NCBI RefSeq assembly: GCF_009756665.1 | Contig: NZ_CP037953.1 | Span: 1,302,001-1,366,000 of the forward strand | From: Permianibacter aggregans | GTDB lineage: Bacteria > Pseudomonadota > Gammaproteobacteria > Enterobacterales > Permianibacteraceae | Length of the DNA: 64,000 nt | Direction: 5' to 3' | In this document: positions 1-64,000 of the stretch, piece after piece | Numbering within the stretch: the first letter of the stretch is position 1 | How the letters are laid out: every line of letters begins with the position of its first letter | Program-made: the position numbers and the translations under genes | The notes under the pieces: generated by a model | The model's input: the letters and a program-made list of their open reading frames with translations, nothing else | Databases searched by the model: none | Told to the model about the DNA's origin: nothing

Positions 1-456
1 AAAGAACTGCTGCCACTGGCAACGCTGGTCACGCCCAATGCCCGCGAAGCCCATATGCTGTTTCCGGATGCCGATACCCTCGACCAATGCGCCGAGGAGC
101 TGCTGGATTTGGGCTGCGAGCATGTGCTGATCACCGGCGCCGACGAACCAACACCAGTGGTGCACAACACCCTGTACTCCTCGGAATACGAAACCGAAAC
201 CTTTCATTGGGAGCGCCTGCCGGCGATGTATCACGGCAGCGGTTGCACGTTGGCGGCCAGTTGCGCCGGTTTGATCGCGCAGGGACTGTCGCTGTTCGAC
301 GCCGTCAACGAAGCCCAGGAATACACCTTCAATGCGCTGAAAGATGGCCAGGCTTTAGGTCAGGGACAGTTATTCCCGAATCGCTTTTTCTGGGCACAAA
401 GTCGCGACACCGAAGAGGGTGAAAGCGACGAAAGTGACAAGGATACTGCCGAGTAA
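1..456 (+). CDS. thiD: Phosphomethylpyrimidine kinase ThiD, C-terminal part
   Basis: The gene enters the window already open in frame 1 and ends at 456; 151 residues are visible. The protein phosphorylates HMP and HMP-P in the cytoplasm to supply the pyrimidine half of thiamine. The fragment begins with the family's TPNxxEA segment and carries HGSGCTLAA, the anion-hole and catalytic-cysteine motif near the C-terminus of ribokinase-fold ThiD proteins. The tail is unusually acidic (rich in Glu, Asp and Ser). thiE lies 3.3 kb downstream on the same strand, with a protease and a binding-protein gene in between, so the thiamine genes are close but not one operon. A terminator follows at 544. Confidence 0.9.
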   Translation, partial: KELLPLATLVTPNAREAHMLFPDADTLDQCAEELLDLGCEHVLITGADEPTPVVHNTLYSSEYETETFHWERLPAMYHGSGCTLAASCAGLIAQGLSLFDAVNEAQEYTFNALKDGQALGQGQLFPNRFFWAQSRDTEEGESDESDKDTAE

Positions 457-490
457 TTACTTACTGCGTTAAAAATGTTGACGCTTATAG

Positions 491-510
491 ATTGATTGTA
501 CGTACATCAA
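491..510. repeat. Near-perfect inverted repeat, possible operator
   Basis: ATTGAT and ATCAAT flank TGTACGTAC, forming an inverted repeat with one extra base. It lies just downstream of thiD and before its terminator. The 10-mer TTGTACGTAC inside it recurs, inverted, at 56132-56141 in the msrA-tamA intergenic region. Function is unknown. It is not an FNR box, because the spacing between TTGAT and ATCAA is too long. Confidence 0.35.
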
Positions 511-543
511 TAGTCCTTCATAGCTAAGACGCTTCTGAACATC

Positions 544-577
544 GCCCGCCAAGCCATTGACTGGCGGGCATTTTTTT
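544..577 (+). terminator. Rho-independent terminator after thiD
   Basis: Perfect 8-bp stem GCCCGCCA / TGGCGGGC with a 10-nt loop, followed by seven T residues. Confidence 0.9.
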
Positions 578-602
578 ACCTAAAGTTCACCAAACTTGCC
601 GA

Positions 603-633
603 TACAAAACGCTACAAAACTCCTACAAAAAAC
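603..633. repeat. Three phased TACAAAAC direct repeats
   Basis: TACAAAAC occurs at 603 and 613, and a third, slightly longer form starts at 624. The spacing of 10-11 bp is one helical turn. This could be a regulator binding array or a bent A-tract upstream of the protease leader; nothing in the sequence decides between them. Confidence 0.4.
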
Positions 634-683
634 CGCTGGCCAGGCCCGTCCTACAGGATTAACTTTGCACAAATATTAAACGT

Positions 684-701
684 AAGGTTGGAGGGAACCT
701 T
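684..701 (+). promoter_or_regulatory. Hairpin presenting a ribosome-binding site in its loop
   Basis: AAGGTT and AACCTT form a perfect 6-bp stem around the loop GGAGGG. The loop is a strong Shine-Dalgarno sequence 6-7 nt before the ATG at 702. A GGA in a hairpin loop is also the core of CsrA/RsmA binding sites (established knowledge). That this hairpin is such a site is inference. Confidence 0.45.
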
Positions 702-803
702 ATGTTAAGAGCAACTAAAATGATTGCGCCCAGCGCTAAGTCTTTCGTGAATTTCTCACGTTTCAAGCGCATGAGATCGCTCATGCGCTTTCCTTTTTTC
801 TAA
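702..803 (+). CDS. Possible 33-residue leader ORF overlapping a terminator
   Basis: An ATG at 702 with GGAGG six to seven bases upstream opens a 33-codon frame ending in TAA at 801-803. The product is basic (several Arg and Lys) and ends in PFF; it resembles no family I know. The terminator stem at 765-790 and its T-tract lie entirely inside the last third of the frame, so a translating ribosome would melt the terminator. This arrangement suggests a leader ORF coupling translation to read-through into the protease gene at 922. The alternative is that the ATG is incidental and the region is a small structured RNA. Confidence 0.35.
   Translation: MLRATKMIAPSAKSFVNFSRFKRMRSLMRFPFF
765..799 (+). 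terminator. Strong terminator hairpin inside the protease leader
   Basis: Perfect 11-bp stem AAGCGCATGAG / CTCATGCGCTT with loop ATCG, followed by TCCTTTTTT. It lies between the small ORF start and the protease, so it is either the 3' end of a small RNA or an attenuator of the protease gene. Confidence 0.8.
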
Positions 804-825
804 TTCCTCACTCGACCAAATCGCA

Positions 826-853
826 TTTCGATGAGCGTATTGGCTTATCGAAA
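826..853 (+). promoter_or_regulatory. Hairpin in the protease 5' region
   Basis: TTTCGATGAGC pairs with GCTTATCGAAA around the loop GTATTG. This is an 11-bp stem with one G-U pair in RNA. It sits about 70 nt before the protease start. Role unknown. Confidence 0.4.
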
Positions 854-921
854 AAGGGAGCGGCGTTTTGTTTTTGCGGTCGGCGCCGTTTATTAGCAAC
901 GCAGGAGAGAGTAATCAAGCG

Positions 922-2826
922 ATGAAAAAAATCGTGCTGAACTATTCGCTGGTCGCCGGCAGCGTCATGCTGGCCTGTGCCGCGAACGCCGGAGAAATCC
1001 GTGGCTTAAGCCAGCCCAATGTCATCCCGGATCGCTATATCGTAGTGTTCCGCGACCAACCAACGGCCCAAAACAACGGCATGCAAATCAGTGCCGCGAT
1101 GCAGGCCAACAACATGAATCGCCGTTATGGCGCCCGCGTTGAGCGGGTTTACAACCACGTGTTGCGCGGTGCCGTCATGGTACTCGACGAAGCCGCCGCG
1201 AAACGCATGGCAGACGACCCGGAAGTCGCGTTCGTCGAAGCCGATCAGGAAGTCCGCCTGGTCGCCACCCAGAACAACGCCACTTGGGGCATTGACCGTA
1301 TCGATCAAACCGATTTGCCGCTGTCCACGACCTACACCTACCCAGCCAGCAATGGCGTCCATGCCTATGTTATCGACACCGGTATCCGGGCCACCCATAA
1401 CGAGTTTTCCGGCCGCATGGGTAACGGCTATGACGCCATTGGTGATGGCAACGGCACCAATGACTGCCAAGGCCATGGCACCCATGTCGCCGGCACCGTC
1501 GGTGGCACTACCTGGGGCGTGGCCAAAGACGTCACGCTACACGCAGTACGCGTATTGAACTGCCAGGGCAGCGGCACCAACTCCGGTGTCATCGCGGGTA
1601 TGGATTGGGTCGCCCAGAACGCGCAGTTCCCAGCCGTGGCGAACATGAGCCTCGGCGGTGGCGCCTCGTCAGCGGTTGATTCGGCGGTACAGCGTCTGAC
1701 TGACGCCGGCGTTACCACCGTGGTTGCCGCTGGCAACGACAGCAGCAACGCCTGTAACTATTCGCCAGCCCGCGCACCAAGCGCGATTACCGTCGGCTCG
1801 ACGACCAGCTCCGACAGCATGTCGAGCTTCTCGAACTATGGCTCCTGCGTTGACATTTTCGCGCCGGGCTCCAGCATTACCTCGGCCAGCAACAGCAGCA
1901 ATACCGGCTCGCGCTCGCTGTCCGGTACCTCGATGGCATCGCCACACGTCGCCGGTGCGGCGGCACTTTACCTGGCCCAGAACCCGAACGCTTCGGTGGC
2001 GAATGTGACCAGTGCGCTGGTCAACAACGCCTCGAACAACAAGATCAACGGTATTCCGTCCGGCCCGAACAAGCTGCTGAGCACCGTGTTCCTGAATGGT
2101 GGTAACCCACCACCGCCGCCCCCTCCGCCGCCGCCACCGCCGGGTGGTAACGAGCTGACCAAGGGCGTACCGGTCACCGGCCTGTCCGGCAGCACCGGTC
2201 AGGAAATTCACTACACGCTGCAAGTGCCATCCGGCGCCAGCGGTTTGAATTTCAATATCTCGGGCGGCTCGGGTGATGCCGATCTGTACGTTCGTTATGG
2301 CGCCCAGCCTACGACCAGCAGCTACGATTGCCGACCATACCTGAATGGCAACAACGAGACCTGCAACATCAGCAACGCGCAAGCGGGCACTTACTATGTG
2401 ATGCTGCGGGCCTATTCGAGCTTCTCGGGCGTGTCACTGGTCGGTGACTACAGCACCGGCGGCGGTGGCGGCAACAACGAGACCGAGCCGAACAACTCGA
2501 CCGGCCAAGCCAACGACATCGCCGATGGCCAGACGATGAACGGCACCATGGGCTCCAGCTCCGACAATGACTACTTCAAGCTGGTGTTGCCAGCCGGTGG
2601 TACCTTGAACGTGACGCTGACCCCGAACGGCAGCTCGGACTATGACCTGTACGTCTACAACTCGAACGGTACTCAGATTGGTCGCAGCATCAACGGTACT
2701 GGTCAGGTGGACTCGGTCACGGTCACCAATACCGGCAGCTCAGCATTCACCCGCTACATCCGGGTGCGCTATTACAGCGGCCAGACCGGCAGCAACGGCA
2801 CCTATACCGTGCAAGCCAACTGGTAA
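922..2826 (+). CDS. Secreted subtilisin-like serine protease (S8) with two PPC domains
   Basis: A 634-residue extracellular endopeptidase. The ATG at 922 is preferred over the upstream in-frame TTG at 868: it has GGAGAG upstream and starts directly with a Sec signal peptide (MKK, hydrophobic core, ANA cleavage site near residue 23). An I9-type inhibitor propeptide spans about 36-116. The S8 domain follows, with catalytic Asp152 (VIDTG), His185 (GHGTHVAG) and Ser337 (GTSMASPH), a proteinase-K-like set. A 12-proline linker near residue 396 leads to two C-terminal PPC (pre-peptidase) domains at about 412-500 and 520-630, separated by a Gly-rich linker. PPC domains are typical of enzymes secreted by type II systems and are often trimmed off. 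It is probably a nutrient-scavenging protease. The leader upstream suggests regulation after transcription starts. Confidence 0.95.
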
Positions 2827-2850
2827 CGGTAAGTAAGTTGTCACTACGGA

Positions 2851-2876
2851 AAAGGCCCGCGCAAGCGGGCCTTTTT
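2851..2876. terminator. Bidirectional terminator between protease and binding-protein gene
   Basis: AAAGGCCCGC, loop GCAA, GCGGGCCTTTTT. The A-run on one side and T-run on the other let it serve both convergent genes; the minus-strand gene's stop codon abuts it. Confidence 0.9.
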
Positions 2877-3679
2877 CATTGCCGACTGGCAGCGCCCTGC
2901 CAGGGCCGCCAGCTTAACCAGGCATCGATATCAGGAGGCGGAATCTCGCCGCTTTTCTGGTTTTGTCTTATCGCGTCGTTCAACACCTCGACAAACTGAC
3001 GACGCGGTTCATCAGGATGGCAGAGCACTGCTTCGTTCCAGCGCTCAAGCACCAAGCCCGGGTCGCTCTGCAGGCCCGACAGCAGATGATGAGCTTTCGG
3101 CCAGCCGATAACGAGGGCATCGACCCGACCCCGTTTCAGCTTCTCGACGTTCTGCGAGATATCGCTGGCGATATCGATTTCCGCTGCCTTGATGCCAAGT
3201 CCGGTGACCATTGATGCCCTGGCTGCCGGCTGCGCGCCGAGGCGCAGCGTTTTCAAAGCTTCGCGGTCACGCACCGGCTCGGCCGGCGGCAAATTGAACA
3301 CGCGCAGTTCCATCGGCAGAAACGGCGTGCTCTCCAGTACCGGGAAATCCGCCAGATGGCGCAGCATGGAGCGGTCGGCACCAAGCAGACAATCGACCTC
3401 ATGGCGCAGAAACATTTCGATGCCGCGGTTCTGTTGTACGAAAATCAGCTCGGTGGAAACCGGCATGCTCAACAACACCCGTTTCATGGCAACCGTCAAC
3501 GGCGAATCGGCCGTATCGGCGGACCAATGACTGACCATCGGCACCACCACGCGAATGGAGGGGTCTCGCTCACTCAGCATCGATTTATCGGCGGAATTGG
3601 CAGAGCCAAACCAGCAAGTCAGCGCCCACACGAAGATTGGAATTCGCCATCGTCCCTTGAGCACTTTGCCTCCAGCCAA
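2876..3679 (-). CDS. Periplasmic solute-binding protein-like (family 3)
   Basis: A 267-residue protein with a signal peptide: basic start, then a hydrophobic stretch ending near SANSA at residue 29. The body resembles the bacterial extracellular solute-binding family 3 fold, as in amino-acid-binding proteins, with a central segment of the type LRLGAQPAARASM. No ABC permease or ATPase lies nearby, so it is an orphan. Many gammaproteobacteria carry such stand-alone family 3 proteins of unknown ligand. It is convergent with the protease and divergent from thiE; its start lies 58 bp upstream of the thiE start. The ligand cannot be inferred. Confidence 0.6.
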   Translation of the reverse strand: MAGGKVLKGRWRIPIFVWALTCWFGSANSADKSMLSERDPSIRVVVPMVSHWSADTADSPLTVAMKRVLLSMPVSTELIFVQQNRGIEMFLRHEVDCLLGADRSMLRHLADFPVLESTPFLPMELRVFNLPPAEPVRDREALKTLRLGAQPAARASMVTGLGIKAAEIDIASDISQNVEKLKRGRVDALVIGWPKAHHLLSGLQSDPGLVLERWNEAVLCHPDEPRRQFVEVLNDAIRQNQKSGEIPPPDIDAWLSWRPWQGAASRQ

Positions 3680-3737
3680 TCACTCGGCGACAATACTGCG
3701 TTCACCAAGTGTAGAACGCCGGCCAGAAATTCTGCTG

Positions 3738-4355
3738 ATGAAAAATACTGCCCAACTCTATCTGATCACGCCGTCGCCGTTTACGGCCAACACCCTGGCC
3801 GATGTCGCGGCGGCACTGGCCGCTGGCGTCGACTGGCTGCAGTTTCGTGGCAAGGGCTTGAGCGATCAGGACGCCCAGCGCTATGCCTTGGAGCTGCGGG
3901 CGCTATGTCGGCAACACCAGGCACAACTATTCATCAACGATCGCATCGACCTTGCACTGGCCATCGATGCCGACGGCGTGCATCTTGGTCAACACGACGG
4001 CTCCATCGCTGACGCTCGCCGCCAACTCGGCCGCCGGAAACTCGGCGTCACCTGCCACGGCGATATCGAGCTGGCCCGACGCGCCGTGGCCGAAGGGGCT
4101 GATTATGTTGCATTTGGCCGCTGCTTCCCATCACGCACCAAACCGGAGGCGCCGCCTTGCGAGCTGAGCGTATTCACCCAAGCCCGCAATGAATTTTCCG
4201 TGCCGATAGTTGCGATAGGTGGCATCACCCCGGACAATGGCGACCAGGTTCTGGCCGCAGGCGCCGACACGCTGGCCGTTATCGACGGCGTGTTCGGGCA
4301 ACACAATATCGCCGCGGCGGTAAAACGCTTTCACCGCTTGCTGGGCCGGGTCTGA
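3738..4355 (+). CDS. thiE: Thiamine-phosphate synthase ThiE
   Basis: A 205-residue cytoplasmic TIM-barrel enzyme joining HMP-PP and thiazole phosphate to thiamine phosphate. The family's sequence marks are present: YLITP near the start, WLQFRGKGLS (WLQxRxK-type diphosphate site), LFINDRIDLALA, DGVHLGQ, ADYVAFGRCFPSRTK and AIGGITPDN. The ATG at 3738 begins right before the barrel's first strand and gives the normal length; the open frame extends further upstream but that part is antisense to the neighbouring gene. The Shine-Dalgarno is weak. It is followed 39 bp later by pyrB. Confidence 0.95.
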   Translation: MKNTAQLYLITPSPFTANTLADVAAALAAGVDWLQFRGKGLSDQDAQRYALELRALCRQHQAQLFINDRIDLALAIDADGVHLGQHDGSIADARRQLGRRKLGVTCHGDIELARRAVAEGADYVAFGRCFPSRTKPEAPPCELSVFTQARNEFSVPIVAIGGITPDNGDQVLAAGADTLAVIDGVFGQHNIAAAVKRFHRLLGRV

Positions 4356-4394
4356 AACCCCGCCTGACAACGCCTTTTCTGGATGAGACCCCGC

Positions 4395-5405
4395 ATGAGT
4401 TTTCTCGGCTCCCATATTCTTTCCGTACAACAATTCGAGCGCCAAAGCATTGAGCGCCTGTTCACCGTCGCCGAACGGATGCGCCCTTACGCCAACCGGG
4501 AAAAACTGACGACTGTGCTCGACGGCGCCATTCTCGGTTCGCTGTTTTTCGAGCCATCGACTCGCACCCGGGTGTCATTCGGTAGCGCGTTTAACCTGCT
4601 TGGCGGCGATGTCCGGGAAACCGTCGGGGTCGAAACCTCATCGCTGGCCAAAGGCGAATCGCTGTACGACACCGCCCGGGTATTGTCCGGTTATTCCGAC
4701 ATCATCGTCATGCGTCACCCGCAGCCGGGTTCGGTTGCCGAATTTGCCGCCGCCTCGCGGGTGCCGGTGATCAACGGTGGTGACGGTGCCAATGAGCACC
4801 CGTCGCAAGCGCTGCTCGATCTGTTCACGATGCATCAGGAGATGCGCCGTCAGGAACGCACCGTCGACAACATCCGCATCGCCATGGTCGGCGATTTGAA
4901 ACATGGCCGCACCGTCCATTCGCTATCGCAACTCGTCAGCCTTTACGACAACATCAGCTTTGTATTCGTCTCGCCCAAAGCGTTGGCGATGCCGGAAGAA
5001 ATCACCGAGAAACTGATGGCCGCCGGCCACACCGTCGTCGAAACTGAAGATCTGGCGATGGGCATCGCCAACGTCGACGTCATTTACCAAACCCGCATTC
5101 AGGAAGAACGCTTCATCAGCAAAGATGAAGCAAATCAGTATCGCGGCCGTTTCCGCATCAATAAATTTGCTTACTCGCAGTTCTGTCAGCCCACCACCGT
5201 CGTCATGCACCCGCTGCCACGTGACTCACGCGCCGAAGCCAACGAACTCGACAACGACATGAACGACAACCCGAACCTGGCGATCTTCCGGCAAACCGAC
5301 AACGGCGTGCTGGTTCGTATGGCGATGTTCGCGACAATACTCGGCGTGGAAAAAGAAGTGGATCGCTACAGCCGGCCGATTAGCTGGAAAAATGCCCGCA
5401 AGTAA
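4395..5405 (+). CDS. pyrB: Aspartate carbamoyltransferase PyrB
   Basis: A 336-residue catalytic chain of pyrimidine biosynthesis: carbamoyl phosphate plus aspartate gives carbamoyl aspartate. The carbamoyl-phosphate motif FFEPSTRTRVSF and the HPLPRDSRAE segment are intact. It is somewhat longer than the 311-residue enterobacterial chain. No regulatory pyrI and no pyrC or dihydroorotase-like gene follows, so it may work as a simple catalytic trimer (inference). GGATGAG lies about 8 nt before the ATG at 4395; an in-frame ATG 12 nt upstream (4383) is possible. Confidence 0.95.
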   Translation: MSFLGSHILSVQQFERQSIERLFTVAERMRPYANREKLTTVLDGAILGSLFFEPSTRTRVSFGSAFNLLGGDVRETVGVETSSLAKGESLYDTARVLSGYSDIIVMRHPQPGSVAEFAAASRVPVINGGDGANEHPSQALLDLFTMHQEMRRQERTVDNIRIAMVGDLKHGRTVHSLSQLVSLYDNISFVFVSPKALAMPEEITEKLMAAGHTVVETEDLAMGIANVDVIYQTRIQEERFISKDEANQYRGRFRINKFAYSQFCQPTTVVMHPLPRDSRAEANELDNDMNDNPNLAIFRQTDNGVLVRMAMFATILGVEKEVDRYSRPISWKNARK

Positions 5406-5428
5406 ATTTTGGAGCAAAAGGAATACTG

Positions 5429-5911
5429 ATGCCAGAACAGCGATTACTCGTACCGGTACCTGCTCATGAGCGGAAAATTTCCGCGCTGATGTTTGGAATT
5501 CTCGCTGTAGTCCTGGTGATTATCGTTCGTCAGTATTTGCAAGGCGGGCTTTCCTCATTTGCCATGGCGATCTTCGCACTAATCTGGTTGATCACCGCCT
5601 ACAAGCATCTGTGTCGGATGCTTTGGCCGATGATCGTGCTGGAAAGCGGTCAATTGAAACTGCAAAAAGGCATTGGCTTTGCGCGTATCGCGACAAGTGA
5701 TATCGAAGCTATTCGCCAGGTGCCGCATCAGCAAGGCTGGTTGAATCCTCCCTATGGTTATTTCGTTATCCACAGCACTGCTTCGTCACGCCCCCATCGT
5801 CTCGTGCCCCGCAGCGAACAAAACAAAAGCGCGCTGATGCAGTTTTTCAGTGAACATTTTCCCGAACAATGGCAGCCCATCGATCCGCTGGTCGACAGCC
5901 TACGTTCCTAA
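5429..5911 (+). CDS. Hypothetical small membrane protein
   Basis: A 160-residue protein of unknown function. AAGGAAT precedes the ATG by 6 nt. Two hydrophobic helices at about 19-35 and 43-58 are followed by a soluble domain of about 95 residues. The layout (two helices, then a short beta-rich segment with a hydrophobic FARI-type strand) resembles small bacterial PH-like membrane proteins, but the match is only by layout. It sits 23 bp after pyrB and 18 bp before hemL, so it is probably co-transcribed with them. Confidence 0.6.
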   Translation: MPEQRLLVPVPAHERKISALMFGILAVVLVIIVRQYLQGGLSSFAMAIFALIWLITAYKHLCRMLWPMIVLESGQLKLQKGIGFARIATSDIEAIRQVPHQQGWLNPPYGYFVIHSTASSRPHRLVPRSEQNKSALMQFFSEHFPEQWQPIDPLVDSLRS

Positions 5912-5929
5912 TCGTATTTGGAGTCCGTC

Positions 5930-7219
5930 ATGTCCCGTTCCGCCGAATTTTTCCAACGCGCCCAATCCTCGATTCCTGGTGGCGTCAATTCGCCCGTGCG
6001 TGCGTTCAAACAAGTCGGCGGCACGCCGGTATTTTTCGAGCGTGGCCAGGGTGCTTACCTTTGGGATGCCGATCATAAGCAATACATTGATTACGTCGGT
6101 TCCTGGGGCCCGGCGATTTTGGGCCATGCCGACCCGGAAGTGATTCACGCGGTGTGTGACGTTGCCAAGCACGGGTTGTCGTTTGGCGCACCGACTGAAG
6201 CGGAGATCATTCTGGCCGAAAAAGTCAAAGCGTTGGTGCCAAGCATTGATTTGGTGCGCATGGTCAGCTCCGGCACCGAGGCAACAATGAGCGCCATTCG
6301 CATCGCTCGCGGTTACACCGGCCGCAACAAGTTGCTGAAATTTGAAGGCTGTTATCACGGCCATTCCGACTCGCTGCTGGTCAAAGCCGGTTCTGGTTTG
6401 CTGACTTTTGGCGAACCCACTTCACCGGGCGTACCCGCAGATTTTGCCAAGCACACGCTGGTTGCCCAGTTCAATGATTTGGACAACGTTGAAGAATTAT
6501 TCAAGGCCCACGGCGATGATATCGCTTGCGTTATCGTTGAGCCGATTGCCGGCAACATGAACATGATTACGCCGAAGCCGGGATTTCTCGAAGGCCTGCG
6601 CAAACTGTGTGATGACTATGGCAGCGTGTTGATATTCGATGAAGTGATGACCGGCTTCCGTGTTGGTTTGCATGGTGCGCAGGGCTTGTACAACATCACG
6701 CCAGATTTGACCACGCTTGGCAAAGTCATCGGCGGCGGCATGCCGGTTGGCGCCTTCGGTGGCAAAAAGGAAATCATGGAAAAGTTATCGCCGCTCGGCC
6801 CCATTTATCAGGCCGGTACCTTGTCCGGTAATCCGGTGGCGATGGCCGCCGGTATCGTCACGCTCGACAAGATCAAGGCACCGCACTTCTACGAGAAGCT
6901 GGCCCGCAAAACCTCGCGTCTGATGCAGGGATTTCAGGATGCCGCGACGCAGGCCGGTGTTCCGCTGTTCACCCGCAGCGTTGGCGGCATGTTTGGCTTT
7001 TTCTTCAGTGACAAGGAAATCAACTCGTTCCAGGAATCAACCGCTTGCGATGTCGAGCGCTTCAAGAAGTTCTTCCACTTGATGCTGCATCAAGGAGTGT
7101 ATCTGGCCCCGGCTTCATTTGAAGCGGGTTTCGTGTCGGCAGCACACAGCGATCAGGACATCGAACAAACGATTCTGCGCGCGGCCGATTGCTTCAACAA
7201 ACTGGCCAGCGAAGATTAA
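5930..7219 (+). CDS. hemL: Glutamate-1-semialdehyde 2,1-aminomutase HemL
   Basis: A 429-residue PLP enzyme that makes 5-aminolevulinate from glutamate semialdehyde, the first committed tetrapyrrole precursor in the C5 pathway. The PLP lysine is Lys265 in [10 protein letters not shown], the same number as in the E. coli enzyme. Other marks are [10 protein letters not shown] at the start, [12 protein letters not shown] and FDEVMTGFR. The ATG at 5930 has GGAG six nucleotides upstream. It is convergent with the HD-GYP gene, with a hairpin between them. Confidence 0.97.
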
Positions 7220-7241
7220 GCTGAGTTTTTCAGAAATCAAT

Positions 7242-7269
7242 CTGGATTGCCGCTCAGGCGGTAATCCAG
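7242..7269. repeat. Hairpin between convergent hemL and HD-GYP gene
   Basis: CTGGATTGCCGC pairs with GCGGTAATCCAG around TCAG: 12 bp with one G-U. There is no T-tract on either side, so it is a weak terminator at best, or a protective 3' structure. Confidence 0.5.
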
Positions 7270-7273
7270 GAAT

Positions 7274-8629
7274 TCAGCGGTCACGCAAAAAACCAAAAAT
7301 CCCGCCTTTGCTTTTCTTCTCGCCGGCACCTTGGCCGTAAATTTCGCGCATCAATCGTGAATCTTCAAACTGCAGCAAATCGATATCGAAGCTGCCATCG
7401 GGGTGGCTGCGCCGTACGCTTTTCAGTGGTTGTTTCGGATCGTGTTTGGCTAAATCGAGATAGCGCGGTTTGCTGGCTTTCTTATCTGCATCACGCATGA
7501 CAATCACTTCCGGGCGTAGGCGCGCTTTCGGGTTGGTGGCGACGACAACGCCGATTTCACCGTTTTCCAGTTCAACCAGGCTGCCGACCGGGTACACGCC
7601 AATCCACTGAATGAATTGCTCGACCAATTCGGCATCAAAATGCTGCTCGCGATTATCCATCAATACCTTGAAGGCTTCGTTGGTCGAACGGGCACCATCG
7701 TAAACGCGGTGCGAGGTAACGGCATCGTAACAATCGACGATGGCAATCAAGCGCGCCTCGTAAGGAATGTCTTTGGCGCGCAGGCCGCGCGGATAGCCTT
7801 TGCCATCGAGCCGTTCGTGATGCATATAGGCGGCGAGGCTGGCCAGTTCCGGTGCTTGCTGTGAGATTAGGTAATCATAACCAAGCTTGGCGTGCTGCTT
7901 GATGATCGCGAATTCTTCCGGCGTCAGGCTTGATGGCTTGTTCAGAATTGCCGAATCGATTTTCATTTTGCCGACATCGTGCAGCAAACCAGCCAGACCA
8001 ATCATCTCCATTTCTTTTTCGCTGTGGCCGAGGTGACGAGCAAAGCCGGCAGCCAGAATCGACACACTCAAGCTGTGCAGCGCAGTGTATTCATCCATCG
8101 ACTTCAGACGCGTATACCAAATCAGCGCGTTTTCGTTACGGAAAATGCTGAGCACCGCTTCGTGAACAAATTGCCGACAGTCTTTGACCGGTAGTTCACG
8201 GCCTGCCAGCAACTCATTGAACACTCGGGTCACCAACAATTTGCCTTCACCATGTAGCGTGCCGGCGTGCTCGACTTCGTGCGCAACGGGTGTGGTGTTG
8301 GTTGGCAACGCCTGGCTGCGGTCGCGATATTTGGCGTCTGGCGCCAACGGGCTGGGCGGCAAATCGTGATGGCGAATGGCAACGCGGGCACGACTGCCCG
8401 GCTCGATGCTTTGGTGACCTACCGGGGTTACCTGAACACTGCGAGCCTGATCGATGAACACATAGTTGCAATGCAGACGCACCGCCGACAGATCATCTTC
8501 GGTCAGCAACGGGAAGCCCTGAAAGAGAAACGGCGACTCGGACCAGGGCCGGTCCAACTCGCATACATACATTCCAAGTTGCAGCGCACCAACCGGTACC
8601 TGCACTTTTACCAAGGTCTTATGTTCCAC
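7274..8629 (-). CDS. HD-GYP domain c-di-GMP phosphodiesterase
   Basis: A 451-residue cytoplasmic protein. The N-terminal region (about 1-140) looks like the DUF3391 domain that often precedes HD-GYP, with GALQLGMYV near its start. The HD-GYP domain follows with His217-Asp218 (HDVGK), an intact HHERLDGKGYP signature near residue 275 and DCYDAVTSHRVY. It is expected to hydrolyse c-di-GMP to GMP. The GTG at 8629 is chosen because AAGGTG lies just upstream and the domain starts directly after it; an ATG at 8686 would add 19 residues without domain character. A second DUF3391/HD-GYP protein is encoded at 48861-50141. Confidence 0.9.
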   Translation of the reverse strand: MEHKTLVKVQVPVGALQLGMYVCELDRPWSESPFLFQGFPLLTEDDLSAVRLHCNYVFIDQARSVQVTPVGHQSIEPGSRARVAIRHHDLPPSPLAPDAKYRDRSQALPTNTTPVAHEVEHAGTLHGEGKLLVTRVFNELLAGRELPVKDCRQFVHEAVLSIFRNENALIWYTRLKSMDEYTALHSLSVSILAAGFARHLGHSEKEMEMIGLAGLLHDVGKMKIDSAILNKPSSLTPEEFAIIKQHAKLGYDYLISQQAPELASLAAYMHHERLDGKGYPRGLRAKDIPYEARLIAIVDCYDAVTSHRVYDGARSTNEAFKVLMDNREQHFDAELVEQFIQWIGVYPVGSLVELENGEIGVVVATNPKARLRPEVIVMRDADKKASKPRYLDLAKHDPKQPLKSVRRSHPDGSFDIDLLQFEDSRLMREIYGQGAGEKKSKGGIFGFLRDR

Positions 8630-8778
8630 TGATACACCTTGTAATTCAGCACCTTTGTGCCGCTTGCTCGGGTTTGGTGGCGGCACGGAATCGCACTATA
8701 GCGCGATTCTGATATAAAAAAATTGATCCTCGCTATGTTCTAATACGCGGTAACAAATTTGCCGACGAGAATTAAGAG

Positions 8779-9567
8779 ATGAATCTGCAATTGAACGGAA
8801 AACGCGCCCTGGTTTGTGGCAGCAGCCAGGGTATCGGCCTGGCCAGTGCGCAGGCACTGGCCGCGCTTGGCGCCGATGTGACGCTATTGGCCCGCGATGC
8901 CGGCAGGCTGGAAACGGCTCTTGCTACGTTACCGCGCAAAACGGAACAGCACCATCAGACGTTGGTAGCGGATTTCAGCGAACCGCACCAGTTGGAACAA
9001 GCGCTGAAGGCATATCTCGCTGGTGGCAACGAGACACAGATCCTGATCAACAATACCGGCGGTCCGGCACCGGGACCGGCCCATAGCGCGACTCTCAGTG
9101 CCTTTGAGGCCGCATTTCGTCAGCACCTGCTGTGCAATCAGATTCTGGTGCAGGCGCTGCTGCCGGGTATGCAGAAAGCCAACTGGGGCCGCATCATCAA
9201 TGTCATTTCCACCTCGGTGAAGCAGCCGATCCCGAATCTCGGCGTCAGCAACACGATACGCGGCGCCGTCGCCAATTGGTCGAAAACGCTGGCTGGCGAG
9301 CTCGGCCAATACGGCATCACTGTCAACAATGTGCTGCCAGGCGCGACGATGACCACGCGGCTGGATGCGGTGTTTGCAGCCAAAGCACAAAAATCCGGTC
9401 GCAGTGTTGATGAAGTGATCGAGGAGGAAAAATCGCATATTCCGCTGCGCCGCTTTGCCGCGCCGGAAGAGCTGGCCAATGTTATCGCGTTTCTGGCTTC
9501 GCCAGCGGCGAGCTACGTCTCCGGTATCAATGTGCCGGTCGATGGCGGCCGCACTTTGTGTCTGTAA
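8779..9567 (+). CDS. SDR-family oxidoreductase
   Basis: A 262-residue short-chain dehydrogenase/reductase. The NAD(P) motif VCGSSQGIGLAS (about 12-23) and the NNTGG segment are clear. Where classical SDRs have YxxxK, this protein has a Ser-rich stretch (VISTSVKQPIPNLGVSNTIR) with no Tyr-x3-Lys, so catalysis may differ. It lies 12 bp before the semialdehyde dehydrogenase and is surely co-transcribed with it. Genes of this type recur beside bacterial 2-aminomuconate pathway genes, but the reaction is not known to me. A fatty-acid-type ketoreductase is possible but less fitting here. Confidence 0.8.
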   Translation: MNLQLNGKRALVCGSSQGIGLASAQALAALGADVTLLARDAGRLETALATLPRKTEQHHQTLVADFSEPHQLEQALKAYLAGGNETQILINNTGGPAPGPAHSATLSAFEAAFRQHLLCNQILVQALLPGMQKANWGRIINVISTSVKQPIPNLGVSNTIRGAVANWSKTLAGELGQYGITVNNVLPGATMTTRLDAVFAAKAQKSGRSVDEVIEEEKSHIPLRRFAAPEELANVIAFLASPAASYVSGINVPVDGGRTLCL

Positions 9568-9579
9568 GAGTGAACATCC

Positions 9580-11034
9580 ATGTCTGATTACATCGACATT
9601 CTGAACTACATCGACGGCGAACTTCAGCCAGCCCAGTCGCAACAATGGCTGGACAATATCGAGCCGGCCACGGGTCATGTTTATTCACGACTGCCGGACT
9701 CCGATGCCAGCGATATCGATGCCGCTTATCGCGCCGCGAAAGCGGCGTTTCCGTTGTGGAAAAACACCAGCATCGATGAACGGGCGCGCTTGCTCAATGC
9801 CATCGCGGATCGCATTGATGCCTGGCAGGACGCATTGGCCGAAGCCGAGAGTATCGACAACGGCAAACCGGTTTCGCTGGCTTGCAGCGTAGACATTCCA
9901 CGCGCCTCACATAATTTCCGTTTTTTCGCGCATGCCATTACCCAATGGGCCAGCGAAAGTCACAGCATGGGCGCCACTGGCTTCAATTACACCTTGCGCG
10001 ACCCGATTGGTGTGGTCGGTTGTATTTCGCCGTGGAATCTGCCGCTGTATTTATTCAGCTGGAAAATTGCGCCAGCGCTCGCCGCCGGCAATTGTGTTGT
10101 TGCAAAACCCTCGGAAGTGACGCCGATGACGGCATTTCTGTTGGCCAATATTTGTCGTGAAGTCGGCCTGCCACGCGGCGTACTGAATATCGTCCATGGC
10201 CTTGGCGCCAAAGCCGGCAATGCCATCGTCAGTCATCCCGGCATCAAAGCAATTTCGTTTACCGGCGGCACCAAGACTGGCGAACACATCGCCCGCACGG
10301 CAGCGCCGATGTTCAAGAAATTGTCGCTGGAACTCGGCGGCAAAAATCCGACCGTGGTGTTCGCCGATTGCGATGTCGACAAAACGCTCAATGAAGTCTT
10401 GCGCGCTTCGTTCGCCAATCAAGGCCAGATCTGTTTGTGCGGTTCACGCATTTATATCGAGCGACCAATCTACGAAAAATTCAAAGCAGCACTGGTCGAA
10501 CAAGCATCGCAGTTGATCGTTGGCGATCCGCAGGAAAAAGCCACCCAGCAAGGCGCACTGGTGTCGAAAGCCCATATGGATAAAGTGCTGTCGTATATCG
10601 CGCTGGCAAAACAGGAAGGCGGCAAACTGCTGACGGGCGGCGAAGCGCTGCAACTCGATGGCCGCTGCAAGGATGGCTACTTCATCAAGCCTACCGTGTT
10701 CGAGAATCTCGATATCGGGTGCCGCACCAATCAGGAAGAAATTTTTGGCCCGGTAATCACCCTGACGCCGTTCGATGATGAACAGCAGGCGATCGCTTAC
10801 GCCAACGGTACCGGCTACGGGCTCGCGGCTAGTGTCTGGACCGAAAACCTGAGCCGGGCCCATCGCGTCGCCGCCGAACTGGAATTCGGTATTGTCTGGA
10901 TCAACTGCTGGCTGCTGCGCGATTTGCGTACACCGTTTGGTGGCGTCAAGCAGTCTGGTGTCGGCCGCGAAGGCGGTGTCGAAGCGCTGCGCTTCTTTAC
11001 CGAAGCCAAGAACGTCTGCGTGAGACTGTCCTGA
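9580..11034 (+). CDS. 2-Aminomuconate 6-semialdehyde dehydrogenase-like ALDH
   Basis: A 484-residue NAD-dependent aldehyde dehydrogenase. The general base is Glu251 (LSLELGGKNP) and the catalytic nucleophile is Cys285 (NQGQICLCG), both intact. The C-terminal WINCWLLRDLRTPFGG segment is typical of the 2-hydroxymuconic / 2-aminomuconic semialdehyde dehydrogenase subgroup. Given ACMS decarboxylase and 2-aminomuconate deaminase 1.3-2.4 kb downstream, the substrate is most likely 2-aminomuconate semialdehyde from tryptophan catabolism (nbaE/amnC role, inference). It is separated from the rest of the pathway by one opposing gene and a terminator. Confidence 0.85.
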   Translation: MSDYIDILNYIDGELQPAQSQQWLDNIEPATGHVYSRLPDSDASDIDAAYRAAKAAFPLWKNTSIDERARLLNAIADRIDAWQDALAEAESIDNGKPVSLACSVDIPRASHNFRFFAHAITQWASESHSMGATGFNYTLRDPIGVVGCISPWNLPLYLFSWKIAPALAAGNCVVAKPSEVTPMTAFLLANICREVGLPRGVLNIVHGLGAKAGNAIVSHPGIKAISFTGGTKTGEHIARTAAPMFKKLSLELGGKNPTVVFADCDVDKTLNEVLRASFANQGQICLCGSRIYIERPIYEKFKAALVEQASQLIVGDPQEKATQQGALVSKAHMDKVLSYIALAKQEGGKLLTGGEALQLDGRCKDGYFIKPTVFENLDIGCRTNQEEIFGPVITLTPFDDEQQAIAYANGTGYGLAASVWTENLSRAHRVAAELEFGIVWINCWLLRDLRTPFGGVKQSGVGREGGVEALRFFTEAKNVCVRLS

Positions 11035-11050
11035 CGATAGGTAACACAAT

Positions 11051-11080
11051 AAAAGGCCATCCGAGGATGGCCTTTTATTT
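11051..11080. terminator. Bidirectional terminator between ALDH and metalloprotease
   Basis: AAAAGGCCATCC, loop GAGG, then a pairing arm ATGGCCTTTT followed by ATTTTT. It serves both convergent genes. Confidence 0.85.
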
Positions 11081-11092
11081 TTCGCCGGTCAT

Positions 11093-11899
11093 TTAATGTT
11101 GATGTTCGCGGGCACGCTCCAAGGTCCAGGTGACCACCGTCAAAATGCGACGGCCTTGACCGAAGTTCAGTTCATACACCGCTTTACCGCCACGTGCGGC
11201 AAGTAAACGGCCCCAGTTTTCTGGACCATTCATGTCAATATTGTTGAAAAAGTCCTCGGCACTCATTCCGCTCTGACACTTTTTGCCTTTGCACGGATTA
11301 CCGCCACCGCCTTCGTCATCCAAATGTTGATAGATCTGCTCCAACATTTGATAGTCATGCTGATCCGGATGTTGGTTCGGTTCAGGATTATTGGAGTAAT
11401 CCATGCACGTGCCGGTCGTGGTATTGAAGTCCTCATCGTTATGATCGAGACCCAGGATATGACCAATTTCCTGGCACATGACTGAATTGCGCCATGCCGG
11501 CGTGTCGTATGTAGGCGAGTTGTAATAGGTGTCATTCACCTTGACCACACCGCTGGTGATATGACCGCCATTGATGGCAATCGAGGCAATGCCGAGCCAG
11601 CCATTGTTACCATAGGTATCGTTGCAAACTTCAACCTTTCCGGTCGAGGCACGACAGCGTTTCGGATTACTCACGGTGCCGGCAACCACTGGTGTGTTAA
11701 TCACCCTCGAGGCTGACCAATCATTGGCGGCGCCATCCAACGAAGCTTGCCAACGGCTGTCGACATTGTCACCAAGCCCGATGGTGATGGGGTTACTGCT
11801 GCGCTCCCAATGATAATTTCCCCACGCATGGTCCGCGTTAGCCGATGACATGCTGCCCCATACAATCATTGAAACTGAAAACCATTGCCAACGATTCAT
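11093..11899 (-). CDS. Secreted matrixin-like metalloprotease with altered zinc motif
   Basis: A 268-residue protein with a signal peptide (cleavage near ANA at about 22) and GGAGGGG before its ATG. Residues 140-165 read as a metzincin site: Q143-E144-I-G-H147-I-L-G-L-D-H153, followed by a CMDY methionine-turn-like segment. The consensus is HExxHxxGxxH, so the first zinc histidine is replaced by glutamine. The glutamate base and the other two histidines remain. I recall bacterial matrixin-like proteins with the same QExGH pattern, so this may be a family feature rather than decay. A Gly-rich break near residue 200 leads to a C-terminal domain. It sits inside the kynurenine region but on the opposite strand, with no evident link to that pathway. 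Confidence 0.7.
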   Translation of the reverse strand: MNRWQWFSVSMIVWGSMSSANADHAWGNYHWERSSNPITIGLGDNVDSRWQASLDGAANDWSASRVINTPVVAGTVSNPKRCRASTGKVEVCNDTYGNNGWLGIASIAINGGHITSGVVKVNDTYYNSPTYDTPAWRNSVMCQEIGHILGLDHNDEDFNTTTGTCMDYSNNPEPNQHPDQHDYQMLEQIYQHLDDEGGGGNPCKGKKCQSGMSAEDFFNNIDMNGPENWGRLLAARGGKAVYELNFGQGRRILTVVTWTLERAREHQH

Positions 11900-12108
11900 T
11901 CTACCCCTCCATGTTCATGTCACTATTCAGCGCCGACTTGAGGCACTACTTGACCAATGTAGCCCAATCGAGGCATGTCAAGGCTCAGCAACAGCGCATC
12001 AACGCTGTGCTGACTTTAGCAAGTTGTCGAAGATTCAAGCGCTTAGTTCATGCTGTCTGAGTACTGCTGATTGAGAGATGGCCTAAGAATGTGTCTGCTT
12101 ATTCAATA

Positions 12109-12137
12109 TTGACCAGTCTTGAGGGTACGCGTATAAA
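12109..12137 (+). promoter_or_regulatory. Sigma70 promoter of the kynurenine operon
   Basis: TTGACC (12109-12114), exactly 17 bp, TATAAA (12132-12137). Transcription would start near 12144, leaving a leader of about 208 nt before the deaminase gene. Confidence 0.7.
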
Positions 12138-12158
12138 ATTGGCTTTATGTTCCCTGTC

Positions 12159-12171
12159 GGTGTTTCACACC
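12159..12171. promoter_or_regulatory. Small inverted repeat just after the promoter
   Basis: GGTGT-TTC-ACACC lies about 15 nt after the predicted transcription start, a position where a repressor would block elongation. This is an operator candidate only; no adjacent regulator gene belongs to this operon. Confidence 0.35.
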
Positions 12172-12352
12172 AATGAGCGCAACCGCGTATCGACAAAAAT
12201 CCAGCGGCGCCATTTTCGCCAGCCGAAATGGTTGCAAATTTATTTTCGCCTGAATCCCCGCCTTTACGGCGTCGCTTCCACAGCGGCGCCGCGCTTGTCG
12301 TACCAGTAGTTCGTCCACACTAAAAATCCAATAAATGAAACAGGAGTTCGTG

Positions 12353-12769
12353 ATGACTGATTCCATTCATTCAGAAAACGCACCGGAACCGGTAGGTCTC
12401 TATCCGCATGCACGCCGCGTCGGCAATTTGTTGTTCTTGTCCGGTGTCGGACCGCGCAAGAAAGGCAGCAAGGAAATTCCGGGTGTGACGCTGAACCCGG
12501 CTGGCGACATCATTGAGTACGATATCGAAGCGCAATGCCATTCGGTTTTTCAAAACGTGAAAACCATTCTCGAATCGTCCGGTTCGCGCTGGGAAAACCT
12601 GGTCGATGTCACCGTTTACCTGACCAATATGCGTGCCGATTTCGCCACTTACAATCGACTCTGGGCCGAGTATTTCAAAGATGCGCAGCCCTGTCGAACG
12701 ACAGTTGAAATACTCAGCTTGCCAACACCAATCGCTATCGAACTGAAATGCATCGCGACCATTGATTGA
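12353..12769 (+). CDS. 2-Aminomuconate deaminase (RidA/YjgF family)
   Basis: A 138-residue RidA-fold protein. YPHARRVGNLLFLSGVGPR at about residues 17-35 and the C-terminal arginine/glutamate segment (CRTTVEILSLPTPIAIELKCIA) are typical of the family. The insertion GPRKKGSKEIPGV is characteristic of the 2-aminomuconate deaminase branch. It converts 2-aminomuconate to 4-oxalocrotonate and ammonia. The ATG at 12353 has GGAG about 6 nt upstream. It is the first gene of the operon, followed 21 bp later by the hydroxyanthranilate dioxygenase. Corresponds to nbaF/amnD in described clusters; assigned mainly by context. Confidence 0.85.
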   Translation: MTDSIHSENAPEPVGLYPHARRVGNLLFLSGVGPRKKGSKEIPGVTLNPAGDIIEYDIEAQCHSVFQNVKTILESSGSRWENLVDVTVYLTNMRADFATYNRLWAEYFKDAQPCRTTVEILSLPTPIAIELKCIATID

Positions 12770-12790
12770 CGGTCGCGTCGCGAGGTGAAT

Positions 12791-13321
12791 ATGAATATTG
12801 TTCCGCCATTCAATTTTCAGAAATGGATTGAAGAACACCGACACTTGCTGCAACCGCCGGTGTGCAACAAACAAGTGTTCGAGAATGACGAGTTCATCGT
12901 CATGGTCGTCGGCGGCCCGAACGGCCGCAAGGATTACCACTACGACGAAGGCCCCGAATTCTTCTACCAGCTAGAAGGCGAGATGCTGCTGAGAACGATG
13001 CAAAACGGCGAACGGGTCGACTACCCAATCAAAGCCGGGGAAATCTTTCTGCTGCCAGCAAAAGTACCGCACTCACCGGTGCGTTACCCAAACTCGATTG
13101 GTTTGGTCGTCGAACGCAAACGCCTACCGCATGAAAAGGACGGATTAATGTGGTTTTGCGACAACTGCGACCACAAACTGTATGAGGAGTATTTTACCTT
13201 GCACAGCGTCGAGAAAGATTTTCTGCCGGTGTTTGAGCGCTACTTAGCCAGTGAGGAAAAGCGTACTTGCGAAAAGTGCGGAACCGTGGCACCGGCGGTA
13301 AATAAGTTGGCGATGAAATAA
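12791..13321 (+). CDS. nbaC: 3-Hydroxyanthranilate 3,4-dioxygenase
   Basis: A 176-residue cupin dioxygenase that opens 3-hydroxyanthranilate to 2-amino-3-carboxymuconate semialdehyde. The Fe(II) ligands expected for the bacterial enzyme are at His50, Glu56 ([10 protein letters not shown]) and His94 (VPHSPVR). The second, rubredoxin-like metal site is complete: Cys123 and Cys126 (CDNC), Cys160 and Cys163 (CEKC). The substrate arginines lie in the VERKR region. The ATG at 12791 is used; a GTG six bases earlier is possible. The gene is sometimes called haoA. Confidence 0.95.
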
Positions 13322-13477
13322 TCTTGCAGCATCTGCTTTGTTTTTTCGAAGCTGAATATATTGAAAAGAAAAAAGGGGTCCCCGTATGCGCCAGCCGGCA
13401 AATGCCGAAACTGCTTTGGCTTCTACGCCCATGGAGCCCTGTAACGAAGCTCATGTTTTTTAATAAACGGATAAAGA

Positions 13478-14488
13478 ATGCTTACCATCGACATCCACAC
13501 CCATATCCTTCCAGAAAACTGGCCGAACCTGAAAGAACGTTACGGTTACGGCGGATTTGTGCAACTGGAACACTGTGGTCCTGGTTGCGCCAGAATGATG
13601 AAAGACGGCGAGTTCTTTCGCCAAATCGAACACAACTGCTGGGACCCGAAGCAGCGCATTACCGAATGCGACAGCCACGGCGTGCACGTGCAGGTGCTCT
13701 CGACAGTACCGGTGATGTTCAGTTATTGGGCCAAGCCGGAACACACACTGGATTTGTCAAAAATCCTCAATGACCATATCGCCGATTGTGTCACCGCACA
13801 CCCGAAACGCTTTGTCGGCCTCGGTACGATTCCGATGCAGGACAGCAAGCTGGCGATTCAGGAGCTCGAACGCTGTGTCAAGGAACTGAAATTTCCCGGT
13901 GTGCAAATCGGCTCCAACATCAATGGCCTCAATCTGAATGACCCAGCGCTGTTCGACATTTTTGCAGCGGCCCAGGATTTGGGCGCCTGCATTTTTGTTC
14001 ATCCTTGGGAAGTATTTGGTCGTGATCGCCTGAAGAAATATTGGGCACCATGGTTGGTTGGTATGCCGGCAGAAACGGCGCTGGCTATTTCCTCCATGAT
14101 CTTCGGTGGTGTGTTTGAGCGCTTGCCGAATTTGCGCGTCGCGTTTGCTCATGGTGGTGGCAGTTTCCCCTTTACGATCGGCCGATTGGAACATGGCTTC
14201 GATGTTCGTCCGGATCTCGTTGCGGTAGACAATCAGAAAAGTCCTCGAGATTATCTTGACCGGATTTATCTCGATACTCTGGTTCACGATCCGCTAGCGC
14301 TGCGTTACCTGCTGGATTTGATGGGTCCGCAAAAGCTTGCGCTCGGCACCGACTATCCGTTTCCCCTTGGCGAGTTGGAGCCAGGCAAACTGATTCATGA
14401 AACCTGCAACGATGAGCTGGTCAAAGCACGCTTGTTGCACGGCACTGCCTTGGAATGGATGAATCTCGGCAAGGAGCAATTTCTTTGA
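13478..14488 (+). CDS. nbaD: 2-Amino-3-carboxymuconate-6-semialdehyde decarboxylase
   Basis: A 336-residue amidohydrolase-superfamily decarboxylase (ACMSD). The zinc site begins with [13 protein letters not shown] at residue 3, then [27 protein letters not shown] and [10 protein letters not shown]. It produces 2-aminomuconate semialdehyde and directs carbon away from spontaneous quinolinate formation. GGATAAAGA precedes the ATG. A 156-bp gap separates it from nbaC; I see no gene or terminator there. Its TGA overlaps the TTG start of the next gene. Confidence 0.96.
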
Positions 14489-15297
14489 TCAAAGTTACCA
14501 TTGACATTGCAGAGCAGAAATTTCTTGCCCGGTTTGACCAGGCTATCAGTCTTGCCATTCCGGTACGGTTCGACGGCGCGCAGCCAGCCTGTTTTGGCAC
14601 CGCCCCGGCCACTGCCTCGCCATTGCAAGCCGGTTCGTTTGTCGGCGATGTTCAGCGTGGTGGCTCGTGCAATGTGCCGGTGTTGACGCTGAACCCGCAT
14701 TGCAACGGCACCCATACCGAAACCATCAGTCATGTCGTCAGCGCGTCAATTCCGCCAGCGCAAATAGCGCCGACACTGGTGCCTTGCATATTGCTCACGG
14801 TAAAGCCCTGTGTAGCAGCGACGACCAGTGAGCAATACCGGCCTGAGCTGAGTCCGCATGACACCGTTATCACGGCCGAAATGCTGAAAAAATGTCTGGC
14901 TGACGCGGACACTAATTTCTTGTCAGCGCTGGTCATTCGCACGCTACCGAACACCGACGCCAAGCTCAGCATGGATTACCACGATGCGCCGTTTTTTACT
15001 CGCGACGCGATGCAGTACTTGCTCAGCAAAGGGGTGGAACACCTGTTGGTGGATTTTCCGTCCATCGATCGAATGAATGATGACGGCCACCTGACCGCGC
15101 ACCATCTGTTTTGGAATCTCGAAGAAGACAGTCATCGACTGCGCGATGGTGCGCGTACGCATTGCAGCGTTACTGAACTGATTTATGTACCGAACTCGGT
15201 CGAGGATGGGCGCTACCTGTTGTCGTTACAGGTTACCGCTTTCGCACTGGACGTCAGCCCAAGCCGTCCGCTACTGATACCGATTGAACAACAATAG
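14485..15297 (+). CDS. Cyclase-family hydrolase, probable kynurenine formamidase
   Basis: A 270-residue protein of the cyclase family that includes KynB. The metal motif reads [13 protein letters not shown], against HxGTHxDxPxH in KynB: the histidines are kept but Glu replaces Asp and the proline is missing. The start is most likely TTG at 14485. A perfect AAGGAG lies 8 nt upstream, and TTGA overlaps the previous stop. No ATG in a sensible position exists. Its place between nbaD and kynU suggests hydrolysis of N-formylkynurenine to kynurenine, but another cyclic or amide substrate cannot be excluded. Confidence 0.75.
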
Positions 15298-15308
15298 TTG
15301 GAGCTTCC

Positions 15309-16589
15309 ATGTTAGAGAACTCGTTAGCGTTTGCGCAAAAACTCGATGCCGCCGACCCGCTGCGTCATATGCGCGAACAGTTTCATTTTCCGAAAGCTGC
15401 CGATGGTCAGGACGAGATTTATCTGGTCGGCAATAGTCTTGGTTTGCAACCGAAGCGCACTGAAACCTATTTGGCGGAATTTCTGCGTGACTGGCGCGAA
15501 CTCGGTGTCCGCGGTCATTTCGAACCGAAACATGCCTGGCTGCCGTACCATGAATTTCTGACCGACGCGAGTGCTGAACTGGTGGGAGCCAAACCAGTTG
15601 AAGTCGTGTGTATGAACTCACTAACCGTCAATCTGCACCTGTTGATGGCGAGTTTCTATCGACCGACCAGCACCCGCTTCAAAATCCTGATCGAGGATCA
15701 TGCGTTTCCTTCGGATCACTACGCGGTCGAATCACAAATTCGCTTTCACGGTTTTGATCCGGCAGCGGCTTTGATTGTCGTCAAACCGCGCGAGGGTGAG
15801 CACTGCATTCGTCACGAAGATCTGGTCGCGACCATTGAGCGTGAAGGAGCATCGCTGGCGCTGATCATGCTGCCCGGTGTGCAGTATTACAGCGGTGAAG
15901 TATTCGATATGCAGGGCATTACCGAAGCAGGTCATAAAGTTGGCGCTCATGTTGGCTTTGATCTCGCGCACGCGGCCGGCAATATCGTCATGCATCTGCA
16001 CGATTGGCATGTTGATTTTGCCGCCTGGTGTTCGTACAAATACCTGAATAGCGGCGCCGGTTCGGTTGCCGGAGCATTTGTCCATGAACGTCATGTCGCG
16101 CGCACAGATATTCCACGCTTGGCCGGTTGGTGGGGCCATGACAAGAAAACCCGTTTCCAGATGGGCCCGCACTTTCAGCCGATCCCATCGGCAGAAAGTT
16201 GGCAATGCTCCAATCCACCGATTCTGTCGTTGGCGGCCGTGCGCGCCTCACTGGATACCTTTACTGAAGCCGGCGGCATTCATCCGCTGCGGGAAAAATC
16301 CTTGAAGCTGACCGGCTTTCTCCGCTTCCTGCTGGAAAGCGAATTCAAAGGCGATATCGATATCATCACGCCATTTGAGCCGCGTCGTCACGGCGCGCAG
16401 TTGTCATTGAATATCGATCTGCACGGCATGAAAGCCAAAGATGTACAGAAGAAACTGGAAACGCAAGGCGTTGCTTGCGATTTTCGCGAGCCGAATGTCA
16501 TGCGCGTGGCGCCAACGCCGCTGTATAACCGTTTTGAGGACTGTTATCGCTTTGTGCAAATGCTGAAAGCAACGGTGCCAGCATCATGA
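15309..16589 (+). CDS. kynU: Kynureninase
   Basis: A 426-residue PLP enzyme of the aminotransferase class V fold that cleaves 3-hydroxykynurenine (or kynurenine) to 3-hydroxyanthranilate (or anthranilate) and alanine. The PLP lysine is Lys244 in WCSYKYLNSGAGS. Other family marks are YLVGNSLGLQPK near the N-terminus, FDLAHAAGN and GWWGHDKKTRF. GGAG lies 5 nt before the ATG. It overlaps kmo by 4 nt (ATGA), so the two are translationally coupled. Confidence 0.97.
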   Translation: MLENSLAFAQKLDAADPLRHMREQFHFPKAADGQDEIYLVGNSLGLQPKRTETYLAEFLRDWRELGVRGHFEPKHAWLPYHEFLTDASAELVGAKPVEVVCMNSLTVNLHLLMASFYRPTSTRFKILIEDHAFPSDHYAVESQIRFHGFDPAAALIVVKPREGEHCIRHEDLVATIEREGASLALIMLPGVQYYSGEVFDMQGITEAGHKVGAHVGFDLAHAAGNIVMHLHDWHVDFAAWCSYKYLNSGAGSVAGAFVHERHVARTDIPRLAGWWGHDKKTRFQMGPHFQPIPSAESWQCSNPPILSLAAVRASLDTFTEAGGIHPLREKSLKLTGFLRFLLESEFKGDIDIITPFEPRRHGAQLSLNIDLHGMKAKDVQKKLETQGVACDFREPNVMRVAPTPLYNRFEDCYRFVQMLKATVPAS

Positions 16590-17953
16590 GCAAACCACTT
16601 CCCACAATTACATTGATCGGCGCCGGTCTGGTCGGTTCGCTGTTGGCGGTTTATTTGAGTCAGCGCGGCTACACCGTGCGCGTTTTTGAAAAGCGCCCCG
16701 ACATGCGCAAAGCCTCGATCAGCGCTGGCCGCTCCATCAATCTGGCACTGGCCAATCGCGGCATTCGGCCGCTGGAAGCGATTGGTTTGATGGATGTCAT
16801 CCGTCCGATCATCATTCCGATGTTGGGGCGCGAACTGCACGATGAACAAGGCAACTTGAGTTTTTTGCCTTACGGACAACGTCCGCATGAAGTGGTCTAC
16901 TCGGTATCACGCGGCGAATTGAACAAGACCTTGATGACCGCCGCCGAGCAACGCGGCAACGTCACCATTGAGTTTAGCCAAGCGGTTGAGCATATCGATT
17001 ACCAACGGAAGACCTTAACGCTGCGAGACGAACAAAGCGGGCAAACCCGCACTGATTCATTCGATATTCTGATCGGTGCAGACGGCGGTGGCTCAGCGGT
17101 GCGGCGCACACTGGACCAGCATCTGAACAAGATGAGTCGTGAGGAAAAGCTACCGCACTCCTACAAAGAGCTGCATATCGCCGACAATGGCAAAGGCGGC
17201 TTCCGAATGAAGCGCGAAGCTTTGCATATCTGGCCACGCGATGAATACATGTTGATTGCGCTGCCGAATCCGGATGGCAGTTTCACGGTAACGCTGTTCA
17301 TGCCGGATGAAGGCGAGCACAGTTTCTCCCGTTATCAGGACAAACCAACTGTGCAGCAATTTTTCCGCGAGAAATTCCCGGATGCGCTGACCCTGATGCC
17401 GGATGCCGCCGATCAGTATTTGCAGAATCCGACCGGTTTTCTCGGCACTGTTTATTGCGATCATTGGCATCTTGATGATCACACGCTGCTGATTGGTGAT
17501 GCTGCCCATGCCATCGTGCCATTCCACGGTCAGGGCATGAATTGTGGCTTTGAGGATTGCTTCGATTTGAATGCGCTGCTGGACCAATATCAGGATGACT
17601 GGTCACAGGTAATGCCAGCATTCCAGCGCCTGCGTAAACCGAATGGCGACGCCATCGCCCAGATGGCATTGGAAAACTATATCGAGATGCGCCACTCGGT
17701 TAATGATCCAAAGTTCCAGTTGAAAAAGCAGGTGGCGTTCGCACTGGAAAATCGGATTCCGAATACGTTTATTCCGCGCTATTCGATGGTCATGTTTCAC
17801 CATATTCCGTATGTCGAGGCCTTGCGTCGTGGTGTCGTGCAAGCCGACGTTCTCGACGAGCTGTGCCAATCGGCAACGCGCCTAGACGAGGTTAATCTGG
17901 AGCAGGGTGTGGAATGGGCAAGAGCGCGACTGTCACCAGTCACTATCGAATAA
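16586..17953 (+). CDS. kmo: Kynurenine 3-monooxygenase
   Basis: A 455-residue FAD-dependent aromatic hydroxylase that uses NADPH and O2 to make 3-hydroxykynurenine. The Rossmann motif TLIGAGLVGSLLA is at about residues 8-20. The second FAD motif DILIGADGGGSAVR and the LIGDAAHAIVPFHGQGMNCGFEDC segment are intact. A C-terminal helical part with FIPRYSMVMFH is typical of KMO. It is the last gene of the operon. The next gene is convergent 4 bp away, and I see no strong terminator. Confidence 0.97.
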   Translation: MSKPLPTITLIGAGLVGSLLAVYLSQRGYTVRVFEKRPDMRKASISAGRSINLALANRGIRPLEAIGLMDVIRPIIIPMLGRELHDEQGNLSFLPYGQRPHEVVYSVSRGELNKTLMTAAEQRGNVTIEFSQAVEHIDYQRKTLTLRDEQSGQTRTDSFDILIGADGGGSAVRRTLDQHLNKMSREEKLPHSYKELHIADNGKGGFRMKREALHIWPRDEYMLIALPNPDGSFTVTLFMPDEGEHSFSRYQDKPTVQQFFREKFPDALTLMPDAADQYLQNPTGFLGTVYCDHWHLDDHTLLIGDAAHAIVPFHGQGMNCGFEDCFDLNALLDQYQDDWSQVMPAFQRLRKPNGDAIAQMALENYIEMRHSVNDPKFQLKKQVAFALENRIPNTFIPRYSMVMFHHIPYVEALRRGVVQADVLDELCQSATRLDEVNLEQGVEWARARLSPVTIE

Positions 17954-17957
17954 GGTA

Positions 17958-18812
17958 TTACGGCAATAGCTGCTTCAAGACGGCGTCAGGCGCTTCCCAT
18001 TGCGGGTAGTGCCCGATGCCCGGGAGCTCAACGACATCGGCATGTTGAATCAGCTGTCGATAGCGATCGACAAGATGGCGTCCAGAAACGGGATCATCGA
18101 TACCGTTGATCAAGCGCAGCGGTATCGGACTTTTTTGCATCGCCTGCAACCAGCGATCGCGATGCACTTTTCGTTCGCGCATATACCGGATGATGGTTGG
18201 AATAACGCGTTTGCCTTGATGCAATGAAATCAGCAACCAAAAGCCGTCAATCTCTTCTGTTGTCGGCGATTGCCCAGCACCAAAGATGCGTCGAAAATTT
18301 CTTTGCAGCGTGCGCTTTTGCATCAGCTTCGCGATCAATGGACCGAGTGGTGAAAGCAATAATCGTTGCGCCAATACCGGTCGATGTGTTTCCGGAAACA
18401 ACCCGCCATTCAAAAACGTGATCGCCGAGATCTGCAGCGATGTCTGCCTGGCCATCATTCGGGCCAATAGTTCCTGGGCAACGCTGTCGCCAAAATCATG
18501 TGCCAATATGCGGCATTCGGTAATACCCAACTCGCTACACAGTTTCTCGATCAGATCGGCTTGTTCAACGATCGTATAGCGATGCGGATACGGCTTGTCG
18601 GAAAACCCGAAGCCGAGAAAATCCATTGCCAGCACTTGATAACGCGTTGTCAGCTCCGGCCAAAGCGCTTGCCAATCCCAGGACGAGGTTGGAAAGCCGT
18701 GTAGAAGCAGCAGCGACGGCCCCTGCCCTTGCAGCCAATAGCTGAGCCGGAATCGGTTGATCACCAGATGTTGCTGACGATTGCGCCAATCTGCCAAGAT
18801 TATTCGAATCAT
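17958..18812 (-). CDS. Alpha/beta hydrolase of the MEST/PEG1-like group
   Basis: A 284-residue alpha/beta hydrolase. HGFPTSSWDW gives the oxyanion region. The nucleophile elbow reads AHDFGDSVAQELL, so the nucleophile would be Asp, as in haloalkane dehalogenases and epoxide hydrolases. DFLGFGFSDKPYPHRYTI, NGGLFPETHRP and GIGHYPQWE closely resemble vertebrate MEST, whose substrate is unsettled. The ATG at 18812 (with GAGG upstream) is preferred; a TTG at 18851 abuts the upstream stop. It probably forms a two-gene unit with the DUF1444-like gene. Function unknown. Confidence 0.75.
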   Translation of the reverse strand: MIRIILADWRNRQQHLVINRFRLSYWLQGQGPSLLLLHGFPTSSWDWQALWPELTTRYQVLAMDFLGFGFSDKPYPHRYTIVEQADLIEKLCSELGITECRILAHDFGDSVAQELLARMMARQTSLQISAITFLNGGLFPETHRPVLAQRLLLSPLGPLIAKLMQKRTLQRNFRRIFGAGQSPTTEEIDGFWLLISLHQGKRVIPTIIRYMRERKVHRDRWLQAMQKSPIPLRLINGIDDPVSGRHLVDRYRQLIQHADVVELPGIGHYPQWEAPDAVLKQLLP

Positions 18813-18851
18813 TGTTCCAAAGACCTCAGCCAACCGGATGGAGATTCGCAA

Positions 18852-19397
18852 TCAGACGACGATGGTATCGTCACCAAATTCCTGCCAACGGGCATTGCGA
18901 CGAACGTAGATACGTTTGCTCAATTTCTGATCGCCAGAACCAGCCATCGAGCGAATGGCGGCGCGCAAAGCAATGATGCCGCGTGTGGATTTTGAACCGG
19001 TAAACAAAATGCAGGCTTGAGCCGGAATGGCAACCAGCAGTTCGCCTTCGACATCGTTCTGTATACTTTCCCAGAACTGATCGAGCACCATCAGGCAGGC
19101 TTCATCCTGGCCATTGGCGCGCAGTAAGAACGCCGGACCGCGTCCGACCCGTTCGACTTTACCCAGCCTTGCCTGCAGATTTTTCAGCGCTTCCAGCAAC
19201 AGTTCGTATTTTTCCAGGCCAAGCTTTTCCAATACGTCGGCGTTGACGAATACTCGTCCGCCCGGCGCTTCGACATAGTAAATCAGCGACAGATCGACGG
19301 CGAAGCGATCACTGATCGCATCATCCGGCACAAACGATGGCACCTGCTCATGCGCACAGACCATCGGAAACACGGCTGATTTATCATATTTTGCCAT
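18852..19397 (-). CDS. DUF1444/YtpQ-like hypothetical protein
   Basis: A 181-residue cytoplasmic protein. The pattern of a valine-rich strand (LSLIYYVEAPGGRVFVNADVLEKLG), a helix with ALKNLQARL, and LMVLDQFWESI is like the YtpQ/DUF1444 family, whose function is not established. The ATG at 19397 has AGAGG 9 nt upstream. The MEST-like hydrolase lies just downstream on the same strand. The assignment is from pattern only. Confidence 0.55.
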   Translation of the reverse strand: MAKYDKSAVFPMVCAHEQVPSFVPDDAISDRFAVDLSLIYYVEAPGGRVFVNADVLEKLGLEKYELLLEALKNLQARLGKVERVGRGPAFLLRANGQDEACLMVLDQFWESIQNDVEGELLVAIPAQACILFTGSKSTRGIIALRAAIRSMAGSGDQKLSKRIYVRRNARWQEFGDDTIVV

Positions 19398-19517
19398 CGC
19401 TGGAACCTCTGCAGCCAATCACGGCAGCAATCCTGATGGCGCCGGGCACCATCGTGGTTTGATCATGACAACAATAGTGCAGTCTGAACGCCGGATCGAC
19501 AAGTGTTTTATCAAGCG

Positions 19518-19544
19518 CAAAAACGCCAGTACTAAACTGGCGTT
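19518..19544 (-). terminator. Terminator downstream of cydB
   Basis: On the minus strand AACGCCAGT, loop TTAGT, ACTGGCGTT followed by TTT. The 9-bp stem is perfect, 26 bp after the cydB stop. Confidence 0.8.
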
Positions 19545-19569
19545 CTTGTTGATGCGAAGTGATGCGGTT

Positions 19570-20568
19570 TCAACCGTATTGCAGCTCCTGCGCTTTACCG
19601 GTAAATACCCGATACGAAAATATCGTATAGCCAATAATCATCGGCAAGGTAATCGCCGTGCCCCAGAGTATGAACACCAGTGAGTCATCGGCACTGGCCG
19701 CTTGCCAGATGGTCATTTGATCCATAATTACATAAGGAAAAATGCTGTAAGCCAAACCGAACGCACTCCATAACATGGCAATGGCGATCAGCGCGAACGG
19801 CAAATGTCTCAGCTTGTGTTTTACCCGCGAGGAATTCAGGATTACCCGTGCGGCGATCAACGTGGCGATAGTCATCAGCGGAATCGGCAGTAACGACAGA
19901 AATTCCGGCATACGAAACCAACGCTCGGCCACCGTTGCGCTGGCCAGCGGTGTCGCAATACTGATCAGAAAAATGCCCAGCACGAGCAACGGCCAGGCCC
20001 ATTTTGCCCAGCGAATGGCGCGTTGCTGCAATTCATTTTCCGATTTGATGATCAGCCAGCAAGCACCGAGCATCAGATACGCCGCCGGCAACGCCAAGGC
20101 AATCAACAATGAAAACGCCGTGTAGATCCAGCCTTGTTGAAAGCCGGTGATATAACTGCCAAGCATCCAGCCTTGAGCGACACTGGCGATCAAGCTGCCG
20201 GCAAAAAACGCGCGATTCCAGCGCTGCTTATTGTCGGCATGCACTTTCACCCGAAAATCAAACGCAACACCGCGCAGAACCAATCCGAGCAACATGATGG
20301 TTACTGGTAGATACAACGACGTCAGCACAATGCCATGCGCTTTCGGAAACGCAATCAGCAGCAAGCCGACACCGAGAACCAGCCAGGTTTCATTGGCATC
20401 CCAGAACGGTCCGATGGCAGCGACCATCCGGTCCTTTTCCTGCTCGGAGCCAAACGGCAACAACATGCCAACGCCGAGATCAAAACCATCCAATGTCACG
20501 TACACCAGCAACGCCAAGCCCATCAGACACATGAAGATAACGGGCAATATGCTTTGTTCACCAATCAT
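19570..20568 (-). CDS. cydB: Cytochrome bd-type quinol oxidase subunit II
   Basis: A 332-residue membrane subunit with about eight to nine hydrophobic helices, starting LPVIFMCLMGLALLVYVTLDGFDLG. The FDLGVGML and FWDANETWLVLGVG segments are diagnostic of CydB/CioB. With subunit I it oxidises quinol and reduces oxygen to water at the inner membrane. The start ATG overlaps the cydA stop by 4 nt. By the type of its partner it is better thought of as cioB. No small CydX-like ORF is visible after it. Confidence 0.95.
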   Translation of the reverse strand: MIGEQSILPVIFMCLMGLALLVYVTLDGFDLGVGMLLPFGSEQEKDRMVAAIGPFWDANETWLVLGVGLLLIAFPKAHGIVLTSLYLPVTIMLLGLVLRGVAFDFRVKVHADNKQRWNRAFFAGSLIASVAQGWMLGSYITGFQQGWIYTAFSLLIALALPAAYLMLGACWLIIKSENELQQRAIRWAKWAWPLLVLGIFLISIATPLASATVAERWFRMPEFLSLLPIPLMTIATLIAARVILNSSRVKHKLRHLPFALIAIAMLWSAFGLAYSIFPYVIMDQMTIWQAASADDSLVFILWGTAITLPMIIGYTIFSYRVFTGKAQELQYG

Positions 20569-21929
20569 GATTTCACCTCAGACAACGACCAGCTTCCCGG
20601 TTCATCCTGCTCGGATGATTGACGTTCGCCGGCTTTCAACATCAAGCGCATCAACACCGTGACGTAAGCAAATAACAGAAAACCGTACACCAGACCATAA
20701 GCCGTCAAACTGAACACAATCTTGCCCGGCACGATGTTGGCGGCCATATCAGCGGTTTTGACCAGGCCGTGGATCAGATACGGTTGCCGACCAATTTCGG
20801 TGACATACCAACCGGCCAAGGTTGCCAGCCAACCGGAAAAGGTCATCGCCATCAGCACGCGCAAAAAAAGTTTTGGTAGTTCACCGATCTGCCATTGCCG
20901 CCTTTTCAAAAACCAGACGCCACCCCAACTGACCAGCAACATCAGCAAGCCGGTTCCCACCATGATGCGAAAGCCCCAGAACACCGGCGCCACTGGTGGA
21001 TGCTCACCTTTGAACTCATTCAATCCGCGGATTTCAGCGTCGATATCGTGCTTCAGAATGAAGCTGGCGCCGCCAGGAATACCGATGGCCCAATCATTAC
21101 TGCGCGTTTGTTCATTTGGCCAGGCAAACAACAAAAGCGGTGCCTGGGTTTGCGTTTGCCAAATGCCTTCCATCGCCGCGACTTTTTGTGGCTGATGTTT
21201 CAGCGTGTTGAGCCCGTGCAAATCACCGACGAAAATCTGCACGGGGATCAACATCGCGGCGATGAACAAACCGGTTCGTAAGGTTTTTCCGGTTGCCGGC
21301 GTACGCACATTGCGCCAGAGTTGATACGCGCTGAAACCCGCCATCAGAAAGCCGACCGTCAATCCACTGGCCAGCATCATGTGCGCCAAACGATAAGGGA
21401 ACGACGGATTGAAAATAATCGCCCACCAATCCTTGACGAAGAACTCGCCGTTGACAATTTCGTAACCGACCGGCGTTTGCATCCATGAGTTCAGGCTCAA
21501 GATCCAGAACGCCGAAAACGACGTGCCGATGGCAACCATTGCCGTGGCAAACAAGTGCACGCGCTCTGACACACGGTTGTGCCCGAACAGCATGATGCCG
21601 AGAAAAGAGGCTTCCAGAAAAAACGCCGTCAGCACTTCATAACCGAGCAATGGTCCTGCAATATTACCGGCTCTTTCCATAAAGCCTGGCCAGTTGGTGC
21701 CAAACTGAAAGCTCATCGGGATGCCCGATACAACACCGATAGCAAAACTCAAGGCAAAAACCTTCGTCCACAGTTTGTAAGCCTTTAGCCAACCTTCATC
21801 GCGCGAGCGAATCCAGCGCCAGCGAAAATACAGCAGTACCCAGGCCAGCGCGATCGTGATGGTCGGAAACAGAATGTGAAAACTGATATTCAGGGCGAAT
21901 TGCATCCGCGCCAGTAACAACGCATCCAT
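20565..21929 (-). CDS. cydA: Cytochrome bd-type quinol oxidase subunit I, CIO type
   Basis: A 454-residue membrane subunit. MQFALNISFHILFP holds the N-terminal heme histidine, and GWYVTEIGRQPYLI is the conserved C-terminal block. At 454 residues it lacks the long Q-loop of E. coli CydA (522 residues), which marks the short-loop, cyanide-insensitive (CioA) type. Such oxidases support respiration under low oxygen, cyanide or sulfide. The ATG at 21929 has GGAG upstream. A 10-bp perfect inverted repeat lies 49-93 bp upstream, and a GbsR/MarR-like gene lies beyond. Confidence 0.95.
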   Translation of the reverse strand: MDALLLARMQFALNISFHILFPTITIALAWVLLYFRWRWIRSRDEGWLKAYKLWTKVFALSFAIGVVSGIPMSFQFGTNWPGFMERAGNIAGPLLGYEVLTAFFLEASFLGIMLFGHNRVSERVHLFATAMVAIGTSFSAFWILSLNSWMQTPVGYEIVNGEFFVKDWWAIIFNPSFPYRLAHMMLASGLTVGFLMAGFSAYQLWRNVRTPATGKTLRTGLFIAAMLIPVQIFVGDLHGLNTLKHQPQKVAAMEGIWQTQTQAPLLLFAWPNEQTRSNDWAIGIPGGASFILKHDIDAEIRGLNEFKGEHPPVAPVFWGFRIMVGTGLLMLLVSWGGVWFLKRRQWQIGELPKLFLRVLMAMTFSGWLATLAGWYVTEIGRQPYLIHGLVKTADMAANIVPGKIVFSLTAYGLVYGFLLFAYVTVLMRLMLKAGERQSSEQDEPGSWSLSEVKS

Positions 21930-21977
21930 TGACTTCTCCAACAGATTATTTAAAAAGAATTAGTGCAATCGTCTGCG

Positions 21978-22022
21978 CGTTATAGATGGCGACGCTGTTT
22001 GAGGTAGTAATGATCTATAACG
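21978..22022. repeat. Perfect 10-bp inverted repeat upstream of cydA
   Basis: CGTTATAGAT (21978-21987) and ATCTATAACG (22013-22022) are perfect inverse copies, 35 bp centre to centre. They lie between the regulator's 3' end and cydA. They could be paired operator half-sites for looping or a large hairpin in the leader. Neither half resembles the CTGAA sites in front of the regulator gene. Confidence 0.5.
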
Positions 22023-22104
22023 AGGGGGCTTGAAAACCAAAACCGCAATGAAGATGCCTGTCCTTGTGCAAAACAACCCAACAAAAATGGCATCATGCGC
22101 TCCG

Positions 22105-22653
22105 CTAACTACCAGAAGAACGGCCCTTGGCCAGCGCCAACAGCTTTTGTACCTTGGCGCCCATTTTCAGCAACTGCATCAAGGTCTTCGAATCCATTTG
22201 CTGCACATCATCGAACCACTTCGACAACATTTCGATCAGCTCGTACATGCCGCGCATTTTTTCCTGGGCGATTTTGTCGGCGTCGTTACGCGGGTTTTCC
22301 AGCATCGCATGACGCAGCATCGATAATGTCGGTTCGATTTCGCGCCGGCGCCGCTCCTCGGCCAGCGTCCGGAACACTTCCCAGGCATCGGAGGGTGCTT
22401 CGAAATACTCGCGCCGGTCACCCGGAAAATGGGTCAGCTTCACCAGCCGCCAGGCTTGCAGCTCTTTCAGGCCCATCGAGACATTGGAGCGGGAAAATGA
22501 TAATTGCTCGGCCAGGTAATCGGCATGGACAGGCTCGGCACTGACGAAAATCAGGGCATAGATTTGCCCAACGGTGCGGTTGATACCCCAGCGGCTGCCC
22601 ATTTCACCGAAATGGGTGACAAACTCGCGGACCAGCGGTGACAGACGCTCCAC
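22105..22653 (-). CDS. GbsR/MarR-family transcriptional regulator
   Basis: A 182-residue winged-helix regulator. FGEMGSRWGINRTVGQIYALIFVS is the GbsR-family opening, followed by LSFSRSNVSMGLKELQ (recognition helix region) and a C-terminal helical dimerisation part. GTG at 22653 has GGAG six nucleotides upstream and is chosen over TTG at 22671. It is upstream of cydAB on the same strand, so it likely controls the oxidase (inference from position). Two CTGAA-type inverted repeats lie just upstream of its own gene, suggesting autoregulation. Confidence 0.85.
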   Translation of the reverse strand: MERLSPLVREFVTHFGEMGSRWGINRTVGQIYALIFVSAEPVHADYLAEQLSFSRSNVSMGLKELQAWRLVKLTHFPGDRREYFEAPSDAWEVFRTLAEERRRREIEPTLSMLRHAMLENPRNDADKIAQEKMRGMYELIEMLSKWFDDVQQMDSKTLMQLLKMGAKVQKLLALAKGRSSGS

Positions 22654-22695
22654 GTACGGCTCCAGCAACAATCATTGACCACGGTCAAGATTATA

Positions 22696-22725
22696 CTGAA
22701 TTTTCAGAAAATACTGAAACTTTAG
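22696..22725. promoter_or_regulatory. Tandem CTGAA-N2-TTCAG operator candidates
   Basis: CTGAA-TT-TTCAG at 22696-22707 is a perfect inverted repeat. CTGAA-AC-TTTAG at 22714-22725 is a copy with one mismatch, 18 bp centre to centre. They lie about 45-70 bp upstream of the GbsR-like start in an AT-rich promoter-like stretch. Probable autoregulatory sites. Confidence 0.5.
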
Positions 22726-22754
22726 AAATGAATTTTTGGGGTGGCTGCCCGGTA

Positions 22755-24596
22755 CTAGCCGGGCAGCAGCCTCACCGCCCCTTTATCGGCACTGCTGGCC
22801 ATCAGCGCGTAAGCCCGCAAAGCGTAGCTTATTTGGCGCTGGCGATTCACCGGCGTAAAAGCTTGCGCGCCGCGTTGCTGCTGGCGTTCATGTCGCGCCT
22901 TTAGCGTTTCATCGCTGATGTCCAACTGTAGCCGACGGGTGGGAATGTCAATCACGATGCGGTCGCCTTCTTCAATTAGGGCAATGGCGCCAGCGCTGGC
23001 CGCTTCCGGTGAAATATGGCCTATCGATAAACCAGACGTGCCGCCAGAAAAACGGCCATCGGTAATCAACGCGCAGGATTTGCCCAAGCCCTTCGCTTTC
23101 AGATAGCTGGTGGGATAAAGCATTTCCTGCATACCAGGCCCACCTTTGGGACCTTCGTAACGAATGACCACACAATCGCCGGCGACGATCTGATCTGCAA
23201 GAATCGCCTCAACGGCAGCATCTTGCGATTCGAATACCCGTGCGCGGCCATTGAATTGCAAACAGCTTTGATCGACACCGGCGGTTTTAACAATGCAACC
23301 ATCCGGCGCAATATTGCCGAACAACACCGCCAAACCGCCGTCCTGACTGTAGGCATGCTCGCGCGAACGAATGCAGCCTTGTTTTCGGTCATCATCCACC
23401 GTTGGCCAACGCTCGCTCTGACTGCAAGCCTGCACCGTGCGTCGACCGCCGGGAGCTGCTTTGAAAAACTGCAAAACCGCTTGGTCGTTCGTTTGCGCGA
23501 TATCCCACTTTGCAATCGCCTCTGCCTGAGTCGACGCATGGACAGTGCCCGCTTCCCCCTGCAACAAACCAGCGCGCTGCAACTCACCAAGAATCGCGTA
23601 GACACCACCGGCGCGATGCACATCTTCAATATGGTACTGCTGCGTGCTCGGCGCCACTTTACATAAATGCGGTACAACACGACTCAAGCGATCAATATCC
23701 TGCATCGTGAACGGCACACCCGCTTCGTGCGCCGCCGCCAGCAAATGCAATACGGTATTCGTTGATCCGCCCATCGCGATATCCAGCGTCATCGCGTTCT
23801 CAAATGCCTGCAACGAGGCAATCGCACGCGGCAACACCCGCTCATTATTTTTCTCATAATATTCACGCGCCAACTCGACAATCCGAGCCGAGGCACGCGC
23901 AAACAATTGCTTACGATCGGCATGCGTTGCCAATACCGTGCCGTTGCCTGGTAATGCCAAACCGAGCGCTTCGACCAAACAGTTCATCGAATTGGCCGTG
24001 AACATACCCGAGCAAGAACCGCAGGTCGGGCAGGCATTGTGCTCAGTATCTTCGACTTCCTGATCGGAAACCGAGGCGTCAGCGGCGCTGACCATGGCGT
24101 CGACCAAATCGAGCTTGATCAGATTGTCACCACGCTTGACCTTGCCCGCCTCCATCGGCCCGCCGGAAACAAAAATCACCGGAATATTCAGCCGCAGCGC
24201 CGCCATCAACATTCCCGGCGTGATCTTGTCGCAATTGGAAATACAGATCATCGCGTCAACGCAATGCGCGTTCACCACATACTCGACTGAATCGGCAATC
24301 AACTCGCGTGACGGCAAGCTGTACAACATGCCGTCATGGCCCATCGCAATACCATCGTCAATAGCGATGGTATTGAACTCACGCGGCACACCACCGGCAT
24401 CACGCACCGCTGCCGATACCCACTCACCGACTTCCTTCAAATGCACATGACCCGGCACAAACTGCGTATAGGAGTTGACTACCGCGATCAGTGGTTTATG
24501 AAAGTCGTTTTCCGACAAACCGGTCGCGCGCCAGAGCGCACGGGCTCCGGCCATATTGCGACCTGCGAAAGTGGTTTTTGAGCGGTATTGCGGCAT
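22755..24596 (-). CDS. ilvD: Dihydroxy-acid dehydratase IlvD
   Basis: A 613-residue iron-sulfur dehydratase of valine, isoleucine and leucine biosynthesis. The cluster and substrate segments are intact: [30 protein letters not shown], and the C-terminal [19 protein letters not shown]. The ATG at 24596 is followed directly by [21 protein letters not shown] in the family's usual way. It lies 240 bp after ilvE, with a REP pair in the gap, so it may be read from the ilv operon or from its own promoter. Confidence 0.97.
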
Positions 24597-24683
24597 AGCG
24601 TTTTCCAAATCAGTTTTTATCGTTGCGTTACTGGATTTCCCTTTGCGCCAGCCGATGCTTGCCTATCCAGTTCCGTCCAAGTA

Positions 24684-24748
24684 GTAGGTCCGAACTTATC
24701 CGGACAATCCCGAACCACGATCGGTGTGCGAATGAATTCGCAGCTACC
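24684..24748. repeat. Paired inverted REP element (copy A)
   Basis: The left REP is GTAG then a GTCCG/CGGAC hairpin (24684-24705). The right REP, on the other strand, is GTAG then a TGCGAAT/ATTCGCA hairpin (24727-24747). It lies between ilvE and ilvD. Copies B and C are at 51694 and 63078. Confidence 0.65.
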
Positions 24749-24836
24749 TTATCTGTCCAGCTCCGCTTGATAGTCGCCGGAGCGAGACCCGGCAAACCAT
24801 TAAAAGCACAATGAATTTCGCCGCAAATCTACGAAA

Positions 24837-25802
24837 CTAAGCATAAATCGCCCGTACCTGCGCCGAAGTCGGATTCTCCACCGGCTCCAACCACCCATGC
24901 GTATCCGCCGTCTCGCCAGTAAACAAGCCAAAAAACTTCTTCTGAATCGCATGCGTTACCGGACCGCGCGCACCACTACCAACCTTCATGCTATCAACCG
25001 ACCGCACCGGCACGATTTCCGAAGCGGTGCCACACAGGAAAATCTCATCAGCAACGTACAGAGCTTCACGCGCAATGCTCTGCTCGATCACCTCATAGCC
25101 CAATTGCTTGGCCAACACGATCACCGCATCACGAGTCAAACCTGGCAGAATCGAAGCAGTCAATGGCGGCGTATACAGCTTCTTCTTTTTCACCAGAAAA
25201 ATGTTCTGACCAGCGCCTTCCGACACCATGTTCTGGGCATCCAGCGCAATCCCTTCAGCATAACCATGACGACGCGCTTCGCGTGCAATCAGCGCTGACG
25301 ACAGATAATTACCGCCCGCTTTGGCACCTGTTGGCATGGTATTGGGCGCCAGCCGATGCCAGGACGAAACGCCAACATCAACACCACGCTCTTGCGTGCC
25401 TTCGCCAAGGTAAGCGCCCCACTCGAACGCAGCAATCGCGACGTCGACCGGCGTTTCCGGTCCCGGCACAATGCCGATACCGCCATAACCGAAATACGCC
25501 ACCGGACGCAGATAAGCCTGTTTCAGATTATTGGTGCGAACAATCTCTTTGCAGGCGTTGATGATGTCTTCTTTGCTGTACGGAATTTCCATGCGGTAAA
25601 TGCGCGCCGAATCAAACAGGCGATCGATATGTTCGGTCAAACGAAAAACAGCTGTGCCCGCCGGCGTATCGTAAGCGCGAATGCCTTCGAATACTGACGA
25701 GCCATAATGCAGCGCGTGCGTCAGCACATGGGTAGTGGCTTCAAACCATGGCCGTATTTGGCCGTTGAACCAGATTTTCTCAGGCGGCGTTAATGCGGCC
25801 AT
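24837..25802 (-). CDS. ilvE: Branched-chain amino acid aminotransferase IlvE
   Basis: A 321-residue fold-type IV PLP aminotransferase performing the last step of valine, leucine and isoleucine synthesis. THVLTHALHYGSSVFEGIRAY near the start, GAKAGGNYLSSALIAREA and SEGAGQNIFLV are family marks, and the PLP lysine lies in the PTGAKAGGNY region neighbourhood or the preceding YLRP block. The start at 25802 has AAGGAG 6-7 nt upstream; the frame is open for 44 more codons but these lie inside cimA. It overlaps cimA by 23 bp. Confidence 0.96.
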   Translation of the reverse strand: MAALTPPEKIWFNGQIRPWFEATTHVLTHALHYGSSVFEGIRAYDTPAGTAVFRLTEHIDRLFDSARIYRMEIPYSKEDIINACKEIVRTNNLKQAYLRPVAYFGYGGIGIVPGPETPVDVAIAAFEWGAYLGEGTQERGVDVGVSSWHRLAPNTMPTGAKAGGNYLSSALIAREARRHGYAEGIALDAQNMVSEGAGQNIFLVKKKKLYTPPLTASILPGLTRDAVIVLAKQLGYEVIEQSIAREALYVADEIFLCGTASEIVPVRSVDSMKVGSGARGPVTHAIQKKFFGLFTGETADTHGWLEPVENPTSAQVRAIYA

Positions 25803-27372
25803 AATTTGCTCCTTTTTCCTGCAGACGTAAGATGAATAATTCCAGACTCGCCAGCAGCGCCTCGGCACTGGCCTCAATAATGTTTTCCGAACAACCAACC
25901 GTACACCAGCTTTGCTCGCCAACCGTTGCTTCAATCCAGACGCGTGTGGTAGCGGCTGTTGCCTGTTCCGGATCGAGAATACGCACTTTGTAATCGCTCA
26001 GGCGAATATCTTCGATGCACGGATAAAACGGATTCAGCGCTTGCCGTAAAGCCAGATCAATTGCGGCGACCGGACCATTGGCTTCGGCAGCAGTCAGCGT
26101 TTCAACGCCATCAACCTGTACTTTAGCCGTTGCTAAACTTTTCTGGTGCTCACCCGTGCGCCGCAGCGATTGCACCATCAAATCCCGCACTGAAAAAGGT
26201 GGCCGGTAATTCGGCGCTTGCCTGCGCACAATCAACTCAAAACTACCGTCAGCCGCTTCCAGACTCAGGCCGCGCGCTTCCGCTTGCTTGATTTCATTGG
26301 TGACGATTTGCTCGGCCTCTCCAATATCCAGCCCCAATTGTTCGGCGCGCAAACGAATATTGCCGCGGCCGGCCAATTCCGAAACTAGAATCTCACGACC
26401 ATTGCCAACCAAGGCCGGATCGATGTGCTCGTAACTCGCCGTCATCCGCTGCACCGCTGCGGCATGCAAGCCACCTTTATGGGCAAAGGCATTATGGCCT
26501 ACATAGGCGGCAAAATTATTCGGCGCCAAATTGGCAATTTCGCTGACTTGTCTTGAAACCTGAGTCAGCTCCTGCAGTTTTTCTGCGGCGCGCACCGCTT
26601 GGCGCATTTTCAATGCCAGGTTTGGCAACAACGACACCAGATTGGCATTGCCGCAGCGCTCGCCAATACCGTTGATCGTTCCTTGGATTTGTCGGGCACC
26701 GGCACGCACAGCGGCCAATGAATTGGCGACGGCCAACTCACAGTCGTTGTGGGCATGAATGCCGATTGCTGTTTTCACTTTTCTTGTTACCGCCTCGATC
26801 ACGGTAAAAATCGTTTCCGGTAAACTGCCGCCATTGGTATCACATAACACCAGCCAGTCGGCACCGGCGCTTTCCGCCGCCTGCAGACAAGCCAGCGCGT
26901 ATTCACCATCCTCAGCAAAGCCATCAAAAAAATGTTCGGCGTCAAACACCACTTCGCGACCTTCACGCTTCAGCAAACGAACACTATCTTCAATCGCCCG
27001 CAAGTTATCCTGCTTACTAGCTCGCAGAATTTGTTCGACATGCAAGCGAGAGGCTTTACCGACGATGGTCACGACCGGAGTTTGCGCTTCCAGCAAACCG
27101 ATTAGCTGTGCATCGTGATCGGCACTGTTGTTCATTCGGCGTGTAGCACCAAATGCACACACTATTGTTGCGCCCAGATCGAGCTCACGTGCCCGACGGA
27201 AATACTCGGCATCTTTCGGGTTCGATGACGGCCAGCCGCCTTCGATGTAATCGATGCCAAAATCGGCAAGCAGTTTGGTGATGCGCAGCTTGTCGGCCAC
27301 ACTGAAGCTGATGCCTTGACGCTGGGCACCATCCCGCAAGGTGGTATCGTATAAAAGTACCGATGAACTCAC
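25780..27372 (-). CDS. cimA: Citramalate synthase CimA
   Basis: A 530-residue acyltransferase of the 2-isopropylmalate synthase superfamily: acetyl-CoA plus pyruvate gives (R)-citramalate. LYDTTLRDGAQRQGISFSVADKLRI, IEGGWPSSNPKDAEYF, DTNGGSLP, GIHAHNDCELAVANS and GTINGIGERCGNANL are in the CimA pattern rather than LeuA. A C-terminal LeuA-type regulatory dimer domain spans about 390-520. Citramalate leads to 2-oxobutyrate, so isoleucine is made without threonine deaminase. It overlaps ilvM by 4 nt and ilvE by 23 nt. Confidence 0.93.
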   Translation of the reverse strand: MSSSVLLYDTTLRDGAQRQGISFSVADKLRITKLLADFGIDYIEGGWPSSNPKDAEYFRRARELDLGATIVCAFGATRRMNNSADHDAQLIGLLEAQTPVVTIVGKASRLHVEQILRASKQDNLRAIEDSVRLLKREGREVVFDAEHFFDGFAEDGEYALACLQAAESAGADWLVLCDTNGGSLPETIFTVIEAVTRKVKTAIGIHAHNDCELAVANSLAAVRAGARQIQGTINGIGERCGNANLVSLLPNLALKMRQAVRAAEKLQELTQVSRQVSEIANLAPNNFAAYVGHNAFAHKGGLHAAAVQRMTASYEHIDPALVGNGREILVSELAGRGNIRLRAEQLGLDIGEAEQIVTNEIKQAEARGLSLEAADGSFELIVRRQAPNYRPPFSVRDLMVQSLRRTGEHQKSLATAKVQVDGVETLTAAEANGPVAAIDLALRQALNPFYPCIEDIRLSDYKVRILDPEQATAATTRVWIEATVGEQSWCTVGCSENIIEASAEALLASLELFILRLQEKGANYGRINAA

Positions 27373-27626
27373 ACCGCACTCCGCAGCAACATGGGTTCGG
27401 CGACGGCATTGACGCTCATGACATCGACCAGTTTTCCCAGCTGCCGGCTCAGATTTTCGGTGGCCCGTTCGCCGGTCAAACGCAGTGTCACGTCATAAAT
27501 ATCCTGACTGCGCGAATTCTGCACCTGCAGCGACTGCACGGCGAAACCACGGTGACGGGTGACGCGCAGCAGTCGTTCCAGCGCGCCTTCGTTGTTGCGA
27601 ACGGTCAGAAACATAACGGATTCCAT
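27369..27626 (-). CDS. ilvM: Acetolactate synthase small subunit, IlvM type
   Basis: An 85-residue ACT-domain subunit. VMFLTVRNNEGALERLLRVTRHRGF aligns by eye with E. coli IlvM (ERVLRVVRHRGF), and QLGKLVDV matches the end of the domain. The ATG at 27626 has GAGGA 8 nt upstream; an ATG six codons earlier has no Shine-Dalgarno. It pairs with the large subunit encoded 40 bp upstream. The last four bases overlap cimA. Confidence 0.9.
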   Translation of the reverse strand: MESVMFLTVRNNEGALERLLRVTRHRGFAVQSLQVQNSRSQDIYDVTLRLTGERATENLSRQLGKLVDVMSVNAVAEPMLLRSAV

Positions 27627-27666
27627 GATCTTTTCCTCGTTCATCGTTTCGGTTGATTCACCGCGT

Positions 27667-29316
27667 TTACACGCGCACGTTTTCCATCATGTCGTCATTG
27701 GTTTTGCCCGGAGGCACCAATGGCCAGACATTTTCTTTCGGGTCGATTACGACATGCAGCAACAGCGGACCTGGCTCACGCAATAGCGTGTCGATGGCCG
27801 CACTTTCTTCACTGCGGGCACGAATGGTTTTGGCCGGAATACCATAAGCGGCGGCAATCGCGACAAAATCCGGGTTATCGGATAAATCGATTTCACTGTA
27901 ACGCTCGGCAAAAAACAGCTCTTGCCATTGTCGAACCATGCCCAGTGCCTGGTTGTCGAGCAGAATGATCTTGACCGGCAGTTGGTAGCGTTTAATCGTC
28001 GCCAACTCCTGGACGTTCATCTGAAATGAACCATCACCGCTGACGCAAATCACACGTGCTTCCGGCATCGCCAGTTGTGCGCCAATGGCAGCCGGCAGGC
28101 CGTAACCCATCGTACCCAGACCACCGCTGGTCAAATGCTGACGGGCATGACGAAAACCGTAGTGCTGCGCCACCCACATTTGATGCTGACCGACATCGCA
28201 GCTAACAAACGTGTTGTCATCAGCTCGCTGTGATAATTGGTTCAGCAAACCCGGCGCATAAATGCCCTGCCCCGGCGCGTCATAACGAAAGGCGTACAGC
28301 CGCGCTTCGTGCTGACATTGTCGACGCCAGTTGTCGATACGAGTTGGCACCGCCAACGCCGGCAGCAACTGATTCAGATCGCCAATCAAACGAATGTCGG
28401 CAGCGCGCAGCTTGCCGATTTCCGCTTCATCCATATCCAAATGCACAACACGAGCATTCGGCGCAAAACCGGTCAGTTTGCCGGTGGCACGATCATCAAA
28501 ACGGGCGCCAACGACAATCAACAAATCGGCACGTTGCACCGCATAGTTCGCGGCACGAGTACCATGCATACCGAGCATGCCAAGATTCAGCGGATGATCG
28601 AATGGCAGCACGCCCAAACCTTTCAGCGTGCTGACTTGCGGAATGCCGCTGGCTTCGACAAATTCGCGCAAGGCATTTTGCGCTTCAGCCAACACGACGC
28701 CGCCACCAACATACAACAACGGTTTTTGCGCCGAAGAAATCAGCGCGCGCGCCTGATGCAACGCCATCCGATCCAATTCATGTTTGCTCGGTGTCGGCTC
28801 AGGTACCGGTGCAAAACTGAACGGCGCCACTTGCACGTCTTTTGGAATGTCGATCAACACTGGCCCTGGCCGACCAGACATCGCCAGATGACATGCCTCT
28901 TTGACGATACGCGGCAAATCCTCAACACGGCGCACCAGGTACGAATGCTTGACGATCGGCAAGGTCATGCCAAAGACATCAACCTCTTGAAAGGCATCGG
29001 TGCCGATCAACGGATTGGCGACCTGACCAGTAATCGCCAACATTGGCACCGAGTCCATATAGGCATTGGCGATACCGGTGATCAAATTGGTGGCGCCAGG
29101 ACCGCTGGTCGCCATGCACACGCCCAGGCGACCACTGGCACGCGCATAACCATCGGCCGCCAGCGCCGCGCCTTGTTCATGCCGACACAAAATATGCGTC
29201 AGCGTGGAATCGAGCAGCGCATCGTAAACCGGCATGATCGCGCCGCCCGGATAGCCGAAGATGTGCGTTACACCTTCCGCCTCCAGGGCACGACACAGCG
29301 CATGGGCTCCGTTCAC
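27667..29316 (-). CDS. ilvG: Acetolactate synthase large subunit
   Basis: A 549-residue ThDP/FAD enzyme making 2-acetolactate and 2-aceto-2-hydroxybutyrate; E. coli IlvG has 548. [45 protein letters not shown] (ThDP-binding GDG) and [13 protein letters not shown] are all present. The GTG at 29316 has AAGGAAG seven nucleotides upstream; the frame continues upstream into ilvC but that part has no domain character. With IlvM next to it, the IlvG/IlvM (isozyme II) type is most likely. Confidence 0.95.
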
Positions 29317-29332
29317 GGGCAAGCTTCCTTGT

Positions 29333-30400
29333 TTAGAATTTTTCGGTTTCACGGTAGGCAACGGCTTTCGCGCCCAGCGCACCGCCGCCACTCGGATTCG
29401 CTTTTTCATTGCCCGGCAACCAGCGCATATGGGTGCGTAATTCGGCGCCGACTTTTTCGATTGGCAACGCCAAATCTTTTGCCATCAGCGCTTGATAATT
29501 TTTGCCGCCAGCTTCGTTTTCGGCGATCCATTCTCTCGCGAAACGGCCTGACGTGATGTCATCCAACACTTCCTGCATGCGCTGACGAGTTTCGGCGTTG
29601 ATCACGCGCGGACCACGGGTCAGGTCACCGTATTTGGCCGTGTCGGAAACAAACTCGTGCATACGCTTGAAGCCGCCTTCGTACAGCAAATCGACAATCA
29701 ACTTCAGTTCGTGCAGGCATTCGTAATAGGCGATTTCTGGTTGGTAACCGGCGTTGACCAGCGTTTCAAAACCGGCGGCAACCAATTCGGTGGCCCCACC
29801 GCACAGCACCGCTTGCTCACCGAACAGATCGGTTTCGGTTTCTTCCTTGAACGTGGTTTCGTAAACGCCAGCGCGGGTGCAACCGATGCCGTGGGCATAG
29901 GCCAATGCGCGTTCCAGCGCCGTGCCGGTAGCGTCCTGATGGACAGCAACCAAGCCCGGTACGCCGGCGCCTTTCTGGAATTCCATCCGTACCAACCGGC
30001 CCGGGCTTTTCGGGGCAACCATCGCGACATCGATATCGGCATTTGGCTGGATCAGGCCGTACAGGATGTTGAAGCCGTGGCTGAACATCAGCAGCGCACC
30101 CGGCTTGATGTTGGCTTTGACGTGTTGCTCCCATACGGCTTTCTGGGCCAAGTCCGGGGTCAGCAGCATGACCACATCAGCGTCTTTCGCCGCTTCGGCG
30201 AACGGCAGCACGGTGAAGCCATCGGCTTTCGCGGCTTGCCAGGTCTTGCCTTCCGGACGCAGTCCGATCACAACATCCAGCCCGGAATCGCGCAGGTTCT
30301 GGGCCTGCGCCTTGCCTTGCGAGCCGTAACCCAATACGGCAATGCGCTTGTCACGAAGCGCGGCCGGGCGGGCATCTTGTTCGAAATACATCTTGGCCAT
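29333..30400 (-). CDS. ilvC: Ketol-acid reductoisomerase IlvC
   Basis: A 355-residue NADPH-dependent class I enzyme. [22 protein letters not shown] is the cofactor-binding loop. [30 protein letters not shown] and [18 protein letters not shown] hold the magnesium and substrate residues. The ATG at 30400 has GGAG 8 nt before it; an ATG 10 codons upstream is less fitting. It is the first structural gene after the attenuator leader and precedes the acetolactate synthase large subunit by 16 bp. Confidence 0.97.
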
Positions 30401-30455
30401 TGTTCTTTCTCCTTTCCTGATTGTCTTCATTAAAAATTTCGTTGGTCCTGAAACG

Positions 30456-30493
30456 AAGAAGCCCCCCGGACCTTTCGGTGCGGGGGGCTTCTT
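30456..30493 (-). terminator. Attenuator hairpin of the ilv operon
   Basis: A 13-bp GC-rich stem, extended by three more pairs around a GAAA tetraloop with one C-C mismatch, lies between the leader peptide and ilvC. Downstream on the minus strand comes CTTCTTCGTTTC, only a weak U-tract. The segment CCCGCACC (30477-30484) in its 5' arm is exactly complementary to GGTGCGGG inside the leader ORF (30528-30535), a candidate antiterminator. Confidence 0.75.
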
Positions 30494-30506
30494 GGCTTAA
30501 TCTCGT

Positions 30507-30596
30507 TTAGTTTCTCGCCGACAGCATCCCGCACCACGATCGAATAATCACGGTCACGAGTACGAGAATGACGAATTCAATATTGCGGTGCGGCAT
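30507..30596 (-). CDS. ilvL: ilv operon leader peptide (attenuation)
   Basis: A 29-residue ORF on the minus strand. The centre reads FVILVLVTVII, ten branched-chain or hydrophobic control codons in a run of eleven (Val, Ile and Leu; one Phe and one Thr). It stops at TAA 14 nt before the attenuator stem. This is the classic layout of the enterobacterial ilvL leader: low charged tRNA for Val, Ile or Leu would stall the ribosome and prevent the terminator. The Shine-Dalgarno is weak (AAGCGAA). The assignment rests on composition and position. Confidence 0.85.
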   Translation of the reverse strand: MPHRNIEFVILVLVTVIIRSWCGMLSARN

Positions 30597-30633
30597 GGCA
30601 GTTCGCTTGTAAGTCTTGCTGTTTGAGGTTTCA

Positions 30634-30662
30634 GGTTTACGTTAACGGAAATTACGTAAACC
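30634..30662. promoter_or_regulatory. Perfect 9-bp inverted repeat upstream of the ilv leader
   Basis: GGTTTACGT (30634-30642) and ACGTAAACC (30654-30662) with an 11-bp spacer, between the ilv leader and the divergent TetR gene. On the minus strand it would lie at or just after a weak promoter (TTGCCG, 18 bp, TACCTT). Operator candidate for either direction. Confidence 0.4.
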
Positions 30663-30711
30663 GTGAGTGCAAGGTAGCACGCCCTTTCTGAATCCGGCAA
30701 GCAAAAACTTG

Positions 30712-30726
30712 ATAACCATTGGTTAT
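30712..30726. promoter_or_regulatory. ATAACC-N3-GGTTAT palindrome, TetR operator candidate
   Basis: A perfect 6-bp inverted repeat with a 3-bp spacer, 111 bp upstream of the chosen TetR start. Size and symmetry fit TetR-family operators (inference). Confidence 0.4.
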
Positions 30727-30836
30727 GAAACGAGCAAACTGGTCTATGCTCGGTGATACGGCTGTTCCGCTCGCTGGACGGCTGTGTAAGACCGACTATG
30801 CTTATTTTTAAACCAACAACGAAGTATTCCCGAGCT

Positions 30837-31505
30837 ATGGCTGAAGAAAAAACCTCCATGCAGTATCGCGGTCGCAAGACCCGTCGTGCCGATGGCCATG
30901 CCCGCCGTCAGGCAATTTTGGAAGCGGCGTTGCGGATTATCGTCCGGGACGGCATTCGAGCGGTCCGACACCGGGCCGTAGCCCAGGAAGCGCAGGTGCC
31001 GCTGGCCGCGACGACGTACTACTTCCGAGACTTGGGTGAGCTGATTTCCGACTCATTCACGCTCTATGCCGAACGAGCGTTGGAAGCCGCCAAGTCGCTG
31101 GAAAAGGACACTGTCGCCGCGCTCAATGAGCACCGACCGCAAATGAATACGCCCCAAGGACGCGAGCAGCTGGCGCGCATGCTGACCGAGTTCGTCATGC
31201 ACTTCATGCGTTCACAAACCGAAGATCGCGACGATAGGCAAATCGAGCAGGCGTTCCGTCAGGAAGCCTTGCGCAACGAAAAGCTGGCCAACGATGTGCA
31301 AGTGCCCTACCGGGCCAATCTCGGCATTCTCGAACGCTTCTTCCAGGGCTTGGGCTCCGCCGATCCGGTTGCCGATGCCCATGCGGTATTCGGCGCGATC
31401 AAACACTGGGAATTTCAGTTGTTGGTCAACACCCCGACCGACGAAGATTGGGCTACAGCAGAACGCAGCTTGCGGCGTCTGGTCATGGGCTTGTTCAAGC
31501 TCTGA
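30837..31505 (+). CDS. TetR/AcrR-family transcriptional regulator
   Basis: A 222-residue repressor-type protein. The N-terminal HTH (about 19-65: ARRQAILEAALRIIVRDGIRAVRHRAVAQEAQVPLAATTYYF written in parts) has the family's standard pattern. The C-terminal ligand domain follows and resembles no family I can name. The start is uncertain: the ATG at 30837 has only a poor Shine-Dalgarno, and ATGs at 30798 and 30858 are possible. It is divergent from the ilv operon but is not obviously its regulator; the ligand is unknown. Confidence 0.8.
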   Translation: MAEEKTSMQYRGRKTRRADGHARRQAILEAALRIIVRDGIRAVRHRAVAQEAQVPLAATTYYFRDLGELISDSFTLYAERALEAAKSLEKDTVAALNEHRPQMNTPQGREQLARMLTEFVMHFMRSQTEDRDDRQIEQAFRQEALRNEKLANDVQVPYRANLGILERFFQGLGSADPVADAHAVFGAIKHWEFQLLVNTPTDEDWATAERSLRRLVMGLFKL

Positions 31506-31513
31506 AATCAAAT

Positions 31514-31542
31514 AAAAAAGGCGGCTTCGAGCCGCCTTTTTT
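31514..31542. terminator. Bidirectional terminator
   Basis: AAAAAAGGCGGC, loop TTCGA, GCCGCCTTTTTT. It serves the TetR gene and the convergent DUF1801 gene. Confidence 0.92.
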
Positions 31543-31571
31543 ACCGCCGAAATTTTACTTTGCCCCGCCGA

Positions 31572-31997
31572 TCAGCAAGCCCCTTTCCGGGTCTTTTTCA
31601 TATCTGCGACCGAGCGTTTGATCAGCTCCTTCAATACTTTTAAATCGACGTCGCTGAGCTTATCTAAGTACAAACAGGACTTTCCGGTTTTGTACTTGCC
31701 GAGCTTGTTCATTAGCTCATCGTATTCAGAAAAGCCAGACATGATATAGAGCACCAAATTCTGCTTGCGTGGTGAAAACCCGCACAGCATCCAATCACCT
31801 TCTCGACCGCTCTCATAGACATAATGATAGTGACCAAAGCCGACAATACTACTGCCCCACATCACCGGCTCGGCCTTGGTAATTGCCGACATGATGTCGA
31901 TAACTTTTTCGCAGTCCTGTCGCTTTTGCTCTGGCTCTACGTTGGCAATAAATGCCGCGACGCTGGCGTCGTTCTTTTTAGTTTTCAGTTCGGCCAT
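31572..31997 (-). CDS. DUF1801 domain protein
   Basis: A 141-residue cytoplasmic protein with the DUF1801 (YdhG-like) pattern: a helical start, EPVMWGSSIVGFGHYHYVYESG, then FSPRKQNLVLYIM and a Lys-rich end. Function of the family is unknown. The ATG at 31997 has GGAG six bases upstream. It appears single-gene, between a terminator and rsmI. Confidence 0.75.
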   Translation of the reverse strand: MAELKTKKNDASVAAFIANVEPEQKRQDCEKVIDIMSAITKAEPVMWGSSIVGFGHYHYVYESGREGDWMLCGFSPRKQNLVLYIMSGFSEYDELMNKLGKYKTGKSCLYLDKLSDVDLKVLKELIKRSVADMKKTRKGAC

Positions 31998-32048
31998 ATT
32001 CACTCCACCCTGCTTCGTGCATCACATAAACATAGCAAGCAAAAATCT

Positions 32049-32903
32049 TCATGTTTCGCGATTTTTCATGCTCAATGCCAGCTTATACAGCGGCTTATGG
32101 GCAATGCCTGTCAAGCGTTCTGCCATCGCCACCGCTTGCGATAACGGCAGCTCTGCCATCAGCACATTCAACATCCGCTCGGCTTCCGGTTGCCAGTCGT
32201 CTTGTTCTTTTTCCGGCGCGCCAGTAATCATCAATACCATTTCACCTTTTTGTTGATTGGCATCAGCCTCAACTTGAGCCTGAATATCAGCCAAGGTGCC
32301 GGACAAAAATGTCTCGAAGGTCTTGGTCAACTCGCGCGCCAGCACCGCTTCGCGCTCGGCACCGAGCACTTGCGCCGCGTCGTTCAAGGTTTCAACAATG
32401 CGGTGCGGGGCTTCGTAAAACACTATCGTTCTTGGCTCATCAACGAGCTGCTGCAAGCGTTGGCGTCGATTACCGGCTTTTGCCGGTAGAAAGCCCTCAA
32501 AGCAAAAGCGATCGGTGGGCAGGCCGGCAGCACTTAGCGCGGTAATCAGCGCGCAGGCGCCGGGAATCGGCACGATACGCAGTCCCTGGCTGCGCAGCGC
32601 CCGCACCAGCTTGAAGCCGGGGTCGCTGATCAGCGGCGTGCCGGCATCGGAAATCAATGCCAGCGAATCGCCATTTCGTAACTGTTTGGCGAGCTCTTCA
32701 ACCCGCGCCTCCTCGTTGTGCTCATGCAGGGAGCGCATCGGTGTCCCGATGGCGTGATGCGCCATCAGTGAAGCGCTGTGGCGGGTGTCCTCGGCATAAA
32801 TCTGTTTGACGCTGCGCAGGGTTTCGACGGCTCGTGTCGACCAGTCCGCCAAATTGCCAATTGGCGTGGCAACAACATACAAAACTCCGGCCTCAACGGT
32901 CAT
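32049..32903 (-). CDS. rsmI: 16S rRNA (cytidine1402-2'-O)-methyltransferase RsmI
   Basis: A 284-residue SAM-dependent enzyme of the tetrapyrrole-methylase fold that 2'-O-methylates C1402 in the ribosomal P site. LYVVATPIGNLADWSTRA, EDTRHSA, LISDAGTPLISDPGF, VPIPGACALITALSAAGLPTDRF and EAPHRI are diagnostic. The start is at 32903. It is divergent from lpoA with only 34 bp between the start codons, as in E. coli. Confidence 0.96.
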   Translation of the reverse strand: MTVEAGVLYVVATPIGNLADWSTRAVETLRSVKQIYAEDTRHSASLMAHHAIGTPMRSLHEHNEEARVEELAKQLRNGDSLALISDAGTPLISDPGFKLVRALRSQGLRIVPIPGACALITALSAAGLPTDRFCFEGFLPAKAGNRRQRLQQLVDEPRTIVFYEAPHRIVETLNDAAQVLGAEREAVLARELTKTFETFLSGTLADIQAQVEADANQQKGEMVLMITGAPEKEQDDWQPEAERMLNVLMAELPLSQAVAMAERLTGIAHKPLYKLALSMKNRET

Positions 32904-32937
32904 AATACGGGTCCATTTCTCTGCAAACTCATGGATC

Positions 32938-34905
32938 ATGATGCCAAAGCCCGGCCTGTTTCGCTTGTTGATTCTCAGCTCACTGCTGCTGACCGCCTGT
33001 GAAACCATGCGTATGCCCGGTGACAAGGGCCAGCCGCCGCTGCGCAATGCCGATTATTTTCTGGAAGCGGCGAAGTCGAGTTCGGGCACGCGTGCGGCGC
33101 TGATGCGCTTGTCGGCCAGCGAACTGTTGCTGGCGGAGAATCGCAATGCCGAAGCGGTGCGGGTCATGGAAAATCTGCGGATGGCGCCGCTCAGCGAAGC
33201 CGATCAACAGAAACTGTATCTGATGTTGGCCGAAGCGCAGTTGCGGGTCGAACGCCCAGTTGAGGCACTGAATGCGCTGAGTACGCTGCCGCGTGCGGAT
33301 CGGTTGTCAAACAAGCAACAACGTGAACGCTATGCACTGCTGTCCCGGGCCTATGCAGCCAATTTCCAACCAGTGGAAGCGGCTGAAGCACTGGTGCAGT
33401 TGCAGGAATACCTCAATAGCGTCGAACGCTTGAGCAACGAAAACGCCATATGGGAGTTGCTGCGTGGACTGAATCAGGAAACGCTGACCAGCGGTCGACT
33501 GCAATCGAAAGACACTGAGCTGCATGGCTGGCTGGATCTGGCCTTGCTGCGCGTTCGTCATGGCACCGACCCGGATCAGCTGCCGCGCGTGTTGCTCGAT
33601 TGGCGCCAACGCTATCCGGAGCATCCGGCCAATCGCCGCTTGCCGGAAGAGTTGAGTGTGGCGTTGACCGCCAAGCGTTTCGATATCAACCGCCTGGCGG
33701 TGATGCTACCAATGACCGGCAGGCTCGCCGCCACCGGCCGAATGATTCGCGATGGCCTGATGATGGCCTACTACCAGGACCAGCATCCGGAAAAGCCGAA
33801 TGAAATCGTGTTCTACGACAGCGCTATTGGCGATATCGGCCAAACCTATCAGCGCGCCATCACTGAAGGCGCCGATGTCGTTATCGGACCGCTCGAACGC
33901 GAGCACGTGCAAAAAGTAGCGGCCAGTCCGAGCATCCTGGTGCCGACGTTGGCGCTGAATCTGGTCGACCCGATGCAACCGCCACTGAGCTTTTATCAAT
34001 TTGGTTTGCCGGTGGAAACGGAAGCGCGCCAGGTGGCGACGCGCGCACTGAGCAATTATCGTCAGGTCGTGATCATCACCAACAATGATGTGCTCGGCGA
34101 TCGGGCCAATGTCACGATGCAAAAATGGATCGAACGCGGCAAAGGCGTTGTGCTGAACAATATTCGCATTCACGATGAAAAACAGGTTGAGCCGCTGATC
34201 GAACAAGCGCTTGGCGTTGATGCCTCAAAACGTCGCGCCCGTCAGCTGCAACAAATCCTTGGTATCGAAGTGGTGTCGCAGCCGCGTCGTCGTCAGGACA
34301 TCGAGGTAATTCTGCTGGCCGCGAAGCCCTCGACCGCACGTCGCATCAAACCCTATCTGAATTTTTATTTCGCTCAGGACATTCCCGTGTTGGCGACCTC
34401 ATATCTGTACAGTGGCCAACCGGATCCGGGGCGCGACGCCGACCTGAATGGCATCGAGTTTCCGGAGGCGCCGTGGCTGACCGAAAGTTCCGATTTTCTG
34501 AACGAACAGCGCCGGCAAGTGAAAGCACTATGGCCGACCGCAACAACGACACAGGCGCGCTATTTCGCCCTCGGTCACGATGCCTACCAGATTGCCCCGG
34601 AATTGCAGCGCCTGCAGGCATTCAGCGATTTTTCGCTGAGCGGATTGAGCGGCAAATTGCGTATGGATAGGCAGGGTCGAATCCATCGTGCGCTACCCTG
34701 GGCCCGTTTCCGCGATGGCCGCGTGATCGGTATCGGCATGATGGAGAACCCGATACTCGAAGCGGAATTGCAAGAAGCCGAACAGCGCGAGGCAGAAGCC
34801 TTGAAAGCGCAACAGGCGGCCGAAGGCGAAATGCTGAACCCGGTCGAAGCATTGCCGGAGACACTGCCACCGACGCCTTCTGATCAGGAAACGCCGCAGC
34901 CATGA
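32938..34905 (+). CDS. lpoA: Penicillin-binding protein activator LpoA
   Basis: A 655-residue outer-membrane lipoprotein that activates PBP1A peptidoglycan synthesis. The lipobox LLTAC follows a short signal peptide. An N-terminal TPR-like helical part (about 40-250) precedes a periplasmic-binding-protein-fold part starting near FDINRLAVMLPMTGRLAATG. The C-terminal tail is rich in Glu, Gln, Ala and Pro. Two adjacent ATGs (32938 and 32941) could start it. It overlaps yraN by 4 nt. Confidence 0.92.
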   Translation: MMPKPGLFRLLILSSLLLTACETMRMPGDKGQPPLRNADYFLEAAKSSSGTRAALMRLSASELLLAENRNAEAVRVMENLRMAPLSEADQQKLYLMLAEAQLRVERPVEALNALSTLPRADRLSNKQQRERYALLSRAYAANFQPVEAAEALVQLQEYLNSVERLSNENAIWELLRGLNQETLTSGRLQSKDTELHGWLDLALLRVRHGTDPDQLPRVLLDWRQRYPEHPANRRLPEELSVALTAKRFDINRLAVMLPMTGRLAATGRMIRDGLMMAYYQDQHPEKPNEIVFYDSAIGDIGQTYQRAITEGADVVIGPLEREHVQKVAASPSILVPTLALNLVDPMQPPLSFYQFGLPVETEARQVATRALSNYRQVVIITNNDVLGDRANVTMQKWIERGKGVVLNNIRIHDEKQVEPLIEQALGVDASKRRARQLQQILGIEVVSQPRRRQDIEVILLAAKPSTARRIKPYLNFYFAQDIPVLATSYLYSGQPDPGRDADLNGIEFPEAPWLTESSDFLNEQRRQVKALWPTATTTQARYFALGHDAYQIAPELQRLQAFSDFSLSGLSGKLRMDRQGRIHRALPWARFRDGRVIGIGMMENPILEAELQEAEQREAEALKAQQAAEGEMLNPVEALPETLPPTPSDQETPQP

Positions 34906-35267
34906 AATGGTTGCGGCGCACCCGTCAACAACAAACCGGTGGCGCCGGTGAACACGCGGCGGAACAGGAATTGTTGGCCGCCGGCTTGAAACTGGTCACC
35001 CGCAATTACCATTGCCGCGGCGGTGAAATCGATTTGATCATGCAGGACGGCAATACCCTGGTGTTTGTCGAAGTGCGGGTGCGCAACAACAGCCGCTTTG
35101 GTAGCGCCGAGGAATCGATTGGTTTTCGTAAACAGCAGCGCCTGCAAACAGCGGCGCTGCATTTTTTGCAACATCACCGGCAGTTTCAGCACGCCGCCTG
35201 TCGTTTCGATTCTTACTGCATTACCGACGGCAAGGTGCAATGGCTGAAGAACGCTTTTCAAACCTGA
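34902..35267 (+). CDS. yraN: YraN family (UPF0102) protein
   Basis: A 121-residue protein with a restriction-endonuclease-like fold. GEHAAEQELLAAGLKLVTRNYHCRGGEIDLIMQDG and LVFVEVRVRN (read separately) hold the family's GEIDLI and FVEV catalytic-like residues. Role unproven. Its ATG overlaps the lpoA stop (ATGA), so the two are coupled, and diaA follows 26 bp later. Confidence 0.93.
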   Translation: MKWLRRTRQQQTGGAGEHAAEQELLAAGLKLVTRNYHCRGGEIDLIMQDGNTLVFVEVRVRNNSRFGSAEESIGFRKQQRLQTAALHFLQHHRQFQHAACRFDSYCITDGKVQWLKNAFQT

Positions 35268-35293
35268 GTAATCGGCTTTAATACGAGAGAAAC

Positions 35294-35890
35294 ATGGAAG
35301 CGAAACAACGCATTCGCGATTTGTATAACGAATTTATCCAGACCCAGATCGCTTCGGTGGATCTATTATCGGATTCGATTCAGCGCGCCGGCGATGCGCT
35401 GGTGCAGGCGCTGCTCGGTGGTCATAAAATCATGACCTGCGGCATTGGCGGCTCCGCCGGCGTCGCGCAATTGATGGCGGCGGCGTTGATCAATCGGCTT
35501 GACCGCGAACGGCCAAGTTTGCCGGCGATTTCGCTGAACACCGATGGCGTTGCACTCAGCTCCGTTGCCGAGGATCAGGGCTTCAACGAAGCCTACGCCA
35601 AACAGGTGCGTGCGCTCGGTCAGGCTGGCGATGTACTGGTAGCGCTGTCGACGTCCGGCAACGCCCGCAGCGTAATCGCCGCGATGGAAGCGGCGCTCAG
35701 TCGCGATATGCTGATCATTGCGCTGACCGGCAAGGATGGCGGCAGCATGGCCGGTTTGCTCGGCCCGCACGATGTTGAAATTCGCGCACCGTCGAATGTC
35801 AGTGCGCGCATTCAGGAAAGCCATTTGTTTGTCGTGCATTGTTTGTGTGACCATATTGATCGGGCGTTGTTCGGTACGCCCGGAAACTGA
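35294..35890 (+). CDS. diaA: SIS-domain DnaA-binding protein DiaA
   Basis: A 198-residue SIS-domain protein. [21 protein letters not shown] and [17 protein letters not shown] are the SIS sugar-phosphate-type sites, and the E. coli homologue at this place is DiaA, which tunes DnaA assembly at oriC. By sequence alone GmhA (phosphoheptose isomerase) is a close alternative; the yraN-diaA-dolP order favours DiaA. Confidence 0.88.
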
Positions 35891-35908
35891 ACGAAAAGAG
35901 AGAGTGAC

Positions 35909-36481
35909 ATGTTGGCGAGAATCTTGGCGCTGGTCGTAATGGTTTACTTGAGCACGGGTTGTGTTGGTGTGGCCGTGGTAGGCGCTGGTGCCGGCGCCGT
36001 GATGGCCGATGACCCACGGTCGTTTGGCACCCAGATTGATGATGAGAATATCGAGAGCCGCGCGTTGCGGGCGATCCGCGATAACAATGAAATCAGCGCG
36101 CAAAGCCATGTCGAAGTGGTCAGCTACAACCGTGTTGTGCTGGTCGTCGGCCAAACGCCGGCAGAAAGTTATCGAACCCAAATTGGCCAACTGGTTGCCG
36201 AGGTGCCGAATGTCCGTAAAGTCTATAACGAAGTGAAAGTCACCGTGCCGCGCTCGGCATTGACGGCAATGTCGGATTCGACGATCACCAGTAAAATCAA
36301 ATCAGCGTTGTTGGTCGAGTCGGAATTTCCTTCATCGAATGTCAAAGTCGTTACCGAGAATAGCGAAGTGTTTCTGATGGGCTTGGTGACACGCAAGCAA
36401 GCCGAGCGAGCCACCGAAATTGCCCGCACGACCAATGGCGTCGAAAAAGTGGTGCAAATATTTGAGATTCAGGAAAGCTGA
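35909..36481 (+). CDS. dolP: BON-domain outer-membrane lipoprotein DolP
   Basis: A 190-residue lipoprotein with the lipobox LSTGC near residue 18. Two BON domains are visible, about 46-115 and 124-190, the second ending VEKVVQIFEI. In E. coli DolP (YraP) sits in the outer membrane at the division site and supports envelope integrity. It is the last gene of the rsmI-lpoA block before a strong terminator. Confidence 0.92.
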   Translation: MLARILALVVMVYLSTGCVGVAVVGAGAGAVMADDPRSFGTQIDDENIESRALRAIRDNNEISAQSHVEVVSYNRVVLVVGQTPAESYRTQIGQLVAEVPNVRKVYNEVKVTVPRSALTAMSDSTITSKIKSALLVESEFPSSNVKVVTENSEVFLMGLVTRKQAERATEIARTTNGVEKVVQIFEIQES

Positions 36482-36496
36482 GTCGAAATCGAGTAT

Positions 36497-36529
36497 AAAA
36501 AAGGGGCGTTTTTTTACGCCCCTTTTTTT
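36497..36529. terminator. Bidirectional terminator between dolP and sspB
   Basis: AAAAAAGGGGCGT, loop TTTTTT, ACGCCCCTTTTTTT. It serves the two convergent genes. Confidence 0.95.
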
Positions 36530-36544
36530 GCTCACCAATCAGGT

Positions 36545-37000
36545 TTATTTGACCACTTTCAAGCTAGGCCGTTTACCGCCTTTGTCTGGCGGTGCTGGCG
36601 ACTCGGGAGGTGGCTCGTTGCCGTCGCTATCATCGACCGCCTGCAGAGTTGGGCTCTCTGCCTTCACGCCCGGTGCTTCGGCCGGGCCGAATGCCATGCC
36701 TTCACCGTTTTCCTTGGCGTAAATGGCCAGCACCGCCCAGATAGGGATATGCATTTGCCGGGCAACACCGCCAAAGCGCGCGGAAAATTCGATGTAGTCG
36801 TTATCCCAGAAAAATTTGCCGACCGCAGAAGGATTGATGTTCAGCACAATCTCGCCATTTTTGACGAATTCGCGTGGCACCTGCACCCGCTCATCACGGG
36901 CATCCACCAATAAATACGGCGTGCACTGATTGTCGAGAATCCAGTCGTAGGCCGCGCGCAGAAAATACGGCCGGCTGGAACTCATGACAAAATCGGACAT
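36545..37000 (-). CDS. sspB: ClpXP adaptor SspB
   Basis: A 151-residue adaptor that delivers ssrA-tagged proteins to ClpXP. The folded domain (about 6-115) has SRPYFLRAAYDWILDNQCTPYLLVDA in two parts, FARFGGVA-like residues and IYAKENGEGMAF. The C-terminal tail is flexible and ends RPSLKVVK, the ClpX-binding end. GAGGTAA lies before the ATG. In most gammaproteobacteria sspA lies next to it and after petABC; here petC is adjacent and sspA is absent from the window. Confidence 0.94.
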   Translation of the reverse strand: MSDFVMSSSRPYFLRAAYDWILDNQCTPYLLVDARDERVQVPREFVKNGEIVLNINPSAVGKFFWDNDYIEFSARFGGVARQMHIPIWAVLAIYAKENGEGMAFGPAEAPGVKAESPTLQAVDDSDGNEPPPESPAPPDKGGKRPSLKVVK

Positions 37001-37067
37001 CGTTTACCTCGTTTCATTCACTACCGCCGCTCAGATGCCTCGGAACGAGGCTTCTGCGACCGAAAAT

Positions 37068-37100
37068 AAAAATGGCGGCTTTCGTGCCGCCATTTTTATT
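37068..37100 (-). terminator. Terminator after petC
   Basis: AAAATGGCGGC, loop TTTCGT, GCCGCCATTTTT, with T- and A-runs on both sides. It ends the petABC transcript before sspB. Confidence 0.9.
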
Positions 37101-37118
37101 TTTCTTTCACGGCACCAA

Positions 37119-37823
37119 TCAGTGCACGTCTTTCCAGTATTCTTTCTTCAGCAGATATGCCAAACCGAACAGCACCAGCAAGAACATCAGTACATAAACA
37201 CCGATTTCCCGGCGATCCGACTTCATCGGCTCGGCGACATAGTGCAGGAAATTGGTGATATCGAGCACCGCCTGATCGTATTCCTCCGGCGTCATGCTGC
37301 CCTGCTCGACCAGCTCCAGCTTGCCATCATCGGTTTTCACCTGCACGCCCTGAAGATTTTCCATCACGTGCGGCATACCAACGTTCGGGAATACCGTGTT
37401 GTTGACGCCGTAAGGGCGGGTTTCATCACGGTAAAAACCTTTCAGGTAGCTGTACAGCCAATCAACGCCATTCTTGCGCACACGGGCAACCAGAGTGAGA
37501 TCCGGCGGTGCCGCACCAAACCATTCGGCAGCGTCCTTTTTGTCCATCGCAATCTTCATCTGCTCACCGATTTTGTCGCCGGTGACCATCAGATTCTGAA
37601 TAACGATTTCATTTGGAATTTCCAGATCTTTGGCCATGCGCTCATAACGCTGAAACTCCAGCGAGTGGCAGCCCATGCAATAGTTGACGTACAACTTGGC
37701 ACCGTTTTGCAGCGATACCAGATTGTCCGGCTGGATATTGGCTTTTTCCAGCTCGACACTGGGACCGGCCGCAACGGCGGCAAACGAACCAACCGCCAGA
37801 ATCAGACTTAGAATCTTTTTCAT
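37119..37823 (-). CDS. petC: Cytochrome c1
   Basis: A 234-residue membrane-anchored heme subunit of the bc1 complex. It has a signal peptide (MKKILSLILAVGSFAAVAAG), the heme c motif YCMGCH at about 48-53, a methionine-ligand segment PNVGMPHVM, and a C-terminal anchor helix (GVYVLMFLLVLFGLAYLL). It takes electrons from the Rieske protein and passes them to cytochrome c in the periplasm. The ATG at 37823 has GGTGAG six bases upstream; petB ends at 37826. Confidence 0.96.
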   Translation of the reverse strand: MKKILSLILAVGSFAAVAAGPSVELEKANIQPDNLVSLQNGAKLYVNYCMGCHSLEFQRYERMAKDLEIPNEIVIQNLMVTGDKIGEQMKIAMDKKDAAEWFGAAPPDLTLVARVRKNGVDWLYSYLKGFYRDETRPYGVNNTVFPNVGMPHVMENLQGVQVKTDDGKLELVEQGSMTPEEYDQAVLDITNFLHYVAEPMKSDRREIGVYVLMFLLVLFGLAYLLKKEYWKDVH

Positions 37824-37825
37824 GA

Positions 37826-39058
37826 TCAACTCACCCGGTTTGGTTCTGGTTTATTGAATTTCGCTTCCCATTTCGAGAAGAATGCGAGGTAAGCGAAGAA
37901 ACCGAAGTAGATCAGCGTACAAACGCGCGCCAGCAAGGTCTTGGCATCGGTCGGCGGCAGTGCACCGAGAATACCGAGAATGATGAACGCAACCACGAAC
38001 AACGCCAACGCTACTTTGAACGGCCAGCCGCGGTAGCGAATCGACTTGATCGGATTGCGATCCAGCCATGGCAACACGAACAACACGGCAATGGCACCAC
38101 CCATCGCGACAACACCGGCAAGCTTGTTCGGCACCGCACGCAGAATCGCGTAGAACGGCGTGAAGTACCACACTGGAGCAATGTGCTCAGGGGTTTTCAG
38201 CGAATCCGCCGGGACAAAGTTTGGCGGCTCCAGGAAGTAACCACCACCTTCCGGGAAGAAGAAAATGACCAAACAGAACGCCATCAGCAAACCGACAACG
38301 CCCATGATGTCCTTGACCGTGTAGTACGGGTGGAATGGGATGCCATCGACCGGAATGCCGTTTTCGTCTTTGTTCTTCTTGATCTCGATGCCGTCCGGGT
38401 TATTGGAACCGACCTTGTGCAAAGCGACCAAGTGCACGAACACCAGACCAACCAGGGCCAGCGGCAGCGCCACCACGTGCAGCGCAAAGAAGCGGTTCAA
38501 GGTAGCACCGGAGACAACGTAATCACCACGAATCCACAGCGTCAGTGCATCGCCGATACCAAACGGTATCGCACCGAACAAGTTGATGATCACCTGCGCG
38601 CCCCAGTAGGACATTTGACCCCAAGGCAGCAAATAACCCATGAACGCTTCGGCCATCAGCAACAGGAAAATAACCATGCCGATGATCCACAGCAGCTCAC
38701 GCGGTTTTTTGTACGAGCCGTACATCAGGCCACGGAACATATGCAGATAAACGACGATGAAGAAGAACGACGCACCGGTCGAATGCATGTAGCGAATCAA
38801 CCAGCCGAGCTCAACGTCACGCATGATGTACTCGACCGAAGCGAACGCGCCTTCAGCAGAGTTGTTGTAGAACATCGTCAACCAGATACCGGTCAGGATT
38901 TGATTGACCAGCACCAGCAACGCAAACGAACCGAAGAAATACCAGAAATTGAAATTTTTTGGCGCATAGTACTTGGTGACGTGGTATTCCATCGTTTCGG
39001 TGAACGGGAAACGCGCGTCAATCCAGCCCATCAGGCCTTTTTTCTCTTGCTCGGCCAT
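37826..39058 (-). CDS. petB: Cytochrome b of the bc1 complex
   Basis: A 410-residue polytopic membrane protein with b-type hemes. GYLLPWGQMSYWGAQVI is the Qo-region signature, and YMHSTGASFFFIVVYLHMFRG holds heme histidines. PEEHIAPVWYF-like residues (here TPEHIAPVWYFTPF) are the PEWY-type Qo loop. It catalyses quinol oxidation and quinone reduction. Its ATG overlaps the petA stop by one base (TAATG). Confidence 0.97.
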   Translation of the reverse strand: MAEQEKKGLMGWIDARFPFTETMEYHVTKYYAPKNFNFWYFFGSFALLVLVNQILTGIWLTMFYNNSAEGAFASVEYIMRDVELGWLIRYMHSTGASFFFIVVYLHMFRGLMYGSYKKPRELLWIIGMVIFLLLMAEAFMGYLLPWGQMSYWGAQVIINLFGAIPFGIGDALTLWIRGDYVVSGATLNRFFALHVVALPLALVGLVFVHLVALHKVGSNNPDGIEIKKNKDENGIPVDGIPFHPYYTVKDIMGVVGLLMAFCLVIFFFPEGGGYFLEPPNFVPADSLKTPEHIAPVWYFTPFYAILRAVPNKLAGVVAMGGAIAVLFVLPWLDRNPIKSIRYRGWPFKVALALFVVAFIILGILGALPPTDAKTLLARVCTLIYFGFFAYLAFFSKWEAKFNKPEPNRVS

Positions 39059-39648
39059 TATGCAGCTCCTTGTTGATCGACGCCGATCAGCAGCGTGGTC
39101 TCACCAATATAGGAATAGGGCGGAATGTCGAGATTGGTCGGTGCCGGTACGCCTTTGTAGACGCGGCCAGCCAAATCGAATTTGGAGCCATGGCAAGGGC
39201 AGTAGAAACCACCTTCAACCAGTTCGTTGCTCTTGTCTGGCTGATACAGCGGTACACAGCGCAAGTGGGTGCAGGTACGCACAGCAACGAAATATTCCGG
39301 CTTGATCGCACGAGAGGCGTTCTTGGTGTATTCCGGTTGCATCGACTCATTCGAGTCCGGATCACGCAATTCATTGGCCAGCGTATCGAGCGCGGTGACC
39401 ATTTCCGGTGTGCGACGCACGACGACCACCGGTTGGCCGCGCCACGGCACCGTCACTTGGCCACCGAGTTCGACTTTCGACACATCGACTTCCACCGGCG
39501 CACCGGCGGCTTGAGCCCGGGCGCTAGGACGCCAAGAAGCGATGAACGGCACGGCGGCAAAACCGGCACCGACTGCGCCTACGGCAGCGGTGGCCCAAGT
39601 CAGCACGCGGCGACGGCCCAGATCGACACCGTCATGTTGTTCAGCCAT
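39058..39648 (-). CDS. petA: Rieske iron-sulfur protein of the bc1 complex
   Basis: A 196-residue periplasm-facing protein with a Tat-type signal anchor (GRRRVLTWATAAVGAVG). The 2Fe-2S boxes are CTHLRC and CPCHGS, with GVPAPTNLDIPP at the end. Box 1 has Arg where the usual sequence is CTHLGC, which may shift cluster potential. The ATG at 39648 (MAEQHDG) is preferred over one six codons upstream. Confidence 0.95.
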   Translation of the reverse strand: MAEQHDGVDLGRRRVLTWATAAVGAVGAGFAAVPFIASWRPSARAQAAGAPVEVDVSKVELGGQVTVPWRGQPVVVVRRTPEMVTALDTLANELRDPDSNESMQPEYTKNASRAIKPEYFVAVRTCTHLRCVPLYQPDKSNELVEGGFYCPCHGSKFDLAGRVYKGVPAPTNLDIPPYSYIGETTLLIGVDQQGAA

Positions 39649-39803
39649 TGCAGCTGGTCTCCCCAATCAATTACGACAAACGACAATACTCGTACGACTG
39701 CCGGAAAGGCAGCGATTGAGCCTCGTCAAAAACGGGTAAAAAAAGTGCGGCAATGATAGTTGAAAGCCCCCCATAACGACAAGGAAAAGGCGGATTTCGG
39801 CCA

Positions 39804-39833
39804 TAAAAAAAGCCCGATTTCTCGGGCTTTTTT
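39804..39833. terminator. Terminator between rpsI and petA
   Basis: AAAAAAAGCCCGA, short loop, TCGGGCTTTTTT. It ends the rplM-rpsI transcript on the minus strand and lies upstream of petA. Confidence 0.92.
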
Positions 39834-39865
39834 CGCATACTGCAAAGCGACAATCGCGCAGGTGA

Positions 39866-40258
39866 TTAACGCTTGGAGTACTGAGGACGCTTACGGGCTT
39901 TGTGCAGACCGACTTTCTTACGCTCGACTTCACGGGCGTCGCGGGTCACATAACCAGCGGCACGCAAGGCCGGACGCAGGGTTTCGTCGTATTCCATCAG
40001 GGCACGGGTGATGCCCAAACGGATAGCACCGGCTTGGCCAGTACCACCACCACCTTCAACGGTGACGTACACGTCGAACCTTTCCAGGGTTTCGGTAAGC
40101 ACGAGCGGTTGGCGAACAATCATGCGTGACGTTTCGCGGCCGAAGAATACATCCAGGCTGCGATCGTTAACGGTGATGTTGCCGGTGCCCGGGCGCAGGA
40201 ACACGCGAGCCGCGGCAGTTTTACGCCGGCCGGTGCCGTAGTTTTGTTGCTGAGCCAT
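39866..40258 (-). CDS. rpsI: 30S ribosomal protein S9
   Basis: A 130-residue ribosomal protein. [18 protein letters not shown] at the start and the conserved end [11 protein letters not shown], whose C-terminal lysine-arginine contacts the P-site tRNA, are intact. AAGGA lies before the ATG. It follows rplM by 11 bp in the universal rplM-rpsI operon. Confidence 0.98.
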
Positions 40259-40269
40259 GGTGGGTTCCT

Positions 40270-40698
40270 TTAGATTTCGAGCACTTTCGGCTGCTGAGCG
40301 GTGTGTTTGTGCTCAGTACCAGCGTACACTTTCAGTTTACGGAACATCGCGCGACCCAGGGGACCCTTGGGCAGCATGCCTTTCACAGCGCGCTCAATAG
40401 TCCGCTCCGGATAGGTTGCGATCATGTCCTTAAATGCCGTTTCCTTGATACCGCCGGTGTAACCGGAGTGATCATAGTACTTTTTGTCGGTCCACTTGGC
40501 GCCGGTGACCTTTACCTTTTCGGCATTGATCACGACGATGTAATCACCGGTGTCGACGTGCGGCGTGTACTCTGGCTTGTGCTTGCCACGCAGCCGGCGT
40601 GCTACCTCAGTGGCCAGACGGCCCAGGGTCTTGCCGTCGGCATCGACCAATAACCAGTCGCGTTTGACGGTCTCGGGCTTGGCGCTGACAGTCTTCAT
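40270..40698 (-). CDS. rplM: 50S ribosomal protein L13
   Basis: A 142-residue ribosomal protein. [31 protein letters not shown] (in parts), [18 protein letters not shown] and [20 protein letters not shown] are the family's marks. GGAG lies nine bases before the ATG. The 280-bp region to the divergent HU gene should hold promoters for both, but I could not fix them. Confidence 0.98.
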
Positions 40699-40978
40699 TG
40701 AATAAAGCTCCAGAGAGTCTTGGTTTTAAAACAAGGGCGCGAATTCTACCGACGCGGCCAGGCGCTTTCAAGCTGAATCGGCGAATTTTCGATCAGCGCA
40801 AAGACTAGATCGGCCAAGTATCGAATTTTTCGGGCTTTTTTTCAGGGAAATCGCAAAAAACCCTTTATTTACCGATCATTTTGCATTACAACGGCTACCC
40901 AAGACCGCTGATCCCGCGTATTTCTCGGGAAAAAACGCGATCTGTACATCCCAAGGAACTCATTAGAGGCATAGATCC

Positions 40979-41410
40979 ATGGCTGCCAAGAAAGCAAAAG
41001 CTGTAAAGAAAGCCCCGGCCGCAAAGGCCAAAGCCGCTCCGGCCAAAAAAGCTCCGGCCAAGAAGGCCGCCGCTCCGAAAGCCGCAATGCCAACCAAAGG
41101 TGCCATCACCGAGAAGTACGGCAAAACCCAAATCGTTACTTCGCTGGCTGAAAGCACCGGTCTGAACCGCAAACAAGTCGCCGCAGTCATCGACGGCATG
41201 AGCGATCTGATCGGCCGTCACCTGGACAAGAAAGGCGCTGGCGAATTCGTGCTGCCAGGCCTGTTCAAAATTGCCACGATCCGCAAGCCGGCCACCAAGG
41301 CCCGCAAAGGCATCAACCCGTTCACCAAAGAAGAAGTGGTGTTCAAGGCCAAGCCAGCGCGTACCGTGATCAAAATCCGTCCGCTGAAAAAGCTGAAGGA
41401 AATGGTTTAA
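40979..41410 (+). CDS. HU-family DNA-binding protein with lysine-alanine tail
   Basis: A 143-residue nucleoid protein. Residues 1-40 are almost only Ala, Lys and Pro (AKKAPAKKAAAPK type repeats), like a histone H1 tail. The HU/IHF domain (about 41-143) follows, from KGAITEKYGKTQIVTSLAES to a Pro-turn arm (FTKEEVVFKAKPARTVIKIRP). The tail should bind DNA non-specifically in addition to the HU arms. AGAGG precedes the ATG. It is a single gene with its own terminator. Members with an H1-like tail exist in some proteobacteria, but the role is not fixed. Confidence 0.9.
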   Translation: MAAKKAKAVKKAPAAKAKAAPAKKAPAKKAAAPKAAMPTKGAITEKYGKTQIVTSLAESTGLNRKQVAAVIDGMSDLIGRHLDKKGAGEFVLPGLFKIATIRKPATKARKGINPFTKEEVVFKAKPARTVIKIRPLKKLKEMV

Positions 41411-41430
41411 GCCTTACGGCTTGACTGAAC

Positions 41431-41461
41431 AAAACGGCGCCCGAAGGCGCCGTTTTGTTTT
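41431..41461 (+). terminator. Terminator after the HU-like gene
   Basis: AAAACGGCGCC, loop CGAA, GGCGCCGTTTTGTTTT. The T-run on the plus strand is clear; the A-run on the other side could also serve zapE, whose stop is at 41473. Confidence 0.9.
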
Positions 41462-41472
41462 CTGGTCATACG

Positions 41473-42564
41473 CTAAGGAATATGCGCACTGGTCAAATAG
41501 GCCTCGGTTTGCATCTCCTGTAACCGTGAGCGGGTGCGCTCGAATGGAAACGTCAGCATGTCGCCGATATAAATGTCGTCGAGCGGGACCGCAACGACCA
41601 GACTGAGCTTCACCTTCCGCTCATAGAATTCATCGACCAACGAAATGAAACGCCGGGCGGCGTCATCATTCTTGGCTGATAACTGCGGCACATGGGATAT
41701 CAATATCGTGTGGAATTCCCGGGCGATCTCGATGTAGTCCGCTTGCGCCCTGGCGCTCTCGCAGAGCGCGTTGAAATCGAACCAGGCGACGCCGTCTTTC
41801 CAGCCGCGGGTATGAATGGCTCGATCATTGATGATCAGGGTATCCGACGAATGCACCAGGCCATCCATCATCTGAAAACGCTGGGCCAGGATTTGCTCGT
41901 TTGCCGGCGTGTCCGGCCTCAGATAGACACCGTGCGTTTGCAGATCGCGCAGACGATAGTCAGTGCCGCTGTCCAACTCCATGATCTGGCAGTGCTGTTC
42001 AATCAGCGCGATGGCCGGCAGAAAATTGTCGCGGGCCAAGCCGTTTTTGTACAGCTCTTTCGGCGGAATATTGCTGGTCGCAACCAGCGCCAGGCCGTTG
42101 CGAAAAAAGGTATCGAGCAAGCCAGCCAGCAGCATCGCATCACCGATGTCGGTGACGAAAAATTCATCGAAGCAGAGCACATCGATGCGCTGGCATAATT
42201 CTTCGCCAATGCGCTGCAGCGGATTGGCTTCGCCTTTGCGCTTTTTCAGTTCGCCATGCAACCAATGCATGAAGCGGTGAAAGTGCAGACGTTGTTTGCG
42301 GTCTCCTGGCAGCGTTTCGAAAAACAAATCCATGACATAGGTTTTGCCACGACCGACACCGCCCCAGAGATACAGTCCCTGTACGGCTTTTTGCTCGCGG
42401 CCGAAAAGGCGGGCAAAGAAGCCGGGCTGCTCGCTACGTGCCTGAATCAGTTGCTTTTGCACTCGTGACAGCGCTTTGATTGCTTCGGCCTGCGCCGCAT
42501 CCGGCATGCGCACGCCATTTTGCAGGTCCTGGCGATAACGTAGGGAAACTGGCGTTTGCTGCAT
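41473..42564 (-). CDS. zapE: Cell-division ATPase ZapE (AFG1 family)
   Basis: A 363-residue cytoplasmic AAA-type ATPase. Walker A is GGVGRGKT and Walker B is LCFDEFFVTD, both intact. LYLWGGVGRGKTYVMDLFFE and RLHFHRFMHWLH are typical of ZapE, which modulates the Z-ring. The ATG at 42564 (MQQTPVSLRYRQDL) gives the normal length; the frame is open 28 codons further into the upstream hydrolase gene. It is divergent in E. coli from the yhcB-degQ-degS genes as it is here, except that a hydrolase gene lies between. Confidence 0.95.
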   Translation of the reverse strand: MQQTPVSLRYRQDLQNGVRMPDAAQAEAIKALSRVQKQLIQARSEQPGFFARLFGREQKAVQGLYLWGGVGRGKTYVMDLFFETLPGDRKQRLHFHRFMHWLHGELKKRKGEANPLQRIGEELCQRIDVLCFDEFFVTDIGDAMLLAGLLDTFFRNGLALVATSNIPPKELYKNGLARDNFLPAIALIEQHCQIMELDSGTDYRLRDLQTHGVYLRPDTPANEQILAQRFQMMDGLVHSSDTLIINDRAIHTRGWKDGVAWFDFNALCESARAQADYIEIAREFHTILISHVPQLSAKNDDAARRFISLVDEFYERKVKLSLVVAVPLDDIYIGDMLTFPFERTRSRLQEMQTEAYLTSAHIP

Positions 42565-42568
42565 CGAT

Positions 42569-43201
42569 TCAATCGCCCTTCGGTAAAACCGCTTCGAGCT
42601 TTTCACGCAGCTCGACCAAGCGACCATGGAAGAAATGGCCGGCACCATCCATTTTGATTAGGCGGGCATTGTCGGGCAGCGTTTCGGCCCACTCGAACAC
42701 GGTTTTCGGGTCGACGACTTCATCAGCATCGCCCATGACGATAGTCCAGGGACATTCCGGCATCGGGTGTTGACTGAAATCGAAACGGGTGACAGCAGGC
42801 GCGATGCTGATTAGTTGCTCGGCATTCAGTTCCTTGGCACTGATCGTCGAAACGAAGGCGCCGAACGAAAAACCCGCCAACCAGAATGGTTTGATTTGCG
42901 GGAATTGCTCACGCAACCATTTGCTTGCTGCCTGCAAATCCTGCGTCTCACCAATGCCCTGCTCAAATTCACCTGCGCTTTTGCCGACACCGCGAAAATT
43001 GAAGCGGACCACTTCTCCGCCGAGCCCCGACAGCAACCGACTCAAGGTGTAGACCACCTTGTTCTCCATCGTGCCGCCGTGCAAGGGATGCGGATGACAA
43101 ACGACAGCCAGAAAGCGCGGCTCGCCTTCGGCGTGCAGGTGTTTGAGTTCCAAAGGCCCGGTCGGGCCGTCGATGACATGGCGGGTTTCGCTGGCAGACA
43201 C
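42569..43201 (-). CDS. Alpha/beta hydrolase, dienelactone-hydrolase-like
   Basis: A 210-residue alpha/beta hydrolase. LAVVCHPHPLHGGTMENKVVYTL is the N-terminal oxyanion segment, WLAGFSFGAFVS holds the nucleophile serine (GFSFG), DADEVVDP the acid and GAGHFFHGRL the histidine. This is the small hydrolase group (YghX/YcjY-like) common beside housekeeping genes. The substrate is unknown. It ends 4 bp before zapE and is probably co-transcribed with it. Confidence 0.9.
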   Translation of the reverse strand: MSASETRHVIDGPTGPLELKHLHAEGEPRFLAVVCHPHPLHGGTMENKVVYTLSRLLSGLGGEVVRFNFRGVGKSAGEFEQGIGETQDLQAASKWLREQFPQIKPFWLAGFSFGAFVSTISAKELNAEQLISIAPAVTRFDFSQHPMPECPWTIVMGDADEVVDPKTVFEWAETLPDNARLIKMDGAGHFFHGRLVELREKLEAVLPKGD

Positions 43202-43372
43202 AGGAAATTTCGCTCCGGGATTACAAACGGGATGGCTATTGTCTCACACGATCTTCAGTCAGGCTCAGTCCAGCAATCAAGCGTTCTGTTCATCTTCTCT
43301 TCATAAAGGGTTCGCTACAATGTGTCTGCGCGTGCATGGAGTGCGCTGCCATCGCAAAAAAGGGGAACTCTG

Positions 43373-43804
43373 ATGGACATTCGACTGCTGCTTCTGATTC
43401 TCGGTGCGGTCGCGCTGATCGCGTTTTTCATTGGTCGTCGCACGGCTCCTGGTGGTCGCGCGGTTCACAAACTGCAGAAGGATTTGGATGGACGGGCCCA
43501 GGAATTGGCCAGCTATCAACAACAGATGCACCAGTTCATGGTCGATATGCAGGATGAACTCGACCGCGTATCCAGTGCCTATCGCGATTTGCAGGCCAAG
43601 GTAAAAGATGGCAGCGAACGTTTTGTTGCCAAACGCGGTATTGAGCAGTTTCTGCACCAACAAGCCGCTCGCCTGGATGCCCGCGCCGATAACGATGAGC
43701 ATGGCTTGCAAGCCTTGGTCGCCGAGCCGGCCTCGTTGGAGCCGCCGCGCGATTATTCCCCGGTGCGCGGTTCATTAAGCCAGCCAAAACGCGCCTACGC
43801 TTGA
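43373..43804 (+). CDS. zapG: Z-ring-associated protein ZapG (YhcB, DUF1043)
   Basis: A 143-residue inner-membrane protein: one N-terminal helix (IRLLLLILGAVALIAFFIG) then a long coiled coil (about 30-95). The coiled coil and position before degQ-degS match E. coli YhcB, a divisome/envelope factor. AAGGGGAA lies before the ATG at 43373. The frame is open 17 codons upstream but without a Shine-Dalgarno. Confidence 0.85.
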   Translation: MDIRLLLLILGAVALIAFFIGRRTAPGGRAVHKLQKDLDGRAQELASYQQQMHQFMVDMQDELDRVSSAYRDLQAKVKDGSERFVAKRGIEQFLHQQAARLDARADNDEHGLQALVAEPASLEPPRDYSPVRGSLSQPKRAYA

Positions 43805-43832
43805 AATTGACCTAAACCAGCCTTATTACTGC

Positions 43833-43861
43833 AAACGGCACCATGACGGTGCCGTTTGCGT
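43833..43861 (+). terminator. Terminator after zapG
   Basis: AAACGGCACC, loop ATGAC, GGTGCCGTTT followed by GCGTTTG. The stem is perfect; the U-run is modest. Confidence 0.75.
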
Positions 43862-43910
43862 TTGTGCGTCTGTCGCATTTGTTTCGTTGACTGCCTGAGA
43901 TGGAGGCCCC

Positions 43911-45242
43911 ATGCCGGCAAAATTCGCTCCCTTGCTGCTGATCTGTTCACTGTTATTGCCGTTGCCGGCAACCAGTGCTGCGTTACCCAGCGAAGTCGAT
44001 GGTCAACCACTGCCGAGTCTGGCACCAATGCTGGAGAAAATCTCGCCGGGCATCGTCAATATCGCGACGACGGCCACGGTCGACCGTGGCGTCGCCCGTG
44101 ATTTTTTCGGTTTTCGTTACCGACTGCCGCCGCGCAAGGTCAACAGCCTCGGCTCCGGCGTCATTGTTGACGCTGAAAAGGGCCTGATCCTGACCAACCA
44201 CCATGTCGTTGGCGTTGCCGATGAAATCACCGTGACGCTGTTCGACAACCGCGAATTGAAAGCCACCGTGGTCGGCAGCGACAAGGAATCGGATATCGCC
44301 GTACTGAAAGTCGAGGCGAAGAACCTGATCGCCGTGCCAATGAGCGATTCCGACAAACTGCGCGTTGGCGATTTTGTCGTGGCCATCGGCAATCCGTTCA
44401 GTCTCGGTCACACCGTCACCAGCGGTATTGTTTCGGCGCTCGGCCGTCAGGGTCTTGGCATCGAACAATATGAAGATTTCATCCAGACCGATGCCGCGAT
44501 CAACCCCGGAAATTCCGGTGGCGCGTTGGTCAATTTGCGTGGCGAACTGGTCGGTATCAATACCGCCATCGTCTCGCCTGGCGGCACCGGCAATATCGGC
44601 ATCGGATTTGCCATTCCGATCAATCAGGCCTGGAACGTGCTGCAGCAGATCATGCAATTTGGCGAAGTACGGCGAGGCGCGCTGGGGCTTTCGGTCAATG
44701 ACATGACCCGCGAGCTGGCCGAAGCGCTCGGCGTGGCGCAAAGCTCAGGCGTTATCGTCACCACGGTCAGCGAAGGCCTGCCAGCCGACAAGGCCGGAAT
44801 CAAACCCTACGACATCATCGTCGCACTCAACGGCCGCGCCATCCGCAATCGCGGCGACTGGACCAATCAGTTAGGTCTACAGCCGTCAGAAAGTTGGGTC
44901 ACCGTCGAATTGCTGCGCGATGGCAAACGCATGAACATCCGGGCGAAATTGTCGGCCAGCGCCATCGAGCGCATCGCCGGCGAAAGCATTCATCCTTTGC
45001 TGGAAGGCATCACGCTGCGCAATTATCTGCGTCGCGGTGAACCGGCCGGCGTGGAGATCACCGAGTTGCAACCGCGCTCACGCGCTGCGCAATACGGCTT
45101 GCGCAGCGGCGATGTGTTGATTGGCCTTGGCCGCTACCGGGTTGAAGATATTGGCGCCTTGAAAGAGCTGGCCAAAGGCCAGCGGGCGCTGCCGATTAAT
45201 GTATTGCGGGATGACAATACCTACCTGCTGGTGTTGAAATAG
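43911..45242 (+). CDS. degQ: Periplasmic serine endoprotease DegQ/DegP type
   Basis: A 443-residue HtrA protease. A signal peptide (FAPLLLICSLLLPLPATSAA) is followed by the trypsin-like domain with His98 (TNHHVVG), Asp128 (SDIAVLK) and Ser202 (GNSGGALVN). Two PDZ domains follow (about 240-330 and 350-440). The L1/S1 segments read INPGNSGGA. It degrades and chaperones misfolded envelope proteins. GGAGG lies four bases before the ATG; degS follows 45 bp later. Confidence 0.95.
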   Translation: MPAKFAPLLLICSLLLPLPATSAALPSEVDGQPLPSLAPMLEKISPGIVNIATTATVDRGVARDFFGFRYRLPPRKVNSLGSGVIVDAEKGLILTNHHVVGVADEITVTLFDNRELKATVVGSDKESDIAVLKVEAKNLIAVPMSDSDKLRVGDFVVAIGNPFSLGHTVTSGIVSALGRQGLGIEQYEDFIQTDAAINPGNSGGALVNLRGELVGINTAIVSPGGTGNIGIGFAIPINQAWNVLQQIMQFGEVRRGALGLSVNDMTRELAEALGVAQSSGVIVTTVSEGLPADKAGIKPYDIIVALNGRAIRNRGDWTNQLGLQPSESWVTVELLRDGKRMNIRAKLSASAIERIAGESIHPLLEGITLRNYLRRGEPAGVEITELQPRSRAAQYGLRSGDVLIGLGRYRVEDIGALKELAKGQRALPINVLRDDNTYLLVLK

Positions 45243-45287
45243 CCGTCGATAACGAAAACGTATATATAGTTGGAGGCGCTTCCCGGC

Positions 45288-46367
45288 ATGGCATGGATAC
45301 GAACCATTATTGGCGCGGTGCTTGCCGGTTTGCTGCCAGCCCTGCTGTTTATTGTGCTGCAGGCGCAGTGGCGTGATTGGCACAAACCAGCGCCGGTCAC
45401 TCTGCCGCCGGCGCCGATCAACAACGCCCAGTACTCCTATGCACCGGCCGTGGCCAAAGCCGCTCCATCGGTCGTCAGCATCCGTACCGCGACGCAAAAC
45501 AAAGCCGAAGGCAAGGATCGGGTCTCGGTCGGTCTCGGCTCCGGCGTCATCTTTCGCGCTGACGGCATCATCATCACCAATTACCACGTCATTCGCGAAG
45601 CCGATGCCATTGCCATTGAATTGCGTGATGGCAGAACCATGCGCGCCGATGTGCTCGGCTTTGATTTCCTGACGGACCTGGCCGTGTTGAAAGTTGAACC
45701 CAGCGATTTGCCGGCTATTCCGCGCGCGCCATCAATGCCACGCGTTGGCGATGTCGTGCTGGCCATCGGTTTTCCGGTGTTTCTTGGCCAAACGGTCACG
45801 GTGGGTATCGTCAGTGCGACAGAACGACTGGAACGCGGATTTATTCGCCTGTTGCAAACCGATGCGGCGATCAATCGCGGCAACAGCGGCGGTGCTTTGA
45901 TTAACGCTTCCGGCGAATGGATCGGCATCAACTCGGAAGTGCTACCTTCACAACTTGGTATTCAAGGCATCGGTTTTGCGATTCCGGCTGATTACGTGCA
46001 GCGCATCGTCAACGACATCATCGATCACGGCCGGGTCATTCGCGGTTCGATTGGTTTTGTCGGCACCGGCACGCTGAACGAAATTCGCGGTGAGCACGAC
46101 GACAATCCTTATCTGAACGCCGTGCGGGTCGATAAAGTCGACGAGAACGGGCCCGCGTTTGCAGGAGGCATGCGTGACGGCGATTTGATCACGCACTTCA
46201 ATGGCCAGTTGATCGGCGGTGTCACCGACTTGCTGAATCGTATTGCCGAAACCAGGCCCGGCACCGAAATTCGTTTAAGGGTGCGTCGCGAAGGCAGTGA
46301 TCTAGAGCTGCCCATCGTTGTCGCCGAACGGCCAATCGACGTACCGCCTCCGGCGAGCGAGAAATAG
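45288..46367 (+). CDS. degS: Membrane-anchored site-1 protease DegS
   Basis: A 359-residue HtrA protease with an N-terminal membrane anchor (IIGAVLAGLLPALLFIVLQ) in place of a signal peptide. The triad is His100 (TNYHVI), Asp130 (TDLAVLK) and Ser200 (GNSGGALIN). A single PDZ domain fills about 250-340. In E. coli DegS cuts RseA to start the sigma E envelope-stress response. The ATG at 45288 is chosen; a TTG 6 codons earlier is possible. Confidence 0.93.
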   Translation: MAWIRTIIGAVLAGLLPALLFIVLQAQWRDWHKPAPVTLPPAPINNAQYSYAPAVAKAAPSVVSIRTATQNKAEGKDRVSVGLGSGVIFRADGIIITNYHVIREADAIAIELRDGRTMRADVLGFDFLTDLAVLKVEPSDLPAIPRAPSMPRVGDVVLAIGFPVFLGQTVTVGIVSATERLERGFIRLLQTDAAINRGNSGGALINASGEWIGINSEVLPSQLGIQGIGFAIPADYVQRIVNDIIDHGRVIRGSIGFVGTGTLNEIRGEHDDNPYLNAVRVDKVDENGPAFAGGMRDGDLITHFNGQLIGGVTDLLNRIAETRPGTEIRLRVRREGSDLELPIVVAERPIDVPPPASEK

Positions 46368-46462
46368 CGCGATACATACCTAGTAATGGTGGAAACGCGG
46401 CAAGGGTACCAGCGGTGTGTTCGTGGAGCGGCTCAGTAACGGCCACTCGCCGCCAAAAAACG

Positions 46463-48868
46463 CTAGAGGCTATTGCTGTCCCTCAACAGCGCGTCGATCA
46501 CTTCGACCTTCTGCGCCGGCGAGAACAAAAAGCCCTGCAGAAAGTCGCAGCGCAGCAACTGCAGAAAATGCCGCTGCTCACTAGTTTCCACGCCTTCGGC
46601 AACGACCTGCAATCCCAGAATTTTTGCCATTGAGATCATCGCGGTGACGATGGCGGAATCGTTCTCGTTATCGGGCACTTGAGCAATAAAGCTGCGGTCA
46701 ATTTTTAGCTTCGATACCGGCAGTCGCTTCAGATAACCAAAGCTGGAGTAACCGGTGCCAAAATCGTCGATGGAGATGGCGACACCGAGCATTTTCAACG
46801 CCGACAGCTTTTCCTGAGTGTCTTCAACATCATTGATCAACACCGACTCGGTCAGTTCCAGCTCCAGCATCGAAGGCGGCAGCGCAAACTCCTGCAAGGC
46901 CTGATGCACCGAATCAACAAAACCGGTTTGCTGGAACTGCAAGGCTGAGACGTTGACCGACACCGTCAAGTTTTTGCCGTCACGATGCCAAAGGCTGGCT
47001 TGCTGACAGGCTTGCCGCAACACCCAGCGACCGAGATTGATGATCGTGCCGGTTTCTTCGGCGATCGGAATAAACTGTGCTGGTGAAATAAAACCGTGCT
47101 CGGGATGCGGCCAGCGCAACAACGCCTCGACACCGGTGATGGTTTGCGTTTGCAGGCAGAGTTGCGGCTGATAGTGCAGCTCGAACTGTTGCTGTTCGAG
47201 TGCGGCGCGCATCGCTTGGTCCAGCTTCATTCGTGACAACAAGCCGACGTTCATTTGTGGCTGGTAGAAACGGTAGTCACTGCGACCGCGCTCTTTGACC
47301 GCATACATGGCACTGTCGGCATTGCGGATCAGTTCTTCGTTGTCACCGCCGTCTTCCGGATAAAGCGCAATGCCGATGCTGATGCTTAGTGAAAACGGCA
47401 TGTCGTTAATGACAAAAGTTTCCTGCATTGCTTCCAGCACCCGGCGGGCAAACGTTTCGGCGCCGCGCTCGTGGGTCTCATGCAGCAATACAATAAACTC
47501 GTCACCGCCGAGCCTGGCAATCATATCCACTTGCCGCAAACACCCCTGCAACCGCTTGCTGACCGCGCGCAGCAGCAAATCACCGGTGGCATGACCGAGC
47601 GCGTCATTGACGATTTTGAAGCGATCGACATCAAGAAATAACAACGCAAACGGCGTGTGTTGACGCTTGGCTTGTTCAATCATAAAACCCAGACGTTCAT
47701 GCAGGCTGGCGCGGTTCGGTAGCCCCGTCAACACGTCACGATAGGCCAATTCCTCAATGCGGCGCTGCGCTTCTTTCGATGGCGTCAGGTCCTGGATGAA
47801 GCACACATATCGTTCAGCATGATGTGCGGTTTCCGGCATCCGCACCAACGACAGGCTGGCCGGGAAACGACGACCATTGCGATCTTGTAGCGCGACCTCG
47901 CCTTGCCAACTGTTTTGCTGTTGCAAGCTGTCGCGCCATTCGCGCAACCGGCTTTGCGTGACTTCCGTTTCCATAAACGCGGCGAGATTCAGCTTCTCCT
48001 GCCCCTCACGAAATCCCAGCAGCCGTTGGCAGTGCGGATTGCTGGTATCGAAATCAAACGCCGGCGTCAGCACACATATTGCCTGTGGCGCGGCCGTGAA
48101 CACTTGCGAAGCCAGGGCCAGTGCGTGATCGTTGGCCAGTTTCTCGGTGATATCACGATAGGAAAAGTACCGGCCGATCGATTTGCCACGGGCAAACTGC
48201 GGTGTGCTGATCTGCTCGAGCACTCGGCCATCATGCAACTCGACCTGATCGTGTGTAGCAATGATTTGTTGATCATCGATAGGCATCCACGGCAGTAATT
48301 GGCTGCCGCCGTGACTAATCAGTTGTTGCAGCCAACTCAGTACGGCCTGGTCGTTGCGCCGGGTCAGCAGCGCCTTCGGAATTTTGAACAGCTCGGCAAA
48401 ACGCTTGTTGAAACCACGGATACTGCCTTCATTATCGAGCACCAGAATGCCATCGACGCTGGACTCCAGCGTTGCCCGCAGCTCATCAATGATGGCCTCC
48501 AATCGCTGCTCGATTTGTTTGCGCTCGCTGCGGTCCTGCAACGCCACCAGATAATGGCGCTGCTCATCCAATTGTATCGGTCGCGCTTTGCGTAGCACGG
48601 TGGCATGGCAGCCATCGCCGCCATTCAGCAGCGTTTCCGACTGCAGGGTTTCGTCGTTACCGCGCTGCACTTCCTGCCAGAATAGCTCGTCTTCCGGTGT
48701 CGGAAAAAAATGAGTAATGCGCTGTTGCTGCAGTCGCGCACAGGTCATGCCTAGCAAGTTCTCAGCATTGGCATTGGCGTCAACGATCATCAAGGTGTCG
48801 ACATCGACAATCAGCATCGCATCAAGCGTGGCGTGCAACCACTCATTCCACTGCTGCGTGTTATTCAT
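46463..48868 (-). CDS. PAS-GGDEF-EAL c-di-GMP enzyme
   Basis: An 801-residue cytoplasmic protein. Three PAS-like sensor segments lie at about 10-120, 130-250 and 260-370. The GGDEF motif is Gly454-Gly455-Asp456-Glu457-Phe458, intact, and the EAL motif is Glu581-Ala582-Leu583 in GVEALLRW with DDFGTGYSSF. Both cyclase and phosphodiesterase signatures are complete, so net activity cannot be told. The ATG at 48868 overlaps the upstream HD-GYP gene by 8 nt (AATGAATAA region), coupling two c-di-GMP enzymes in one transcript. Confidence 0.92.
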   Translation of the reverse strand: MNNTQQWNEWLHATLDAMLIVDVDTLMIVDANANAENLLGMTCARLQQQRITHFFPTPEDELFWQEVQRGNDETLQSETLLNGGDGCHATVLRKARPIQLDEQRHYLVALQDRSERKQIEQRLEAIIDELRATLESSVDGILVLDNEGSIRGFNKRFAELFKIPKALLTRRNDQAVLSWLQQLISHGGSQLLPWMPIDDQQIIATHDQVELHDGRVLEQISTPQFARGKSIGRYFSYRDITEKLANDHALALASQVFTAAPQAICVLTPAFDFDTSNPHCQRLLGFREGQEKLNLAAFMETEVTQSRLREWRDSLQQQNSWQGEVALQDRNGRRFPASLSLVRMPETAHHAERYVCFIQDLTPSKEAQRRIEELAYRDVLTGLPNRASLHERLGFMIEQAKRQHTPFALLFLDVDRFKIVNDALGHATGDLLLRAVSKRLQGCLRQVDMIARLGGDEFIVLLHETHERGAETFARRVLEAMQETFVINDMPFSLSISIGIALYPEDGGDNEELIRNADSAMYAVKERGRSDYRFYQPQMNVGLLSRMKLDQAMRAALEQQQFELHYQPQLCLQTQTITGVEALLRWPHPEHGFISPAQFIPIAEETGTIINLGRWVLRQACQQASLWHRDGKNLTVSVNVSALQFQQTGFVDSVHQALQEFALPPSMLELELTESVLINDVEDTQEKLSALKMLGVAISIDDFGTGYSSFGYLKRLPVSKLKIDRSFIAQVPDNENDSAIVTAMISMAKILGLQVVAEGVETSEQRHFLQLLRCDFLQGFLFSPAQKVEVIDALLRDSNSL

Positions 48869-50141
48869 TGGTCGCAACCGGTGGTTCGCGCAGACGCTCG
48901 AAGTAGTAACACATGCGCATCCGTGGTGACAGGTAATCGTAGACGGCACGCGGCAATTGTGTCGGCTTCAGGCTGCGGGTAATGGATAATTCGTCAACTT
49001 CATCAAGATTAACTAAAATCGCCGCGTGTACCGGCACGCCTTCATCATGAATCAGCACTTGCGGTTTGATGGGTCGATTGGCATTGACCGAAGTGACCAG
49101 CGCATAACGCTCATCGGAAAGTTGCACGACTGAGCCTGGCGGATACACGCCCATCATTTTGATAAACGCGGTCAGCATGCGTAAGTCAAACTGATCGCGT
49201 TGGCGTGCATACATCAGCGCCAGGGCATCATGCGGCGTGACCGCTTGCGAAGGATTCGAGGCATTGCAGAGATTGTCATAGTGATTGGTAATCGCCACGA
49301 CGCGTGACAACTCAGCAATCGCTTCCCCTCGCAATTGTGCTGGAAAACCCTGGCCGTTCAACCATTCGTGATGCTGGGCAATGATGGCCACGACATCCGG
49401 CACCAGATTCATCCGCTCGGCGATTTGCACTCCATGGTCGACATGGGTTTGATAATGCTTGATATCGAGCGCTGAACTTAGTTGGTCGCGTTGCCGGCAG
49501 CGCGGCGTCAATTCGGTCTTACCCAAGTCGTGCAGCAGCGCACCGAGCGCCACTTGCGTCAAAGACTCCTGCGACAAACCCAAGGAGTTACCGAGGAGAG
49601 CCGACAAGATGGTGACATTCAATGGGTGTACGGCCGATTCTTCGCCAGACTTTTCCGACAACAAGCGAATCGAGACTTCATGCGTGCCGGCAATATCGCG
49701 GACCAAACTATTAGCCAGCGCCGACGCCGTTTGCGCCGATTCGACCGGCTCCATGCGGGCATTGAGCATGACCCGCTTCCAGGAATGGGCCGCGCGGGAA
49801 AAATGTTGTTCGCACTGTTCAAGGCTGGCTTGCTGCGCCTCCAATAATTCCTGACGCATTTTTTTTGCCAGCATTTCTGGATCGACAGGCTTTGATTCAG
49901 TATCAGTGATGACTACCGTCAATGGCTGATCGGGCATCGGTAATGGCTCGACATCGGAACGCGAAGGCAGGTATTTGATTTTGCGCAGGCCAAGCTGACG
50001 CAGTTGCGCCAGCTGGGTGTCATTGCTGATCTTGAAACGGTTCAGCGGGAATGGATGCTCGGTCCAGCCAAGATCCAGATACACGTAGAGCCCTATGCAC
50101 AGTTGCTGAACATCAATCAGTTTTACGTCTTTCGCCGTCAT
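48861..50141 (-). CDS. DUF3391/HD-GYP-like protein with altered GYP motif
   Basis: A 426-residue protein. The N-terminal DUF3391-like part begins VKLIDVQQLCIGLYVYLDLGW. The HD domain has HDLGKTEL and HHEWLNGQGFPAQ, where the usual motif is HHExxDGxGYP, so Tyr is replaced by Phe and Asp by Asn. A degenerate motif may mean altered activity or a ligand-sensing role. The ATG at 50141 is chosen; the frame is open about 270 codons further but only antisense to chrA. It is the first gene of a pair with the PAS-GGDEF-EAL gene. Confidence 0.85.
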   Translation of the reverse strand: MTAKDVKLIDVQQLCIGLYVYLDLGWTEHPFPLNRFKISNDTQLAQLRQLGLRKIKYLPSRSDVEPLPMPDQPLTVVITDTESKPVDPEMLAKKMRQELLEAQQASLEQCEQHFSRAAHSWKRVMLNARMEPVESAQTASALANSLVRDIAGTHEVSIRLLSEKSGEESAVHPLNVTILSALLGNSLGLSQESLTQVALGALLHDLGKTELTPRCRQRDQLSSALDIKHYQTHVDHGVQIAERMNLVPDVVAIIAQHHEWLNGQGFPAQLRGEAIAELSRVVAITNHYDNLCNASNPSQAVTPHDALALMYARQRDQFDLRMLTAFIKMMGVYPPGSVVQLSDERYALVTSVNANRPIKPQVLIHDEGVPVHAAILVNLDEVDELSITRSLKPTQLPRAVYDYLSPRMRMCYYFERLREPPVATNE

Positions 50142-50381
50142 CGGTAATCGTGCGCCGGGTCCAAATCCATATTGAAATCGGGCATCCTTGACGCGTCGTT
50201 TCGGCGACAATCGGCGTACCCGTACCAAGTGTAGTGCAGAGATGGGAAATTGCCGGGGTAGGAAACAGGGATTTTTATCGCACCGGTGTCGGTCGGTCAC
50301 GTTATCGTCATCGCGCCCTGATAACCTATGCGCTTTTTCGTCAAACCGCTGCTTTTCTATAACAAAGGAGTCTTGCGTCCC

Positions 50382-51665
50382 GTGTCCAACCGCCCTTCCG
50401 CCATCCCGTTTCGCGAGGCTGCCGCGTTTTGGCTGAAACTTGGTCTGATCAGTTTTGGCGGCCCGGCTGGGCAAATCGCCATCATGCATCAGGAGCTGGT
50501 CGAGCGCCGACGCTGGGTGCGCGAGCCCGATTTTCTGCACGCATTGAACTACTGCATGATGCTGCCGGGACCGGAAGCACAGCAGCTTGCCACCTATCTT
50601 GGCTGGCTGATGCACGGTCGTTGGGGTGGCATCGTCGCCGGTGGGTTGTTCGTGTTGCCGGCGTTGGTGATTCTGGTGGCGCTGTCCTGGATTTATGTGC
50701 GTTTTGGCCAGCAGCCAATCATCGCGGCGCTGTTCTACGGCATCAAGCCAGCGGTCGTCGCCATTATTTTTCATGCCTGCTGGCGCATCGGCAAACGCAC
50801 GCTGCATCACCCTATGCTGATGGCCTTGGCCGCTGCGGCATTCGTCGGCATCTTTTTTCTGCAGTTGCCGTTCCCGCTGATTATTTTTGCCGCTGGTGTC
50901 ATGGGTTGGCTTGGTGCCCATTACCGGCCGGCGATTTTTTCTCCTGTGCATCAACAGGAAAACGACCCGCCTCCGACAGCAACAACCGGTTCACTGCGCG
51001 CATCGCCGCTGCGATCGCTGGCTTATGGTGTTGTGCTGTGGGCCGTGCCGATGTTGGCACTGCTCTGGTGGTTTGGCGGCGAGCATGTGTTCAGTCAGAT
51101 GGCCTGGTTCTTCACCAAGGCTGCGCTGCTGACGTTTGGCGGTGCTTATGCGGTATTGCCGTATGTTCAGCAGGCTGCTGTTGATCATTATGCTTGGCTC
51201 AGCGCCAATCAAATGATTGACGGTTTAGCGCTCGGCGAAACAACGCCGGGACCACTGATCATGGTGGTGGTGTTTGTCGCCTATCTCGGTGGCTATGGCA
51301 GTCAGGTTTGGGGCGAAGCCGGCTCCGCATTGGCCGGCACGACGGCAGCACTAATCACCACCTGGTTTACGTTTTTGCCATCGTTTTTGTTCGTATTGCT
51401 CGGTGCGCCCATCATCGAAAAAACTCGCGGCATCGGCAAAGTGACCGGCCCGTTGACGGCAATTACCGCAGCGGTCGTCGGCGTTATGGTCAATCTCGGC
51501 GTCTATTTTGCGCAGTGGAGCATTTTTGCCAACCAGACGCTCGATATCTACACGCTGCTGGTTAGCCTCGTGGCGTTGTTATTGCTGGTCAAGCAATGGT
51601 TGGGCGTAATCCCATTGATTGCCGTGTCGGCGTTGGCCGGTGTTATTTATCGTTTGGTGTTTTGA
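50382..51665 (+). CDS. chrA: Chromate transporter ChrA
   Basis: A 427-residue, long (two-domain) CHR-family membrane protein that exports chromate. The N-terminal CHR domain has FWLKLGLISFGGPAGQIAIMHQ and the second has FFTKAALLTFGGAYAVLPYVQQ, separated by a variable Pro/Thr-rich loop. About ten hydrophobic helices are evident. The GTG at 50382 has AAAGGAG 11 nt upstream; an ATG at 50328 is also possible. It is flanked by divergent c-di-GMP genes and followed by REP copy B. No chrB regulator is near. Confidence 0.9.
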   Translation: MSNRPSAIPFREAAAFWLKLGLISFGGPAGQIAIMHQELVERRRWVREPDFLHALNYCMMLPGPEAQQLATYLGWLMHGRWGGIVAGGLFVLPALVILVALSWIYVRFGQQPIIAALFYGIKPAVVAIIFHACWRIGKRTLHHPMLMALAAAAFVGIFFLQLPFPLIIFAAGVMGWLGAHYRPAIFSPVHQQENDPPPTATTGSLRASPLRSLAYGVVLWAVPMLALLWWFGGEHVFSQMAWFFTKAALLTFGGAYAVLPYVQQAAVDHYAWLSANQMIDGLALGETTPGPLIMVVVFVAYLGGYGSQVWGEAGSALAGTTAALITTWFTFLPSFLFVLLGAPIIEKTRGIGKVTGPLTAITAAVVGVMVNLGVYFAQWSIFANQTLDIYTLLVSLVALLLLVKQWLGVIPLIAVSALAGVIYRLVF

Positions 51666-51693
51666 ATCCAAAACCGAACTTCTCGAAAACAAT

Positions 51694-51770
51694 GTAGGTC
51701 AGGATTTATCCGGACAGGTTGTTGCTTCATTTTTGGGCGAACATTTTTGTGCGAATAAATTCGCACCTAC
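51694..51770. repeat. Paired inverted REP element (copy B, best preserved)
   Basis: The left REP is GTAG then GTC-A-GGAT / ATCC-G-GAC (51694-51715). The right REP, on the other strand, is GTAG then a perfect 8-bp GTGCGAAT / ATTCGCAC hairpin (51749-51770). The 5' GTAG tetranucleotide and hairpin are the pattern of REPs moved by RAYT transposases (established knowledge). No RAYT gene is in this window. It fills the gap between chrA and the next gene. Confidence 0.75.
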
Positions 51771-51801
51771 CTTGACAGGGAATGTCCATCGAACTTTCCG
51801 G

Positions 51802-54744
51802 TTATGCCACCGGCGCGCTGCGATGCACCTGCCAGGGTTTATCGTCCGTACCCGCGAACAATTGTTCCGGCGGCATCGGCTTCGAAAACAAATAACCTTG
51901 CATAAACGCGCAACCGCGCTCATGCAGAAACTGCCGTTGCAATTCGGTTTCAACGCCTTCGGCGACAACGGCAAGGCCGAGGTTCTGGGCAATGGAAATG
52001 GTTGCCGAGGCGATGGCCGCGTCTTCTCGATCATCCGGTAAATCCTTGACGAACGAGCGATCGATTTTGATTTTGTTGATCGGCAAGCGCTTCAGGTACG
52101 ACAGGCTGGAATAACCGGTACCGAAATCGTCGAGAGCCAGACTCAAACCCATTTTTCGGATTTGATGCAACTGCTTCATCGTTTGTTCATCGGGTTGCAC
52201 CAGCGCACCTTCGGTCAGCTCCAACTCAATGCGCTCAGGATTGGCGCGAGTGCGACGCAGAATGCGTTCAATCGAATCGACAAAACCCGGTCGCAAAAAC
52301 TGCAATGCGGAAATATTGACGGCGACAGAAAGATGTCCAAGCCCTTGGCTTTGCCATTGCCGCTGCTGCAAGCATGCTCGTTCCAATGTCCATTCACCGA
52401 TGCGTACAATCAAACCGGTTTCTTCGGCGAACGGAATGAACTCCATGGGCGGCACCATGCCGCGCTCCGGATGACGCCAGCGAATCAACGCTTCGACACC
52501 AACCAGATTGGCATGGGCGTCGACTTGTGGCTGGTAATGCAAGCTGAGTTGGCTTTGCTCGATGGCCGCGATCAATTCGGTTTGCAGTTTCAGCGGCGCC
52601 GCCGTCACCGTGTCGCTCTCGCCCATGAACATGGCAAAACCATTGCGGCCGGCCTGCTTGGCGCGGTGCGAAGCGGTATCGGCGAAGCGCATCAGTTGCT
52701 CGAATTCTTCGCCGTGATCGGGGAATACGGCAATGCCGATGCTGCCACTGACGGTGATGTCATGCTGCATCAGATGGAAAGGTCTTTCCAATTCGTTCAG
52801 CAATTTTTGTGCGACCGTTTCTGCCTGGATGGCGGCATCAAGACCGGTCGACAGCACGACGAATTCATCACCGCCAAGACGGGCCAGAATATCGGTGCCG
52901 CGAATCGAATGAGTCAGGCGCTCAGCGACCAGAACCAGCAGCCGATCACCGACCGAATGGCCGAGCGAATCGTTGATGCGTTTGAAGTGATCCAGATCAA
53001 GATAACAAAGCGAGACATGGGAGTTTTTCCGTCGTGCCTCCTCGAATAATTGGCCGGCGATATCGCGCACTCGCGAACGGTTCGGTAGCCCGGTCAACTG
53101 ATCGTAATAGGCAAGCAGATGCAGCTGCTCACTGGCCGCCTCCAAATCCGAGGTGCGCTCATCGACCAAGGCTTCAACACGGCGCCGATGGCCGGTACTG
53201 AGCAGCACAAATGACATGAACAACAGCGATGCAAGCGCGCCGAAACTCTGAAAGTTCAGCAGATAACCTAGTTCGTGGTTACCAGCGTAATCCACGGTCG
53301 GTGACAGCAGCACCCGCCACTGGCGTTCACCAAAAGTAATCGCATCTTCATAAAGGCTGTTTTTCAGATGACAGTTTTCATCACCGACCAGCACCGCGTT
53401 GCCGTAAGCCTGTGCAGCGCTGTCGAACAAACAGATTTCCACGCCTTGGGTTGCCGACTCGGTCAATGCCCGTTGCATGAAATCGTTCATGCGTAACGCC
53501 GTGTAGACCACACCGAGCAAGCGCCCATCTGCCGTACGAACCGGCAGATAACTGACGACGCCGCGCTGACGGGCGATTTCCTGGGTCAGCGTGAACGGTT
53601 CAGTGACCACCGACATGTTCTCGGCCGTGGCGCGCATAATCGCTGCGCGCGCCACCGGCAACGACAACACATTCAAACCCATTGCCCGGATGTTGCTGCT
53701 CAGGGGCTCGACGTATTGAATGGTCAAATACTCATCGGCCGGTTGCGCCACCGACAGCTCGTTATTGGCATCGCGATCAACAATGCTGAAACGCGGAAAT
53801 CCTTCCTGCTGAATGCGTTGCTCGAAAGTGGCGCGTTCAGTGGAATCGACCGGCACAATCAAACCAAGTGCCTGGATGCCGGGCAAGTGTTCAAGAAAAT
53901 GCGAACTGAACTGTTTGAACTGGGCGCGGGTGAGTTGCGGATTCAACAGCACCAACTGTTGCAGACTTTGCAACAAGGTATCGATATCACGCAGCTTCGA
54001 TGAAACGGAACTGACTTGCTGACTGGCACCACGAACAAACTGGGCACGCTGGCGTTCGCGATCAAAATGCTGCAAAGCCTGCAACACCATGATCAACACC
54101 AACATCGAAAAAATACAGCAGAGCAACAGCGTCAATAATCTCGGTCGCCACAGTTTCTGCGGTTCGGCAAACGCAGCAAGCAATGGCGGTGTGAACAAAA
54201 CGGCGCCGAACATATCGCCCTGCCACCAGGTGACCCAGGTGCGGGTTATCGCGTCTGCACCATGCGCTTCGGCTATCAACAACGACAAGGTCGCGATCGA
54301 AGCGCTGATCAGACAGGCAATCGGTCCAATCAGAATCAGAAAGCTCAAGATCGGCCGGGTACTGTCCAAAGCCGACGGCCAGCAACCAAAACGACGAACC
54401 AGAAAACGCCCGGCCGCAGCCTGCGCGCCGGCACCGATGCCAATCAGTAGCGGCAGGAAACTTTGTGCCACGCTCAAGTCTTTGGCATGGCTATACCAAA
54501 ATGCCAGCGCCGCACCAATGGTGATGGCGGGCAGGATGCGATAGCCCCACAGCAAACACGCCGCCAACGCCAAACCCGCTGCCGGAAAAATTGGTGCGCC
54601 AATTTGTGTGCTTTGCGTGATCAGATCGGCGGCAACGCCGAGCAAAAAGTAAGCGATGACGACAACCAGCGACAACAACCAGAATGCCGGCATACGGATT
54701 GAACTGGCGTTGGCGGTGGTGGACAAATTCGGCACAGCATTCAC
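51802..54744 (-). CDS. MASE1-CHASE-GGDEF-EAL membrane c-di-GMP enzyme
   Basis: A 980-residue inner-membrane sensor enzyme. An N-terminal MASE1-like block of about eight helices (20-230) is followed by a CHASE-type periplasmic sensing part (about 240-490), a further helix (SFGALASLLFMSFVLLS) and a short coiled coil. The GGDEF motif is Gly624-Phe628, intact, and the EAL motif is Glu751-Leu753 in GVEALIRW, with DDFGTGYSSL. CHASE domains bind small extracellular ligands (known); the ligand here is unknown. Both catalytic signatures look complete. It is transcribed alone. Confidence 0.9.
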   Translation of the reverse strand: MNAVPNLSTTANASSIRMPAFWLLSLVVVIAYFLLGVAADLITQSTQIGAPIFPAAGLALAACLLWGYRILPAITIGAALAFWYSHAKDLSVAQSFLPLLIGIGAGAQAAAGRFLVRRFGCWPSALDSTRPILSFLILIGPIACLISASIATLSLLIAEAHGADAITRTWVTWWQGDMFGAVLFTPPLLAAFAEPQKLWRPRLLTLLLCCIFSMLVLIMVLQALQHFDRERQRAQFVRGASQQVSSVSSKLRDIDTLLQSLQQLVLLNPQLTRAQFKQFSSHFLEHLPGIQALGLIVPVDSTERATFEQRIQQEGFPRFSIVDRDANNELSVAQPADEYLTIQYVEPLSSNIRAMGLNVLSLPVARAAIMRATAENMSVVTEPFTLTQEIARQRGVVSYLPVRTADGRLLGVVYTALRMNDFMQRALTESATQGVEICLFDSAAQAYGNAVLVGDENCHLKNSLYEDAITFGERQWRVLLSPTVDYAGNHELGYLLNFQSFGALASLLFMSFVLLSTGHRRRVEALVDERTSDLEAASEQLHLLAYYDQLTGLPNRSRVRDIAGQLFEEARRKNSHVSLCYLDLDHFKRINDSLGHSVGDRLLVLVAERLTHSIRGTDILARLGGDEFVVLSTGLDAAIQAETVAQKLLNELERPFHLMQHDITVSGSIGIAVFPDHGEEFEQLMRFADTASHRAKQAGRNGFAMFMGESDTVTAAPLKLQTELIAAIEQSQLSLHYQPQVDAHANLVGVEALIRWRHPERGMVPPMEFIPFAEETGLIVRIGEWTLERACLQQRQWQSQGLGHLSVAVNISALQFLRPGFVDSIERILRRTRANPERIELELTEGALVQPDEQTMKQLHQIRKMGLSLALDDFGTGYSSLSYLKRLPINKIKIDRSFVKDLPDDREDAAIASATISIAQNLGLAVVAEGVETELQRQFLHERGCAFMQGYLFSKPMPPEQLFAGTDDKPWQVHRSAPVA

Positions 54745-54997
54745 CCGTGACTATGCGCCGGCATCGTTTTGTCCTTCTGCGATACCAGCGCCATAAACCT
54801 TGACTACCCGGGAAAGCGTTCTGGGTAAACCACAATCATCGTCCCGGCAGCGCGAGTTATAGGAATCGTCAAAGCCGCCGGGCCATTGCAGACGGCATGG
54901 ATGAACGGTCATCCGCTCGCTTTTCATGCCCGCATTTGGCCAGTATAGCCAAGCTGACGGATTCCGCACGCTCAAACCAGTTCAGCTCCACCGCGCT

Positions 54998-55453
54998 TCA
55001 GGCGGAGAAACGCAAGGACACCGAGTTGACACAATAGCGCCAGCCGGTAGGAGGTGGGCCATCCGGAAACACATGGCCAAGATGACCATCGCAGCGCTGA
55101 CAGCGGATTTCAATGCGCGACATGCCGTGACTATGATCGTCCAGATAGCGGACATGGTGTGGGTCGACCGGCTGATAGAACGATGGCCAGCCGGTGCCGG
55201 AATTGAACTTGTGTTCGCTGCTGAACAGCGGCAAATCACACAGCCGGCAGAGATAAACACCGTCCAGCTTGTTGTCGAGCAGACCGCCACAAAACGGTGG
55301 CTCCGTACCCTGCGACAGAATCACCCGCCGCTCCTCAGCATTCAAACCGGCCGCCAGCCGCTGCTTTTCCTGCTCACTCAATGGCCGCAAATCCGCACCG
55401 GCCGCCGACTGCTCCGGCACCGGCCCGCTCGGTGCGGGGGAACGATTACGCAT
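54998..55453 (-). CDS. msrB: Methionine-R-sulfoxide reductase MsrB
   Basis: A 151-residue cytoplasmic repair enzyme that reduces methionine-R-sulfoxide. The zinc site is CRLC and [21 protein letters not shown] is the substrate loop, and RYCVNSVSL holds the catalytic cysteine. The ATG at 55453 has AAGGAA upstream. It follows msrA by 24 bp on the same strand, a frequent pair. About 250 bp downstream to 54744 hold no gene and no clear signal. Confidence 0.96.
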
Positions 55454-55477
55454 GCATGTTTCCTTCAATCAATGGAT

Positions 55478-56098
55478 TTATTCAGAAATCGCCTTCAGCT
55501 TTTCCGCCGGCCAATGCCGCCGCAAGGCTTCAATCTTCGGTAGTGCCACGCCCTGTATATAAGGTTGATACGGATTACAGGCGGCGTAGTTCTGATGATA
55601 ATCCTCGGCCGGATAAAACGTCGTGCGTTCGCTTTCACCGGTGCCGGCCTCAATGCGGGTAACAATCGGCCCCGCAAACACGCCACTTTCATCGAGGTGG
55701 CGGATGACGCGCTCGAAATACTCGCGTTCGGCGTCGTTCTGATAGAACAAGGCCGAACGATACTGGGTGCCGCGATCGGCTCCTTGGCGATTCAATTGTG
55801 TCGGGTCATGGGCAATGGTGAAAAACACCGTCAGGATCTCGGCCAGATCAATTTGCTGTGCATCGAATACCACGCGCACCGCTTCGGCATGCCCGGTATC
55901 GCCTCGACAAACCGCCTTGTAGTTGGCCGTTTCGGCCGTGCCGCCGAGATAACCGCTTACGACCTCGGTGACGCCGCGCAGCCGCTGCAATACGCCTTCA
56001 ACACACCAGAAACAGCCGCCAGCCAGGATGAGTTGTTGCTGCCCCTGCTGCGGAAAACGCGGCAAAGTCGGTAACGATTTGGGAGAGCTAATAGTCAT
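55478..56098 (-). CDS. msrA: Methionine-S-sulfoxide reductase MsrA
   Basis: A 206-residue repair enzyme acting on methionine-S-sulfoxide. The catalytic Cys29 is in AGGCFWCVEGV. GYLGGTAETANYKAVCRGDTGHAEAV and YHQNYAACNPYQPY (resolving region) follow the family pattern. GGAA precedes the ATG. The divergent gene tamA lies 203 bp away across a stretch with a GTACGTAC palindrome (56132) and a GTTCATT repeat (56234). Confidence 0.96.
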   Translation of the reverse strand: MTISSPKSLPTLPRFPQQGQQQLILAGGCFWCVEGVLQRLRGVTEVVSGYLGGTAETANYKAVCRGDTGHAEAVRVVFDAQQIDLAEILTVFFTIAHDPTQLNRQGADRGTQYRSALFYQNDAEREYFERVIRHLDESGVFAGPIVTRIEAGTGESERTTFYPAEDYHQNYAACNPYQPYIQGVALPKIEALRRHWPAEKLKAISE

Positions 56099-56233
56099 CG
56101 TGATTCCTTGGCAAAAAAAGTTGAAGCTTACGTACGTACAAGCACTGATAATAGGTCGTCCGGTTTTGTCTGCGCTTGGACGTCTTCTGCGTCATTTGGT
56201 TACAGCTTAGGCCAGAAAGGCAGTTCAGGCCGG

Positions 56234-56250
56234 GTTCATTGGTAATGAAC
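56234..56250. promoter_or_regulatory. GTTCATT-N3-AATGAAC inverted repeat
   Basis: A perfect 7-bp inverted repeat with a GGT spacer, 52 bp upstream of the tamA start and in the msrA-tamA divergent region. Operator candidate; no adjacent regulator gene. Confidence 0.35.
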
Positions 56251-56301
56251 GATGGTATTGGCTATGGATAAAAGAGCGATTAATTATTGAACGGGAGCCT
56301 C

Positions 56302-58029
56302 GTGTTGTTTCGGGTCATGTTGTTGACGATTGCCAGCGCCGCCTGCGCTGTAGCCAGTGCGGCCGAGATACGGTTCAAGGCGCCGGAAAATGTCAACGAG
56401 CTGGTGCAGCAGTACATTGAGTTGGAAGTGGAGGACGCCGACGCCGATGACCCGACCGTGCGCGACACGCTGCTACACCAGGCACGCGACGACGTGCGCG
56501 AATTGCTGGCCACCGAAGGTTATTTCACGCCCACCGTGCGCTGGAGCGATCGTCTGCTGATCACCATTGAAACCGGACCGGCAACCGAAATTGGCGACGT
56601 CGACTTACGTATTTCCGGTCCAGTTGAATCAGCGCGTATCGAACAACTGAAAAAACACTGGACACTGACCACCGGCATGCGTTTCACCCAGCAGCGCTGG
56701 GACGAGGCAAAACAGAATCTGCTGCGCAATCTGACCGATCGGGATTTTCCAGCCGCGCGCATTGTCGACAGCAAAGCGCTGATTGAACCGGAACTGCAGC
56801 GCGCCAATTTGAGTGTGCATATCGATAGCGGCCCGGCCTATGTTTACGGGCCGCTGCAAATCAAAGGGCTGGCTCGTTATCGCAGTACCCAAATCGATAA
56901 TTATGCCGGCAGTCTTTCGGTCGGTGAGCCTTACCGCCGCGAAGAATTATTGCGTCTGCAAAACGATTTGCAGAACACGCCCTATTTCGCCACCGTCGAT
57001 GTACGCATTGTGCCGACCGAGCAGACCGCCGTGCTGAACACTGATCCGGAATACGGAGCAATAAAAGTCAGCGCACCGGTGGAAGTGTTCGTTGTCGAAC
57101 GGGCACCGCACCGGATTTCCTTTGGCGTCGGCGCCAGTTCTGATGCCGGCGCACGCACCCAGATCAATTACTCGTTTCCGGATTTATTCGGCCGCGCCTG
57201 GGATTTTTCCACCGGGCTGAAAATCGAACAGAAACAGCAATCACTATACGCGGACATGTTTTTTCCGCGCCCCGATGCTGACACCCAGGACAGCGTTGGT
57301 GTCGTCTTTCGTAACGAGGAATTCGAAAACCTGCAGGTGTTCTCCCAGACCTATCGCGCCACGCGAGCGGTGATCGATAACCGGCTGGAAACCCGTTACG
57401 CGTTGACGCTGGAGAACTCCATCGAGCAACCAGCCGGGCAAGCAGAAAACAGCCGCCTGGCGCTGGTGCCCAGCGTTACTTACATCTGGCGCCTGGTGGA
57501 CAATCTGCGTATGCCGCGCCATGGCGGTAATTATCTGGTGGATTTGGCCGCAGCCAGCGAAGAGCTGGTATCCGATACTTCATTCGCCTACGTCGATATG
57601 CGTGCCCAGTATTTCTTCACCTTCGCGGACGACTGGACGCTGATCCTGCGCGCGGAACTGGGCGGCAACTTCGCCGTCGATAATGACGAAGTACCGCAGC
57701 GTTATTTGTTCCGTACTGGCGGCTCGAACAGTGTGCGTGGCTACGATTATCAATCGATTGGTGTACTGGACGGCACCACCGTTGTCGGTGCCCGACGCTT
57801 GGTGGTCGCCAGCGCTGAATTGAATTACTGGTTTGATGATTATTGGGCGGCAGCCGTGTTCTACGATGCCGGTGACGCGAAAAACTCGATCAGCGAATTG
57901 GAGTGGAATTATGGCTACGGCATCGGTGCTCGTTACGCAACACCGGCCGGCCCGATCGCACTGGATATCGCCCAAGGCGATGATGACGGCGACATCCGTT
58001 ATCATTTCGCCGTATCGATTCCGTTCTGA
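56302..58029 (+). CDS. tamA: Translocation and assembly module protein TamA
   Basis: A 575-residue outer-membrane protein of the Omp85/BamA type. A signal peptide (MLLTIASAACAVASA) precedes three POTRA domains (about 22-235) and a 16-strand barrel region (about 250-575), with the RGYDYQSIG signature near 465 (the lid-lock VRGY type) and a C-terminal Phe. The GTG at 56302 has GGAG five bases upstream. It works with TamB, encoded 73 bp downstream, to place lipids and some autotransporters in the outer membrane. Confidence 0.93.
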   Translation: MLFRVMLLTIASAACAVASAAEIRFKAPENVNELVQQYIELEVEDADADDPTVRDTLLHQARDDVRELLATEGYFTPTVRWSDRLLITIETGPATEIGDVDLRISGPVESARIEQLKKHWTLTTGMRFTQQRWDEAKQNLLRNLTDRDFPAARIVDSKALIEPELQRANLSVHIDSGPAYVYGPLQIKGLARYRSTQIDNYAGSLSVGEPYRREELLRLQNDLQNTPYFATVDVRIVPTEQTAVLNTDPEYGAIKVSAPVEVFVVERAPHRISFGVGASSDAGARTQINYSFPDLFGRAWDFSTGLKIEQKQQSLYADMFFPRPDADTQDSVGVVFRNEEFENLQVFSQTYRATRAVIDNRLETRYALTLENSIEQPAGQAENSRLALVPSVTYIWRLVDNLRMPRHGGNYLVDLAAASEELVSDTSFAYVDMRAQYFFTFADDWTLILRAELGGNFAVDNDEVPQRYLFRTGGSNSVRGYDYQSIGVLDGTTVVGARRLVVASAELNYWFDDYWAAAVFYDAGDAKNSISELEWNYGYGIGARYATPAGPIALDIAQGDDDGDIRYHFAVSIPF

Positions 58030-58102
58030 ACGGTACAGGAGTGTTCTTGATTCAACACTACACGTTCCATTTTGCTGCACGTGACCAACAAGGCCAGGTG
58101 GC

Positions 58103-61100
58103 ATGAAACGTCTTCTGATTCAGCTGCGTCGGGTCCTGCGCTGGCTACGTTGGTTCGCACTGATCATGTTTGTCACCTTGGCCATATTGATTTACACGCC
58201 GCTAGGCATGCCGCTGGTGGCCCCCATGACCGCCTGGCTGACCGATGATCTGGTGCAAATCGATAACGCCTCCGGCACGCTTGCCGGACCGTTTTCAGCA
58301 AAACAAGTCAGCATTCGCAATGAATCGATGCATCTTCGTTTTCAACAGGTACAAGCCGACTGGAATATTTATGCTTGGCTGAAAGGTGAACTCGATGTCG
58401 GCCAGTTACGCGTCGAGCGATTTGATTTAGCCGTGCAAGGCGATGGCGGTGAACCCAAAAACCCGAGCCAATTCCTGCTGCCGTTTCCGATGCAGGCGCA
58501 AACCATTCAACTCGGTGAATTGGTTTGGCACGAGCAACTCAATCTTGATGGCGAGCAAACGACACTGTTTCATGATTTGCGCGCCAGCCTCGACAGTGAC
58601 GGCCGACACCATCAGATAACCGCTGCCGGTCAACGCCAGCGGCTGCATGTCGACACTTCATTAAAACTCGATGGCGCCGCGCCAATGCCGATCAGCGGCA
58701 CCGTCGATGGCCGCTTTGCTGTCGACAATCGGCAGTTGCATTGGGCCTTGCAGGCCGATGGCGAACTGCCGCGCTTTCGGTTGTTTGGTGAAGTCAGCGG
58801 TGAGGGCGCGCGTGGCCATGTTGATGCGCAATTGACACTGTTCCAGCGCTATTGGCTGGAGCAATTGCAGCTGAACACCGAAGGCATCGACCTGTCGCTG
58901 ATGTTTGCCGGTGCGCCGGAAACCGAATTGATCATTCAGGCCGACACCAAGCTGGCCGATGTCGATGAAATCACCGGCACACTTGCCGTCAGTAATTTGA
59001 AGGCCGGCTTGCTCGACAGCGGACGCATGCCGATCGACAGCATCACGGCCGTACTGCACGCCGATCCGGAAAGACTGGCGCTGACCCAACTGGTCATTCA
59101 GCGCGGCGACGGCCGGCTCGATGGCCGCGCGCAACTGACTGCCGAGGGTTTGCAGCTCGACACCGAGATACATCAATTGTTGTTATCCGCTTTGCATCCG
59201 GCGCTGCCGGCACGGCGCGTCAACGGCCAACTCGACAGTACGATTGTCGGTAATGAACAGCGTTTTGAATTAACGCTGGTCAAAGGCAAAGACCGGCTGA
59301 AAGCGCAAGTCGTCAACGACAGTGAAGCGATTGAAGTGACCTCGTTCACGATTGATGGTCTGAGCGGTAAAGCCACCGGCAGTGCCACACTGCAATGGAA
59401 CGATAACCGCGATTTTGTTTTCGACGCGCGCACCGACAATCTCGGTTTGCATGAATGGCTGAATCTCGAACAATCAAAAATCAAACTGCAATTGAGCGGC
59501 CATGGCCAATTGCAGCCAGTGCTGCAGCTGCAGGCGCAATACGAAATTGCCCCGAGCACATTCGAAGGGCGACCGCTGTCCGGCAAAGGCAGCATCAATT
59601 GGCTGCCAGCGCAACACATCGCCACCGATTCATTCCTGAAAATTGGCAACAATCGGCTGATTGCCAAAGGAGAATTCGGTCATGCCGATGCCCGCCTGCA
59701 CCTGGATATTGATGCGCCGGATCTGCGCCTGCCATTTCTGAAAGGCGCGCTGCAAGGCAAAGGCTGGATTGGCGGCACCGTCAGCAAACCGCAAGCCGAG
59801 TTGGCGTTGCAGACCAGGGAATTGATCGCCGGCTCCCTGCTGCACTTTATCGATTTGGATTGGCGCACCGATTTCCGTTTGGATGGCGAAGCGCCTACCG
59901 TCATCGATATTCGTGCCGAACGATTTTTTATCGAAGGCATCGTCGATTTGCAGAAACTGAATCTGCATGCCGATGGCACAACTTCATCACATCAATTTCG
60001 CGTCGAGGCCACCAATCCCAAAGGACAATGGCTGCTTGCGCTGCAAGGCGGCATCAAGGATCAGATTTGGCAAGGAACTTTGCAGCAGCTGCGTCTACAT
60101 GCGCTGGAAACACTGTCGCTGCAACAGCAGACTTCATTGCAGTTCAGCACCGATAGTTTCAGCCTCGGACAAGCGGAATTCCAACTCGGCGAAGGCAGGC
60201 TAAAACTCGATCATTTGCGCTACGGTAAAAACGGCTGGTCCAGTGAAGGTCAGATCGAGCAGTGGCCGATTGTCGATTGGCTGCCGATTGCCTATGGCGA
60301 ATCCGATTTGACCTTGAACGGCGAGTGGCAAATCGACTGGCAACAAGTGCCAGATGGTTTCTTCCGCGTGCAACGCCACGCTGGCGATATTCGTTGGCGC
60401 AATGGCTCACAACAAGTACTCGGCATTGAAACCCTGCAAGCCGAAGCGCAATTCGGTAAAGAGCAGGTCGAGATTCAAGGCAGCATGCAAGGTAAGAAAC
60501 TCGGCATTTTGCAGTGGCAAGGACAAGCACCAAGCAAACCCTTGTTCGAGAATTTCCGCGAAGCGCCACTGCAGGCGAGTGTACGAATGTCGATTCCGGA
60601 TTTGGCCTGGGTCGGGCCATTCTTTTCGCCGAGCTTTGTCACCGGTGGCGAACTGAAAGGCGAAATTGAATTGCGCGGCAGCATGGAATCGCCAACCTGG
60701 CGCGGCTTTGTCGAAGGCAGTCAACTGGCATTCGCCTCAATTGGCACCGGCATGCGGTTGAAAAATGGCAACCTGCAAATCGAAGTCGACAACAACGCCG
60801 TGCGTTTGCGTGAGTTTTCGTTCGTGGACGATGGCCGACAAAAGCCGCCTCGGAAAGAATTGGCCGATATCGGCAGCGGCGGCATTTCCGGTTCCGGCGA
60901 ACTTCAGTGGCGTCAGCAAACCGGTAATTTGACGCTGAAATTCGATCGGCTTGGCGTCATGCAGTTGCCGGATCAATGGATACGCTTATCCGGCAATACC
61001 GAAGCGCGTTACGAAAATGGCGCTACAACATTAACCGGTGATTTGAAAGCCGATGGCGGCTACCTGAAGCTCGCCACACGAGGCCGGCCAGCCTTGTCTG

Positions 61101-61906
61101 ATGATGTCATCGTCGAAGGTCAGGAGCGCGGTGGCGCCACACCGATCAGCATTCAAATGACCGCCAACCTCGGCGAGCAATTTTATTTTTCCGGCTCCGG
61201 TATTGATGCCCGTTTGCAGGGCGAACTGCGTCTGGTGGCGGTGCCCGGCAATCCACTGAAAGCTTACGGCACGATTTCCACCGTCGACGGCAAATTCGAT
61301 GGTTATGGACAACGCCTGACCATCGAGCGCGGGCGCTTGAACTTTCAGGGCCTGGTCGATAACCCCGGTCTTGATGTGCGCGCGATGCGTCGCACCCAGA
61401 ATGTCGCTGCTGGCGTCGAAATCACCGGCACCGTGCTGAACCCGGAAGTACGATTGGTTTCGGAGCCAAATATGCCGGATGCGGAAAAGCTCTCCTGGCT
61501 GGTGCTCGGCAAAGGCCTCAGCGATGTCAAAGCCGGCGATCCGGGTTTGCTGATTGCGGCCGGCAGCGCCCTGTTTGGCGACCAGGGCGGTGGCACGCTG
61601 CAAGATATTCAAAGCCAGCTTGGCGTCAATTTCAGTTTCCGCACTGGCTCACTGGCGCAACAGTACGGCGGGCCGCGCAGTCGGGTCATTGAAGACAGCA
61701 GTTTTAATGGCGGCGGCGCCGAGCAGATTGTCTCGGTATCGAAAGAATTGATCAGCGGCGTACGTATTGGCTTTGAGCAGGTGGTCGACAGCAACGAAAG
61801 CATCGTCACGCTCAGCTGGGCGCTGACCGACGCGCTGACACTGGAAACCCGCTCCGGCGCTGAAAATGCCATTGATTTGTTCTACACCATCATCATCGGC
61901 CAATAG
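58103..61906 (+). CDS. tamB: Translocation and assembly module protein TamB
   Basis: A 1267-residue inner-membrane-anchored, AsmA-like periplasmic bridge. It has an N-terminal helix ([22 protein letters not shown]), a long beta-taco-type body with repeated short strand patterns and a C-terminal DUF490 domain (about 930-1267) with [28 protein letters not shown] and the terminal FYTIIIG. TamB joins TamA and the inner membrane. Its last residues match the TamA-binding end of the family. It is 77 bp before fbp. Confidence 0.93.
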
Positions 61907-61982
61907 CGTCGCCCGGCGCATTGGCCAATTTGGCCGGGATCGGCGAAAATACCGGCCCCTTCAGCCCCCATTGAGACGACTC

Positions 61983-62987
61983 ATGCGCCGCATTACGCTT
62001 TCCCGCTACCTGATTGAGCAACAACGCGAAAAAAATCACCTGAACAGCGATTTGCGCTTGTTGATTGAGGTCGTCGCCCGCGCCTGCAAAACCATCAGCG
62101 TCGCGATCAACAAAGGCGAATTGGCCGGCGTGCTCGGCTCCGCTGGCACCGACAACGTGCAAGGTGAAGTGCAGAAAAAGCTCGATGTGCTGTCGAACGA
62201 AATCCTGCTCGACGCCAATGAATGGGGCGGACATTTGGCCGCGATGGCCTCGGAAGAAATGGACGAGCCGCATCCGATCCCGAACCGTTTTCCGAAAGGC
62301 GAATTCTTGTTGGTATTCGATCCGCTCGATGGCTCCTCGAACATTGACGTCAACATGACCGTCGGCACCATTTTCTCGGTGCTGAAATGCCCGGAAGGTG
62401 TGGAGCCAAACGAACAAGCCTTTTTGCAACCCGGCGTCAAACAAGTTGCGGCCGGTTACGCGCTCTATGGTCCATCAACGATGCTGGTGTTGACCACCGG
62501 CCATGGCGTCGATGCTTTCACGCTCGATCGTGAACAAGGCTCGTTTGTGCTGACACAAAAAGGCATGCGCATTCCGGAAGAAACCAAAGAATTCGCGATC
62601 AACATGTCGAACATGCGCTTCTGGGAAGCGCCGATGCAACGCTACATCAACGAACTGCTTGCCGGTAAAGAAGGTCCACGCGGTAAAGACTTCAACATGC
62701 GCTGGATTGCCTCGATGGTCGCTGATGTCCATCGCATCATGACGCGCGGCGGTGTGTTCTTCTATCCAATCGACAGCAAGACCAAAGACAAAGGCGGCAA
62801 ACTACGTTTGATGTACGAAGCCAACCCGATGTCCATGCTCGTCGAACAAGCTGGCGGCGCTGCCACCAATGGCTTACAACGCATTCTGGAGATCAAACCG
62901 GAAAAACTGCACCAGCGCGTTCCGGTCATGCTCGGTTCGAAACAGGAAATCGACTTGGTAACGAGCTATCATCTAGAGAGTCAGTGA
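61983..62987 (+). CDS. fbp: Class I fructose-1,6-bisphosphatase
   Basis: A 334-residue gluconeogenic phosphatase. [22 protein letters not shown] holds the metal-binding site, and [29 protein letters not shown] the substrate site. The start at 61983 is preferred over one at 61866 that lies inside tamB. After it, about 190 bp contain REP copies C before the next gene. Confidence 0.96.
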
Positions 62988-63034
62988 TTACCCAAGATGA
63001 TTTTGATCTGCGCTCAGATACGGTGAAAATTTAT

Positions 63035-63143
63035 ACGAATGAATGCTCACCTACAACGGCGTCTCCGGAAAAGTTTGGTAGGTCAGTAATTATCCGGGCA
63101 ATTGCCGGCGGCGAGAGTTGTGTGCGAATGAATTCACCTCTGC
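63035..63143. repeat. Degenerate REP elements (copy C and a half copy)
   Basis: The half copy at 63035-63054 ends TCACCTAC (right-REP type). A left REP begins GTAGGTC at 63078, followed by an ATTATCC hairpin, and a right-type GTGCGAATGAATTCAC ends near 63143. Bases in the stems have diverged. It lies between fbp and the RNA methyltransferase gene. Confidence 0.55.
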
Positions 63144-63179
63144 AACGAACTCTCCGCCAATAATCGGGAAAACCAAATC

Positions 63180-63923
63180 ATGGAAATCACCCGCAACACC
63201 ATAAAACTCGTCAAAAGCCTGCAACAAAAAAAATTCCGCCGAGAGCACGGCCTGTTCATTGTTGAAGGCGAAAAAAGCGTACTGGAAGTCTTGGGTTCGA
63301 CAATGAAAATCGACGCCCTGTTCGGTACCGAAAGCTTCCTGCGTGTCTACGCCAATCACATTGCCAACAACGTTACTCAAGTCGCGGCGGCCAACGAAAA
63401 ACAATTAACAGAAATGGGTGCCTATGCCAGCAACAATGCCGCGCTGGCGGTCGTCGAAATTCCGGAACCGATTCCTTTTGAATTGGCTGCAGGTGAGTAC
63501 GTACTGGTACTCGATGACATCCGCGATCCAGGCAACCTCGGCACGATGATCCGCACTGCCGATTGGTTTGGTGTGCAACAAATCATTTGCTCAACCACCT
63601 GCGTCGAATGGCATAACCCGAAAGTGATCAGCGCCTCAATGGGCTCGTTCACCCGTATCGCGATGCATTACTTCGTTCTGCCGGAACTTTTTACCGCGCA
63701 TAACGACGTTCGTCGATATGGCGCTGTGCTAGATGGTGACCCGGTCCACCCCGGCACATTCGACACCAAAGGCGGATTTCTACTAATCGGCAATGAAGCA
63801 CACGGCATTTCGAAAGAAGTCGAACAAACGCTGACCGATCGCATCAGCATTCCCCGTCGTGGCGAAGCCGAAAGCCTGAACGCCGCAATCGCCTGCGGTA
63901 TATTATTAAGCCAGTTACCCTAA
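63180..63923 (+). CDS. TrmH/SpoU-family RNA 2'-O-methyltransferase
   Basis: A 247-residue SPOUT-fold methyltransferase. An N-terminal substrate-binding part (RREHGLFIVEGEKSVLEVL) leads to the knot domain: LDDIRDPGNLGTMIRTADW (motif 1), LLIGNEAHGIS (motif 2) and ISIPRRGEAESLNAAIACGILLSQ (motif 3). It probably modifies rRNA as the RlmB group does, but the target base is not determinable. The wording of VISASMGSF and the N-terminus recalled Bacteroidota-type members to me, only weakly. The Shine-Dalgarno is weak. Confidence 0.85.
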   Translation: MEITRNTIKLVKSLQQKKFRREHGLFIVEGEKSVLEVLGSTMKIDALFGTESFLRVYANHIANNVTQVAAANEKQLTEMGAYASNNAALAVVEIPEPIPFELAAGEYVLVLDDIRDPGNLGTMIRTADWFGVQQIICSTTCVEWHNPKVISASMGSFTRIAMHYFVLPELFTAHNDVRRYGAVLDGDPVHPGTFDTKGGFLLIGNEAHGISKEVEQTLTDRISIPRRGEAESLNAAIACGILLSQLP

Positions 63924-63935
63924 GAGAGCTGATTC

Positions 63936-64000
63936 ATGAGCGAGAAGAAACTGACCCGTTCCCGCGACAAAGTCATTGCCGGCGTCTGCGGCGGCATTGC
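63936..64000 (+). CDS. PspC-domain protein, N-terminal part
   Basis: The window ends 65 bp into this gene. The visible residues (SEKKLTRSRDKVIAGVCGGI) are the opening of a PspC domain, a phage-shock-protein-type membrane stress domain. AGAG lies upstream of the ATG at 63936. It follows the methyltransferase by 12 bp. The rest is outside the window. Confidence 0.75.
   Translation, partial: MSEKKLTRSRDKVIAGVCGGI

Follow-up and report, generated by a model that had tools for sequence, protein, structure and literature searches.

The region ahead of ilvC in the stretch of DNA analysed here (64,000 nucleotides, hereafter the window) raises the question of whether an attenuator of the classical ilvGMEDA kind governs an operon in which the order and content of the genes have changed. 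The first-pass annotation had described an operon which begins with ilvC and carries cimA, and this was confirmed as ilvC-ilvG-ilvM-cimA-ilvE-ilvD. The genes were named by NCBIfam models and all six scored over the cut-off:

29333 to 30400, minus strand: ilvC, class I ketol-acid reductoisomerase (NF004017, 524 bits, cut-off 336)
27667 to 29409, minus strand: ilvG, acetolactate synthase 2 large subunit (NF006524, 916 bits, cut-off 738); longest ORF, with the true start probably near 29320
27369 to 27644, minus strand: ilvM, acetolactate synthase 2 small subunit (NF008362, 69.4 bits, cut-off 68)
25780 to 27372, minus strand: cimA, citramalate synthase (TIGR00977, 645 bits, cut-off 450)
24837 to 25934, minus strand: ilvE (NF005146, 429 bits, cut-off 279); longest ORF, with homology beginning near 25781
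22755 to 24608, minus strand: ilvD, dihydroxy-acid dehydratase (NF009103, 1133 bits, cut-off 710)

By our analysis, transcription of these six genes is very probably governed by ribosome-mediated attenuation of the ilvL (ilvGMEDA) type. Read along the minus strand, the leader ORF (30596-30507) comes first, then a hairpin (30493-30456) and then the ilvC ATG at 30400. The leader and the sequence upstream of it comprise the following features:

30671 to 30700, minus strand: weak promoter candidate, TTGCCG, 18 nt and TACCTT, with TG before the -10 element (sequence)
30507 to 30596, minus strand: ilvL leader peptide ORF of 29 codons, MPHRNIEFVILVLVTVIIRSWCGMLSARN (translation, ILV-density shuffles, homologous leaders in relatives)
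30543 to 30575, minus strand: control codons F V I L V L V T V I I, leader codons 8-18 (translation)

The 29-codon ORF centred on FVILVLVTVII, as reported earlier, was recovered by translation of the minus strand from 30596 to 30507, with its ATG at 30596-30594 and the stop codon TAA at 30509-30507. Nine of the eleven central codons 8-18 encode Val, Ile or Leu. Of 5000 dinucleotide-preserving shuffles of 30400-30720, only one gave a coding-strand open stretch of this density (9/11), and the leader is the sole ATG-started ILV-dense ORF of 15-50 codons in the whole window. No clear Shine-Dalgarno sequence was found for the leader ORF and no promoter passed a consensus scan; both other members of the family carry a promoter-like TTGCTG/TTGCCG, 17-18 nt and TAGTTT/TACTTC, akin to the candidate in the window. 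The leader is a small gene missing for gene callers which is now supplied, and the sequence signature of the attenuator can be used to find more of them.

The RNA between the start of the leader and the end of the hairpin holds four segments:

30585 to 30593, minus strand: segment 1, protector arm CCGCACCGC in leader codons 2-4, pairing with 30537-30529 (minimum-free-energy fold)
30528 to 30537, minus strand: segment 2, antiterminator 5' arm GTGGTGCGGG (exact complement of segment 3, duplex energy, three-way covariation)
30477 to 30493, minus strand: segment 3, terminator 5' arm AAGAAGCCCCCCGCACC, containing CCCGCACC at 30484-30477 (computed folds, stem covariation)
30456 to 30472, minus strand: segment 4, terminator 3' arm GGTCCGGGGGGCTTCTT, followed by CGTTTC (computed folds, stem covariation)

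The terminator is built from a 13-bp outer stem (30493-30481 with 30468-30456), one C.C mismatch, three further pairs and a GAAA loop. The stem itself stands as first described, and its distance from the leader stop was counted as 13 nt and not 14. The fold of 30640-30445 reached -80.6 kcal/mol against -51.4 +/- 3.7 in shuffles (z -8). The complementarity claimed between the 5' arm of the terminator and a segment inside the leader is exact, CCCGCACC (30484-30477) and GGTGCGGG (30535-30528) being perfect reverse complements, and the 2:3 duplex has an energy of -22.2 kcal/mol in comparison to -12.6 in shuffles (p 0.005). In the minimum-free-energy fold, CCGCACCGC (30593-30585) is paired with GTGGTGCGG (30537-30529) alongside the standing terminator, so that segment 2 has segments 1 and 3 as exclusive partners and segment 3 has segments 2 and 4. 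This third partner, which was absent from the first-pass annotation, completes the 1:2, 2:3 and 3:4 pairings, and the set is that of the classical attenuator.

The computed folds depend upon how much of the RNA is available. In RNA that ends at 30474, segments 2 and 3 pair at -21 to -27 kcal/mol whenever exposure of the leader starts between 30560 and 30534; if it starts at 30530 or later, this pairing becomes weaker and is then lost. When the leader was masked to 30545 with the same RNA end, 2:3 formed at -25.5 kcal/mol, and it did not form when segment 2 was masked. The antiterminator, earlier proposed as a possibility, is thus predicted to fold as long as arm 4 is missing and segment 2 lies open, and segment 2 also covaries with segment 3. 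In the complete RNA the terminator is more stable (-40.8 kcal/mol) than the fold with 2:3 forced (-30.3 kcal/mol), and hence antitermination must win kinetically, as it does in known attenuator systems.

From this layout we infer translation of the leader, the positions of the ribosome, termination in the cell and a response to the amino acids as follows. When charged Val, Ile and Leu tRNAs are ample, the ribosome would reach the leader stop and cover segment 2, the 3:4 terminator would form and RNA polymerase would stop before ilvC. A shortage of any one of these tRNAs would stall the ribosome on codons 8-17. Segments 1 and 2 could then not pair, and segment 2 would be available to segment 3 while segment 4 has yet to be transcribed; with 2:3 paired the terminator could not form and the operon would be read. 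If the leader is left untranslated, 1:2 would be expected to form and the terminator to prevail.

Comparison of homologues has shown compensatory changes in both pairings. Among 26 distinct terminators, changes on both sides were found in 10 of the 13 stem pairs, although these terminators were chosen for distinctness and the counts are therefore of types and not of independent events. The covariation score of the stem was 0.356 against 0.145 in shuffles; none of 500 shuffles scored as high, and sliding the alignment gave 0.134 or less. As for segment 2, TGCGGG was found in 22 of the 50 leaders with the arm CCCCGCA and in none of the 21 others, while AGCGGG was found in 6 of the 13 leaders with CCCCGCT and was absent from all 50 leaders of the CA type; its one occurrence without CCCCGCT was with an arm of type CG. 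TACGGG occurred solely with CCCCGTA, GGCGGG with CCCCGCC plus one case with CCCCGCA, and CGCGGG, which shares the GCGGG core, with several arm types. Segment 2 thus changes in step with segment 3, and this is strong evidence from comparison of the sequences, which is not a significance test because related genomes share changes. In 64 of 71 homologues an upstream partner within the leader is predicted for segment 2, and in most cases this partner is the control codons themselves; a partner in codons that precede them, as in the window, is found in a minority (14/71, by a loose count).

In ancestry, and not only in arrangement, the attenuator in the window is the ilvL attenuator known from enteric bacteria. 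A BLAST search of the leader region against E. coli gave a best match of 33/35 bases (94.3%) at the ilvL terminator, and in the record inspected the match lies 21 nt past the stop codon annotated for ilvL, with ilvX-ilvG following it; such a match was present in 5375 of 5426 E. coli genomes. The two are alike in the Val/Ile/Leu-rich leader, in the terminator sequence including the C.C mismatch and the GAAA loop, in the antiterminator core GTGCGGG/CCCGCAC and in the acetolactate synthase II genes downstream. The ilv attenuator of classical ilvGMEDA layout suggested at first pass is therefore upheld: its parts are conserved, they covary, and they share homology with ilvL of E. coli.

Within the order, the terminator pattern matched in 91 of 296 genomes. 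The loci examined were 30 returned with this order-wide search, 40 further places and the nearest relatives, and all 70 leader-plus-terminator matches lie before ilvG or ilvC, each with a Val/Ile/Leu-rich leader ORF. Eight pattern matches (L058-L062, L117-L119) have no leader and do not precede any ilv gene; they were regarded as terminators of other origin and left out. In the class, the strict pattern matched in 3 of 369 genomes including that of the window, which makes the signature nearly specific to the order. The two other matches belong to one family outside the order, f111 (L055, L056); they have a near-identical terminator and an ilvL-like leader, MNILALLVIVSLVLVVVARPRGETAG, before ilvG, which may reflect transfer or an older origin. 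Conservation in relatives had been suggested as a check, and none of those examined with the ilvC-ilvG order had lost the leader ORF. Two genomes with class I ilvC in another gene order (G018, G024) showed no leader, and in these ilvC sits after an apparent acetolactate synthase small subunit gene.

The weak U-tract noticed earlier is real: the tail after the hairpin is CTTCTTCGTTTC, with a short and interrupted CGTTTC after the stem. CGTTT(C/T) is found 3' of the hairpin in the family of the window and in Pleionea (window 30447-30456, L004, L005, L033), and TCGTTT recurs at this place in several other relatives. The interrupted U-tract thus seems, from these sequences, to be kept among relatives. 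The first-pass annotation had suggested from the weak tract that pausing or ribosome release may matter more here. It may be argued from this tail that the leader and hairpin are conserved but terminate poorly, and that control rests on pausing of RNA polymerase, on termination assisted by Rho/NusG or on a change in the translation of ilvC. Both other family members are similarly T-poor, whereas E. coli and the genus with tandem attenuators described below have runs of 7-9 T. On the other hand, the stem is very stable, its 3' arm ends in CTTCTT so that the last transcribed stretch is still U-rich, and the ilvC start codon lies 56 nt 3' of the hairpin and outside it, so that the layout does not suggest a translational switch. 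We consider this explanation unlikely. It is likewise unlikely that this ilvC-first line with cimA for ilvA has a retuned ilvL switch, whose protector arm precedes the control codons and whose U-tract is weakened, leaving the response to pausing or to factor-assisted termination, and that in a sister line the switch was duplicated in series.

Control of the operon could also lie mainly with a divergent regulator gene, attenuation being minor:

30753 to 31505, plus strand: TetR-family gene, divergent from the ilv leader

This gene is divergent from the operon in the window and in the same-genus genome G001 (68% identity), but in G002 and Pleionea, which retain both leader and terminator, no such gene was found next to the operon; a leading role for it is very unlikely. 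An ordinary terminator or fortuitous structure with an ILV-rich ORF arising by chance has a negligible probability, for although short ORFs are common, the single success in 5000 shuffles, the homologues at 70 places always before ilvG or ilvC and the covariation refute it. The ilvL-type attenuator is hence retained as the explanation of the locus.

The operon behind this attenuator is different from ilvLXGMEDA of E. coli. Its first gene is a class I ilvC whereas ilvX-ilvG stand first in E. coli; it has cimA and no ilvA, whereas the E. coli operon begins with ilvG and ends with ilvA; codons 2-4, which precede the control codons, hold segment 1; and its U-tract is weak. The attenuator is thus of the known ilvL type in a rearranged operon. 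The ilvC-first layout is not unique to the window genome, as it was found in 14 genomes of at least four families: three of the window's family, eight of genus g9 (family f8), G058, G031 and Pleionea. Eight of these operons were read through, and seven carry cimA and one (G031) ilvA. The order ilvC-G-M-cimA-E-D is shared by the window genome, G001 (same genus), G002 (same family), G058, G072, G560 and Pleionea sp. CnH1-48, while G031 has ilvC-ilvG-ilvM-ilvE-ilvD-ilvA without cimA in the operon.

The search for IlvA covered the biosynthetic type (TIGR01124), which scored over the cut-off in G031, while all seven genomes with cimA stayed below it; G002 and G058 gave weaker matches of 183-204 bits (cut-off 411). 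The best match in the window genome is a diaminopropionate ammonia-lyase-like protein. Since ilvA passed only in G031, which lacks cimA in its operon, the two genes replace each other in this set. In the window operon cimA probably supplies 2-oxobutyrate for isoleucine, a role established for the enzyme. The ilvL attenuator therefore stays with the operon despite the changed content, with ilvC in front and cimA exchanged for ilvA. Carbon for isoleucine would come from pyruvate and acetyl-CoA and not from threonine, with the amino acid sensor kept.

Among described systems, the ilvBN (ivbL) and leuABCD (leuL) attenuators belong to the same class of mechanism (PMC6123439); they have other genes and leaders and are likened by mechanism, not by sequence. 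The uORF of Corynebacterium ilvBNC (PMC10272879; candidates also in PMC1262725) provides a BCAA-rich leader for an ilv operon containing ilvC, in Actinobacteria and with ilvB first, and no sequence kinship is claimed. A passage of PMC6123439 citing Vitreschak 2004 places such attenuators across Gram-negative ilv operons, and ilvG leaders are described for Shewanella (PMC2659441). The literature search gave nothing relevant on ilvL with ilvC and ilvG (Vitreschak et al. 2004 being outside its scope) or on cimA with ilvC operons. In Rfam no match to the region passed the gathering score. The best was RF02744 (Rev39_5p_UTR), named for soft rot Enterobacteriaceae, on the same hairpin region at 33.3 bits (E 7e-8), far under its gathering score of 88; low-scoring Thr_leader, Phe_leader and other matches were dismissed as chance or just a shared GC hairpin.

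Eight genomes of genus g9 (family f8) that have class I ilvC were read (L096, L097, L098, L099, L100, L101, L102, L009), and in every one ilvC is preceded by two complete attenuators of the ilvL type in series. Their leaders are, for example, MLKQALNMLSVSFIVINVIVVILLPQRGRV followed by MNLLNSIIIVVLIIVVILLPQRGRY, each with its own hairpin and T-run, and the copies lie 149-320 nt apart from stop to stop. This arrangement is potentially more surprising than the attenuator of the window itself. The only paper found with tandem attenuators as its subject deals with Salmonella mgtCBR, a different system, and the tandem copies in this related genus make the effect of two leader-peptide attenuators in series testable.
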